Assembly: GCA_963678705.1 (NCBI GenBank)
Contig: OY783204.1
Coordinates: forward strand, 29,026,759-29,090,758
From: Panorpa germanica
Lineage: Eukaryota > Arthropoda > Insecta > Mecoptera > Panorpidae
Direction: 5' to 3'
DNA length: 64,000 bases
The position numbers and the translations under genes are program-made. The notes below the pieces were generated by a model. The model ran no database searches and was not told where the DNA came from. It worked only from the letters and a program-made list of their open reading frames with translations. Shown piece after piece: positions 1-64,000 of this stretch (within the stretch, counting starts at the first letter, position 1; every line of letters starts with the position of its first letter).

Positions 1-461
1 TAGAAAAGACGTTAGAAAATCGTAATTATAACCTGGAAGTGTCCTTATCTTAGTAGCTAAGAAAACTAACTAATAGAAAAGATTAAAATGATTTTCCTAT
101 AAAATTTGTTAGAAAAATGACGTTATTAGACTAAGTGAAACATAATTGTATTATGTTCATCGTTTGAGAAAATTGCGATGGAAATATTAATAAGATGGCG
201 ATGTTAATGCACTTAAAACTATACAAGGGGTGTGTTTAATACATTCAGGAAGTCATTAAGGGTCTTTAAGGCTGCAAAACATTTTACAATAATAGTCTTC
301 GCAGTAAGTGGAACAAAGTAATAATATTACTCAAGAACAAAATGGATTAAATACTTTTCATTATTACATTTTATCAAATTTATAATTTTATGTGTACTGA
401 CATAGTTACTTAAAAAGAGAAAATTAAGAAACTGAATATATACAAATACTAATATTAATAG

Positions 462-545
<84 letters not shown>

Positions 546-2849
546 ATTCGTCGCACGAGAGGATCAGCTTTGTAAGAAGCTAACGGAATTAAAACTTTTA
601 ATTCTAGTGATTAAATAAGGGGGTCCAACATAAAATGAACAGATCAAAAGTATATCTCTATCTCTTTCACTCATCAAGAAAGTCGTATAGCAAACATTTA
701 CGATTCAAAATCTACGAACTGACAAAGTCCCAAAGTTGAGAATGTTACAAGATCACAATTATCAAAAGTTTTACTTAATATTGCAAAGTATAATACCACA
801 AAAGATACAAACTAGGGTTACGTAGCGTAGGTAAGTAGGGTGGAAAGGGAAGCTCTAACTCTAGCTAAATGCGTCACGAACTGTACGTGATCTGCGAGCT
901 AATTTATTTGAGGAAGTGTATTATTTAAGCAATATGTAATCTTGTTGAAGGTGGTGATAATAATTAAAGTTATTTGCGTTTAAATAGCTGTTACGCATAA
1001 TAAATAAAATTGAAGATTTATACAAAATTGTATAAACACATATACATACATATTTTATATGTAAACTTTAATTAATAATAACAATAATAAATATTACAAT
1101 TCTAAATCTCTATGGATAAATATCACACACACAAAGAAAGAAATAATAAAACAAAATTACAAAAACATAAACCCAATAAATTCCAATACCCCGGAAAATA
1201 TTTAAATCTACTTACCGCTAACCACGCAGGTGTTCTTGCATATCACGTGACACATATTTAAAATAACTGTAAATTAAAAGTTTAAATGATCGACTTAGTT
1301 CGTGAATCTTCGCGGTACGAACACAAGGTCAACACCTCTTTCCCCGTATATACTACCCGTTGCAAAAATATTGCGTCATCTTTTATTAGGAAACAATTAT
1401 TTGATTAAAACTAATTAAAGTAATATAATTAATTCACGATTAATGTTAATGGGGTTTTAGAAACATAATAAATGTCTTATATTGTTAATTATAAACACAC
1501 ACACACGATCGTACACCAGTAATATATCAACAAAAAGTCTAATGAAAGTAAACGTTTCACAAGCAAAAAAAGTTAGGTTAGAATAGTTATTTACACTTTT
1601 TTGTTAATTATAAACGATTTTGTTAATAATTATCTTTACAATTAGACACTTTAATTGTGCTTTAAGGTAATTACACACATTTTAACACTGTGACACAGTT
1701 TTAATTATTTTTAAGGGTTAATTATAATTACAAAAAAATCGCGACGCGGACGTATGGCCTGCTACTTAAGTGGGTGCCCCACTACTGACCGATGGATATT
1801 ACGGATACATTATTAATATTGCATTTTAAATAATTAAATCTCGAATACAGTGTTTTTATTTTTAAAAGAAAAAACTCCAAGTATTTTTCTCATAATAAAT
1901 TTTAGTTTTGGACGTAATACTTTTTAATTTATGTAAGAGAAATTATTTATTAATTATTAATTTATTATTATTACTTTTTTTGGAGTGAAACTTCTATATG
2001 TACAAGTAACGATTTCGCTGTTGGTCATAATTAATTCTTCTTTTATTAAGAGTCTGTATTTAACCGACATTGAATTGAACATTTTAATATCTATTAAATT
2101 TTAACTGTTTCGTTCCTTGAGGTCATCTACAGCAATTTGGGAGCGCCAGTTTGACCTAACGATCCTAAACAATATGGCGCTTGTTCTAAAGATACCTTTT
2201 GTGAACCTTTGGGCATTGGATACTACAAATTATTGAAAATACGTGACTTTCTAAAACATCATATGAGCTATCTATTTTGAAACTGAGGTAAGTCCATATA
2301 TATCAGTCATATAATTACTTTTAAAGTGAGTTAATTAAGTAGATATTTCTTCTAAACTGAAATGCAATCATTTAAAACGTCTAGTAATAATAGAAAATGG
2401 ACTTATCCTACTTTCAAAAAGAACTGCTCATTCATTATTAATTAGTTACAAAACTTTATACTTTCCTGGAAACATTTCTATTAGTTATTCTTGATGCATA
2501 GCCTAGTAGTGCCATCTATGATCTCACAGAACACTAGAGAGTCTTTGCTAAGATAATATCCGAACCACTTCTATTTAACAGTACAGCGGCCAAAAGTATT
2601 TATGTTTTTTAGATCAAATATAAAGTATTAGAAATAGTAAGACTTTTTTATTAGATAATTACTATTTTTATTAAGCAGTAAATCAAATAAATATAACATG
2701 AACATGAACATTTATGGAATTAATTTGATAAAGTTAATAAAAGTAATAACAAGGAGAATAATAAATAATAAAATGTACAAATTGATTGAACTCAAATTTT
2801 AATTATAGCCTTCGTTGATAACTTCGAGACGAAGAAAGACAATTATCTT
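1..2849. other. AT-rich non-coding stretch
   Basis: I see no coding exon here. It is AT-rich sequence lying downstream of the minus-strand cuticle-like gene, with a long TA dinucleotide run as its only distinct structure. Confidence 0.6.
464..540. repeat. (TA)n microsatellite
   Basis: An almost uninterrupted run of TA dinucleotides about 77 bases long, read directly from the sequence. It is probably length-polymorphic and prone to assembly error. Confidence 0.95.
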
Positions 2850-4095
2850 TTACCATGGGTGAGACAAGATTTGTGGATGTGCCAGCAGCTGAAAAATAAA
2901 GATTAATAAAATGTAAAATTAACAAGAATGTAATAGCAAAGATTCAAACCACATAATACAGATAACTTCTACATTAGCGGTTGATATTACTACTAAATAC
3001 TTACAGTTGGTCCAGAAACGATGGTAGGAACTTGTCTTAGAACAATCTGTGGCTGATGTACTGTAATTGGTTGCCTAATAACAGTAACTTGGGCGGGAGC
3101 AATAGCAACCTGAACAACAAAGCAATCTTACTATTTCATAGTGGAGAATTTCTTTTCAATATACACGATAATTTTACCTTAGGAATAATAGCAGGTGCCA
3201 AGTGTGGTGCTATTAAGGGGGCGCTGATGGGGGCTCCCAAAGGTGTGCTGATGATTTGAGCCCCATGAAGATAGCCTGGTGCAGCGTATGCGACAGCCAA
3301 AACGGCGGAAATTACGAACTGAAATAAAAAATATTTTGTATAAGTAAATTAATTGAATTTCTTTAACTGCCTGCTAAATTTTAAAGAAAATAAAGGAGGA
3401 GAGTAGAAAGAAGTGGGGGGCGGGGGAGGCAACAGGAAAGAATGGAAAAAATCGAGAAGAGCAATTACAACACAAGATATAAAAAGGATTTGGGAGAGAG
3501 AGATACCACTTAAGAGAAAAAGACACAAAAAACATGAGAAGCATAGCCAGATTTAGATTGGGAAACGAGGAGAAAGGAAACGAAACTGGGCAAATAGCGA
3601 GGAAAGAATGTGTAGAGTGTGCGGAACGGAGATTGAAACACTGGAGCACATTAAGTTTTCTTGTCAGGAAAAAGTAATGAGCGAGAAGAATATTGTGCAG
3701 TTATTAAAGGGAGGCAGTGAAGGAAAGAGGTGGATGGCGGATGTAGAGAAAAGGAACGAAAAACATTACAATAAATGATAATCTCATTATCTGGTTTTCA
3801 TGGGGAACATGAAGAGAAAGGGTCAAGAGAAGAAGAAGCAGAAAGCTTTTTGGAAGTAGTAAAAGTCTAGAATAATTTAAGTTTAGTTTTAAGTTTGAAT
3901 GTATATAGGAATGAAATGTATTAAGAAATATAATACTGTAGATTGTAAAGCCTAAAAGCACACACAATTAATTAATATAAATATAAATAAATAAAACTGC
4001 CTGCTAATTTAGTTACTCATATTAAAAGTTTCCATAATATAAAAACGAAAAAAATGATTATAAGATAATAAATATTAAATTACCAGCTTGAACAT
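2850..4095 (-). CDS. Small secreted cuticle-like protein (four exons)
   Basis: The four exons are 4084-4095, 3178-3318, 3005-3109 and 2850-2888. All junctions are GT-AG and every exon is in phase 0. The product is about 98 residues. A signal peptide (MFKLFVISAVLAVAYA) is split after Leu4 by the first intron and is followed by a mature part rich in Ala, Pro, Ile and Val (for example GAPISAPLIAPHLAPAI and VRQ/VHQ-type repeats). It ends HPQILSHPW. The first exon, splice position, signal peptide and promoter match the plus-strand gene at 47.4 kb, so the two are paralogues. Low-complexity AAP/GAP secreted proteins like this are typical of insect cuticle, but there is no chitin-binding Rebers-Riddiford domain, so the role is inferred from composition only. 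Intron 1 carries a LINE fragment in the opposite orientation. No canonical AATAAA was found just downstream. Confidence 0.82.
3365..4007 (+). mobile_element. 5'-truncated non-LTR retrotransposon (LINE) 3' end with target-site duplication
   Basis: The fragment spans 3378-3994 and is flanked by a perfect 13-bp direct repeat (aactgcctgctaa at 3365-3377 and 3995-4007). That is the target-site duplication expected from target-primed reverse transcription. The plus strand encodes the C-terminus of an ORF2 reverse-transcriptase protein. An ARFRLGNEEKGNE-like stretch is followed, after a frame disruption, by ERMCRVCGTEIETLEHIKFSC, written here as its CxxC...H...C pattern, and a stop at about 3775-3777. 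This CCHC-like tail is common in R1-type and related insect LINEs. A 3' UTR of about 215 bases ends in a short A-rich TAAA-type tail. The copy lies in intron 1 of the cuticle-like gene, antisense to it, and is clearly dead. Confidence 0.85.
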
Positions 4096-4262
4096 GGTGA
4101 CGGTATTGTTTGTAGTTGAAGTGATCTTCAGCAAAGTACAAGAGCGAGTTTGATTTGTTCTGGACCTCCTGGTGCTTATATAGTAAGTAGAATCTCTTCC
4201 CCCAGCCATTTATAGCCTATGCGAATATCTCGATGATCACCACTCCTTCTGGTACGGTCCAA
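4096..4262 (-). promoter_or_regulatory. Promoter of the minus-strand cuticle-like gene, conserved with its paralogue
   Basis: Read on the minus strand, there is a TATATAAG box at 4175-4182 about 80 bases before the ATG. A 5' leader (AAACTCGCTCTTGTACTTTG and on to the ATG) is nearly identical to that of the gene at 47.4 kb. A second block at 4231-4261 (TGGACCGTACCAGAAGG and following bases) matches 47281-47313. The two blocks sit at almost the same distance from the ATG in both genes, about 166 and 177 bases. Confidence 0.75.
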
Positions 4263-4726
4263 GCCCAGCATCACGGAGATATTGCGTTACCTAAGTCAAG
4301 GACGAAGAGACTGGTCTTATTGTCTTTCTTTCATTTAAGACGGCTGCTCGCAAAGATTAAGATAACGTTCCAATAGTGTAAATTTGTGTTTTTGTTACAT
4401 CATACTATCATTGCTCTTTTTTAAGGTTATTAATTATGTGATTGCAACATTGGTCATCTAATTATGAAATACCTGTAGTCTTACCATGGCCAGTTATCTC
4501 ATAAAACTTATTTTGATTTGGTGACATTGAATTTTGTAATAATATGTAAATAACCTTAGATTAGGTTATTTACCTGTCGGCCACTAAGTAATTTTTGTTA
4601 ATAATGTCTTCATTATTGATATGTACAGTGCCAGATTTAGAGGTGTGGAGTCCCTGAAGCAACGAAGGAGGGGAGACTCCTAATTATTTTCCGAATAAAA
4701 GGAACAATTCTTTTCCGTGAAGTCTT
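4263..4726. other. Non-coding spacer
   Basis: No coding signal is visible. This is upstream flank of the cuticle-like gene leading into the tandem repeat. Confidence 0.5.
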
Positions 4727-5246
4727 TTAAAAATTGATCGTCTCCGATTGTAAAATTTATAAAAGTTTTTAACGTAAAAATTTATGCTGATTTCAAATCT
4801 GCAATTTATTTTTTGGTGGCACTTCCGGTTTTCGAGATATTAGCATTTCAAGGGTTAAATAATTGAAATATTTTAAAATGGTTTTCAGATTTGGAATCAG
4901 CGGGAAAAAGTACGTTTAAAAACATTTTTAAACGTGGAAAACAAAATATTTTAATTTTTAAATTTTTTAAAAATTTTTACAAGGGGTTAAACCACCTTTA
5001 AAATTTGATAAAAAATTGATTGTCTCCAATTGTAAAATTTATAATAGTTTTTAACGTAAAAATTTATGCTGATTTCAAATCTGCAATTTATTTTTTAGTG
5101 GCACTTCCGGTTTTCGAGATATTACCGTTTCAAGGGTTAAATAATGGAAATATTTTAAAATGGTTTTCAGATTTGGAATCAGCGGGAAAGATTACATTTA
5201 AAAACAAAAGAAACACATTTTTTTAAAATTTTACAAGGGGTTAACC
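4727..5246. repeat. Tandem duplication, two units of about 250-285 bp
   Basis: Unit 1 (about 4727-5003) and unit 2 (about 5005-5246) share long near-identical stretches, for example ttatgctgatttcaaatctg and gcacttccggttttcgagat. Both end in acaaggggttaa. Unit 1 carries an extra A/T-rich insertion before the shared end. The arrangement looks like a fragment of a satellite or dispersed tandem family. The short ORF across unit 2 has no recognisable protein content. Confidence 0.85.
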
Positions 5247-5371
5247 TTAATAATTTTAAAGGCTACACACTTGTCGTGTAGTTTTATAAAAAGCAAACAA
5301 TTATTTTTACAAAATAATATATGTATTATTCATCTTTAATTAAAATACCAAATATAAAATGACGGATGTAA

Positions 5372-5377
5372 TTTATT
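5372..5377 (-). terminator. Polyadenylation signal AATAAA
   Basis: AATAAA on the minus strand (tttatt on the plus strand) lies 13 bases after the stop codon of the ORF ending at 5390. This supports a genuine 3' end there with an unusually short 3' UTR. Confidence 0.6.
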
Positions 5378-5389
5378 CAACAAAACAAA

Positions 5390-6388
5390 TCAGCTTAAAT
5401 TACTGGAAGTATTTTCTGCTTCTGCATCAGAATTCCTTTTATCAGTTGGGACAAATGTAATGAAGTTGCCATCCTTATCAAACCAGTACGACATATCGTG
5501 CGCTGTCATATAGAAGTTATCTGTGCATATTTCCGGTAAAAGATCCATATTCTGTTCGATGCAACTGTTGGAAAGTTGTTTATCTATATGACTTTCATTT
5601 GGAACGCCATCTGTGTTTAATTCTGAGGAAGATTCATTATTATTGGAAGCATCTAAGCTATTTACTACTATTCCTTCCTCTTCTCTATTAGTCAGCATAT
5701 TTTCTGTGTCCCTCAAATCAAAATTAGGGACCAAAATAATCTGTGAATCATCTAAAACTGGACCTTCTTCCAAACTAGTGCGACTTTCTTGAACATTGTT
5801 AATCTCGTTGTAGCTAACCGTTTGGAAGTCGATGATTTTCTGTATGATATCATTTGGGGATGAATCGGTTTGATCGGGATCCGCAGAGTTATTCTCCCAA
5901 GGTTGAATTTTGTAGCTATCATTCAAATCACCCACGTTGTCTTTGTGCAAATTATGTTCTATGATATGTGACAGATCAATGTGAATAGCGCCTAGTTCAA
6001 CGTCTTTCCCATTTTCCGTTAAAGTTTTCGTCAGGTTTTTGATGCAATCTTGGAGGTTAAATTGATCGTTGTCGATCAGGTTCAGCTCTGTTTGTGTCAG
6101 GACGTTGTTCCAGGCGATTGGGTGATCGTCGTTTAAAGGTTGTTGCACATCCCTTTGGCAAGTCTTAGCTGGTTTAATGAATATTTCAGGAGTACCCGTT
6201 GGTGGACCATTGGTGCTAGGAGTTTGAGGTTTAGGGAGAATTCGAGGGGGTTTATAATGATAACATTTGCATTTCTGATGCGGACAACAATGTTTTCGTT
6301 GGGTGGCTTTCATTACAATGTATCTGGAAAGTTTCTCATGATAGATTTTTGTTTTTTGGATATTCGTAAGTTTTGCCTTTTGGACACT
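5390..6388 (-). CDS. Terminal exon of an unrecognised acidic protein with a Cys/His cluster
   Basis: This reading frame of 332 codons plus stop begins right after a strong acceptor (a polypyrimidine tract ending TTTTTCAG, exon from 6388). It is open through that boundary in frame with the ATG at 6313, so it is more likely a 3' terminal exon than an intronless gene. The N-terminal part is basic (SVQKAKLTNIQKTK) and is followed by a compact Cys/His cluster, KHCCPHQKCKCYHY, then a Pro-rich segment. The remaining roughly 250 residues are acidic, Asp/Asn/Ser-rich and probably disordered. They end with a conserved-looking motif around YWFDKDGNFITFVP. A metal-binding or DNA-binding module near the exon start followed by an acidic activation-like region would suit a transcription regulator, but I do not recognise the family. 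No upstream exon was identified. Confidence 0.72.
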   Translation of the reverse strand, partial: SVQKAKLTNIQKTKIYHEKLSRYIVMKATQRKHCCPHQKCKCYHYKPPRILPKPQTPSTNGPPTGTPEIFIKPAKTCQRDVQQPLNDDHPIAWNNVLTQTELNLIDNDQFNLQDCIKNLTKTLTENGKDVELGAIHIDLSHIIEHNLHKDNVGDLNDSYKIQPWENNSADPDQTDSSPNDIIQKIIDFQTVSYNEINNVQESRTSLEEGPVLDDSQIILVPNFDLRDTENMLTNREEEGIVVNSLDASNNNESSSELNTDGVPNESHIDKQLSNSCIEQNMDLLPEICTDNFYMTAHDMSYWFDKDGNFITFVPTDKRNSDAEAENTSSNLS

Positions 6389-8380
6389 CTGAAAAAGGAA
6401 GAGGATATTTACATTTAGGTAATATTAAAAGGTCTATAATTATTGGAATCGTCTTTATTCTATATTTCATATAATATTAATATATATATATAATTTTTAA
6501 TATAATAATTTTTTTAATTTCTTTCTTGGAAATACATAATATACTTTTTATAATGATGAATTTAATTTAAAGTGTGATTTGCTCTAACAGTGTAATCTAA
6601 CATTAATTTATCACTGTCTTTTAAAAATTAATATGAGGCCGCAATGAAATTAGTAAATAGAACTAAAATTAGAGGACGATTTAGAAAATATCTGCTAATA
6701 CGTTTTGTAAAATACAAATGCAGAAACCAACGCTGTTACATTTTGCATCTAGATACAGTTACAGCGAACTTACGTACGTATAACATTTCATATAGCAATC
6801 GTATATACGTAATACGTACGTACAATGTTACTTCTTTCTTCAAAAATTTACTAGCAAAAAATCTTCTTTCAAGTATAGAAACATGAACGATTTTAGCACA
6901 ATTTCTTTTTCTTTAAATACTGAAAGTTCGTAATCTACCCTACAAACAATATCGTAATCGTACGAATCTTTCACGAATCTCTGACGAATCTATTTCGAAT
7001 CTTATACGATTCTTATCAGAAATAGGAAATTTTCTAAATCATCGTCTCTACTAAAATAATTAAAATTTTGGCATGCGTTTATGATAATGATAAGTCAGTA
7101 ACCACGTTATTGATAAATTGTTCAAAATACTGATCTATAAACGCAGTTATGTAACATTTACATTTCTGTTACGTAAATGCTACGTTTGTGTTTATAGGGA
7201 ACACGCTACTTAGTTGAATAACTAAATACAATAGAGTGTTGATATGGAAATAAGTGGTTACAATTTATTTATATAAAAAAAGTAGAAGACATTTCAAAAA
7301 AAACTAATTCTTGCTCATTTTTGTTTTTTGAACCTTCTATCTTTTAATATACAATATAATATACATAATAGATAATTAAAGGTATGACATCAACTTAATT
7401 TTCTTCATTTTGGGCCCTTTTTATACAATTATTGAAACCTTTATACTCATAGCATACAATAACACTTAAACCAATGTTTCCAAATAATAATTCTTGAGGT
7501 GTAACACTTTAATTAGCTTGTTGTAAGCTACGAAGTGTGACACTAGCATACCAAGACAATTTTCTGCCTGGGTTCTAATGAATTTCATGAAAAACTTCAA
7601 ATATAATTAATATTCCTAGTTATCTTATAAATATATTCGTGATTAATAGAATTATTAGACTTTAAAGCGGCTTTATTTGTTTTAACAACAAACGATAGTT
7701 GCCAGATATAGTGATTTTACTTAATACACGGAATAGTAGTTGTAAACATGTTGCAACACTTTTGGTAATTTAAGCTTCGTTCAATCAACAGGAGTTGAAT
7801 AAATTATTACTTATCTACTTAACCCGCCTTAGGAAAGAGCGGCTTTAAAGTTAATTATCAAGAAGTAAGAGGACACGACTGTCTTAAGACAATACAATTA
7901 AACTATCATGTCTCCAGTCTGCGAACGCCCTATTGTATATAAGGTATAAACCTGTTAAAGAATGTCTTCATCGCGGTAGTGTTTCACAAGTGTTTAATTA
8001 TACAGAGTATCAGGTTTATATCGATCCAATGTCATTCGTTGTGTCAGCATGGTGCAAGTATGGACAGCACCTTGACCATGTACTGCACTGTACGGCATTT
8101 CACTTTCTATGCGAACTATTTGCTTACTCATATCTAGTTTACATAAACAAGGAAGCATTACCAGAGTATTAGAATAGAAAGAATACTATTTGCATTTCTT
8201 GTCTGACTGGTACTATTGTTGGCAGATTTACGAAGAAAGAGGGAGGGATACTGATTAAAATAATAAAGAACTTCATAAAAATTAATTTGATTATTTTTCA
8301 AATACGCCTCTATTGTATTTATGTAATTTGAGCTTCATAGCTAATCAAAAACAGTTTCAAAAACAATGACAAAGTTGATC
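6389..8380. other. Non-coding AT-rich stretch
   Basis: No exon could be supported, although the upstream exon(s) of the 5.4-6.4 kb gene should lie in this direction. The stretch around 6764-6830 is an imperfect inverted repeat built on acgtacgta. At 6960-7010 there are repeated acgaatct-like octamers. Confidence 0.5.
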
Positions 8381-8454
8381 ATAATTTTTTTTTTTAATAT
8401 AGTTTCTCGGGCTTCCTAGGCCTTTTATCGCCCCTAATATTGCTCTGCTTCTTC

Positions 8455-8650
8455 TCATATGTTATATTCAGACAACAAAGATGATCTATTCATCTCTACT
8501 ACTGTTATAAATTTCGGTTTCTCAAACAAAAAGGCGGTGTTAACAGGAAGCGTCTGCGAAGTCTGTAGCACCGCCCTTTGGAGTCTATTTCTTGCCATTG
8601 CTGTATTTTTACATTGCCACAGAATGTGGTCAGGATCTGCTTCCTAGTTG
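8455..8650 (-). mobile_element. C-terminal scrap of a non-LTR retrotransposon ORF2
   Basis: On the minus strand 8643-8455 is an open frame of 62 codons plus stop. It starts EADPDHILWQCKNTAMARNRL and continues through a short basic tail. The xDPDHxLWxC pattern is the His/Cys motif near the C-terminus of many insect LINE ORF2 proteins (Jockey and I-type clades). No intact reverse transcriptase lies upstream on that strand, so this is a truncated relic. Confidence 0.65.
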
Positions 8651-11600
8651 ATCATAATGATATTCATGTTGAAAAAATAGATCGCAATGAAGTTTGAACC
8701 TTGCTAGCTTGTTGTAAATTAATTCGAAGAGTGATATTCTCTACCTCTCAGGCTCAAGCCTTACATTTCTACCTAGGGACCGAGTTAAATGGCAGCGTGT
8801 AAAATACAAAGAAAGGAGAACATTTAACATTTATCTCACTATTGCAAACCAAGTATAAAGGGACTGAAGGGTCGTTTTTTCGGTGACCTTAAGGAAAGAC
8901 GTTGGGGAAAAGTCTGAAGGAAAGATTGTCCTTTTTAACCGCTTCTGATACAAAGACGAGTGTTATTCACATAACCTGTTTAACCCGGATAACCCGCGAA
9001 GTACCATTCCAACAGACTACTCGAGGATGGCGGCATAAATCTTTGTATGATAGCAAGTCGCTTTAATACTACAGACAAAAGAAGTGGGCAACCTTAATTA
9101 ATTATGATACTTAAGAATATTAATTATATTTGAAGTGTTATAAACATAAACAATATTTTACTAATTAGTATAATACATATAAATTTACTAAATAATTGGG
9201 GAAGTGTCTATCAAATTTGGAAGCCGAGGTAAAAATGGAATCGCCCCATAACTAACATTAGATATTTCATTTTTTGGTTTGGAAAACTTAAAATCACAAA
9301 AATCGAGAATTTCCCTGAATCATCAGGCAATTCGTGATATGTTACAAACATCTATAAACATAAACAATTATTAATTAACTTAAATAACTTAATTAGAAAT
9401 ATATTTGTATAATAGGAAAACAATATTAAGTCGTTTGGTTAAAGATTTAACACATAAATAACAAAGGAATGATTCCCAGAAGACTTAATGAGATAAAATA
9501 TAATTAAAAATATTAAATATGTAGTTAGATAGTAATTAAAATCGATTTCACAGCGTTGTTACCAGATACTTGTTGTAAAGAAATTAAATTTTACATAGCT
9601 GCTATATTAGTTTTATATAAACCCAGTAAACAATTTAGCGGAGATTTGATTTGGTATTAGATATGTCATATCTAACTTCTAGAATTTACTAATACCAAAC
9701 TTTCTCTTTCTCTTTCTAGCATCATACATATGAAGAAACATGTATAGTGAAACATATACTGTCCTTTTCATTTCTTTTCAGACTCCACTACGAATTCTCT
9801 CCGATTCAGATTCTACTGCCTGACAAAGATTTCCATTTGCACGCTTTATACGACTTGAATATGTTTTAGGGCTGTACAATGTATATATATATATAAATTG
9901 TAGTGGTTTATAGGTCGGCAACGGACATATCCGATTGAATGTTTCATATTTGAAAAGGAAGGGAAAGCTATGGGTTCTACTAAGATCGTAAATTCAACCT
10001 AGCAACCGTTGCCCATCGTTGGCAATGCCGATTATCCAATGCTAAAACATATTACCGAGACATTGCGTATGTAGCTGCAAAGTCTGAGCGAACTTTGTCG
10101 ATTTAAAGTCAATTTGAACTTGAATGGGGTTTGACTGGGAAGTAACGCGTTAGACAACTAACTATCTGATAAGAACGCACCGTAAGAATCAGTAAAATAT
10201 AAATAAACTTAACAAAATATTAAATATTACTATAACAATATGATTATTCCTTAAACTGGAGCCGAAGTGATCATAAATCTTTAAGGAATCGATCCTGGTG
10301 ATGGATTCATGGATATTGATCCATTATTTCCATAACGGAGGTAAACAATCCACATTCATCTTAACTTAAGGTTTTTTTAATATATAATCTTTGTATATCA
10401 ACTACATTTTTCTATAAAAAATGTCTATTTGTGTTTATTATTAAACAACAAATAATGCCAGAAATTTACTATGAATTTTAGCAATACTAAAAATATAAAA
10501 TTTTGCTTGTAAGCTATTTAGAGTATTATCAAATTCGAAATTTTGTATTTATTAAAACTAGAAAATCAAAAATATTCAAATCAAGTGAAAAATATTTCTG
10601 ACAAAATTTTGTTATGTGTTTTGAGATTTTTTTTTTTATATAATATAAATTTAATATACACATCATATGTATATACATAATGTATTTATTAAATTACAAA
10701 CGAAACATCAACGTTTAACTACAAGGATGTTTTTTCATAATATTATAATGTGGTGTTATTTAAAACTATTTGATTTATTAAGGCACCGTTGTCTTTAATT
10801 GGAATAATGGATTATAAAACTATTCTTAAGGGTACTTATATAACCTGTCAACTATATGATGTTCTCTATCATTTCTGACACTATAGCTACCCTTAAGTTA
10901 CTCGTCTATAAATTGCGCCATGCGTTAGTTCAATTAATTTTAATAACATTAATGTTGTCTTAAAATAATAAATGAAAAAAATTATTTATGTTAAGAGATT
11001 AGCGGTGACACAAACCGGTTCGAAAATTAGCTAAAAAATATTATCTTAAACTAACGCATGTGCTCTAATTTTCATTTTCTAAACTATTCTACATTTTGGT
11101 TGTAATTTTGGTACTTAATATTAAACGTTACACATAATTCAGAAAACATTATCTCATATAATTTGGCATATTCATTGCATGAGTTTTCTTTCTCATGCTT
11201 ATTTTTTAATATATATTTTAATAATTTTTTTTTTTAGTAATTTTCACTCTAACTATATTTCTATATATATATTATGTTCGACGTCACATTTACATTGATA
11301 GTATTTATATGTATTGGTGTTTGTTATAATAAGATATTTATTTATATTAATAACCAGTTTGAAATTTCAAGTGTAGCGTAAGGTAATATGTGTAAAGAGA
11401 ATAGCCAGTGGGTATTTGTTAGGCGCGTATATAATAATTAAAGGTGGACGATTGATTAGAAAAACAGGCACTTAAGAAACAGTTAGGTTGGAATAAACAG
11501 TACCATAAAACAGTACTGGAATAAGAGCACCTATCTAAATAGAGAGTATGTCAAGAAATAAATTGAATTTCACAAATGTTCATGAAGTCTTAAATACTTA

Positions 11601-12367
11601 AAAAACTTTTGAACTGACGATCCAAATCCATTTCTACGAATATAATTTCAGTTTAAAAGGGAACAAGCGTGACAGGTTTCAAATTAATAGACTAGTGAAT
11701 AGACTTCTCGAATGTATTCTTGCCTGAATTTAAATTTGTAGTGCCGAATACAGCGAACAAGCCTTAGTTTGGTCAACCCTGCTTTTATGAATAATTAGAC
11801 AATCGTAAACACCCTGTTTTTGAGACATAGACAAAGACAAACTCAAATTCGCTTCCTGTTGTCACTCTGTACTAATTTGCATATGGCTACCGATGGATCT
11901 ACGAACATAATTATCATAACAGGAGTCAATTATGGACAGTAGTAATGAGAGCAGCGTGTGTGAGGGGGAGAGGGAAGGGAGTTGTGACAAGACACGCAAA
12001 TTCCAATAAAACCTTTGTTTCTTCACCCAAACACGTGACTATTTCAAACTGGTTTTCAGTATTTTTGTATTTTGTTTTAAATCTACCTACAACAAACAAA
12101 CACTAATGGAGAATTAGAACATTTAACATATTTGGTTTTAATTACTTATCAATAATTGTTTTCTTAAATTTTTTTTAATAAATGTATAATTTCGCTAACT
12201 AACTTATACGTTTGGCAATTTAAATATTTTAAAAAATGTTTTGATTATATTTTTCTTTTAATATATTTTAATTTATGTATTTTATTTATATTTTATATTA
12301 TTTTTTTTTATTAATAATATTATAATTAATATAACAAATAAATTAATTTTTAAAATTTGTTCAAATA
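8651..12367. other. Non-coding AT-rich stretch
   Basis: No coding region or RNA gene could be supported. The sequence is mostly simple and A/T-rich with scattered poly-T tracts. Confidence 0.55.
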
Positions 12368-12941
12368 TAATGGGCTTGTGTCCTATGTCTTAATTTCTAT
12401 AAAAGTGTACTATATATTGATAAAGTGGGTTACTAGAACCTCAAATGTTCAATTATTTTTTAATAACTACTTATATGTTAAGAGATATTAACAATTAAAA
12501 AGTCCAAGTGCATGTGACATCAAAACCGCTACCAACCGTACAGCTCATAAATCTCTGCTATATGTATTTATATATCAAAATATCAAATATTATTTACAGC
12601 TATTTCAAGGAACAATAAAATTCCAATATTATGTCTGCCGTAACAGGCTTAAATAAAATAAAAACTTATTATTCTTTGACTTGACTTGATTATTTCGACT
12701 ACGAGCAGCTACAAAACACTACCACAGCACTGACCTACTCAACAAATAACTGACGTTAAAATGCATTTCATGTCATACAAATATGGCCGACCACTTCTAG
12801 CGCTTAAATTACAATTCAAATTTTTAATTGCTATATCTCCGTCAACATTTAGATATTTAATAAAATACATTAATTAATGAACATCAATTTCAATCAACAA
12901 TTGAAAAATCGACCACTAAAAGTGAGGACACAAGCCCATTA
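12368..12941. mobile_element. Tc1/mariner-type MITE, complete copy 1 (570 bp)
   Basis: The element runs 12370-12939. Its perfect terminal inverted repeats begin ATGGGCTTGTGTCCT and end AGGACACAAGCCCAT, and it is flanked by the dinucleotide TA on both sides (12368-12369 and 12940-12941). TA duplication is the hallmark of the IS630-Tc1-mariner superfamily. There is no transposase ORF. A second full copy lies at 52815-53446 and a partial one at 46518-46913. Internal sequence such as ctgctatatgtatttatata is shared by all three. Confidence 0.88.
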
Positions 12942-14179
12942 ACATAGATGTAAGACCTAAAGGCAATGATAAGAAAAGTATTGATTAGTGTGAATGTATA
13001 AGACTTCTTCTTAAGGTCTCGGATTGTACTCTAGAGAAAGTATTGATCAGTTTCTTCAGATGTTAATAGTACCTGTATCTTAACCTTCCATTCATTAAAT
13101 CAATAGCGGTTTACCGAGTGTTTGAAATCGAATAATAAACGCCTGATACTCAGTCAAACTATTTCACACATCTTCTTGTGTGATGGAAAACTAATCGAGG
13201 AGATCTGAGAAAACTTAATATTTTATCAAATAGAAACGAACTACGATCTATAGTAAAACAGTAATGTATTAATAAACAATAAAATAGAAGTTTGTTATCA
13301 TAATAAAGTGTGGTAATGCGAAATAATCAGCTGTGGATAATAAAAACTGAAGAAAAATTCCTGTTTGTAAAATTTGAAACACTCAGTGAAGGAATTTGTG
13401 ATTAAAATTAGTGAAATAATTTGTTTGAAGACATTTTTAAATTGTAGCCTCATCTCTTTACACAATATACACAATATTATGCGATTCATTGTAAATGACT
13501 AAAATTTCGGGTAATATTGGTCCCAAAAACATTAATAGTTTGAATAATTTTAATTTAATTTGACAACTAATCTCTTTAAATTTTTGTAAGCTAAATACAT
13601 TAATTTATTTGAGAAACGACCTTTTTTTTTCAAATTTAATTTGAGTATTTTACTTTATTTAATATTGTAATCATAAATAGTTAAAAGATGAGTTGAGTTG
13701 GAATTTGAATTTTACTTTGGCTGGATATGTATCTAACGGCGTAATTTTTCTACTGACGAAAGAAGTTATGTTACAAGAAAATTAGATACTAAATTTAAGA
13801 GCAAATTCAGTGAAACAATGAACAAACTCTTAAATATTTTTTTCAGAAAATTTTAGTTACAATTTTAATAATTTCCAGTCCACAAAGGCACAATTTTTAA
13901 TTTTTCTTTTTAAATGCAATTCGAAATAGTTAATTTTAGGAGGAAAATTTTGATTTCTATATATTAAATACCACATATTCACATATAATTAATAATTCAC
14001 TACATTTTTTTTTAATTCTGTTGTTGTGTTTAACTGTTATTTACATCCTAGAAACACACCTTTAACTTTAAACGTTTAACGCGACATCTAGCTTCTATTG
14101 TATATAATAATCGTTATAAATTTTCTATCCATTTAACTTTATACATAATTTACCTAAAATTATTTATCATAGTTAACGG
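12942..14179. other. Non-coding stretch, including possible 3' UTR of the adjacent minus-strand gene
   Basis: No ORF of note. The portion next to 14180 lies directly downstream of a minus-strand stop codon and probably includes that gene's 3' UTR. I could not fix a polyadenylation signal with confidence. Confidence 0.45.
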
Positions 14180-15381
14180 TTAATATATGTTTTCAATTTT
14201 AATCTCTCTGCCAAATCCTGGCCAATGTGAGATTGGCGAGGTCGCCATTGATTCTTGTGTACCTTGAAGGTTCACACATGCGTCCACCTGGAGTTGGAGA
14301 GCGCTGCCTTCGCTGAAGTACGATTCACAGCCGTTGAACGAATCATCTGGGAATGGTGACAGAAGTTGATCACTTACCATGTCTAGAGAACTGTCTATAA
14401 TACTCTGCTGCTCCGCTGTGAGCCTTGCGGGGTTCACAAAGGCTTCGGAGAAGCGTCCTATCTCTGTTGAACCGAAGGCAAACTGGAAAGCCGGCAGCGG
14501 GAGTGAATCCTAGGAACATGCACAATTATAAGTAAAGAGTGTTGCTTAACATCAGGGGCTGATCATTTTTATTAATTAAAATCAGACAAAGGGTATAATT
14601 AATAAATCACTACTTACTCCCGTGAGACAGTGATTGTATTACCTGACTTTTAACAGGTTCTTCCTTTATTCTGTGTAGAATTTCTTCTTTCTTTTCAATC
14701 TTTATTTCAATTTCTTTCTCAGATTTCTTTGGTTGATTTTTATGTTTACGTGACCTTCGAGTTATTATTCGTGGAACTGGTGGCATTGGTGGAATTGAAG
14801 GAGTATTAGTTGGAGGTTGAATTGGACCAAAATTTCCAGGTGGACAAGTATTAGATAATTCCACAGGACGTAGAGAATTAGGAAGCTCGTTCATCTATTG
14901 AAATAACGACGAAATTAATATTTATATATTAAACACTATTAGTAGAATAGAAGTTTGAAGTGTATTTACATGGTTCTGAGTCTCGACTGAATTTATATGC
15001 ACGTTCTGAGTCCCGGTTTTGTAGTCCTGTAATTCATGGTGTGTTTCTGGGATTCTATTTAATCCATTATACGGTGGATACCATCGAGGGTATTGACTCT
15101 TTAATAAAACGATATTTATTTTACTGTAAATATAATTAAACTTATTTATAATTAAAAAAACTTACTTGCAAACCACTGTAATTTCCATCATGTACCGTAG
15201 GAGCAGGCGGAGGAACATTTAATGGTGGTGGCGCATGATGCATAGATGCAGGCGCAGGTGATGGAAGACTCAAACCAATATGATTATTATTTATACCGGA
15301 AATAGCAGGAAAATCATATTCCGAATGTGATGGGTTTAAATCATAGGTAGGTTTTCGAATATCCATTGGATGTGGATAACC
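14180..15381 (-). CDS. Unrecognised disordered, Pro-rich protein (four C-terminal exons)
   Basis: Four exons join with all junctions in phase 0: 15166-15381, 14970-15098, 14643-14894 and 14180-14509 (TAA). Together they give about 308 residues. The first exon reads from GYPHPMDIRKPTYDL and is Pro/His-rich. The second has a QYPRWYPPYNGLNRIP motif. The third is Pro-rich, then basic (RRSRKHKNQPKKSEK, a nuclear-localisation-like patch), then has an IKEEPVKSQ sumoylation-like stretch. The last starts DSLPLPAFQFAFGSTEIGRF and ends acidic with REIKIENIY. For the third exon I chose the donor CAG|GTAATA at 14643 over a later one at 14618, because only it keeps the frame of the last exon. Composition suggests a nuclear cofactor or the tail of a transcription factor. 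No DNA-binding fold is visible. The N-terminus is either Met at 15366 or lies in upstream exons, possibly the one at 22.3-22.9 kb. Confidence 0.72.
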
Positions 15382-15979
15382 CTGAAAACAGAAATATTAT
15401 TAGAATATATTTAGAACCGATATAACAACTAAATCAATATATACATTGTTTAAAATGTATATATTATCATGTATACACAGTCTGTTTTTAATATATGACG
15501 AAAAGAAAATATAATTTACATGTTAACTCAATTTGTTTTGTAAAGATTTGTGAGTATGATCATATCAGATTTTTAGTGTCAGATAACTGTCTGGTTATCT
15601 GTCTGGTGGCTGTCAGACTCTGATCTGAAGATCTGAACTGATCGTCTGAAATAGACTTTATAATTTTGTAATGTCTTTTGAAATTTATCAAGTTGTAATA
15701 AATATTTTCTATGTTTACAGATGGCACTATACATTTACAACCTGTGGCATATGTGTTGCAACATTTTGTATCTAGATACACTTTCAGATACAGTTATTAA
15801 TTAAGTACTAAATTGTAACTTAAGAGTGGTCTCTAAGAATAACTTGTAAATGAGGTAGATAATTTTCAATTGTCGATATTTTTATATAACAATAGAAATG
15901 AAGTATTCCAAGTAATATAATTTCCTATAATTTGAACCATATCCGTTGGATATCTCGTCTAGAAATTTAAAAAATTGAT
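15382..15979. other. Intron or 5' flank of the 14-15 kb gene
   Basis: AT-rich with no supported exon. It begins with the acceptor (TTTTCAG) of the 15381 exon and leads to the CpG-rich patch. Confidence 0.45.
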
Positions 15980-15984
15980 TAACC

Positions 15985-16260
15985 GTTGTGAACAGAGAAC
16001 GTCGCATCGCGGTTGTTCAGAGCAGTAATCCCTCGTCGTCCCACTGCGACGCTCGACGTGGTGTTCTAATGCATGGCCCCATCGAGGCGCCCCGCTCGAT
16101 TGATTCGCGTCGGAACGTGCGTCGTTACTAGCTTCTCTTGGGCGCGGTTGTCATGGTAACGGCGCGGCGCGGCAGTACAGCTAGTGTCCTAGGTCAGGAG
16201 GGCGGAGGAAAACGTCGTTGGTAGTGAAGTGTCAAAAAAAAGTCAACAACTCGAATAAAA
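15985..16260. promoter_or_regulatory. CpG-rich putative promoter, possibly bidirectional
   Basis: In an AT-rich neighbourhood this block is abruptly GC- and CpG-rich (for example cgcgttgtcatggtaacggcg context, cgtcgtcccactgcgacgct, ggcgcggcgcggcag). It precedes a possible plus-strand first exon (16311-16377) and lies about 600 bases upstream of the minus-strand exon at 15381. It could therefore drive either gene or both. No TATA box is evident, which suits a CpG-type promoter. Confidence 0.5.
16147..16160. promoter_or_regulatory. RFX X-box-like site
   Basis: The 14-base sequence GTTGTCATGGTAAC matches the RFX X-box pattern of two inverted half-sites (GTNRCC then RGYAAC around a short spacer) with one mismatch in the left half-site. 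RFX factors bind such sites upstream of ciliary genes in animals. That link is established for the family and only inferred here. Confidence 0.5.
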
Positions 16261-16310
16261 ACAACTCGAAAATAAAAAAAAAATAATAAAAAAACTCGAT
16301 TCGGTTTGAA

Positions 16311-16377
16311 ATGTTCAATGCGTTGAATATAATGTCAAGCTGCTGCTGTCATTGGCTATCCCTATCACAGTCACTGG
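16311..16377 (+). CDS. Possible plus-strand first coding exon
   Basis: An ATG at 16311 opens a frame of 22 codons (MFNALNIMSSCCCHWLSLSQ and two more). It ends in a good splice donor, CTGG|GTGAGA, leaving phase 1. It follows the CpG-rich patch at the distance expected for a promoter and leader. No downstream exon was found, so it may instead be an untranslated leader or chance. Confidence 0.3.
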
Positions 16378-16736
16378 GTGAGAGAAATGCGGGAAAATGG
16401 AAAGCAAGCACTGTGCTAAACGGCGAGATTGTTCACTGCATGAGAAGTATCTGGAGAATTCCTTGAAGATCGATTACGACGCTAATCTGGAGGGAATTAG
16501 TTGCTATACGAAGATAAGGAGAACGTTCAAATCATTTCCACGTGGTAAAAATATCATCGCTCAAATCAGAAATATAAGTTTTTGTCTATGAAATACAACT
16601 ATTGCAGTTTTGTGCTCCAAATTGTTATTAGTTAATAGGAAATCAAAAAACTTTATTTATTTAAAAGATTATGCATAACATACGTTTTGCTTTAATTTTA
16701 AACATAATAAGGACTTTCCTACTGGGTACCCTGTCG

Positions 16737-17095
16737 CAGGGGCGGCCTTAGCCATTGCGAGGCCCCGGGCGGCAGAACTTTGTATAATTTATGTAAATTG
16801 TAAGTAAATATTTTTGATGATAATTGACGAGAAATAAAATTTTATATTGGAAGATTTATAAAAGTTAACAAGCACAAAGACGACAAATATTAATGATGAT
16901 AAACTAAGGTACATGAATGTCTTAAAAGATATACGCAGTGATTCTAGTGGGATTTCTAAAGAGCGAGGCGCGAGATTCAAATATATATATAGTAATGAAT
17001 TTTTCTACTTGGGTTGTTGCGTGAGAATGCGAAGCCCCTACTAGGGCGAGGGCCCAGGCGGTTGCCCTGCTTGCCACCCCCTAAGGCCGCCTCTG
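16737..17095. mobile_element. hAT-type MITE, copy 1
   Basis: The terminal inverted repeats are CAGGGGCGGCCTTAG and CTAAGGCCGCCTCTG. They are flanked by an 8-bp duplication with one mismatch (ccctgtcg at 16729-16736, cccagtcg at 17096-17103). CAGGGGCGG-like termini with 8-bp duplications are characteristic of hAT elements. The roughly 360-bp interior has no coding capacity. A diverged relative lies at about 25566-25890. Confidence 0.85.
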
Positions 17096-17421
17096 CCCAG
17101 TCGCATAAGACATTTCAATATGTTCCTTCATCATTTAAAACAGCTTCTGTTTACAGTAATTAACAAAATCAACAAAACAGCAAAGCGTCTCCTAATTTAA
17201 AGTGATATTAATATTCAATATAATCAGAATTGGGCTACTACTTCCTGGTACTGTATCCTAATAGAGATCCTTTATGCAGATACAGTTATCTGACCATAAA
17301 ACAACAACAACCATTCTCGGTTATCCACAGATTTCCATACCGTTAGTGACGTAGCCTTTATCGGAATCGTTTAGATAGATGATACTCTCCAAAACTCCTG
17401 ATCCATCGTATACACATACCA

Positions 17422-17441
17422 ATGTGTGTGTGTGTGTGTGT
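17422..17441. repeat. (GT)n microsatellite
   Basis: A short GT dinucleotide run of about 20 bases. Confidence 0.9.
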
Positions 17442-17457
17442 TATCATACGGTCTACA

Positions 17458-17530
17458 CGGTCTACCGGCCGGGTATCGAACCGCGAACCACCGACTACAG
17501 ACCGCGCGTCAATGCGGTCACAGGATTTCA
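17458..17530 (-). repeat. Possible tRNA-derived SINE fragment
   Basis: On the minus strand GGTTCGATACC resembles a pol III B box and lies downstream of a GC-rich stretch resembling a degenerate A box (around gaccgcattgacgcgcggtc). The adjoining 17600-17700 stretch is also GC-richer than its surroundings. No full tRNA cloverleaf could be drawn, so this is only a possibility. Confidence 0.25.
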
Positions 17531-17608
17531 TCCTCTCCTCTTATCCTTGTTTCCTTCCCTCTTTACCCTGCGTGTGCTTCTTCCCCGTTGCTAGGGCGAC
17601 GTGACTAA

Positions 17609-19977
17609 ACGCTATGAAGATGGAACACGCCCCCCTTGGCCCAGATTCAATGCGCAAGCCGACGCCGACGCCAACAACGACGCCGATGCTGTAGGGGATG
17701 TTAACGGTGCTTTCAGGATTGTTTCCCTTTCGTGTGTGAAGGAATTTGTGTGGAAACAAATGATTTTACAGTTTGTCAGTTTCCTTGCAGACATACTGCG
17801 GGAAGGTTTCTGCGTTTAGGGTTGTCTGAATCGTTCCCTGAAATCGATATACTACGCAATAGAGTAAAAACAACGTTTTAACTCTTTCTTTACTTTTATT
17901 GAGAGATTGCGTCGAGGAATAGAAGAATTTATATGAAATACTCTATGAAACATTTATAAATATGTTCTATTTTTAGTAGGATTAGTATGTTAAGTACGTT
18001 AACACCTACTAAGATTCTGTTTCAACAATGATAACAATTTATAAAATGAAAATAATATCATTATCCTCGGAAATATTTCAAAATATATCTCTATAAAGTA
18101 TTTGGCTGAATAAGGAATTTATGGAATTCTTTGATCATTCTTCTAAATACTTTTCTTTTTCAAAAACCCGTAAACTAGGTCAGAAAACATTTTATATTAG
18201 GTAGAAACTATCTTGCTGGCTGTAAGTTAATTTAAGCGTTTCTATCTAGTTTTTATTTTAATTGGAATATGGACTATAGCTCTAATTTGGTGATTTCATC
18301 TTTACTGAGTATTGTTAAATTGCCCTTTTATTTAAAATCCTTTTAAAGATTAGCTCTAAAGAGTAAATCAATGTTTACAACATCTTTAAACATCTCATTC
18401 ATTTCACCTGCAGACAATGAAGAACAGGAAGTCTTTGAAAATAGTTCTTTTGTTATCTTTAAATATTTGTGCTGAAGGCATTACGTACATCTGTCTGCCT
18501 AGCCGTGCCCGTTGCCGTTGCCCTTGCCTGTTTTCTCTGCGCCTTTGCCGCCGATATCTCTTGTATACTCACGTGCGATAGACAAATAATTCACGACAAA
18601 AGAAAAACTTATTTTATCAACTGGTGACCCGCAAAGAAAACTTGGAGAGCTATAAGAAACCGAGATAAAATATAGTTGAAGTCGGATAGAGATTGAAAGT
18701 TTTGAATGGAGGTGATGTAAACACCCCCTTCACCCCCGAAGAATATGTTGCACGTATATTTTGAAAGTGGGGAAAGTGGCAAGGGTATTAATATAGTAAA
18801 CAGGACCGTATTGGAATAAAACTCTTCTTCTACTTGAAATGACGAATACTGTTCGCCATTGAAAGGGCCCTACAAACAATTTTAATCGGAATCCAATTAG
18901 ATGCGAATCGTATCACTCTGAATGGTGATTGGAATCCTATTAGACATTAGTGAGACATTACATGAAGCTTTGGACAGCATGTCTGCACCGGCCGGAACGC
19001 TCCGTACCCCCTCTGATTGCCTTCCTAATACAATCCAAACGAGGATTGCCGAGGTACTACCCAGTACTACTACATATGTTCTCCCGAACACTGTGTGACT
19101 ACTGTCTAACCGCTTTCTGATACGAGATTGCTAAGATACGACAAATTGTTTGTAGGGAATGCATACTCATGATTGTTATTTACTAATTGTCTAATTAAAC
19201 TGCAGTAGAGACGGTTAAGTACCATACTAAAGCTAAACTACTGAATTTTTGTTGAATTTTATATAATTCCCTTCTCTCCTTGAATACATTTTCCCGTAGA
19301 ACATAAATAGCAACTACTCCTCTGCAGTTATTGATGGCTGTAATGACATGTCAAATCCAGATTTTCTATTAGTAGCCTCTAATATACCTTAAATAATTGG
19401 CTACATATGTTTTCTCCAATCCAGTCGGTTCCAGAACATTTTTCTGACAGCTCCAAGAACTTGAGTTTGAGCCCTCTACGACCAACGACCTACAACGACG
19501 TATCACTGTGCTACGTACGTGCTACGATATGCTACGGCTACAATGAACACCTACCTTCGAAGACATTTGTTCAACGGGGAGACCAGGCACGTGGGTTGGC
19601 TGGTACACCGTCGACAATTTGCTACGTCGACTCTCTCGGTACGCTTTGCGCGCACGTGCTTCTTTCGGATTGTACACGTAGTCTGAAATATCAAATACAA
19701 CATAATGAATGCAAATATGTACCAGACATTATGTTTATCTCATTCACTCGTTATATGTTTCTCTTTCTTACTTATTGTAAAGAGGTAACAATGTAAATGA
19801 AATTTTATATTTCGCGCCATTTTGAAACTGTTTAAGTTAGGTTATAAATATTGGAGCCAACATGTATGACAAACCGATAAGTTGCATACAGAAAAGAGGT
19901 CACTTTAAGGCGAAAGAAACAAAGAGTACTTGTGGAACACTTAAGAATAGTAATTCTTCCGCTGATAAAGTACATAA
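17609..19977. other. Non-coding stretch
   Basis: No supported gene. An open frame at 19407-19796 has no family features, and part of it is built of repeated CTACG-like pentamers. Confidence 0.45.
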
Positions 19978-20404
19978 GGCGACTAACTGCAAACCTTAGC
20001 CCCGAATCTGCCCGAACCGAATGAGAATGGAACTGTGTTGTTAGTGAGAGAACGACGTGATACGAGTGAGAGAAAACACAAGGCACGAACGAAACTAAAC
20101 TGGTAGTCGAACCGTGTTTCGTCTCACTCTATAGAGTATTTAACAATAGTATTAATGTATTTAAATACTTCTGAATAGTATTTGTGCACATCTCTGTTCA
20201 TGATATCACCATCAAAACCATGCAACCAAGCTTGCCCTGCGACCGAGGAACAGAGTCGCTGAAAACGTACTCAAAACCAGTTTAGTTTCGTTCGTGCCGT
20301 GTGTTTTCTCTTAGTCGTATACACGTTCGTTTTCTCACTAACAACACAGTTGCGTTCTTATTTGGTTCGCGCAGATTCGGGGCTAAGGTTTGCAATCAGT
20401 CGCC
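19978..20404. mobile_element. Foldback-type element with long inverted arms
   Basis: The left arm 19978-20104 and the right arm 20276-20404 are imperfect inverted repeats of about 128 bp around a spacer of about 170 bp. Shared stretches include gcaaaccttagccccgaatc, aactgtgttgttagtgaga and gcacgaacgaaactaaactg. There is no transposase ORF. The short ORFs inside (19832-20086 minus, 20299-20517 plus) are mirror readings of the arms, not genes. Confidence 0.8.
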
Positions 20405-20652
20405 TCATGTGCGGAGGGCCTAAAGCTACAACAAAATCTCCTTTTTCACTGATTTATCAACAATTAGTTTTACATGAAAACAAAACATTTTTATATTATT
20501 TGTTTACAAAAATATAAAAATTAGTTTTGTTGTTCTACTTGAAAGTTATTTTACCTAACTAATAAGTAAGGCTCGCGGCATTTGCTTGTTAATTAAAGTT
20601 GGCCCAACATATTCGAGTGTGTGTGAGTCCTTTTAAAACTTGTGATATAAAA

Positions 20653-20862
20653 GTCCAAATCACGGTAGTTCGGCGGTGACTTATACTTAAAAGAGGTTAT
20701 AAGAGCGGTATAAATCTATAATACGATAATGAATTTTATCTTATTCGCTTCTATATACATTATAGAAAAATAAGTGAGTCAGTGCTTTTTAGTTATATCG
20801 GTAGTTAATACCTCACAACTTGTTTTTAGTATAAGTCGCCGCCGAACTCTCGTAATTTGAAC
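20653..20862. mobile_element. MITE family B, copy 1
   Basis: About 210 bp with terminal inverted repeats of about 40 bp (GTCCAAATCACGGTAGTTCGG on the left, CTCTCGTAATTTGAAC on the right). Its interior is nearly identical to the copy at 26854-27053. The TA on the outer side of most ends suggests a Tc1/mariner-type origin. Confidence 0.8.
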
Positions 20863-22333
20863 TATAAATATACCACATACAATTCAATGATTTATCATTT
20901 GCGAGCAGCGCCAAATTACAGAAAAAATTAGTACGATTTTTTACAGCTGAACCACTATTTATATTGTTAAAAATTAAGTTATTTAAAATATGAAAAAAAA
21001 ATCACATTACTTTCTTAATTAAAAAAGTATTTAATTTCAAACAGAATCGTTGTATTTAAAACATATAAAAGTTGTCATTATTTTTTATTTTTAAAAAGAA
21101 AACAAAATATAAAAAATGAAACAAAGCATTAAATATATTTTCGGACAGCAGTTCATTTCCCAACCCTCTCACTTTCCAGAGAGCTATGAACAGTAAGAGA
21201 GAAACCTCTTCACCTCCTAGCTTAATGTCCTTATGTTTTTTGATAAACTTTCGCCGTACTCTTGTATACATCTGCGCACTCAAAACACATGGAAACACAA
21301 CGAAATGAAACACACATACATTGATATTAGTTACAACTTGTTGAATGACGGAATTAAATGTTTCCATCCTTGTTCTCTCCTCTCTTTTCCACCCCAACTG
21401 TTGGGGTTGAAAACTCTTCCCTGAACCTCTCACGGAACTCGAAGTAGACCAGAGAACGAGACGGGGTTGACTGTTATGGTTTAATTATATTTAATTCACT
21501 CTACGACTTGCTTGTGCTGCCACCTGGACGTTAGAATTGAAAGTAATAGCTAAGCAATATTTACGAGAAGGCTAAAATTTAAGATGATGAATTGCAGCTG
21601 ATAACGTTGTCCACAACATGCTACATCAAAATTCGTCATCCAACATTTATTGGAAGAAGTTGTACAACACGTTTAAAGCGAAACAAAATGTAACTGAAGA
21701 TATCGGCATGCTTTGTCGGTGCACATATTCACTTAGACAGTTTTATATGTTTATAAAATAAAGTAATAGGTAACAAAAGACAGATCTACAGGTTTAAAAA
21801 AGTAAGAGAATATGTTATTAAACATTACCAACAGCCTGTGAAAACCCAGTAAACATTTTGGAGTAAATTCTATTTCATTTCTATTACTTTTCATGAGTTT
21901 TTTGGCATGAACGCGTTTGTATTCTATTCAGTTGTTCATAGGGAATGTCTCTTTTATGAGCTACAGACAGCGCAACGACTGCTCACTGTTGAATAAAAGC
22001 GAAAATTGACTTTCTGTATGTTGCTCCTACTTGTAAAACATTAGAATTGACTAGAACTGCACCTAGCCATTGTATTTCAGCAAATGTTTACTGCGAAATT
22101 TTGAATATAATAAAAATACACTATGTGTCGCGGTTTTAAAGGTATTATCTATCTTTATGAATGTCGCATTGGTTTGGAATGTCTAAAACTGTCGATGTAT
22201 TAGGCTGATTAGATTGAAAGTCGCTTTGAGCTTGGAATTGTCACTGGACATTAATTATTAGAAGATTAATGTTGGCGTAATCGATGAAATATATAACTCA
22301 ACAAAATGTACATTAGATAGAGATCTGTCTTAC
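20863..22333. other. Non-coding stretch
   Basis: No supported exon. A 15-base hairpin-forming sequence (ccccaactgttgggg) occurs near 21393. The minus-strand ORF at 21056-21433 has no recognisable features. Confidence 0.45.
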
Positions 22334-22934
22334 CTGCATGCTCCGGAAACGGTGTAGGATAAGGTGTGGAACAATGGTTCAATCCTTCAAACTCTTCCCG
22401 CCCATTCAAAAATGATCCATCGTTTCCATAACCGCCATTTTGAAACCCTCCCATCAAGCTCTGATGAAAGCTTTCTCTCGCATGCTGCATTTCCGGCGCC
22501 TGGAAGCCATTGCGATGACCATAGCTCTCGACACCATTGATATACCTCTCTCTGTGGTGCAGGTAACCATCCTTATAAAAACTCTCCCTATGATAATCCG
22601 TCCTACTATTCAAATATCTTAAATTACTTTGCACAAGTTCACGTCCGCCATTTTGATTCTGGTAGCCATTGTTCTGGTGAAATTGGTTGCTGTTATATTG
22701 ATGTTGGTATTCCCTTCTTTGTTGGTAGACCTCGTTTCTATGATGAGGTGCTTCTTGGTGGTAATTGTTGGCTGTGAAATTTTGGTAGTTCCTTCCGTTT
22801 GAGTAGTATCCTGTGTGTGTATTTTGTGGATTGTGTTGACCATATCCGTTCTGGTAAGGATTTGGAGGGTTCAAGGATTGATTGAAGTATCCGTAGGGCT
22901 GGGAACGGTAGTCCGGAAAGTTGCAATAATCCAT
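22334..22934 (-). CDS. Tyr/Asn/Gln/His-rich N-terminal exon of an unrecognised protein
   Basis: The ATG at 22934 starts MDYCNFPDYRSQPYGYFNQS. The frame stays open for 200 codons to a good donor, CATGCAG|GTAAGA at 22334, leaving phase 1. The product is low complexity, with NGYQNQNGG-type segments, a paired Tyr/Asn/Gln/His bias and regularly spaced Arg. This prion-like composition is common in disordered parts of RNA-binding and transcription proteins. Sequence past the donor reads into a stop, so splicing is expected. The nearest downstream minus-strand exon (15381) begins in phase 0, so direct joining would break the frame. Either a small intermediate exon is missing or the two belong to different genes. 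Confidence 0.68.
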
Positions 22935-24170
22935 CGTTAACAATCCCTTCTACAGCTATGTGTCAGACATTTCCTTCACTGTCACTAATTACCGATTTGT
23001 TCTTAGCACTGATCACTTTATTCTTTAGCTGTTTTAATTAACTTTTGACAGGTAACCATTTCCTGTTACTTGTTGAATGTTTTTAATGGTTTTATATCGA
23101 TGTATCGATTGATAAATTATGCATGAACTAAATTCAATTGAAAATATGTTTATATATTTTGTTTAAGCAAAGCAAAACAGCTGTCAAATAGCTAGTGAGT
23201 ATATTGCAGGTCTCGAGTAAGTCTTAGAAGCGAATAAGCATGTCAGGACCACAATGGAAGATCCGGCAACAACGATTCAAGTCTAACAGTCGAAACGACT
23301 CGAACGCGAATGTGATACGATTGCACACTGAAAACAAACTGTGTGCTCGTACATTTGATGCAGACAATATCTGTTTTAGTCACATACGATACGTTTCGAG
23401 TCTTGTCATATGCATAACAAAACCTGACGTATATGTTTGTTATTTTTATAAGTATAGAACTGTACAAAGATATGTATCTATGGCAAGCTGGCAAATCACA
23501 GGTGAAATATTAGGCGACGTACAGATGTATTGTTAGTTTTTATATACTGTTTACATAAATTTGAATATGATTTTACATTAAAACTATATCTTTAAGTTAT
23601 AAATAATATCTGTACTCGATAATGTTGTTGTTTACCTTTATAATCTACCCAGGAAGGGCGAGCCAAGCTTCTAATTCACGTCTCACACTCTCTACTTTAC
23701 ATCTATACTTATCTGCTATATAAATATTACATAAATACTACGTTTATATTTAAAACAAATCCTAAAGTAACGTATATAATATAACACAAAAGCCATTGTT
23801 AATAATCATAATAGATAATTAATAAAAATAAATAATAATTGTTAAAAACAATTAGTCTATGAGTAAATGTTATTTTTGTAACATCTTTTGTTATTGTGTT
23901 CAATGACACACGTTCAAGTTAAAATCAAAACATGGGACAACCTGACGCTGACAAATATACAACCTGATCAAATAAATTGCACTGCGACAAACATAGGTGT
24001 TTAATTGTTGCTATGTCGCACTACAAGTTTCGAAATATGTACTGGTTTTAGTCCAGGAGAACTTCCTAACTAAAATACTGAATAGTATGACTTGTTTTTA
24101 CACTTTTTGGTTATTATTAACGTTGGTTGTTGTTCTCAATTTAAGTCCATAGGTTCGTAATGCATTGAAT
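22935..24170. other. Upstream flank of the 22.9-kb exon, otherwise non-coding
   Basis: No gene could be supported. Open frames on both strands at 23240-23536 overlap each other and have no family features. Confidence 0.4.
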
Positions 24171-24525
24171 AAAGCCAATGAAATGAAGGGTAACAGATAC
24201 TGGAAGAAGAGAAGGGAAGAGTCTGTAGATTGTGTAAGGGAGCAGAAGAGAAGCTGGAGATTTGAGGAGGGAATGTAAATTTAAAATAGATAGAGAAAAG
24301 GAGACGAAGGAAGAAAGATGTAGATTACGGAGATACAGAAAAGTGAAGGAACGGGAACGATAAAATGAGGAATAGTGGTCGGAAAGAAGGTTGTTCCTTC
24401 TTAGAGATAGGGAGTGGAATATTTTTAAGTTTATAGTCAATAGTTTAAGTCGAGTTGTAAGTCAAGACGACTTACTGCAAAGAAAATTTTTAAAGCATTA
24501 CGACAGGTATTAAATAAATACAACC
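24171..24525 (+). mobile_element. Decayed LINE 3' end
   Basis: The plus strand encodes NEMKGNRYWKKRREESVDC, then a degraded continuation ending in SWRF. This matches the GNExKGN...C segment just before the Cys/His tail of the LINE copy at 3.4-4.0 kb. An A/G-rich stretch and a short A-rich tail follow. It is a second, older copy of a related element. Confidence 0.65.
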
Positions 24526-25565
24526 AGCTAAATTTAAAGCGTGCCCGTGGACTAATTTGACTTTCATTTTACTAAGAGACGATGCACCAAGTCGTTGTTA
24601 TCGGAATTTTTCAATGTTTTGGCAACAAAATATGAAATCCAACTCTAGATGGCATAAGAACTGAGTATTAAACAAATAAATACTCTACTAAAACTACCTA
24701 CAAGCCCCGTTGTGAGGCGACGGGTGTGAATTACGTATTTGTTATAGAAAGAGAAGCTTCTCGACATATATTAATACACACATACACCTGTAACATTATT
24801 ATAATGATAAATAATTTATAATGTTATGAATTTTTTTATATAAATGCGTATTAAATTTTGTTTAGACATCAGACACTGACAATTGGCAAGTCCAATGTTT
24901 TAAATTACATATACGAGTTTTATTTGATAAGAAAAATATTCAGTTTTAAATAAAGCTTTGAATTTCATCACCTGATACTTTGGATAAGAGCTGATTTATT
25001 TTATAAAATATTTATAAAATATAATAATCACGCGCTGTGTACCTTGGGTAATTATTTAACTGGAAATTATAGAACTATAAACAATTTTGACAAGTATTTG
25101 TGTCTCTATATCGTTAGTAAAAGAAATGTCTACAAAACACAGGTAAAAAATGCGTGTCCTTGGACGCAACACTGTTCGACTAATACCTGACTGTATGTGT
25201 GTATGTTTACAATAACCGATAACACTGAATTAATGTTTGATGATTGTAAATGGAGTAATTATTTTATAATCGAATATCCTACCAATGTATTGTTTATGTT
25301 AAAGTTAATACTAATGCAAACACTAAGAGATGAATCACAATGCGCAGGCAGCAGCGAAACTTTGATATTTCAAATGCCATCTGTTGTTTATAATTACAAT
25401 AAATGAAACATATCTACAGGTGAAAACAATGATGACATGTCAGTGAGTTCTTACATTAAATCACACTCGAACGTTTGCTTTCTTTACTGGATATACGTTA
25501 CGGTTTACCTGACAGGTTTGACTGAGCAGACTAGAGGTAAACCGGAACGTGTATGTGATAAAACT

Positions 25566-25890
25566 CAGTGACGGCCTTTGCCATTGCGTGGCCCTTGTTC
25601 TTTGTGTAATTTATGTAAATTGGAAGAAGGCATTTTTGAAGATGATTGACGAGAAATGCAGAAAATATAAATAAATAAATGTAGAGTTGTAAAATTTCAT
25701 ATTGGAAGATTTATAAAAGTTAACAAGCACAAAGACGACAAATATTAATGATGATAAGCAAAGGTACTTAGTGTCTTAAAAGCTATACGCAGGAATTCAA
25801 GTGGGTTTGCTAAAGCACGAGGCGCGATATTCAAATATATATATAGTAATGAATTGTAGTACCCCCCGGGCGATTGTCTTGCTTGATAAA
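25566..25890. mobile_element. hAT-type MITE, diverged copy 2
   Basis: It aligns with the 16737-17095 element across most of its length. Shared stretches include ggaagatttataaaagttaa, caagcacaaagacgacaaat and caaatatatatatagtaatg. The termini are degraded (cagtgacggccttt on the left, cccgggcgattgtcttgctt on the right), and there is an insertion of about 30 bases near 25660. Confidence 0.75.
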
Positions 25891-26853
25891 ACTGTACGTA
25901 ATACTATTAAGTCACGCTCAGTAAAACCTGTTAGATAGATCGTTACAGGTATATCCATGATAAGAAGCTAATAGTACACCAGCAAACCACATAATAAGAC
26001 AGCGTTACTTGTGGAAAATCTTAAGGAAATTAATTCTTAGCTTCTTAAAGCAACAACTAGTTTAACTATTAAATTATTTTCTCACACAAATATAAAAATA
26101 TAAAACTAACATGTGAACAAAGAAGTGCAACATATTCGAGCTTTTTAATCTGCCTGCATTAGAAGAAAGACCATTTGAATAACTCTATAATTTGAATTTA
26201 TTTTAAAGTGACTAAAAATAGAAAAGTGTTTTTTATGAAACAAAGGAACTAATACACAATCAATACGTCTTAACGTGTAGCCCCTTTGGGATATGATACG
26301 AAGTCAAGGTGTCATTTGTAGAGCCCCCTTTTTCAGTAAAGTTTTTCTACATGTGTTGTAGATAATTGAAAATCGATGATTCGCTTGTGAGTTGTTGAGT
26401 GGCGTAACATCATTTCAAAGTGCGGTTTATGAATGTTGGATGCTTGATTCAGAGTTCCACCGCACTTGTATTCCATAGAGAAATGCAGTACTCTTGGTGT
26501 GATGCGTCCCACTCAAATGGGACAAGAATTGATTGGGTACTGTTTTTGAAAATCTATCCCGTAAATTATTTTAAAATAACGTTTTTACTTTCCTGCCATA
26601 TTCTTACGTTTCATTAACTCTTATAGAATTGTTCGGCACTATCAAATGTAGCTTAGAATAAGACCCTTAATGCCCTTAGACGGTAGAATAGGAAACTTAA
26701 GAATCTAATTAATATGGCAGGAATATGAGAGGAATGACATGGCTGTCGAGAGGTAGAAACGTGGAAAAATCAGTAAGGGAAAAAGATCTGAATCTAAGAA
26801 TTTATATTTTGCGTGATAGAGAGTTTATGTCCGCATCTAAAATGTTAACTATA
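25891..26853. other. Non-coding stretch
   Basis: No supported gene. The ORFs at 26420-26617 and 26725-26922 lack any recognisable features, and the second runs into MITE family B. Confidence 0.45.
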
Positions 26854-27053
26854 GTCCAAATCACGAGAGTTCGGCGACGATTTATACTTAAAAGAGGTTA
26901 TAAGAGCGGTATAAATCTATAATACGATAATGAATTCGTTTCTATATACATTATAGAAAAATAAGGGAGTCAGTGCTTTTTAGTTATATCGGCAGTTTCT
27001 ACCCCACAACTTATTTTAAGTATGAGTCGCTGCCGAACTCTCGTAATTTGAAC
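26854..27053. mobile_element. MITE family B, copy 2
   Basis: About 200 bp. Terminal repeats GTCCAAATCACGAGAGTTCGG and the inverse CCGAACTCTCGTAATTTGAAC are flanked by TA on each side. Its interior (taaaagaggttataagagcg, ataatacgataatgaatt) matches the 20653-20862 copy with a small deletion. Confidence 0.83.
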
Positions 27054-28004
27054 TACAGGGAAATTATTCAGCTGTGAGAAAGAGAGAGGAAAATATTACA
27101 CGAGAAACAAGGACACTGCTAGTTTTTGGATAATGTGTTAAAATATTCAATTGTAAAAAAGCAGGACGGTAAAATTGGTGTTGATTTCTAAAGAATAGCA
27201 GGATCTGTCATATTATTTAGCAGTTTGTAACCTAAAACTTTACTGAGATGATTAAAGCTAATAGCGGGCTCAGACTTTGCGTAATTTGGAATTCGTATAC
27301 AAAGATAAACATTTCGCACAAATATTTGCTTCGGGCATAAAAACAAAACATGAACTTAACTTCAAATATTATTTTAAGTATTTATGTCAGCCAAGTTTTC
27401 AATTTTGCAACAAACAAACGAAAGTTTAGATGAATGTTTTGGGATTTGAATATTTGTCACGTTTTAGAAATAAGTGTGGACAGGTGGTTCGGAAAATAAT
27501 CGTGCCCAATTGTCATCAAATAATATGCAAACAGTACAAATAATTGAACACGCAAGTGTGATAATTTTACAAAGAAAATAATTTTTAATTTTTGATGTAC
27601 AACTTACATCAAGAGTACTATAACTCTGAATTCCTTGTTTATGCATTATCCACCTGATTATAACTCGTTCGATAAAGACCAACAGAATGCAAACAATGCT
27701 TCGTGGAAAACTTAAACAAACTCAGAAGACAACAGATGATTGCAGTAGAATGACAAAATTTTTAAACAAATAATAATCTAACATAGGGTGTTAACAAATT
27801 GTAAATATATTTACATTCCGACAAATGAATCATGTAAGCTAACCTATAGCGTAATGCTAAATACTTTATTAATAATAAATAAGTTATAACAATACGTACA
27901 TAACCTATTTCTTTTGTTGTTAATTAATTATTCAATTATAAACCTGATTCTATATTATAATGTTCCAAGTGTATGTTTCAGTTATTTATTTACAAAAAAA
28001 TTTA
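27054..28004. other. Non-coding stretch
   Basis: AT-rich. I see no gene, and no repeat beyond simple sequence. Confidence 0.5.
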
Positions 28005-28186
28005 ATTTACTTCAAAGTTTCATACCGGGCTCTCTAATTTTCACAACGCCCCTTTTCTAATTTCTACATTATGATATATTGTCACAATCAATAATAAATT
28101 TCAATTTTGTTCCCCATTACACAAAAATTAAATTGGGTACAGTGGAATCAATCCGTGACAAATTTACTGTAGATCGAATGGAAGTT
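28005..28186. repeat. Dispersed repeat, plus-oriented copy
   Basis: It is inversely related to 40012-40200. Shared stretches include ttcaaagtttcataccgg, atttctacatta, and the block from ttacacaaaaattaaattgg to ctgtagatcgaatggaag. No coding content or clear termini. Confidence 0.75.
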
Positions 28187-28214
28187 AAATTTTCACGCTT
28201 TGGCGCGTTGCTAC

Positions 28215-28240
28215 ACCCTCACCCCTCACCCCTCACCCTT
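28215..28240 (-). other. Potential G-quadruplex on the minus strand
   Basis: The plus strand has four C-runs of 3-4 bases, each separated by TCA. The minus strand therefore reads GGGTGAGGGGTGAGGGGTGAGGG-like repeats with four G-tracts and short loops, the textbook pattern for an intramolecular quadruplex. Confidence 0.7.
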
Positions 28241-28940
28241 GTCGACCCCTTCTATTTAACGTCAAGTAGAATTAAATTACCCAGTTTATGTGTATATTCA
28301 AAAACCAAGTTTTCGAAAAACTTTATTCCGGAAATACAAGTCAACCCTCAACAAAAACAAAGTTCTATCACCCCTCGTATTGTTCCCCTACCACTTCTCT
28401 AGTTCCATGAATATAAAACATAAACAAATATTAGTCCTGCTTCATCGTATTCATATTTTTTGGAATATTTTCAATAAAGTTATATTTTAAGGCTGTCGTT
28501 AACTTGATCGTTGGTTAATTGAACATAAATAGAGTTTTTATTGAATCGTTTAGAATGTTTAGAGGCTCGGGCATGATCAGTTTGATTGATCACATCGTCA
28601 GTCACGGCCTCCTCTATTCTCGTACGCTTATCACCACCCCAGTTTACCCTAAGCACTCCACCAACCCCTAAAATAACCCACATTCTAGTCAGGCAACCTG
28701 CTCGACATGTGAACTTGTGGATGTAGTTATTCTTCGTGCGATACAACCCTTTGTACATGTTATTCTTAATACAAAGGTTCTCAATATGTGAACCGTGATC
28801 AAAACATTTTCAAATGTCTTCTTGCATCACAAAATTACATGCTATATCAGTCTTTAACATACATTACTCTATATATCTTATTATTGTATAATTTTTTAAT
28901 TGAAAATTATATTTCTACGTTGAGATTTATGTAAAGTTTG
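28241..28940. other. Non-coding stretch
   Basis: An open frame at 28480-28758 on the minus strand is slightly GC-richer than its surroundings but shows no motif or splice context, so it is not called. Confidence 0.4.
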
Positions 28941-29098
28941 TGCACAAATAGTTCTTAAAAGTATTTAAATACAAAATAGACCAGGCTCCCAGAGCAGTTT
29001 TGTTTAGAAACAGTTTGCGATCTGCATATTTTGTAAAAGAACTACTCTGGGAGCCTGGTCTATTTTGAATTGAAATACCTTTGAAAACTATTTGTGCA
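28941..29098. mobile_element. Small hairpin MITE (158 bp)
   Basis: The two halves form an imperfect inverted repeat. The left arm starts TGCACAAATAGTT and contains aaaatagaccaggctcccag. The right arm contains ctgggagcctggtctatttt and ends CTATTTGTGCA. The arms cover about 60 bp each, leaving a loop of about 40 bp. Confidence 0.8.
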
Positions 29099-29138
29099 GA
29101 TCTCTGATTGTATGTTTATTTCCAAATATATTTTGAAG

Positions 29139-29188
29139 AAATATTCCTGTAGCATTAAATGAATACTGTATTGGCTACAGGAATATTT
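29139..29188. repeat. Perfect 15-bp inverted repeat
   Basis: aaatattcctgtagc and its exact complement gctacaggaatattt flank a 20-base loop. It sits 40 bases from the hairpin MITE and could be another element's remnant. Confidence 0.85.
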
Positions 29189-31290
29189 ATACATAAATTT
29201 ACAAAAGCCCAGTGTAGGAAATAATATAACTTAACTAATTTGACCCACTTTCTATCTATTAAGAATTAAAAGTTACAAAACAATTGTGTTCAATTTTTTT
29301 AGGAAAGGTTGCTAGGAAGTTCGAAGATCGAAACGTCTTAAAATTTTTCTCACAAGTATTGCTGAAACCATTCTTAAGAAAGTAAACATATAAGCAAATT
29401 TCGTAAGGCTCTTAACCTTTTCAATATTATTAAAATAGTTTTCTTATACTTTTTAAAGCTAATAATAATTTTAAAGTTGAAGAATCACTGACTTATTATG
29501 ATTATGTTTCATGTTAATACACTTAATCACTCGCTTTCAACAATGTAAAATTCATTCACATAATCAAAACATGCTTACAATTTAAGGGCGCAAGAGGAGG
29601 GGCGCAACATGAGGTAACCCCCATTAAATAGTCATTAATAATGTACATTAAAATTTGATGGAATGACTTAATTGATCTATACAATTGTATTGTTTTTTTT
29701 ATATAATAGATTTGTGCAGCTTTTACGCGTTGTTTTACTGTGTAGCTTTTCATAACTAATTTCCCATGTCTCTAGACTACATGTACGAAATTTCAAATGT
29801 CAAAGTGACACCTGCGCAAAATGGCAGCAAGTTCAAAACAGTCAGTTCTTAGTGATACACACTTTTATTTATACTCGTATTAGAAGTAGAGAACGATTAT
29901 TTGTTTGGGTATTATTTTATTTATATGAAGAAGGTAAAAACACGCTTTATCAGGTATATGTTTAGCTGTTATATATTAAACAAATTAATCAAAAATTATT
30001 TATCAATGCAAAAGTATTTTAATTTTTAAATAATGACAACAATTTCAAAACAATTCTGTATAAATTGTTTCACATTCCTTTGTTGTGATGCAGTGAAAAG
30101 TTTTTCAGAACTTTGTAAAACTTTGAAACGCGTAAATATAAGTGAAATGTTTTAAAGTCAAGCAACTTGACTTGAACAACGAAAGAAAAGTTTTGTGACA
30201 TTTGATATTCTTTTCTCTAATGAAAATTGTTATTGATAAATACTAATTTTTAGATGTGTGACATTTTTAATCGAATCAAATTTACGCATACAATTTGTAG
30301 TTGGAAGATTACCACTTTTTTAATTAATTTATTTACGACACCACAAAAACTGTCAACTGATCTCGGGGATAGGACTCAGAGTCTAAAATAAGCCTACGTT
30401 AAATAAATTAAATAAAAAATTAGAAAAGGGTGAAATGAAAATAATAATTAAATATCAAATGCTTGTATTTAAATATTAATTTAAACATAATAATTGTATC
30501 GCAATTAAACGTGTTAATTAAAGTGTTAACAATCTCGAGAAATGTATAATTTAATTAGCAGACACACAAAAAGCTGTTAAATACTTGACTACACCAGCCA
30601 ACAGTAAGACAATATTCCCCCCGTTCCCCCCTTCCACCCGTCACTGCTCACTGCTATAAAACTTTCAGAAAATGAATAATTAATAATAAATTGTATACAA
30701 TTTAAAAGTGATGTCTCTCTTTATTGAATGGCATTGTAATTATGATATAAGTGACGAGCTTTAAGCTTTGACAAACAAAGAAAAACACAACGGAACTTTA
30801 TTACGAATTTCCTTAAGTACAACAAAAGCTTTCGAGCTTTTGTGTTTGGGGCAGGCAGTGTGTACGGTGCGGTATGGTATGTAGGAGTAACGCGTGTATT
30901 TATATATCTTTATTATATATTTATTTTATCTACGCAAACCAAACAAAGGGTGGTGCAGTGGAATGGGGTGAGGAGGGTGGTGTATTACATTGAGAGATAC
31001 AAATCTGATAATAAAGGGAGTTGATATCAAATTATGAATGAATTAATGAATTTTTTATAACGGCACACACAATCGTATGTATTTATTGGAAATATTATAC
31101 TCGTATATGCAGCTTAACATTGCTGTAATTAAAGTGAACTTTATTAACTTTTTGTTAGAAAGTTGTGCGCTCTTTTAATTTTTAAATTTAATTTATTTAA
31201 GTGTCGTGGCCTCATATACATGTGCTTCATTTTATGAATATGGGAACACCTCATCAAATTAATTTTGATAAGAACCAAGTCTAGAATATA
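29189..31290. other. Non-coding stretch
   Basis: No supported gene or named repeat. AT-rich throughout. Confidence 0.5.
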
Positions 31291-31292
31291 TA

Positions 31293-31370
31293 GCACTGCT
31301 CCGAGGATCGAACCAGAAGAATCATTAGCGTTTCGTCAAGCATAAAAGCTCTTAGCCACAGTGCCATACT
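31293..31370 (-). repeat. tRNA-like sequence, probably a SINE head or tRNA pseudogene
   Basis: Read on the minus strand, GGCACTG at the start can pair with CAGTGCT at the end as a 7-bp acceptor-like stem. An A-box-like GTGGCTAAGAGC and a B box GGTTCGATCC are in the right order. The T stem pairs poorly and has two extra bases before the acceptor strand, so it is not a functional tRNA. AT-rich sequence downstream on the minus strand could be a SINE body. Confidence 0.4.
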
Positions 31371-32460
31371 TAAATTTATTTTATATGAACCTTTTTATCA
31401 ATCTATAACTTTGCTGTTGAAATCTATTAAAGGGCTATTCATTAATTACATCACTCGTACAAGGGAGAGGAGGGTTCCCCCAACCCCAGCAAGAGGCAGA
31501 AGCTTGGTGACCTCACAAATTTAATACTTAAAAAAAACAAGACCAAAAATAGAAAATAACTTTAAAAAGAAATATTTTTAAATGTGTGACGTCACAACAG
31601 AGAGAGAGAGAGAGACTGCAATGTGTGACAAGACGTGACAATGGCAACGGAGTAAGGAGGGCCTTTTGATCCCTAAATTTATTTATAAGTATTATAAATA
31701 ATATAAATATTATAACTATTTATAAGTAAATGCTACGCTCTACATCTTATAAATACGTAGTACTATTTTTGTAAGATTTATGTAGCAGATACGTTTGAAC
31801 ATAAATATGTTTAGTAGGTGTATTATTTGTGACACTGGTCTATTAGAAATATTATCAAATTGATATAATATTTAATTGACAAATACAAAAATTTTAAAAT
31901 ATAGTTAAATAATATATATCTTGCTAAATTAAATAAATAAAATTAATTTATTATATATAATTTATATTCATGTGTAATTTTTACATAAAAATATATATTT
32001 TAACGTAAATATCTAGTAAAAATATAACGTTTCTTTATGTATAAACGTCAAAAAATTAATTGTAAATTGTAAAATTTGATGTAAAATTTTTTTTACATAA
32101 TTGTTATATTATATTTATGTTTTCTATTTAGAAGGGTTTACCCGTATTCAAAACAATAATTACTAACTATCTGACAGTTGTGTAAAGTGTAGCTTTATTA
32201 AAATTTGACAATATTAGCGGTAATAATATTTTGAAGATTATCTAGAACATTAACAAATTTGTAAAAAGTAAATAAATTAAAATCATGCATTAATTAATAA
32301 AATATATAAACAAATTTTTCAAACTTTATTTTGACATTGAAGAATCATAGTTGCATATTGTTGATATTCATCATAATTACTTAATTACACTGTAAAATTA
32401 TTAATTATTTAATTTCACAATTACACATTTGTTTAAAACACTTTTTTCGAATTATTTTGA
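31371..32460. other. Non-coding stretch with a short (GA)n run
   Basis: No gene is visible. A short GA repeat lies near 31600-31615. The remainder is AT-rich. Confidence 0.5.
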
Positions 32461-32645
32461 CGTCTCGCGCGCGTACGTTACTCACGACGTTAAACAACCG
32501 GCCGTCTTGTCGACGTCTTCCACACAACTCTACTGACGTCCGCCGAATGACTGATATAAACTTTATCGCGGTTATGTCATAAGAAAAGCTGTTTCCGTGT
32601 AGGTTCGTGTATCATCGGAATTTCACGAACAGTTGCGAAAACTAA
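32461..32645. promoter_or_regulatory. CpG-rich patch, possible promoter or first exon
   Basis: A sharp local rise in CpG (cgtctcgcgcgcgtacgtta, gtcttgtcgacgtcttcc) stands out in otherwise AT-rich DNA. Strand and target gene cannot be told from the sequence. Confidence 0.3.
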
Positions 32646-32711
32646 ATACGAGGGAGTTACAAATTTTAAATAAGTTGCTTAATTACTGGTGATGTACTCT
32701 ATACGTTATCT

Positions 32712-32716
<5 letters not shown>

Positions 32717-32742
<26 letters not shown>
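32717..32742. repeat. (TA)n microsatellite
   Basis: A short pure TA run of about 26 bases. Confidence 0.9.
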
Positions 32743-32747
<5 letters not shown>

Positions 32748-34189
32748 TCTATTTTACAAATTTCGTATATTAAAATGCAGTTATTCCGATCCAAAATCAT
32801 TGAAAAGATATCTCTATATATATTTTTAAAATTGTTATTTTAATATACTCGTGTATTTTTTTCGGTATTTCTCGTGATTTTTTTTGGTGGTAGTATTGGC
32901 ATATGATACTGCTACATCCAGACTACGCTTTATCTATAGCGGGCTCTACGCCTGCACTGGCGTAGCGCTACGCTGCTACGGGCGCCAATCGATACACCAC
33001 CCGGCCTGCTAACTACGATTCGCATAAGGCTGCGACAGGGTCGAATCAGGTGCACAATATTTGGGGTCATAATTTCATTAATAATATTATTGAATTATAT
33101 AAACCAAAAAGAATTAGGTTGTGCAAATTTATATTGTCTTGCAGTGCAGTTTCAAAGTTGTAGGTAGAGTTGTTTTAGCTTGTTTACAAGCCTTGTGTTG
33201 TAAGATTAGAGCAAGTTTGTAAGGTCAAAACGATAAAAAAGCAAATTTTCGATAATGTTTTTTGACGACACAGTTAATATATAATTATTTCCATAATTAC
33301 TACATGATAAAATAACATTTAGAGAATACTTTGTGAAATTTTCATAAATAAATATCAAGGAATGAGGCATTGACAGCGAATAACCGTAGACATTACAAAA
33401 AAAAGTAACAATGCCGTGCCACTCATAACTCATCACTGGATTTTCTGAAATCGAAAATCCAAAATGATTTCATTAGTTGATAAGTTTCTGCAGGTAACGC
33501 TGTCTAGATTTTTCTTTTTTATTGATTTTTTAATTTTTAAAAAGCTCTAAAATACCGATGTTTCATGAAAAAAATTTAAAAAACTTGTTTATTTTAAAAT
33601 ACGTTAAAATTTAAAAATTAAAAAAACGTGACAGCGTTACCTCGGCATTTATGTAAAGAAAGAGTGTGCAAAATTTTAAAAGAATCGGTTCAGTAGATTA
33701 TGAGCTAGAGATGGCACCGACTCTGAAAAAGCTAAGTGTGAGAAAACGCATTTAAAAGTTTCAAAGTAACACGAAAGCAGACCAAAGAGATGAAGACTTA
33801 AAACTCTATATCTCCGACAGTTTTACTCCAATCGACTTCAAACCAAATTGTCTAGAAGCTAACTTATTTTACACGCGTATTTTGAGATTTGTTATTGACT
33901 TTGATATATAACTTATGTTACATTTAATATGACATTAAACGTCGGAAAACGAGACCTGCCACTCTAAACTACTTCGTTGAGAGGCCCCCATTTAACCAAT
34001 TTGTTTATTGAGAATATTGAGTTGTTGTAACACACCTCCCTTTTGTAAATTTGTAAATTTTGAGACATTTTTCGTCATTGTGTAGAAATATGTGCATGGA
34101 TTTTCTTCCTGTTTTTCGTAGTTTTCGAAATTCGAACTGTCATACAAATCTAAGTGCCCTAGACATATTTGCACGGTAGTAACGTCTAG
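32743..34189. other. Non-coding stretch
   Basis: No supported gene. It contains a CTACG-rich cluster at about 32935-32985 and A/T-rich sequence. Confidence 0.45.
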
Positions 34190-34600
34190 TTCGTCCCTAC
34201 TACAGCACGATGCTTGCATCCACTCAATGCCGACAGAAGCACTACTCAATACTCAGGCGGCGCAGCGCGTGGTGAAGCGTCCCAACTCCCGACACCGACA
34301 CCCGACACCGACGCCCGACTACCGACTACCGACGCGTCGCGTCGATGCTCTAAACGTTTCGGGAGATTCACCCGAATCTACCGATTCTTTATTATACACC
34401 AACTTCAACATACATACTATACAAAGTACCACGTGCTTTGGAGTTTCATTCGTATGGACATCGGTATTTCGGAACCATCGTCGAATCGATCCGTGCTCAC
34501 CCGATTTGTTCCGATCGTTGTCGATCACTATGTGACATAGATATATGCAACACTCGTAAATCTCGGCATACAGCCGTATAAGTTCTGTGATTCTGTAACG
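34190..34600 (+). other. Possible untranslated first exon with splice donor
   Basis: A GC- and CpG-richer block (cgtcccaactcccgacaccg, tcgtcgaatcgatccgtgct) ends at a strong donor, GTAACG|GTAAGTACAG. The open frames inside all stop before the donor, so if this is an exon it is a 5' UTR. An E-box CACGTG lies near 34430. No downstream exon was identified. Confidence 0.3.
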
Positions 34601-37600
34601 GTAAGTACAGTGTCCACCATTGCACTAATACTACGTTGAAATGTATCTATGTAGACACATGTTTCATGAATTATTAATTAAACTATTGCTAAACGACTTT
34701 ACAAAGTTAATTGCTCTATTAGGAGGACTGTAAATAAACACTGGACGAGATAACACCCAATACTTAAAGAGTAGTCCAATGTACGCGTGGAATATTCGAT
34801 CTACGTCTTTAAAAAAGGCGGGAAATTCAAATACTGTTAAATAAAATTATAAAATTGAGTTTCAAATTTAGAATTTTTAGAAATTAACAAGGTTTTTCTC
34901 ACAGATCTAAAGAACAGAAGCTACCAGAGCCGTATTAAAGTTCAAAGACTTGCAACCTCTCCAAAATTTATCTTAAATTCAAACCTTTCGCTAAACAGAA
35001 AGCGCTTAAAAGTTTCCAACTCCCAAAAACATAAATCTATAACCTATTCATTCAATCTAAATTCATCTAACCATAAAGGAAATCCCCTATATTGTAAACA
35101 CTTAATGGATATTCTCACGTATGCACCATTTATATATTTGTCAGTATCTAGTTCGATTCTAAAACGCCTACAGATGTTTGAACGCAACACATTTTACATC
35201 CATTACTATAAAGCAGGAGCGGCTTGGACAAGACTATTTACATATTTATAGCACAGTTTTATCATCTATTTTCAATCGTTATATTTTTCTTTTCAAATAG
35301 TATTAATAGCTGTTCAATGAATACAATTACATGCTGCTCGAAATTTACTATATATTTAGGCGAAACTGTGCAAAAATTAGCATAGGTACCCTTTCTTTTA
35401 GACAAACGTGTAAAGGATATATCTTAGGTAAATGCTTTTGTAGAAAAACTACACCAAAATTAATATTAAAGTATTAAAATTTAAAGCGAGGGTCAAGAGG
35501 ATTCTTTAAGGGTTGCAATTTGTCTTTGAAATAGGTTTGCAGTTGTTTCTTGTATTGCTTTTACATAAAATGGTTCTAGTCAGATGTAACATATAATGGT
35601 ATAAGTATTTTTACATATTCTTCAATAATAGTAAGCGGGCCGTTGGTTGGTTCCTTTTTGATAGCGCTATTAAAACAACAACGTTACATATTTTTAAAAG
35701 GTTGTTGCGTAATTCAAGAGAGTAAACTTTCCGTTTTTTTAAAGAGAAACCCGTTTTTTTATACATGGACTACGACGGCAGAAATGGCAGTAACAAAATC
35801 TAATAACTAAATTTTGTAGTATATTTGTCTATTGTTTGTGGTAACTCTACTTCACAAATTCATCGTTTGAGGGTCTATTAACTTTGAGTACGTCAATTGT
35901 TTGTTGATCTATGAAGTAACAAAGGTCCTTAAAAATTAGTCCAACGATGTGAACGTAGCAATCGCTTTGCTTGTTTAAACGTGGAACATTCATTTCTTAT
36001 AGCGGAGGTATGAAATTACATATCAGTCAATATGTCAAGCGCGTGAACATGAAAGAAAGTTTTTAGTGCCTTTATTTTACAATGCAAAGATCAATCTAAT
36101 AGAGTGAATACCTTTGAAACACATAATGCACTCTTATTCACGATGGAAATAACAAATATTTCACAAATCAATTTGCCAGAATAAATTGTCCCTATTTTTT
36201 ATTTGCCGGTAATATAATACACATAAAGAAAATTTGTTGATTTGTTAACTTTGTTTTTTTTTTCTTTTTTTTTTTTTGAGGGGAATAAATCAATTGCTAG
36301 CATCTTTCCTTTCTAACGACACCCCTTGACGTTTTCCACGTCTGTTTGCCGTTTTATGTTCAGCGATGTTTCACCATTTCGCTGTTTTGCCGTTTCGCAC
36401 TCCGACGTATCGACTCGTGGGGGGTCCTTGGGTCCTTGATACTGCGCGGGGTCAACGTGTTACAACCCTACCGCCCACATATCCTTGTCTACAGTGGCGT
36501 GAATATTACCGCGAACTCTTTAAGATACTTCATTCATAATTCTAGCGAACTCTATGACATAAATACATAAGGTTCATTTAAAAGAAACTAAAGCCACTCT
36601 CTGCATTATAATTTTAAAAAAATTACGTTATAAATTATAGAAATAGGGATTACCATCGCTGAAAATAAAATTTAAAGTGTTTCAAATGAGCCGATACCTT
36701 TTTGAAAGCCCGCCATTTTTGTTGTGTACGACTTTAATAGTTCATATTTAGCAAATATAGAGTGCAGACATTTACAATATTTTACTTTATCACACAATTC
36801 AGTAACATGTTTTAATTATAGAAAATATTGTCTTTACAAAAATAATTAAAAAGTGAAGAAATAGTTTTGGGTTTTAACGAATAAGATTATTGAATTGGAT
36901 GGCTCCAAAATTCATTTACAAGGATATTTTAATTACAAGTAGTGGCCTCTCATTTAGAACATATTGTTACAGAGCTACCCCTGTGTTTATTATATTATCT
37001 ACGCTACTGTTTCATGCACCGTACTGCGGCACGCCCCCTATTCGAGTATTAGACTTCTTCAACATTGTATACTGACGCTTTGTAACGAACTGGTCGATGT
37101 GGCGCTGTTACGGAATTTCCATGAACTAACATTTGACAGCTGTTTGTTTACAAACAGGACATATGATGAGAAAAGTCAAAAGTTAAGTTTTAAGAAAGCT
37201 TTAAGCTCTTCTCATATACGTTATATGTTAAAACTAGTATAAATATTGCTGGGAATTTAAATATTTTTTGTAATAACCCCATTACCTTGTACATGTAGCG
37301 TACACTAGTCCGCATGGAAGGCATGGAATTTATTGTATGACATTTGGAAGCAACGGGAAAGCGTATGCAGCTTTGTTACTTGTTATAGTCGTCTGCATGT
37401 TTAGGGCTATAAATATGTTACTAACACTTTTAAAACGTTCTCAACGTTACATAACCGATCTCAGTTGTTGTCTTAGTATATATGTGACCTTGTATAAATC
37501 CCCCCACTCGCGTACCAACTCTTAAATGTGTATATGACAAATCCAAATCGTTCGATATGACCAGCTGACGCTTACTTTAGAAATGCTCATATCTCGAAAA

Positions 37601-38300
37601 CTGTAAATGATATTTTGATGATTTCAATTTAGTTAGGTAGATGATATATGCGTCTATCTAAAATATTGGGTAGTGATACTGTGCAGCAGTAAGAGGCAGA
37701 GAAATAGCGCTTTTTTAAATTTAATATTCAACCTTTGAAAGCTAATTTTTTTCCACTTAAACAGTCAAAAATTATGGATAGAATCCAAGCTCCTTATTCT
37801 GATTAGCAATTATTTCATGTGTAATTATGTAGGGTGAAATTAGCTAATAAAATTCGTTTCAGCACTGTAAAATATTTATACAATTTTGGCAACATTTAAA
37901 ATAATATAACAATTTAATAAAACTTGTATAAAGCTCTGTTTCGAGCACGTAAAGTTTGCTTGGGGGGTTGGTAAAATGTTTCAGCTAAAGGTCAAAGTTG
38001 AGTTTATTTATTTTTTACAATAAACTTGTTTTGTTTAGTGTACCAACACTCGAGTGATAGGTTGTGTTGTATATTGTTTTACAGACCGAACAAAAATTTC
38101 GCTAATTTTATTTTAAAAATTGATTTAATGAACATTAACGAAAGACTTAATGAAGCATGTCTGAAACACACTCGGGATAATAAAATTATAACAATATATA
38201 AGTTCTATAATTCTATAAATCTTAAATTTGTGTTGTGTTTTTTAAATAATTACTAAAATGGCGCCAAAAATATTTACCCAGACACCATAATTATACAATT
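34601..38300. other. Non-coding stretch
   Basis: No gene supported. A modest CpG-rich patch occurs at about 36320-36500. Open frames at 36346-36570, 36964-37242 and 37337-37525 have no family features or splice context. Confidence 0.45.
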
Positions 38301-38339
38301 TAGTGTTGCCACTTTAGAATAAGGTAACATTTGTTCCTT

Positions 38340-38575
38340 TCGATAAACCCGTACGTTCGAAGCACCCAGCAGCACCCACGTCTATTAGGAAGCCCCTAAA
38401 AAAGTAATGGTGGGGGGATTCAGTTGAGGTGCGCGGACTGATGGGTGCAGTACCCGTATCGATCCCCGCCCGCACCCCCCGCAGCGCAATAACCATCCAA
38501 CCTCCACCCAAAAACACCCAGCACTGTAACCAGAGTACCACGGCAAGCTTCGTTGGTAGTACAGTCCACTTAATC
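38340..38575. other. GC-rich island, possibly tRNA-derived repeat
   Basis: An isolated GC-rich segment (for example gatccccgcccgcacccccc) in AT-rich DNA. On the minus strand GGGGATCGATACGGG weakly resembles a B box. Two overlapping ORFs here reflect low stop density in GC-rich sequence. Its identity is uncertain. Confidence 0.3.
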
Positions 38576-39930
38576 GAGAAATAAATCTAAAACATATGGT
38601 TCTTCGTTTCCCGCCAAAATATAACGTTGTTAAATATTTAGAATTGCTGCAATAATAAATCAACTCGGTCTGGTTGATGTGGGATATGTTTTATATAATT
38701 TAGACGTTATTTTGAATTCACTTTACATAAATAAAACGAAATTTTATTAAAAATGTAATATGTTTTATGTGAAATATACATGAAAAAACATAGCAATAAG
38801 AAATTTGACTTCACTTATCAAAAAGCACCACTACCAACAAAAAACGTGAAGTATTTCTAGTTCTAGTGCATAAGGATGCAGAGATACAAATATATTAAAA
38901 GATTTGAATTACAGTTTTTTATTTATCCAGGCTAAATGTGACGTAAATGCAAGAGAAAGGTGAGAAAGGGTTGAAGGAAAGAGAGAACACTATATAAACA
39001 CATTGAACAAACAGAGACAACTATAACAATTTTATGTTAAGGCATCCCCTAAACCCAATTTTAATTCCGCTATGAGTAGGAGCGAGAGGACATTATCCGT
39101 GCTCATGAGAGTGAGTGAGACATAAACGTTGATTACCGCCTGGTCAAGTTAGCAGGTAGGCATACGATCATTGTACATAGTAACACTACTCAATCTTACA
39201 CATTTTGTTCATCAGAAAATAACTGTTGTCTGTCGGCTCTGGGATCTCACTCTATAAGATTTTAGTTCAATACGCTTTTGACATTCCTGCTATTCCAGGC
39301 ATTTCTGCTTCCCTGTGACGTACGATATACAGTTACGTATACCAGAGTATGACGTCACAGTTCTAGGAGAACTCCTTAAGTTTCCATTACATCATCGTCA
39401 CAAATGATGGAAGCGTTTAACAAAATGTTACACAACTCTGTAAGTTGACTTAATTTCAACTTTCTCCTTGTGCAGCCACGGTGTATTGATTGATGGATTA
39501 GAATGGATATGTGATGACTACAGACACCACCGATGTACTGACAATGAACGCCATCTAATGAACGTTGGAGGTATTTACATAATGTGGAAGCATGTTAAGA
39601 AAATGTAAAGGATCGTAATACCTCTTCTGATAAAGACAATAGGAGCAGTCTAACCACCGGGAGTCTGACTCTTTTGCTTAAAATAAAATAATAATTCAGT
39701 TGATAACTGTTAGAAATATGTAGATATTTTATTAATGAACTAAAGGTAGCGACGAGACTGCTGCATTTTTAATTTTAACTGTGCTCTAACGGCTTGAATT
39801 CTCTTTGTCATATTTTCTGCGGGTAACACTTTCGACCAAACCCGGCATTCTATACGGAGATTAGGATGCGAGTAAAATCTAGTTAAAAATGAGTTTTTCT
39901 CAAAGATGTGCTCTCGCCGTCCTTGAAAGT
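38576..39930. other. Non-coding stretch
   Basis: No gene or clear repeat seen. Confidence 0.45.
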
Positions 39931-40330
39931 ATGCAATATGATTACTTATTCTTTCTTACAAGCAAAACCCTAAAATTTTAAGCCACTTATGAGGTTTGTA
40001 GCTACAAAGCTTCCATTCTATCTACAGTAAATTTGTTACAGATTGATTCCAATGTACCCAATTTAATTTTTGTAATTATTGTGTAATGAGGCACTTGAAA
40101 TTTATTATTGGTTGTGAAAATATATCGTAATGTAGAAATTAAAGAAGGGGCGATGTGATAATTAGAAAGTCCGGTATGAAACTTTGAAGAAAATTGAATT
40201 TTGTTTATTTGTGTAATAACTGAGAAACATACACTTGGAACCAACCAATGCAATATGATTACTTATCCTTTGTTACAGGCAAAACCATAATGAAAATTTT
40301 GAGCCAATTCCGAGATTTGTAGCTACAAAC
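39931..40330. repeat. Nested repeat: an inverted dispersed repeat between two direct repeats
   Basis: The segments 39931-40011 and 40249-40330 are direct repeats of about 80 bp (gcaatatgattacttat and ggtttgtagctacaaa-type ends). Between them, 40012-40200 is the inverted counterpart of 28005-28186. This may be a single composite element with repeated ends or one repeat inserted in another. Confidence 0.7.
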
Positions 40331-41808
40331 CTAAGGAAGATATGAATTTTTTTCTGAGGGCCTACACAAAAACTGTAAAATCGTTTTTTACGAAATAGGT
40401 TTTTCAAATCTGCGACCGTTCTAACTCAAAAACGGTTGTAGCGATTGATTTGAAATGTATGCCACATATTAAGGTCGTTTGAAGGTTTAAAAAAATATGA
40501 CACGCTCATAGATATATATCTTAAATTATTAATATTTTAATATTTCAAAAATAGATTTAATAAGCTATACTTGTACTACGAGTGTTAAAAATATGCACTC
40601 GTTTAACTTGATAAAAATGGACTTCAATTCACTACTACTACAATGAAGTCTACGCTATATAACATACGACATTATATGCTTTATTTCCTTAACGTAGACC
40701 ATCTACGAAACCAGCTACGTCATTCAGATAAACATTTCGAAATATTAATAAAACTATTACATAACATATGAAAGTATTTTTTTATTAAAATGCACAAAAG
40801 CTTGCTTTAAAAATACCTCCCCCGAATGCAAAGCGCGCGCCCCACGCAGATTACACGCCGTCGGTGATCGATATCTAACAGCGCCAGGCAATTATAAAAC
40901 ACATTTCACTTGTTGAATTTAGAATGCAGGAAAAGTCTACAACGGCGTCGTTACAATGTTTACGAGATAATAAAACGGTTGATTGACAGCTTTCATAAAG
41001 CTTAAAAAGCTCAAATTAATAACGTTACATGATTGTGTATACGTTGATATTTATCAGTTGTTTATAATAAATAAAGTGAGTATTAGGACTGATTTATTGA
41101 TTAAAATACGAGAATTATAGAAAGATAACATATGTTGTAATTTTAAAATGATCAGATTTAGCTACGATGACCAATTTCCTTAAATAATGAAATATATTTA
41201 GTTTTTATAAGCTAAAACCTGGACAATTTATTTTACGTGTGAAATAAAGATCTGCAGTAGCTAAAAATAAACATAAAAGTATCTTTCCCGCGGAAAATAA
41301 ACTCGTATATACATTGAGAACTATTTCTGTAGTAATCTACGACGTACGAAACTGCAGACGTGTATTATACTTTTATATTCATTACCAAAACAAAAGAATG
41401 CCACGTGGACAGGTCTGAGACTATCGAAAGAAAAACATTGTATAAGAAGAAAAGAGATAGTTATAAATAAAGATAGAGATAGCGATAATATAATAGAGAG
41501 AACACTATCTGAAATATTATTCACACACTCTTAAAGAAGAGCTCTACGGAATACTACGGCGGGTTTATCGTAGCGTCTAGCTCTACGAGATTGTTCTACG
41601 ATAAAGTAAAAGCCTACGGAACGTAGATATCTACGAGCTACGGGAATTGAGCGAGCTTTAGTATGTCTCACGTTTTGTTTCTTATTGATTACTCATGTAG
41701 GTAGGTTCGTTCGAAGTGCTATGACACAAATTTAATTCTATTTGGTACAATATTCTGTTACGTTGAATTTTACGTAATTTTATATTAATATAACAGCATA
41801 AATCTTAC
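40331..41808. other. Non-coding stretch; CTACG-rich clusters; possible 3' region of the HMG-box gene
   Basis: The HMG-box gene must continue beyond 41809 on the minus strand, but I could not identify its next exon here. Two clusters of CTACG-like pentamers occur, at about 40635-40735 and 41538-41650. Confidence 0.4.
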
Positions 41809-42165
41809 CAGGATATTTCTTTTTATGTTCATTTGCTAGTTTTTGAGCTATTTGGTAATATTTTCGCTTTCCTTCAACAGACAAATTTTTCCACATCAGT
41901 CCCAGCCTATAGAAACGTTCAAATATTATAATTCAAAGATGTTACTTAAGAAATTCTAAATAAACAATTAAAAATACCTAACACTGATTTCCTTATTAAC
42001 TTCAGAAGGAAATTTATCAGCTGTTTTTTTCCGCATTTCTTTTGCAAAAACCATGAAAGCATTTTGAGGTCGCGATATTTTTGTATTACTTAAATTTATT
42101 TTTATAGGTGCTACTTTCTTTTTTTGTGGAGGTCCTAAAATATTCATTGAATTAACTTTCAACAT
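41809..42165 (-). CDS. HMG-box (Sox-like) protein, 5' part
   Basis: Two exons are traced, 41978-42165 and 41809-41906, joined in phase 2 across GT-AG. From MLKVNSMNILGPPQKKK the protein leads at about residue 30 into an HMG box: RPQNAFMVFAKEMRKK, NKEISVRLGLMWKNLS, then KRKYYQIAQKLANEHKKKYP. RPxNAFMVF, the EIS(x)RLGxxW core and the HKKKYP end are diagnostic of the SRY/Sox/MATA class of DNA-bending HMG boxes. It departs from typical Sox proteins (no MxWSRxxRRK). The last exon seen ends with a donor (CCTG|GTAAGA), so the C-terminus lies in exon(s) not found. The ATG lies one base after the stop of the gene upstream. I chose it because the frame is closed by a TAA about 35 bases further upstream. 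Confidence 0.75.
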
Positions 42166-42166
42166 T

Positions 42167-42778
42167 TTATAAAGTATTATTTTCAATTGGTTTGTAAATT
42201 ACAGCGCCTGAACTATCGGCATCTAATATTACTATGTTTGGTTTGAGTTCTTGCTAATGTGAAATATTTAAAAACTTTGAATGTCAGAAACGGTGATAAA
42301 TGAATAATTATTATCAACGTGATAAATATTACACACCTGGTTCTCTTCCCCTAACAACAAAACAATATTTCTTTTCTGACGATACTTCATTTGCGTCATT
42401 CGAAGCATTTGTTATGCGAACGTTAAATCCACTGGGAAGTCCAGCCAAGGTATGTTTCTTGATTTTGATCTTGAATTGATTATGCTTTTCAGGTAACTTT
42501 TCAATATCTATTTTAAAGATATTCTTTTTTATTAAGCCACACACTTTATTTGTTAATTCATTATTTGCAATAAATAATAATATTAACTACGTTAAAAATC
42601 GGAACCATTGCGCTAAGATGAAGTTGAGAGAGTTCTTTTCAGTTACAGTAGTTCCTTATAATTTTAACAGATTCTCTTACTTACTTTCACAAACTACACC
42701 TTTGAACAAATCAACTGATGTGTGTGTAGCGCAGTTTGATGTCATATCCGGCGTAAATGTCTTATCCAAATCTGTCAT
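42167..42778 (-). CDS. Small protein of unknown function (three exons)
   Basis: The exons are 42685-42778 (ATG), 42335-42543 and 42167-42253 (TAA), and together encode 129 residues. The junctions keep the frame: exon 1 ends in phase 1 and supplies the A of the Met that opens exon 2, and exon 2 ends at GGT|GTGTAA in phase 0. The middle is basic and hydrophobic in alternation (FKIKIKKHTLAGLPSGFNVR, then KKYCFVVRGREPG). The last exon reads QELKPNIVILDADSSGAVIY. The acceptor of exon 2 lacks a good pyrimidine tract and the GTGTAA donor is weak, so the model is moderate. I do not recognise the family. It starts 432 bases downstream of the parkin stop on the same strand and abuts the HMG-box ORF. 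Confidence 0.6.
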
Positions 42779-43137
42779 TTCAATGTAAAATATATTATTA
42801 AACTTATAAAATATGAAAATAATTCTATAATGATTGTTAAATCATTATTAGAAATATAAATGCTGACGTTTGTCATTGTTTTTTTATTTAGTCTTGGATT
42901 AGGTTGATTATAAAAACAAAAAAAATTCACGATGTGAAACTTAAAAGGCGACTCTTACACATCTAAAACTTTCTTTGTGATTTTATAATACCAATAAAAA
43001 TACTTTACACATCGTATTTCAGATATATAAAAGATGGTTTATAATAATATTATCATAATCATACTTATTAAGTAGTTGTGTAAGATATATATACAAGATT
43101 ATTATGATAATAAAACTATTTCTATAAAAACATAACT

Positions 43138-43143
43138 TTTATT
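43138..43143 (-). terminator. Polyadenylation signal of parkin
   Basis: AATAAA on the minus strand, about 65 bases past the parkin stop codon. Confidence 0.55.
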
Positions 43144-43209
43144 TTTCTAATTACACATGTACAAAACAAATCACAAATCATTTATCATATTAAATCAATG
43201 ATAAATTTA

Positions 43210-45105
43210 TCAAAACCAATGTTCACTCATACAGTCACGAGTCCAGGAGGTCTGGCACACCCAACACCAATCAAATTGACAACGTGTGCAATACATATGC
43301 ATACATCCCCCTGGAAGAAAATATAATTTAAATATAAACATTATATTTAAATTAGTTAATTAAATAATATTTACCATCTCTTTGTATTGGTGTTCTGCAT
43401 TTTGGACAAGGTTTAGTAATAACCTTAATTGTTACTTTGGAAGCTTCATCCCATCGCGCCCCTTCTGCTCTTTGAGGATCCACTCTATATTGACACGATC
43501 CTTCTAAATTTGGTGCCTGTTCTAAATCAGTTAAACATTCCCCGATGTGATAGCCTTGAAGACATAATCGGCAGAACACAAACTACAAAATGAATTTATA
43601 TTGAAAGTTATTTTATTTTAAACGTGAAGATATTAAATAATATAAAGCATATTACCTCACATCCACTACATCTAATTTTATTACAGTCTGCATCTGGTAG
43701 AATTCCCATTCCGCATCCTGGTTGTGGACACAAAACACCACCTGCCTGCAAAACGTATTCTTCGGTGGCAAATCTTTGGTATCTGTCATACTTTTAAAAA
43801 CAAAAACTGTATTAAAAGTATCAAAATTTGCGTGTGACATTCTAAAAGATATACCTGTTCGTTTGTTAATAATCTAAAATGATGAACTTCTTCTATAAAT
43901 GAGCCTTCACATCCTGCTGGACAAGGTAAGGTGTACCCTAACTCGGGGTGTTCCAAAAATTGTCTGTCAGCTAATCTTGAACTGCAGTATAACCTGAAGC
44001 AATCTAAGCAAGTGACGTGGCCAGCTTCGCAAGGAAATACAAGAACAGGATCACTAAAATTTGAAATAAAGTTGTTAATATTATTACCAAATTCACAATA
44101 TTTTATTAAATGTAGTATATTACCTAATATCAGTACAAGCCAAGCAGGGAATTTGACGCAAATTGGTTTTTATTAAATTTAAAGGCACTGCTAAATCTTG
44201 CTCTCCATTAGTAGGATGTTCAGCACATTTGAAATAAAATTCAGCAAAAGGAGGACCTCCTTCTATATTCTAAGAAAAAGTAATATAGCAAGAAGATACT
44301 TGTTGGAACAGATTACCAAATTTGTATAAAAACTTACTACACATGGTTGCTCCAGGCTTTCACATTGGCCGGGTATTCGGTTAGGTTTTAAAACATCATC
44401 CCAATTCTGTGGATCACTAAGAACAGTAAAAGCACCTCCTCGACAAACACTGCATCGTACTCTCAGTTTTCCAGCACGTAGTCCACTACATGTGCCACAA
44501 TGAACGTAAAAATGTGCCCGAGATCGTTCGCGATCTATGGAATTATATAAATCTATTTACATATATTCGTACAGTATCACAATAGATTTAAACAGTTACA
44601 AACATCACCTTCTTCAGGAACATTTACTCTTTCTTGTGGACTTAACTGCAAGTCAACTAATGTTTCACATAATGGTTTTGAACCTTCTTCTGTCACTTCT
44701 TCAACTAGTGGACTACCTGGAGGAGTTTTTAATGGGGTTCTATGAGCCCTTACAGCATGAAGTATACTTTTTTGACCTAAATCACATTCCTAAAAATATG
44801 TTTTAAAATGTTTGCACTGCGTACATTTCAGAAGCAATAAAACTAACCTCTAATATTGTTGAGTCACACAATTCTTTTCCAGCAAATATGATTTTTACTT
44901 CTTCGGGCTGTAAACCTAATTGCGGGGCAACCAATTCTTTAACATTTTTTATATCCCATTTTGGATCTAAATCTACAGAAAGTGTATTCCCAGTATTTGT
45001 TTTTATATATATACTTAAATTATTAGTTAATGTTTTTTTTCCAAACGAAAGTAATTGCAACATATTATGAATAACACTTTTAAAAAAATTTATGATAAAA
45101 CTCAT
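43210..45105 (-). CDS. park: Parkin, RBR-type E3 ubiquitin ligase (complete)
   Basis: The eight exons are 44848-45105, 44609-44789, 44338-44534, 44124-44269, 43855-44053, 43656-43790, 43375-43582 and 43210-43310. All have GT-AG borders and compatible phases, giving 474 residues. Parkin ubiquitinates outer mitochondrial membrane proteins after PINK1 activation. An N-terminal extension of about 28 residues precedes the ubiquitin-like domain ([11 protein letters not shown] to about residue 105). The Ser in [12 protein letters not shown] sits where PINK1 phosphorylates human Ser65. Then follow a linker, RING0 ([20 protein letters not shown]), RING1 (CLACTD ... CLDCFRLYC), the in-between-RING domain ([13 protein letters not shown]) and RING2. 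In RING2, [19 protein letters not shown] carries the catalytic Cys (third residue), equivalent to human Cys431. The end HWF is the usual one. The gene is compact, with introns of tens to about 190 bases, and appears intact. Confidence 0.97.
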
Positions 45106-46517
45106 AATTTATCCCAGTAAGCTTAAATTTGTGTTAATTATTTACGTAACATATTTGAAAATTAATCTGACAATGACAATTTTGACATTTCTATAAAAAT
45201 AAATATTATTTTTATTTATTCTGTACAGATGGCAGCACAAAATATAAAGTCTTCATATTTCTGGGGTGTATTTAAATACTAAGTTCTAATAACAAAGGAA
45301 TTAGTTATAAGATTAGATTAATAAATTTATAAATATGTATTATATATTATATATATACAATTATTTAACATATATGCTAAGCATTAGCTCTTGATTAGAT
45401 TATTTAAAAGACTGCTGAAACATAACAAATTAGTATTAGTTAAAATGCGGAGTCTGCTTATTTTACTTATTAAGGACCCTTAAATTAAGATATACAATTT
45501 CAGTAAACAAATTAAATGATCTATATTAAATTAAACAATAACAATTATAACAGGTTTGATTGGTTTATTACTGGTTGATAGTTGATACCTAATGAGTTAC
45601 AAATATCTGCATTTAATTTGTCCCAGAGGAGGGGGCCCTTGAATAACAACAATATTGTCCTCGCTCTATGTATCTCACACGTTTTATTATTAGGTTTATG
45701 TATAATTGAATCTAATTCATTTCAAATAAAGTTGACTACACTTATTTCTTATTTTGAAATTCGATGTCATAGTTTTTTAAAAATTGTAATGATCTCATTT
45801 TTAGGGGTGGTATTTTAAATTAGCAATTGTAACATAGGCTAATATGTGTAAATTGGAGTTTTTATTTTTTTAAATGCCATTAAGATCCGTTTAATACTTA
45901 ACCGTACAAAATAGCTATTTTCATTTTTAATCTGTTATAATTCAGCGACTTAATAAAAAATAAATTGACATTTGAGGTCCTGGAAGCCATCTTTATTAAT
46001 ATATACTATGTCCAACTTAACAGAATTTAAGACATGGTCCCCAGGCGCATTTTTAAAAAGTTAATCAGAGATGGGCTTAGCTTTGAAGGATCTCAGATTA
46101 ATATATTCCTTATTGCCCTTTTATACATATTTAATTGTGTTTGACAACAATCATTCGAATAACTAACATGACTTAGAGTGTCTTTTGTACTATTTGAACA
46201 ATTTGCACAGCACTAGAAAGTGCATGATGCAAGCTTTTGGATACTTGCAGTAGAAGTGAAGGAATGGTTGACAGCGGCAATGTCGTAGGCTGTCTTACTG
46301 CTCATGGTGGCCATACATGTTCAATTGTCTGTTCTTATTTATTAGATTTATAAGTTATTTTTAATTGTTAATCCAGTTGCGATTTGAGATATGAACTGAC
46401 ACACTTAGAAAATGTTAATAGCTAAATTTATTGAATGATAGTATGGTATCTCTCTCATTATTCTACAATTATCAATGCCGGATTTAAATGAGGGAATATT
46501 GGACCTGGTTTAGGGAC
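45106..46517. other. Intergenic sequence upstream of parkin
   Basis: No TATA box is evident ahead of parkin and no other gene is seen. AT-rich. Confidence 0.5.
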
Positions 46518-46913
46518 AAAATCTGCTATATGTATTTATATATCAAAATATCAAATATTATTTACAGCTATTTCAAGGAACAATAAAATTCCAATATTAT
46601 GTCTGCCTTAGCAGGGTTAAATAAAATAGAAACTTATTATTCTTTGACTTGACTTGATTGTTTGACTAACAATAGCTACAGAACATTACCACAACACTGA
46701 CCTACTCAACAAATAACTGACGTTAAAATGCATTACACGTCATACAAATATGGCCGACCATTTCTAGCGCTAAAACTACAATTCAAAGTTTTAATTGCTA
46801 TATCTCCGTCAACATTTAAATATTTATTGAAATAGACACGCCAATACACATTTATTAACATCAATTTCAATCAACAATTAAAACATCGACCATTAAAAAA
46901 TGAGGACACAAGC
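46518..46913. mobile_element. Tc1/mariner-type MITE, truncated copy 3
   Basis: It matches the internal and right parts of the 12370-12939 element, from ctgctatatgtatttatata to tgaggacacaagc. The left third is missing and the right terminal repeat is cut after CAAGC. An inactive relic. Confidence 0.85.
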
Positions 46914-47280
46914 TGTCGTATTACATACGTTATCTATTTTTTATCAATACGTTAATGTGGCCCGTCCAAAAACAGAACGTCATTAATGTATATCTGTAAA
47001 ATTCAACTATATGCCAAATATCTATTTTAACTATTTAATTTTCAATATAACTTTATAATAGGTCCAATTTTGGTAAAACCAAAAATTTATTAAAATTGAA
47101 AAAGAAAAACGAATTCGATAAAAATCAATAATGCCAACATGATGTAACAATTCTTCCACCTTACACTATGAATAGCGAACATATGAGAGAAATGAGCAAT
47201 AAGCTAAACAAAGATTGCAAGATTTGTCTCCCGTCCTTGATGTATTTTTCTCCTGGTAACAGAATCTTGATGCTGTCCTA
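46914..47280. other. Non-coding spacer
   Basis: Flank between the truncated MITE and the cuticle-like gene promoter. No gene seen. Confidence 0.5.
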
Positions 47281-47457
47281 TGGACCGAACTGGAAGGCGT
47301 GGTAATCTTCGAGGTAACCAGCTACTTTCTGACCTATGTACTACTGATGGGGGCATAGGTTTCAATTTACTATAAAAGCACCAGGAGTTCTGACAGAAAT
47401 TAAACTCGCTCTTGTACTTTGCTGAAGATCACTTCAACTACAAACAAAACCGTCACC
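47281..47457 (+). promoter_or_regulatory. Promoter of the plus-strand cuticle-like gene
   Basis: TATAAAAG lies at 47371-47378. A conserved upstream block at 47281-47313 (TGGACCGAACTGGAAGG and following) and a leader starting AAACTCGCTCTTGTACTTTG match the corresponding parts of the paralogue at 4 kb. This suggests the two genes keep the same regulatory input. Confidence 0.78.
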
Positions 47458-47946
47458 ATGTTCAAGCTGGTAAGTCAAACGTATACATGTTTATTAATAC
47501 TCAATTTATAATTTTAATAAATTAAATATAATATAAATTTTCATGTATTCCACTGTATTTTTAGTTCGTTATCGCCGCCGTTTTGGCTGTTGCTTCCGCT
47601 GCCCCAGGAGGTTTGATTGGCGCACCCGGATTAATCGCATCTCCAGGATTAATTGGAGCTCCAGGATTAATTGGAGGACCAGGATTAATTGGAGCCCCAG
47701 GATTAATTGGAGCTCCAGGAATAATTGGAGCCCCAGGATTAATTGGAGCTCCAGGAATAATTGGAGCCCCAGGATTAATTGGCGGCCCAGGTGTTATTAC
47801 TTCCGGAGGATTGATTGGATCTCCTTTGTTGACTTCAGGGCTTGTGTCCAGGGTAACATACTCATAATTACCGGAACTGCTAGTACTGAATATATTTTTA
47901 AATTTTTTTATCTCTGCAGGTTGGACAACCTCTTATTCTTGGTTAA
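47458..47946 (+). CDS. Small secreted Gly-Ala-Pro repeat protein, cuticle-like (three exons)
   Basis: Exons 47458-47469, 47565-47852 and 47920-47946, all in phase 0, encode 108 residues. After a signal peptide (MFKLFVIAAVLAVASA) split by intron 1 after Leu4, the mature protein is a run of about a dozen hexapeptides of the form GLIGAP/GIIGAP/GLIGGP. It closes with GLIGSPLLTSGLVSR and VGQPLILG. The repeat is visible in DNA as an 18-base unit (ggattaattggagctcca), so it probably grew by slippage. It is the paralogue of the gene at 2.85-4.1 kb, but the mature sequence has diverged completely into the repeat. Hydrophobic GxxGAP-type repeats suit a structural extracellular protein, such as cuticle. 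There are no Rebers-Riddiford or Cys motifs. Function is inferred from composition only. Confidence 0.87.
47633..47800 (+). repeat. 18-bp coding tandem repeat (GLIGAP units)
   Basis: About nine imperfect 18-base units encode GLIGAP, GIIGAP or GLIGGP. Neighbouring units differ by few synonymous changes, which points to recent expansion. Units alternate agctcca and agcccca. Confidence 0.9.
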
Positions 47947-48067
47947 ACCTTTGCAATAAGACTGCAGATGACCATCATCTTCTGACTACTACCAACTTGC
48001 AAAACTTTCAATGTTGCCATTGTAATAACTTAAATTGGTTTTAAGATAATTCTAGTTTTAAAATTTT

Positions 48068-48073
48068 AATAAA
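48068..48073 (+). terminator. Polyadenylation signal of the plus-strand cuticle-like gene
   Basis: AATAAA about 120 bases after the stop codon. Confidence 0.65.
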
Positions 48074-50714
48074 GATTTCGGTATATTATGTCTAAAATAT
48101 AAGTAAATAAATAATATTTAAAAAGAAATATTTGTCTTTTGATTTTATTGCTTAATTCGATAAGGAGGGGGTAGAAATAAAACTAAGAATATTTTGTTTG
48201 ATTGGTTTTATTTCATTTTCGAAGCTCGTGTAATTTTTGACACAAACATTGGTGTATTTTTTTGTTGTTTCATGTTATTTATATACATTGTGGTGAGAAA
48301 GATGAGGAAAATGTTTTAAATTTTAATGAAAACTTTTGTTTCAAGGGAAATGGTTTGTTTCTAGGGTGACAACACTCACAACAATGTGTTTTCTTTTTTT
48401 TTTATATTCATATTAATATCATTATTATATAATAATAATAATTATTTACGATAATACATAGTATATAATATTTTTTGAGAATTACTTTAATAATATTTCC
48501 CTATCACAATTAACATTTCTACTAACAATATTTTTTGTCATTCATTTTACATTGTTCTTGTATATTTATGAATTACAATTTCGATTTTTTTTTTTAATAA
48601 TTATTTTTTGTTTCAAAATACATTTTTTCAAAATTCAAAAATCACACCACACTCAAATATACCCATCCCTAATATGTGACCTAAGTATTTTCGTACAGAG
48701 TATCTCAATTTTTTTTTTCTTTCTGTCATTGGCTTTATATAAGTAAGTATCAACAAGATAAAAGAGATGGGTCCATTGTTTTTTAATTATCATTATTTTA
48801 TCTATAAATTATTAATATTTGTTTTACAATTGCTATTATTTAAACCAATAGCAAAAGCCGGTTAAGAAGTTTTCTGGTTCAAATCCTTACTAACTCTTTA
48901 ATTGCTTTGTTTTGTATTTTTAAGATGGCACCCCTGTTTTCGTTCTGTAGGTACTTCTGTCATTTGATTTAAAATTAAAAGGTGCTGTGGTTCTTATTTG
49001 TAGTTTTAAATAAGTTTTTGTGTTATTAAAAGTACTTTGCTAAATCAAAAAAGTGTTTTAGTTTGTAAATGAACATCTAAAGATCCATTCTAAATATTTA
49101 GTTTTGCTTAAAACATAGTTTTATTGTTGTAAATGTATTATTTCTGACAAATAACTCTGTGTGGTCAAGCAATATATAACATTTAATTACATAATTAAAA
49201 CATTTAATGATCAAAGTAAAGTGTAGCAGTTACTATTAAATCATTAATTACCATTTGATTTTATACAAATAGTTTCATTAAAAAAATTTTTTTCAAACAA
49301 ATACTCTAACCTTAAAAGTGAAGTGAGTGACAAAGGTGTATGGTATTATCACCAACTGGACCAACTGGAGATTACGAGAGACTTTATAAAAAGGTAAGAT
49401 ATTTTAATTTTGCATGTTGGTACATTATTCTTACACTATTTATATATTGTATTACAATTTGAATAGTAAATCAAAATATAAATATCATTTGCCATATGTG
49501 ATCTATGATACTTATTTGTTTGTGTTCCATTTTTGATTCATGCTATTCTGAGAGTTTTTATTTCTCAGGTGTGTAATGCAAACTACAATAATTATTGTTT
49601 GCATTTGCATATGAATAATTTTTTTATGTTACCTGTCCACATTCTTTAAGCAATTGTATAGCAAATATCAATTTGTTTATATTTAATTTATATACAATTA
49701 CATAATATTATAAAACAGATTTCTTTATTTATTATAGTTTTTAACTGAATAATACTTGAAAAATCATAAAGGTTTTATAAAAGACAGGTAAAAATTACTA
49801 TGTTAAAATAGTACCAGTAATAGTACTAGAGTAATTTTTGTCATAAAATCGTTATAGCATCCTGGTACTATGTCACATAGTAATGTTTATTTTATACTTT
49901 GCACAGTGTAGTAAATCGGATGATGATGATATTTTTCGATCTCTATTTGGTGTGAATTAGATTTTTTATAATTAAAGAACTGTCTATTCCATTTTATGGT
50001 TTGCTAAAATATTCATAGTATTTAACGTTCTTTATGCAAGATTATGTAATGTAAAGAATATTAAATTAATATATTAGTAAAAGATTTTAAATATGTTTTG
50101 TAAGTAACGTTAGGTAAGGAATATTACGTTAAATAATAGAAGAGTTTACGCTTTGTTAAGCTTAATTCAAAATAGTAATATTAAAACCTTTATGATTATA
50201 TTCACGGTTAGATTTGAATGGTACAGCATGAAATTTTCAATAACAGTTCAAAATATTGCGTCAATAAAAATTTGAATTCGATTACAGTTTTTTAGTAATG
50301 CGATTAATTCTAAATTAAAAAAAAAGATTTTATTTTATAAAAATGTGCTGATTCTCTTTTTAATATATGGTAGATGCGTTTCTAAAAAAAATTTGGTAAA
50401 TATTCAGCTGGGTGTTTCTTTAATGTGTTCATACTTGCATGAAATTTGTTGCTATAGACTTCTACCTTCTCTTAGTCTCAAAGGAAAAAGTTAATCGTTC
50501 GAAATCGTACGATCTCGGTGGCTATAGAAATTTTAAGTGTCACTTGTTATTGTAAATTATTCGTAATGAGTAAAATAATATCCCATAATTGACATGAGAT
50601 TTTTATTGAAAATTTAATGCGTAAAATTAATGTTTTCTTTATATATGTTTTCTAATAATTATTTTATATAAACAATTAGGAAGTTTTTTTACATCTATCA
50701 GTCCTTAGACGCCG
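48074..50714. other. Non-coding AT-rich stretch
   Basis: No gene supported except a weak first-exon candidate at 49340. Otherwise poly-T and AT-rich sequence. Confidence 0.45.
49340..49393 (+). CDS. Weak candidate for a first coding exon
   Basis: The ATG starts an 18-codon frame (MVLSPTGPTGDYERLYKK) ending at a strong donor, AAAAAG|GTAAGA, in phase 0. The sequence is less AT-rich than its surroundings. The only in-phase open stretch found downstream lies in a MITE, so no gene model can be built. It may be chance. Confidence 0.25.
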
Positions 50715-51279
50715 TCGTGACGCCCCGTCTTGAGATTATAAATCAGATTAACGGTCAATTAATAACGGTCTTGACTAAATATAAAAGTTCCGTTTTCCTT
50801 TACCTTCCAAATTTTGGATAACAAACAAAATATTCTTAATCTGCATACCCGAATTAGTTTAAGTCGTTTAATTCTTCTTCTTCAGTTACAATTCTATATT
50901 TTGGGAATAGTTTAATATATAGAAGTTTTCAAAATTTGTGAAATTAAGCCTAACCAAAGTGTATGTCTTGAACCCATGGCATTTGCTTTCTTTCTAATTC
51001 AGCGCGTTGATGCTTCAAACTGATCTTCTTTAAACCGTATTTTCTTTAGACATGGGTCTTTTAAAAGAAAATAAATGATTGCAAAATTTCCTTTAACGGT
51101 AATTTAACAACAATGAGCCGCTATAGAACAAACTTATTAATTATTTAGGTACATTTAATTATAACTAACATTTTTAAAAATACAGCGCCATAATTGTTGT
51201 TAAAATACAATAAATAATTTCTTTCATAAATAATTATTAATTGCTAATCTAATTTAAAGGCTCAAGACGGGGCCCACGA
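50715..51279. mobile_element. MITE family C (about 565 bp)
   Basis: Terminal inverted repeats: the left end reads gccccgtcttgagattataaat and on to cagatta. The complement of the right end reads gccccgtcttgagcctttaaat and on to tagatta. About 24 of 29 bases match, and tcgtg precedes both. No coding capacity, and no clear target duplication. Confidence 0.6.
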
Positions 51280-52814
51280 GATATTTTTATTATCTTACAA
51301 ATATTAGCTAATTTAATTCGTATATTTATTAGACATTCACACTATAAACAGTTAGTTATATTAATTAACATGCCGTTGTTTTAATTATTAATAATAAAAA
51401 GTAATTAAAAAGAAAATTGATTTGATTGAACAAATAATAGAAAGATTGTGAAGTATAAAGATTAATATGATCCTTAAAGATTAAGTAGAATAGAATTTCT
51501 TTTTGTCGAATTTGGAAATTTCTTGTGCTTCTTGATTGGGTAGTTGCATAGTGGAGAAATATTTCATTAAGAATTAATTAAATTTTATGTGGTTAAAAGT
51601 TTTTTTTTTTTTGGGGGAAGGGATGATTTTTATTTACTATTTTGTTGTTAATAGACTCTACTAAGGTTTAAGGGCGTTTACCCTATTTCTTTGTAATAAA
51701 TGTATGATAGATAATATACCTTTAATATTTTATTTAATTAACAAATTTATTAATAATATGTTAATTTTTTTTTTATTATAAATAATTTTTTAAATTTTCA
51801 TATATATTAATTTAATTAATAATTTCTTTTCTATTTTTGTTGTAATTAAGAACTCTAATCCGGAAGCAGTATGGTTTTTCATAAAAATGCATTCTATGTT
51901 CTCTTTTCCATTTAGGTCACTTTTTTATTTCGTTTTAGTAAAACTGCTTACTTTACGTTCTGTAATATTAACTAATAATTTACTAAATATTTTCTTATAT
52001 TTTGTAACGCGTTGCTTTTCTTATACAAAGTTTACGTATTTCTTAAATATAAATTCTTACATGGAGCTTTTGAGCTTATTTTAAATTATACATGTGGGAT
52101 TATTTGTATATTCATAATTAAAAATTATGTATATATATATGTGGGACAAACGAAACATTAATTTGTTGAGGTACATATAATTTGAGTAATATCAGATCAT
52201 AAAGAAATAAACTTCATTTGTATAATTGTTTATAATATTATAATTATCTTACCTGGTAATAATTCGACTTCGTTCTCGAGAAGAGAGAGAAATAAAATAT
52301 CTTTCTATCTTTGTCTTACATTTACCTCGAACACAGACCTTTGACGGCTGTGGAAACACGACCTCAATCAGTTGATTACCCCCACCACCAGAATTAAACT
52401 TTTACATTAGTAAGAATATTTTTAAACAAGATAAAATCATATTTATTTATAGCTCCTCCAGCAAGAAAATAGATGTCATATTATAGATAGGTAATTCTAA
52501 ATTCTAAATGAAGTTTATTTCTTTATAATTAAATATTCCTGCATCTATAATTCTACAATAAGGTAATTTGTGTTTTAAATTCATTAATTCACGATATATT
52601 ATATTATGTTAATTTTTTTCTTTAATAATCAGTCCTACCAGGAGTACGATGTATATCTATGATTGTTATTTTATCGGGCGACGTCCAAATTATAAATAGA
52701 AATAAATCAATTTCATAATTCAATGTTTTCTGTAGTGTCAAGTTTTCGTTACGTTTATTTTGAGTCTTGTGTAAAAATATGCAATGGGTTAGTTGTTGGA
52801 ACCTTTTAATTATA
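51280..52814. other. Non-coding AT-rich stretch
   Basis: No gene or other repeat recognised. Confidence 0.5.
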
Positions 52815-53448
52815 ATGGGCTTGTGTCCTATGTCTTAATTTCTATAAAAGTGTACTATATATTGATAAAGTAGGTTACTAGAACCTCAAATGTTCAATTA
52901 TTTTTTAATAACTCCTTATATGTTAAGAGATATTAACAATTAAAAAAGTCATTTTGTCTCTTTAATTATTAAAGGGATTCAACGTTGTAGACATTCCAAG
53001 TGCATGTGACATCATAATCCTTGTGTAAGGTTACCAACCTTACAGCTCATAAATCTCTGCTATATGTATTTATATATCAAAATATCAAATATTATTTACA
53101 GCTATTTCAAGGAATAATAAAATTTAAATATTATGTCTGCCTTAGCAGGGTTAAATAAAATAAAAACTTATTATTCTTTGACTTAACTTGATTATTTCGA
53201 CTACCAACAGCTACAGAACATTACCACAGCACTGACCTACTCAACAAATAACTGACATTTCACGTCATACAAATATGGTCGACCATTTCTAGCGCTAAAA
53301 CAACAACTCAAATTTTAAATTGCTATATCTCCGTCAACATTTAGATATTTAATAAAATAGACACACCAATACACATTTATTAACATATTTCAATTTCAAT
53401 CAACAATTGAAAAATCGACCGCTAAAAAATGAGGACACAAGCCCATTA
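52813..53448. mobile_element. Tc1/mariner-type MITE, complete copy 2 (632 bp)
   Basis: The element is 52815-53446, with the same ATGGGCTTGTGTCCT termini as copy 1 and TA on both sides. It carries about 60 more bases than copy 1, mostly a block near 52950-53000 (ctctttaattattaaaggga and flanks). One of the two copies has therefore lost or gained an internal segment. Confidence 0.9.
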
Positions 53449-55952
53449 ATGTAATCCCGCTAAACACAATTAGTTAATTTAACAGAAAAAAGTTTACCTT
53501 TTACAATATGCATAACATTTTTTAGGTTAATATTATATAAAGTTACATAATAAAAATTATTTTCGTTTTGTGGTGTTACTGAAACTTTTTGTGTAAGATC
53601 TTTTTAATTTTTTTAATGATAATGTAAGAGAATTATGTTAGGTAAATAACAAAACGAAACGTTAGATAAAAAATATTACGTAAAATAATACATGAGTTTA
53701 TATTACGAGTGAAAATACGTCCCCTTGGTTTCTCGAGCTTTATAAGACAAAAATTTAATAATTCAATGTTGAGTAATTAGTTTTATGTAATTTACAATGT
53801 AATCTCTAATAATAAGCATATTATTATTACTATTAACCTATGCAAATTTTATATACGAAATTATTTTTGGCAAACAGGCCGAATAAGCTAAAGCCTATTA
53901 ATAAAAAGTAAATAAGCATTAGTACCATCTCTGTTACGGGCTCGGTACAGAATGAATGAATACGTAACACTTTGAAATTATGTTTAAATTTGAGCAGAGA
54001 CGTTTTTATTAAGTAGTAAACATGAAATATACTTTCACGTAACATTTACATAATTGATACGTAAATGTAGTATAAATTATTTTCAAGTTTATTAGTTATT
54101 TGACCTAGGCATCTCTCACTTTAAGCTGTTATCATTAAAGCTGATTGTTACTTTTATTATAGAATGCAAAATAGAGCAGATATCATTTTTAAACCGTGTT
54201 ATAAAGCTCCTGTTATCATGGGCGTATTTGATAGGTTCTACTAGTGACATTTGCAAACCTATTATAGATAATATTGTATTAAAAATATTACCTTAATTAC
54301 AAAGACTATCTGTTTAAAAACCTAAAACTTTTTAACTGCTATGAGAATCTAAAATTAATACTTTTACATTATCTTTTTAGGTTAATAATATGTAAAATTA
54401 CATAACAAAAACTGTTTTACATAAATTTATGTTTTCTGTAGTCAATAAAGTTTTTTATGTAACATTTTATAATGTTAAATATGAAATTAATATATTTGAA
54501 GAATATTTTTTTAATATTATTATTATTTTTAAATAATATTTAAAATTTAAGTTAAATTTAAAGTTATTGGAAGTAAGTAATAATATTTTTAAAGGGAATT
54601 CAGGGTGTATATTTTTTTACTCAGTTGTGATTGGTTGTGTGTTTTTGTTAAGTCCAATAATTGATTAATAAGATAAATATTTCGGGCGTCACGAAGTGAA
54701 AAATAATAAAACAAAAATATGAAATTAAAATGAATTTTATTTTTGTATAATAAATTTGTGCATGCAGATTTTTTGACAAAAAATTTGGCACACTTAAAAT
54801 AAATAAATAATCAACAATAACAAAAGAAAAAAAGAAAATATATTAACATTACAATTTTATTATAAACTTAAAATATTTTCTTTTTGTGTATTTTGATTTA
54901 TGTTATACCTCAATTGTTTTTTAATTGACTATTGGGATACAAAATAAATGATTTTAAATTATCCATTTTCTAAATCAACTTCACCTTTTCCTTTCCTTTT
55001 CTTTTTAATTGTTATTCTTCTTGTTCTATTCTACGGAAGATTGGGGGTTTGTGTTATTTTTTGTTTTTAATTTTTTTTGGTATAGTTTATAGCTTAATTC
55101 GTATTTCATATATTTTTATTTTTGCAATATTTGGCTAAACTTTAGTATATTCTACTGATTTTTTATAATTATATTTTAAAAAACAACATTAGAGTTACAG
55201 AGAAAATTAATAATACATTTTCAAAAATGAGACTCATCCTAAAATGCTGCAACCTAATTTACAAAGGTTGTGAACTTGGATAAAACAACTTGTTCTTTTA
55301 AATTAATTTTCCCTGTAAAGTGTTAATATATTTTTTTTACTTAAATTATTCTAAACATGCACGATCGCAACCGGAGTTTATTTAATACTCAAACCTTTTT
55401 TGTGTTATTTAAATGGTTATTTATTTTTCTACAATTTTTTGTATATATTTTTTTTTTACTAAATCAATTCCATATGTAACCATTCGTTCCCCGTTTTCAT
55501 AATTTTAATATTTCTTATTTTACTTGTAGTTTTCTTTAAGTAAATCATTTAATTTATCCTATTATGAGTATTTATTTATTTTAATACGAGTATAAATGAA
55601 CAAATGGTTTGTTTTTTAGCAGAGTGATGACACGAGTATATTTCTAGATGTAAATATGTTTCATTTCCAACATTAAAGTACAAAACAAATAATATCTAGG
55701 TATTATGTAACAGAAAAATAATTCTAAAATGTTTTACGAATACAAAAACAATAAAAAAACTAGGAATAAATGAAACCTGGGCATTTCCTCAGCAATAGGT
55801 TGATATCGATCGCAACGATCTGATCTGCCATTTTGTTTTTTTTTTTTTCTTTTTGAATCGATTTAAACCTAATGCATGTGGATGCTTAATACAACAATTG
55901 TCCTATTCGGACATAGCGCCTTGCATGCGTTTTAGCCACTCTTGTGACAATT
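53449..55952. other. Non-coding AT-rich stretch downstream of still life
   Basis: No gene supported. The right end probably includes the 3' UTR of the short still life form. Confidence 0.5.
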
Positions 55953-56110
55953 TTAGTTGGCCCCGCCCTCGCCTTTGCGCCCCTGATGCCCCGGATGCCC
56001 CGGATGACCCGGATGACCCGGATGACCCGGATGAACCGGATGACCCTGCTGGCCGCCTATTGGCAGGTCTCCTAAGCTAAGCATGTCACGTGGTTTCCAC
56101 ACAGGCGATC
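55953..56110 (-). CDS. sif: Alternative terminal exon of still life with a Gly-His-Pro repeat
   Basis: This 158-base exon starts after TTGTAG at 56110 and ends at TAA (55955-55953). It joins the donor at 58727 (GAGTTAG|GTAAGA) exactly in phase 1, giving ...VKELGSPVWKPRDMLSLGDL. It then continues into PIGGQQ, seven tandem HPG-type tripeptides and the basic end GRKGEGGAN. The in-phase junction, good splice sites and non-random WKPRDMLSLGDLP sequence support it as a true exon. Using it removes the 253-residue tail of the long form. The tripeptides are encoded by a 9-base unit (ggtcatccg). Confidence 0.75.
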
Positions 56111-57983
56111 CTACAAAACAATTATTTTGTTAACATTTGTTAAAAGCAACTTTTTTTTCTATTATTGCAACTATTTATAATATAAAAGTGCTTTTATTAT
56201 TAGTATTATTATTATTATTATATGCATAATAATTATCTAAATTATATATTTTATTTTGCATCTAAATTTGATAATTTTGTTAAATAAAATAAAAACGAAC
56301 ATTCAGAAGGTGCTTATCAGGTGGAATTAGAAAATTTGTATTTACAATATTTATAATAAAATGGGATAAACTGTTTACTACATAAATTAATAATTAGGCT
56401 CAGGAAAACACCACACGATAAAATTGATAATAATTAATAACATCGATAATGAACATTTAAGAAAAATACAGTAACAATCAAAATCCAAGACAATTGAATT
56501 TACGTTTTTAGAAATCTAACAGCAACTAGATTCAAATGATTTTTGTTTGATTTTTGCTGGGTTTTGTGTGACCATCGCAATGTGTGTGAGAACCAGCCGA
56601 CATTTTATAAAAATGCATGTGATTCAGCCCCTCGTTTTGGTAGCAAAGCGGAATTTATTTATTAATACACATATTATCAAGTAATTAGGCCTAATACTTC
56701 ATCAAATTTCACTAGTTTACTAATTAAGTACTACTGTTATACAGAAATCAGTTCATTAGTTACTTTGAACACAAATTTATTAACAAACATTTCAATTTCA
56801 CCCTAATCTCCAAAAGCATGCTTAAATAAACACCCTAACTGTATTTAAGGGTTAGACTAATATCACATAAGCTAGTACTCAAGATGAATTGATTACTTTG
56901 TAATTTAGTTTCTTCCCAATTTCAATTCTTTCTAGCACTATGTGATATTTTCGAACAATTAATGAGAAATCAATAAAGTATTTCTGCTTAATTATATTTA
57001 AAGTTTTCTGGAGATATTAGTGAAATTTCAAGTTTGATATTTATTATTCTAATAATAATTCTATATTTGAAACTTTTATTTATATATATAAGTAATTTAC
57101 TCTGAATAGATATTCTTAATTTACTAATTAATGCATTTACTAACTAATAAGCCATGCTTTAAGCGCAATACACTAACACTAAATAATAAATAAAATTAAA
57201 TAAATCATAAACAACGTCTAATCAAACATCTAGATCTTTCAAACGTGACGTCATTTGTGTAATATTTGATAATGTTGTTGTTTAAACATATCAGAAGTGG
57301 GATTTTTAAAAAGCGTTTGGTTAATGTGATTTTAGGCGTTTTATTAGCTTCAAAATCATGCCACGTGTGTTTAACATACAAATTGCATGATATCAGGTGG
57401 TTTAGTAGATATATTTATTAATAATTTAAGTTTAGGAATAATGAAATAGTGGAGTGTACTTTTCGAACTAAAAGTTATAAAGCTGCTGTGTAATTGGCAT
57501 AATTTTATACATCTGTAGTTTTCTTTATATAAATTCCCTTACGTTTTTTATTATGTTAAGTAACATTATTAATTCCTTGTCTACTTGTTGATTTAAGGAT
57601 TAAACAAATTGTAACTGTTTAGTTGTTTAAAACAAATTTCTTTAATGTGTAACACTCTACTTCTTAGCAGAGAGTTACGTCTTACGTTAGTTAACGAAGA
57701 GACAATTTCTAAAATCTATTGAAATGTATTATTTCTACTTTTACTTATTTTTTAAAATGTATTTAATATATGAAGCATTTTAGAAGTCACGGGCTTATCA
57801 CCATTTAAAAGATAGTCTCAGTCAACATTATTTTAATCATTTCATTTTGAATGAAATGATTTAGACGTGGATTTCATAGGAATCTCCACGTTCTAAGCTG
57901 GTTTGCATATCCAAAGAAGAGCTATTATTTCTAGCAATGGTTAGTTTCTTTCGCGAACGACTGGGTCGCGATCGGGCCCTATG
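56111..57983. other. Intron of the short still life form and 3' flank of the long form
   Basis: AT-rich with no other exon identified. The bases just before 57984 (on the minus strand, after the stop) would be the 3' UTR of the long form. Confidence 0.55.
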
Positions 57984-60900
57984 CTAGGAGGGTTTCTCAT
58001 TCGTTTTCTTATTAGAAAGTATACATTGTACACAAGTTGGGTTTTCAATAGCTTTAACAATGCTTTCGTTTGATTTAGACAGGTTGATTCCTAAAGAAGT
58101 TAGGTTGTTTATAGCTTCTCCAGACTTGGCTGACTTTTCTGGCGATTTTGATTTGGATGGTGAACGTTTTATACCGTTCATGCGACTGTCGGCTCTATCT
58201 AACGAACTGCTAGTGTGTTTCACAATGTGTTTATCAGGTGACTTTGATTTCCGAAGGCTCCGTCGTTCGCTAGAGGCGCTGCGATCAGGGGAAATCGAAT
58301 TTTGTCTCGCGTGTACCTTTAGCGAATTCTCTCCAGAATATTGGGAGTCAAAACTAAGTTCGTAGCTACTATTTCTACTACCGCGATCCAACGATTTAGT
58401 CGTTCGCTTTCCAGCCCGGTCAGGAGACCGTTCGAAACTACCCTTTGGACTGTTAGGATTACTCGGAAACAATCTAGCGTTGCGTTCCAATGATTTGGAA
58501 GCAGCTTTCCTAGCTTCTATCGATATTTTCTTGTCAATGCTACCGCGAGGTGATCTGGCCTTGACAATTCTGACAGGAGAATTGGACATGGATTTGCATC
58601 TATCGGGAGATCTGGATTTATCGATACTACTTCTCGGGGATTTTAAGATTTTTTTAGGTGTTGTGCTTGTAGAACATGTGCCGCCGTTTATAATTTGTGA
58701 ATTTTCATTTTCTTGTGTTTTCTTACCTAACTCTTTGACCATTATTGGTTGGTAAGTAGCTGGCGGATGTGACGATTGAATTAGTCGAGCTTGACTTCCT
58801 GTACTACCAACCGAAAGAGTTGACGTTGTGCTGAAATGAAGAAGGGTTTGTTAGCAGCCAGGTGTTAGTAGAAAGTGAGAAATTAGTTTAGTGAAGGACA
58901 AGAGTGAAGATTAGTAGTAGAACACACATAAAGCGTAGTAGTAAGATGAAATGGCGTACTAGTGAAATCAAATGATCTCACCTTAATGTTAGATGATTCG
59001 GAGTTCTTCCAAGTGTGGCCTTAGACTTACTGCCAGCTTGAGAATCTTCTTCACCTTCTGATTTTGTTCCCGGATCAGTTTTTTCAGAAGGTTCAGTTTG
59101 TGGAGCACGTTTTGTGGATTCTGTAAAGGTAAGTACTTGTTACAGGGTAAAAAACTACAGACTTAAGCCCGAGGAAATCATAATTATCTTACCCCCGGCA
59201 TCCCCAACGGTTTTACTGCGACTTCTAAACGAAGACGTTGCTGCTGGTGGCGGTTCATCAGCCTCTTGACTTCCTAGATTATCATAGTCAATATTTCCAG
59301 CTGAATGACGCTGCGTATTTTTCGATTTCTTTGTTTTGCCTAATGTTTGTGATCCTTGTACAATTGTAATCTGTGAAACAAACGCTCTTACAAACTATTT
59401 TCATGAAACTACAACAGGATTCTAGATCACACGAACCTGTGACTTTGTGCTTGGTCGTTCTAACGTTTGGCTATTGCCAGGATCTTTCAGTGTTCCATGC
59501 ATTAATGGTAATCCACCTAATCCTGGTCTTGTTGAGGGTATTGACATATTCCTAACACTTTCTCGGATGATTTGTCGGATTGTTTTCAGGAAGGCATTTC
59601 TAAAATCAGCGGTGCTGAGACCGTTCACAAAATAAATGTACACTGGATTGTCCATGCAATTAATCTACATAAGTTTTAAGACATAAATACACACCTGTTT
59701 GATAAAACGTATACTTTTTCTGAACGTCTTTGTAGTTGTGATCTTAAATGGATAAGTTCCCAAAGGAAATGTGAATCCATGTCCTTTGCAGATGACGCTC
59801 GTACTTGAACTTCAGTTACTGGGATTAAAACTTGATATCTAATAATTTCTACTTCGTTCGATGTACTCTTACTTGACACGCCCTGGAAATATCATCATGT
59901 TATCCAGAGATCTAATATTAAATTAGCATAGCGGAGCTAAGACTTACCATTAATTTCTTCTTTTGTCTTAATCTCTCTTTACATAAAAATACAACAGCCG
60001 ATTTAAATACAAAACACATTGCATGAAGCTCCAAACCTTTTTTTATTTTTCCTAAAAAGTCTGAGATATTTAACCACTCGACTCCCCCGTAATATAAAAG
60101 GTCACCTGAAGGTAAAATAAATGTTTTGTTTTAGTAACAATGTGAGCGCATAATGACAAACAATTAATACGAGACGGATGGGGTACAGAAGTAGCATGTA
60201 TTGGTTCTTACTTTTATTAAAATTACCTGGACTTAAGTCTATAGGTTGTTTGCAGGATTTTTGGTGTTGTCTAAACAAGTGGTCAAAAATAGCACCATAC
60301 TCCTCGTGAATTCGTTGCATTTCATTTATGTGTTCAGCGACTTTTTCCATTCCCTTTAGAGCCTCTGATCATTTTTAAATAATTCAAATTAGTTACATAA
60401 TAATTGGTAGAAATGTATAAGTAAAATTATCTGTTGCTTACCAACTAAATGCAGATGCTCCTCCGCAGATGGGTCAGTTAAATTGCGTAATTGTTGCAGA
60501 AGTAAGGGGTATTTTAATATACGTTGAATAGGTTTAATTAGATATGATTCTAACGTAGAAGAATGTTGTTGCTTGGGGTTCCTGGCGCACAGGAACTCCT
60601 GCAGCGCTTGATTACCTTCATCTAAAAATAGTTTCAATCATTCGAAATAAATAACTTGTTTTTTCATGCACAAAAACAACAGCCAATGCTCTTACTTGGA
60701 TGCAACACTTTCTGCGCCTTGCTGTGACTCGCACAAAATGAGCTGTATAGTTTAAAATGATTAACGTAGTATAAGAAAGCGCTTCCCACTGAGAAAAGTA
60801 CGTTCTAGAGAAGATATAAATAGATTAGTTGCTTTTTCTACGCTCCTAGTTTCTTACCAAATGTTTAACATACTTTAAATTGACTCGAATGCTCAAACTT

Positions 60901-63379
60901 ATGAAAATCTGGTTCAAGTTCCAAAGCTTCATCCAAATTTTGTAAGAATTGTCTTTGAAACGTTACGATTTCTTGGATATTTCCAAACAAGGCGTTAATT
61001 TCAGCGTTGGATAAGAATGTCTCGCGTTTTAAAGGCTCTAAATAATGTTCCAACAGGTTATTTAAATGCTGGAAAGAAATTTCAGATATTTAAAATTTTG
61101 TAAGATTCTCTTTGTAACTTTAAGGGCGTTAATTTTTCTTTACTTTGACGTAAGCTCTTTCAGTATCCACGAGTTCCAGAATAACTTTCCGTAGTTTTTC
61201 CGCATCTGAGAGTTGTCTACTTGGAGTTAGGAGAGCATTAGATACACTACTGGCCACGCTTCCGGTGGGGCTTGACTTCCTTGTTTCCTGCGGCGACCGA
61301 CAGAAGCCAGTAACTTGTTCCGCCGTCTAAATCGAACAGAAAAACATTTATATGAAAGAAACCACACTGTCTTGCACTTTAATCAATTTACCTTAAGTAG
61401 ATTTTCAATTTCAAATGAATTTGTCCGCGATGTTTGTTTAGTTCCACCAGATGTCTCACCAGTCATTGGCATTGATGTTTCCGGTTCCGAGGAATATAAC
61501 TCTTTACCTGTAATTAAATCCCATTAAAGTTAAACTTAGTAATTAAATTTTGTGCAACTGGTATTCAAGATAACTCACTCCATCCTGGAGCCGGGACAAT
61601 TAGCCCTGATATCATCTCCTCGCTGATAACAGGTGGTTCTGATGGGGGTGGGGGACACACAAGACTCTCAATTATGTCATCTGTTGCTCTCATCACGCCC
61701 GCCAGGTCAGGAGGCTCCGTACGTGAGGATCTAGAACGGTGTGATATACCCGTACTTTTACCGATATTGATTTCAAACGACTTAATGTCAACAAGCGACG
61801 GCTTTAGAAGAGCGTTTTGATGCTAATTTCATATTAAATATCTTATTAAAAGTTAAGTCTAATTAGCTTTTATAGACAGGTCACAGATGCTGGGTAATTC
61901 GTATTAAAGTTAAAGTAAAGACTAATTAAGTCTGATTAATAATAGGGAGAGCAAAACACGTTAATTCATTTTGAAATTATGTTCCAATTTGTTTTGAAAT
62001 GAACGTCCACAGGGAGTGGTAAACGCGACACTTGTTGTATTTCTTTCCCTGATCATAATTTAATGTATCTTACAATTACAATTACAAGTTACACAAATGA
62101 TTACTGACCTCATCATCATACACAGAGCGAGTTCTTCCTGTAGCACACTCTCCAAATACATCATATCCAAATCAGAAACGATAGCTCCGTTAATCACCAT
62201 AATTTCATCTCCTTTAATGATGCCTGAAATGTAACGTAAGCTCATTTAGATTTAATTTAGTTATTTCCCAATCAATTTAGCATTCGATAATGATTTACCA
62301 TTCTGCATAGCAACGCTCTTGTCTTCCACACGACTAACGTAGCAACATAATTCATCTTGCCGGTCAGAATTCTCAATTAGTTCTGCTTCCACAGAGAAGC
62401 CCCACATTTGGTCTAGGGTACTACGTTGCAATTCTACTTGATAGAGTATTTTAGCGCAAACTTCTACCATTTCGTGTGTGTGCAACTATTGATAAATAAG
62501 TTTAGTTGTGAAACTTTTAATTAGTGAATTAGTGCAACTGTGTTAAGACTTACGTATGTCTCAATAAGATCGCTGCGATGAGGAACAAAGTAATTATGAT
62601 CTTCCATATCTCGACGTTTCTTGACCCGCACAAAATGTTCCATAGGATTAAGAGCTTTCCTTCCACAAGCACTCGCCAGGAATTCCTCCACCGACATAGA
62701 TTCCCTCAGGAACACTCCAGCGAACGCGTTATCAGGGAGCGATACTTTCACCGTCTTGTCCGGTTCCTCTCGCGAGTTCATCTGCATTAATTGTCCCGAT
62801 TTTATAAATCCCGTTGACCTATTGATTTTAGCAAATGGTTGGGGTTTAAATAACTCACCTGGAGTGACCTTCGGCTGGATCCACTATTTGAACGTGACAA
62901 CAGTGGGGGACGACGTTTCGTGGCCCCCCGTCCTGCTAGTAAGTTATTTAGGAGGGAGGGACTTCGGGCACAGATAAATGCGTGGAATGAGGACACTGTA
63001 AATACCCCTAACTTATTCAAGGTATTTTTTGTGGGCCTGGAAACGTGGGTCAGCAGCGACTGTAACAATTCAGACTAATTTTAAAAATAAAGGATGTTGA
63101 ATACCACATTTTGTTTTTGTGTTATTTTTACATTTACTAAAAACATATTTTTTTGTAAAAAACAAATGTTCAAATCTTGTCGAAATGTTTACTCACCTTT
63201 GGATTAGGCAACTCTCCACTTTGCAACGACGCCATGTAGCACCTCAGCCGAAATTGTTCACAATGTAAGCGCTCTAAATTTTCCTCCCATTGCACAATTT
63301 GTCCTGAAAGCTGGTGCTTCGTTTCCTGATCTGATACAACACTCTGCTGCAGGTCAGCCATATGTTTCAGCTTATGGTC
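57984..63379 (-). CDS. sif: Still life / Tiam1-type Rac guanine nucleotide exchange factor, C-terminal 18 exons (5' end beyond the window)
   Basis: The exons run 63197-63379, 62859-63059, 62554-62781, 62299-62485, 62109-62223, 61579-61730, 61392-61507, 61144-61326, 60874-61068, 60696-60804, 60442-60621, 60227-60364, 59948-60105, 59695-59882, 59437-59614, 59193-59370, 58982-59120 and 57984-58830. All are phase-compatible with GT-AG borders. They encode 1,224 residues of the long form, or 1,029 of the short form. In order: the coiled coil and [11 protein letters not shown] segment after the first PH domain; the Ras-binding domain (KVSLPDNAF ... FVRVKKRRD); a PDZ domain ([11 protein letters not shown] ... 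GDEIMVING); a DH domain ([20 protein letters not shown] ... [19 protein letters not shown]); and a second PH domain ([15 protein letters not shown] ... [20 protein letters not shown]). The long form ends in a basic Ser/Pro-rich tail with repeated SPDR, SLDR and SPRGSIDK motifs. The family activates Rac at synapses and the cell cortex. No break was found. Confidence 0.96.
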
Positions 63380-64000
63380 CTGAAAAATAAAGAAAAAAGA
63401 ATTCAGTGAAATTATTCTTTTCCCAACATAACCGTTTTGATTACGTTTTAAATTACACCTGGCGCTCTCTCTCAATTAAATTAACATTGTTGAATTAATA
63501 TAATTGCATTTCAGCGACTATTCCCTGATTTTAACGAGCGCTGCAGTCAAGCTGATGTTATGTTGTTGAAATATAAATTATAATCCTTTTATAACACTAG
63601 CGCGGAATTCTAAAATTATACAGCTGTTGGAAAAATAAATAAAATAATTGGAAAATGCAAATTGAGCTGGATAATATTCAACATGTTTTTATTATTACAT
63701 TTATAACATCATATATAACCATTCTTACGTATATTACACATAGTGACGTATATTTAAAGTTTATCTAATATAAAAAGAGTTACCTAAAAGATTATAGCCC
63801 TTATCCCCTATCTCTATCACCCTTTAAAAGGATAAATAGAAGACCTTAGATGTTTCCATTAATTAATGATTTTTAAGAAGTTAAAAATAAGAAATAAACA
63901 GAAATAAAAATGTACAGTAATGTAGCAGTAAGATGGTGTAGCCCCTTAATAATAAATGTCACATAAACGTAACAATCTAACATTATATTAAGTCATCTTT
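63380..64000. other. Intron upstream of the first still life exon in the window
   Basis: Begins with the acceptor TTTTTCAG of the 63379 exon. No further exon is visible before the window ends. Confidence 0.65.

Follow-up and report, generated by a model that had tools for sequence, protein, structure and literature searches.

The still life (sif) gene found in a 64,000-nucleotide stretch of Panorpa germanica DNA (the window) probably ends in one of two alternative terminal exons, namely a composite exon encoding a long tail or a distal exon encoding 52 residues. When the splice donor at 58727 is joined to 56110, the protein would end in the 52-residue distal tail. A composite terminal exon would arise instead when this donor is left unused and the transcript undergoes cleavage and polyadenylation within the intron of 2.6 kb. 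The product would then be a Rac exchange factor with a long basic tail of at least 247 residues, which is probably disordered and carries repeated S-x-[DE]-[RK] motifs. The arrangement of the frames makes one donor choosing between two endings the natural reading, and both endings are probably ordinary alternative last exons. We infer that both mRNAs are produced, with intronic polyadenylation competing with splicing, and that the two tails may differ in phosphorylation and binding. The window spans 29026759-29090758 of contig C1, and the features described below are collected in Table 1.

The domain content of its shared coding part identifies the gene as a member of the still life (sif)/Tiam family of Rac exchange factors, in agreement with the still life identity proposed by the sequence-only reading. 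The 18 joined exons encode the CC-Ex (Tiam_CC_Ex), RBD, PDZ, DH (RhoGEF), and PH (PH_Tiam1) domains in the order that defines still life/Tiam members. This succession is shared with Drosophila sif and mammalian TIAM1 and TIAM2, and it is the one seen in the known members of the family. In a Pfam search of the 986-codon model, PF18385, PF02196, PF00621, and PF23014 scored above the cut-off, and the PDZ domain (PF00595) was located in the expected place with a sub-cut-off score (21.4 vs 23.2 bits). The top PDB match of the model was the DH-PH region of TIAM1 (1foe, E 3.6e-115). Three exon junctions were placed by eye for frame continuity, so that the single open frame is partly a product of construction; the Pfam and PDB matches serve as an independent check on this hand-adjusted exon model. 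Sif and Tiam relay membrane and scaffold signals to Rac in neurons, and Rac-specific exchange activity may be expected here from family membership. Neither tRNA genes nor Rfam families at gathering score were found in the window.

Table 1 Features of the sif 3′ region in the window (a slash marks an exon–intron boundary).
Feature	Coordinates	Strand	Details
Shared still life/Tiam coding part	58727..63379	(-)	18 exons within the window; 986 codons; one open frame
Splice donor TAG/GTAAGA, cut after 58727	58721..58729	(-)	score 8.39; use or neglect would select the C-terminus
Long (unspliced) tail	57984..58726	(-)	247 codons including the codon at 58727; ends with TAG 57986-57984
Candidate intron inside the tail, AAA/GTCAGC ... 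CATAG/GGC	57979..58134	(-)	in phase; would excise the TAG; weak
Same-frame continuation after the TAG	57861..57983	(-)	40 codons, HRARSRPSRSRKKLTIARNNSSSLDMQTSLERGDSYEIHV; TAA 57863-57861; candidate readthrough extension
Predicted 6-bp hairpin (UCGCGA with UCGCGA)	57951..57971	(-)	12-base spacer from the UAG; pair probabilities 0.69-0.96
Predicted 6-bp stem, 57987-57982 with 57936-57931	57931..57987	(-)	contains the UAG and surrounds the hairpin; pair probabilities 0.70-0.72
Distal-exon acceptor	56111..56130	(-)	ACAAAATAATTGTTTTGTAG; score 1.13; 16 of the 18 other acceptors score higher
Distal terminal exon	55953..56110	(-)	52 codons, GSPVWKPRDMLSLGDLPIGGQQGHP...GGAN, then TAA; first base of the first codon comes from 58727
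9-bp tandem repeat, Gly-His-Pro run	55981..56046	(-)	7.3 copies; 92% matches; near-identical codons
Additional open frame at the distal exon's end	55903..55959	(-)	QLKLSQEWLKRMQGAMSE, then TAG; differs from the GSPVWKP frame

The sequence across the donor reads AAGAGTTAG/GTAAGAAAA, with GTAAGA directly after G58727. Scored with a matrix built on the 17 remaining model donors, which were themselves scored leave-one-out, this donor ranks 6th among the 18. The frame TTSTLSVG...PIMVKEL is open from 58830 up to the donor, and two readings lead on from there. Left unspliced, the frame continues through GKKTQENE...TNEKPS until the TAG. Spliced across an intron of 2616 bases (58726..56111), it enters the distal exon in exact phase and is closed by the TAA at 55955-55953. 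From this single donor both readings stay open and in phase, as would be expected of alternative terminal exons. The sequence-only reading had described a consensus donor at 58727, its exact-phase joining to an exon 2.6 kb away, and a frame staying open for 247 codons when the donor is ignored; direct reading bore out all three, which confirms the observation as a whole. In a genome search with the long and the short ending, a single full match was obtained for each in this genome, and the short ending gave two further weak matches to its repeat on contig C19 (E 0.12). A contig with an insect-like mitochondrial COX1 also belongs to this genome. Collections of viral and prokaryotic contigs, searched with the long tail and the DH-PH part (viral_contigs) and with the RBD-to-PH part (genome_contigs), yielded no relatives, a result without weight for an insect gene.

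The long tail very likely encodes protein. It contains 12 S-x-[DE]-[RK] motifs, compared with 1.0 expected from its composition, and none of 20000 shuffles reached 12. Identical tetrapeptides of the tail have only 8-9 of 12 bases in common, and their codons are varied; the motif therefore recurs at the protein level and not as a DNA repeat. TRF reported no tandem repeat in the long-tail stretch. Twelve motifs written in varied codons and unmatched by any shuffle thus argue that the tail is protein. With a net charge of +29 and 11 [ST]P sites, it fits the long basic tail with SPDR/SLDR motifs that had been noticed from the letters. The open frame itself is also unusual, as none of 5000 dinucleotide shuffles remained open, and reading past the other 17 model donors met a stop after 1-41 codons vs 247 past 58727. 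These properties bear on the view that transcripts are always spliced to 56110, leaving the long open frame as an unused intron. The strength of donor 58727 would suit such a view, but 247 open codons that show motif-level patterning of the protein and variety in synonymous codons make it highly improbable.

Codon usage says less about the long tail. Its codon score is 0.085 vs 0.117 in the shared exons and is matched by 5.2% of 212 sixty-codon null windows, a bias that is only moderately coding-like. An antisense frame over the tail scores 0.07 with one stop, and the synonymous bias of the tail is indistinct from the null (16%). The final 40 codons before the TAG have a noncoding-like codon score, with 24% of 710 null windows scoring as high. 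Codon and synonymous bias were therefore too weak and were rejected as the main proof that the long tail is coding. No Pfam domains were found in the tail or in the extension that follows it, and a PDB search with the two together gave no chain at or below E 1, in contrast to the close match of the DH-PH region to TIAM1.

The short tail is likely a protein ending too, though with less certainty than the long one. The sequence across the distal acceptor is TTGTTTTGTAG/GATCGCC, and the spliced product would read GSPVWKPRDMLSLGDLPIGGQQ(GHP)n...GGAN; segments of this peptide are also written SPVWKPRDMLSLGDLP and GSPVWKPRDMLSLGDLP. Of 2655 null windows, 99.9% have a codon score below that of the 23 non-repeat codons (GSPVWKPRDMLSLGDLPIGGQQG). 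The 80 kb upstream of the window, where real exons are possibly included, were scanned on both strands (160 kb of single strand) for an acceptor scoring no lower than the distal one and followed by at least 23 open codons with a codon score of at least 0.30; there were 2 such cases. More than half of the distal exon consists of the tandem repeat and its rim. The Gly-His-Pro stretch is of no value as evidence of protein selection because it is a near-identical DNA repeat. The part made up of the repeat and its rim has a codon score of 0.61 on the opposite strand vs 0.26 on the sense strand, and its synonymous bias lies at the noncoding end, with 98.8% of null windows as high or higher. In Pfam, the short tail gave only a sub-cut-off Collagen match. 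The sequence-only reading had held that both tails look like selected protein. This stands for the long tail and applies more weakly to the short one, which is coding-like in the 23 non-repeat codons only, and the interpretation as a whole is partly supported.

The distal exon might also be unused, in which case GSPVWKP... would be chance or a relic, 58727 a decoy donor in the last exon, and the long tail the sole C-terminus. The weak acceptor and the repeat-rich exon point in this direction, as does the other frame open at the exon's end (QLKLSQEWLKRMQGAMSE), whose codon score is equalled by 3.1% of 4308 null windows. Set against these are the non-repeat codons, which score as coding, and a strong donor in exact phase, and we consider an unused distal exon unlikely. 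An alternative in-phase AG before 56068 has a higher acceptor score (3.9), and with its use the SPVWKPRDMLSLG part would be lost. Down to 48000, no additional distal exons were found among candidates that have at least 23 codons and pass the acceptor and codon-score thresholds. The second frame closing the distal exon and the 40-codon continuation after the TAG were both absent from the sequence-only reading.

This continuation concerns the end of the long tail. The tail had been taken to end at 57984, and a TAG does stand there, but 40 tail-like codons follow in the same frame and the end may be incomplete. The leading account of these codons is a leaky UAG, by which a fraction of the long-tail proteins would gain 40 residues, giving three C-termini set at two levels. 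We regard this account as tentative and somewhat short of an even chance; it would supplement the two alternative terminal exons and does not replace them. The amino-acid composition of the extension resembles that of the first 198 tail residues (LLR 8.4), a value reached by 5 of 777 open 40-codon noncoding windows. It was likewise reached by 2 of 149 GC-matched windows (GC 0.40-0.52) and by 7 of the 1831 dinucleotide shuffles of the same stretch that were open among 20000 made. Given these last two comparisons, there is no support for GC content alone producing the tail-like composition. The extension adds one more S-x-[DE]-[RK] motif, SLER (such a motif is present in 90 of the 1831 open shuffles), and SSSLD recurs in it with different codons. 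Furthermore, the GC content falls from 0.46 in the extension to 0.23 over the 120 bases past the second stop. The last residues are GDSYEIHV, and we take the C-terminal EIHV to resemble a class II PDZ ligand.

Several observations weigh against readthrough. The length of the extension is unexceptional. Among 27 control ORFs, chosen by length and with stops that are not all known gene ends, 3 have at least 40 codons past the stop, and one of these 3 is also TAG-C. Of the extension's own shuffles, 8.9% remain open. Of 710 null windows, 4.4% match its codon score of 0.09, and a higher score (0.14) is found in a different frame of this DNA, one with two stops. The 43-base fold from the stop and the 83-base fold both have a z of 0.07, and neither beats shuffles. 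The 129-base fold has a z of -1.89, with 7 of 200 shuffles equally stable, and a control stretch of 84 bases past the second stop folds at a z of -1.93. RNA structure beyond chance was thus not found after the UAG in the 43-, 83-, and 129-base folds when compared with shuffles and the control stretch, and structure was rejected as proof of readthrough.

A known case offers a comparison. In the proven readthrough of Drosophila dfr, a UAG-C is accompanied by a proximal stem-loop (PMC8417969, PMC13170385). The base after the tail's UAG is also C, and a nearby predicted stem-loop and a same-frame Ser/Arg-rich extension, as portrayed there for dfr/vvl, are present here too. The two differ at positions +4 to +9, which are CAUAGG here vs CAAUCA in dfr, and the structure here is not significant. 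In mosquito and fly, an estimated 5% and 6% of annotated stops, respectively, undergo readthrough (PMC5100048). A search for the word sif in five main texts gave 0 occurrences. A recent or polymorphic stop, a relic, or chance may also account for the 40 codons. The full scheme, in which the donor picks the short or the long tail and a leaky UAG then adds 40 residues ending in EIHV, is slightly less probable than readthrough itself, at about one chance in three.

Another account of the same region is that an unrecognised inner intron (e.g. 58134..57979) removes the TAG, so that the NEKPS ending would represent a retained intron. An in-phase pair, AAA/GTCAGC and CATAG/GGC, is available for such an event. 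Neither Arg nor S-x-[DE]-[RK] occurs in the 49 residues preceding the TAG, and the GC content of the block is 0.36 vs 0.43-0.45 on its flanks. However, 79 of 150 codon shuffles equal the low-GC block, which lacks significance and was rejected as proof of an intron. The donor scores 6.19 and the acceptor only -1.11, and the donor has C at +3, which is rare among splice donors in general. The stretch also stays open, as only 1.1% of its shuffles do. An inner intron is accordingly an improbable explanation, and readthrough is still preferred for the 40 codons.

The two alternative terminal exons, by comparison, have a familiar counterpart. In alternative last exons formed by intronic polyadenylation, a donor lies inside the potential last exon, and the unspliced and spliced forms give different C-termini. 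The layout here is the same with no essential difference, as far as sequence alone can tell. The poly(A) hexamers are uninformative in this regard, with AATAAA occurring 10 times in 1.87 kb vs about 6.5 expected in AT-rich DNA. Papers use the terms "SIF type 1" and "SIF type 2"; no published description of either tail was found in the open-licence PMC text. As a mechanism, alternative last exons are a common and ordinary kind of event, and the UAG provides a worthwhile side lead. If the leaky stop were also true, three graded endings would result from splicing or polyadenylation acting jointly with translation. A switch of tails would alter what one catalytic core binds, and the repeated S-x-[DE]-[RK] motif would be a concrete place to look for binding of a kinase or scaffold.

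Past the TAG that closes the long tail of still life, the C-terminus read when the donor is left unspliced, the frame remains open and unchanged for another 40 codons (57983..57861, minus strand), and the composition of this stretch resembles that of the tail. The distal exon closes with an additional open reading, QLKLSQEWLKRMQGAMSE and then a TAG (minus strand, 55959..55903), in a frame different from that of GSPVWKP. Elsewhere in the window, an open frame of 140 codons (47537..47959, plus strand) carries a recurring RINWSSR/NNWSPR pattern, which is perhaps a DNA repeat.

One of the length-selected control ORFs, at a locus drawn from the kinase search of the genome, comprises 321 codons, terminates in TAG-C and is followed by 44 codons in the same frame. 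Protein-kinase-domain matches are clustered at three sites of the P. germanica genome, with many copies in a span of ~0.1-0.4 Mb each; most of these matches are unbroken frames of about 270-410 codons, and some contain an internal stop.

Clusters of kinase-domain matches in the P. germanica genome
Feature	Contig	Position (Mb)
Kinase-domain match cluster	C6	19.16-19.58
Kinase-domain match cluster	C13	16.16-16.29
Kinase-domain match cluster	C7	3.04-3.16

The mitochondrial COX1 gene has a full match on contig C249 of the same genome and 19 additional matches, which are partial nuclear copies lying on C1, C3, C5, C10, C16, C21, and other contigs. Two of the 19 score under the family cut-off, and nearly all of them contain an internal TGA.
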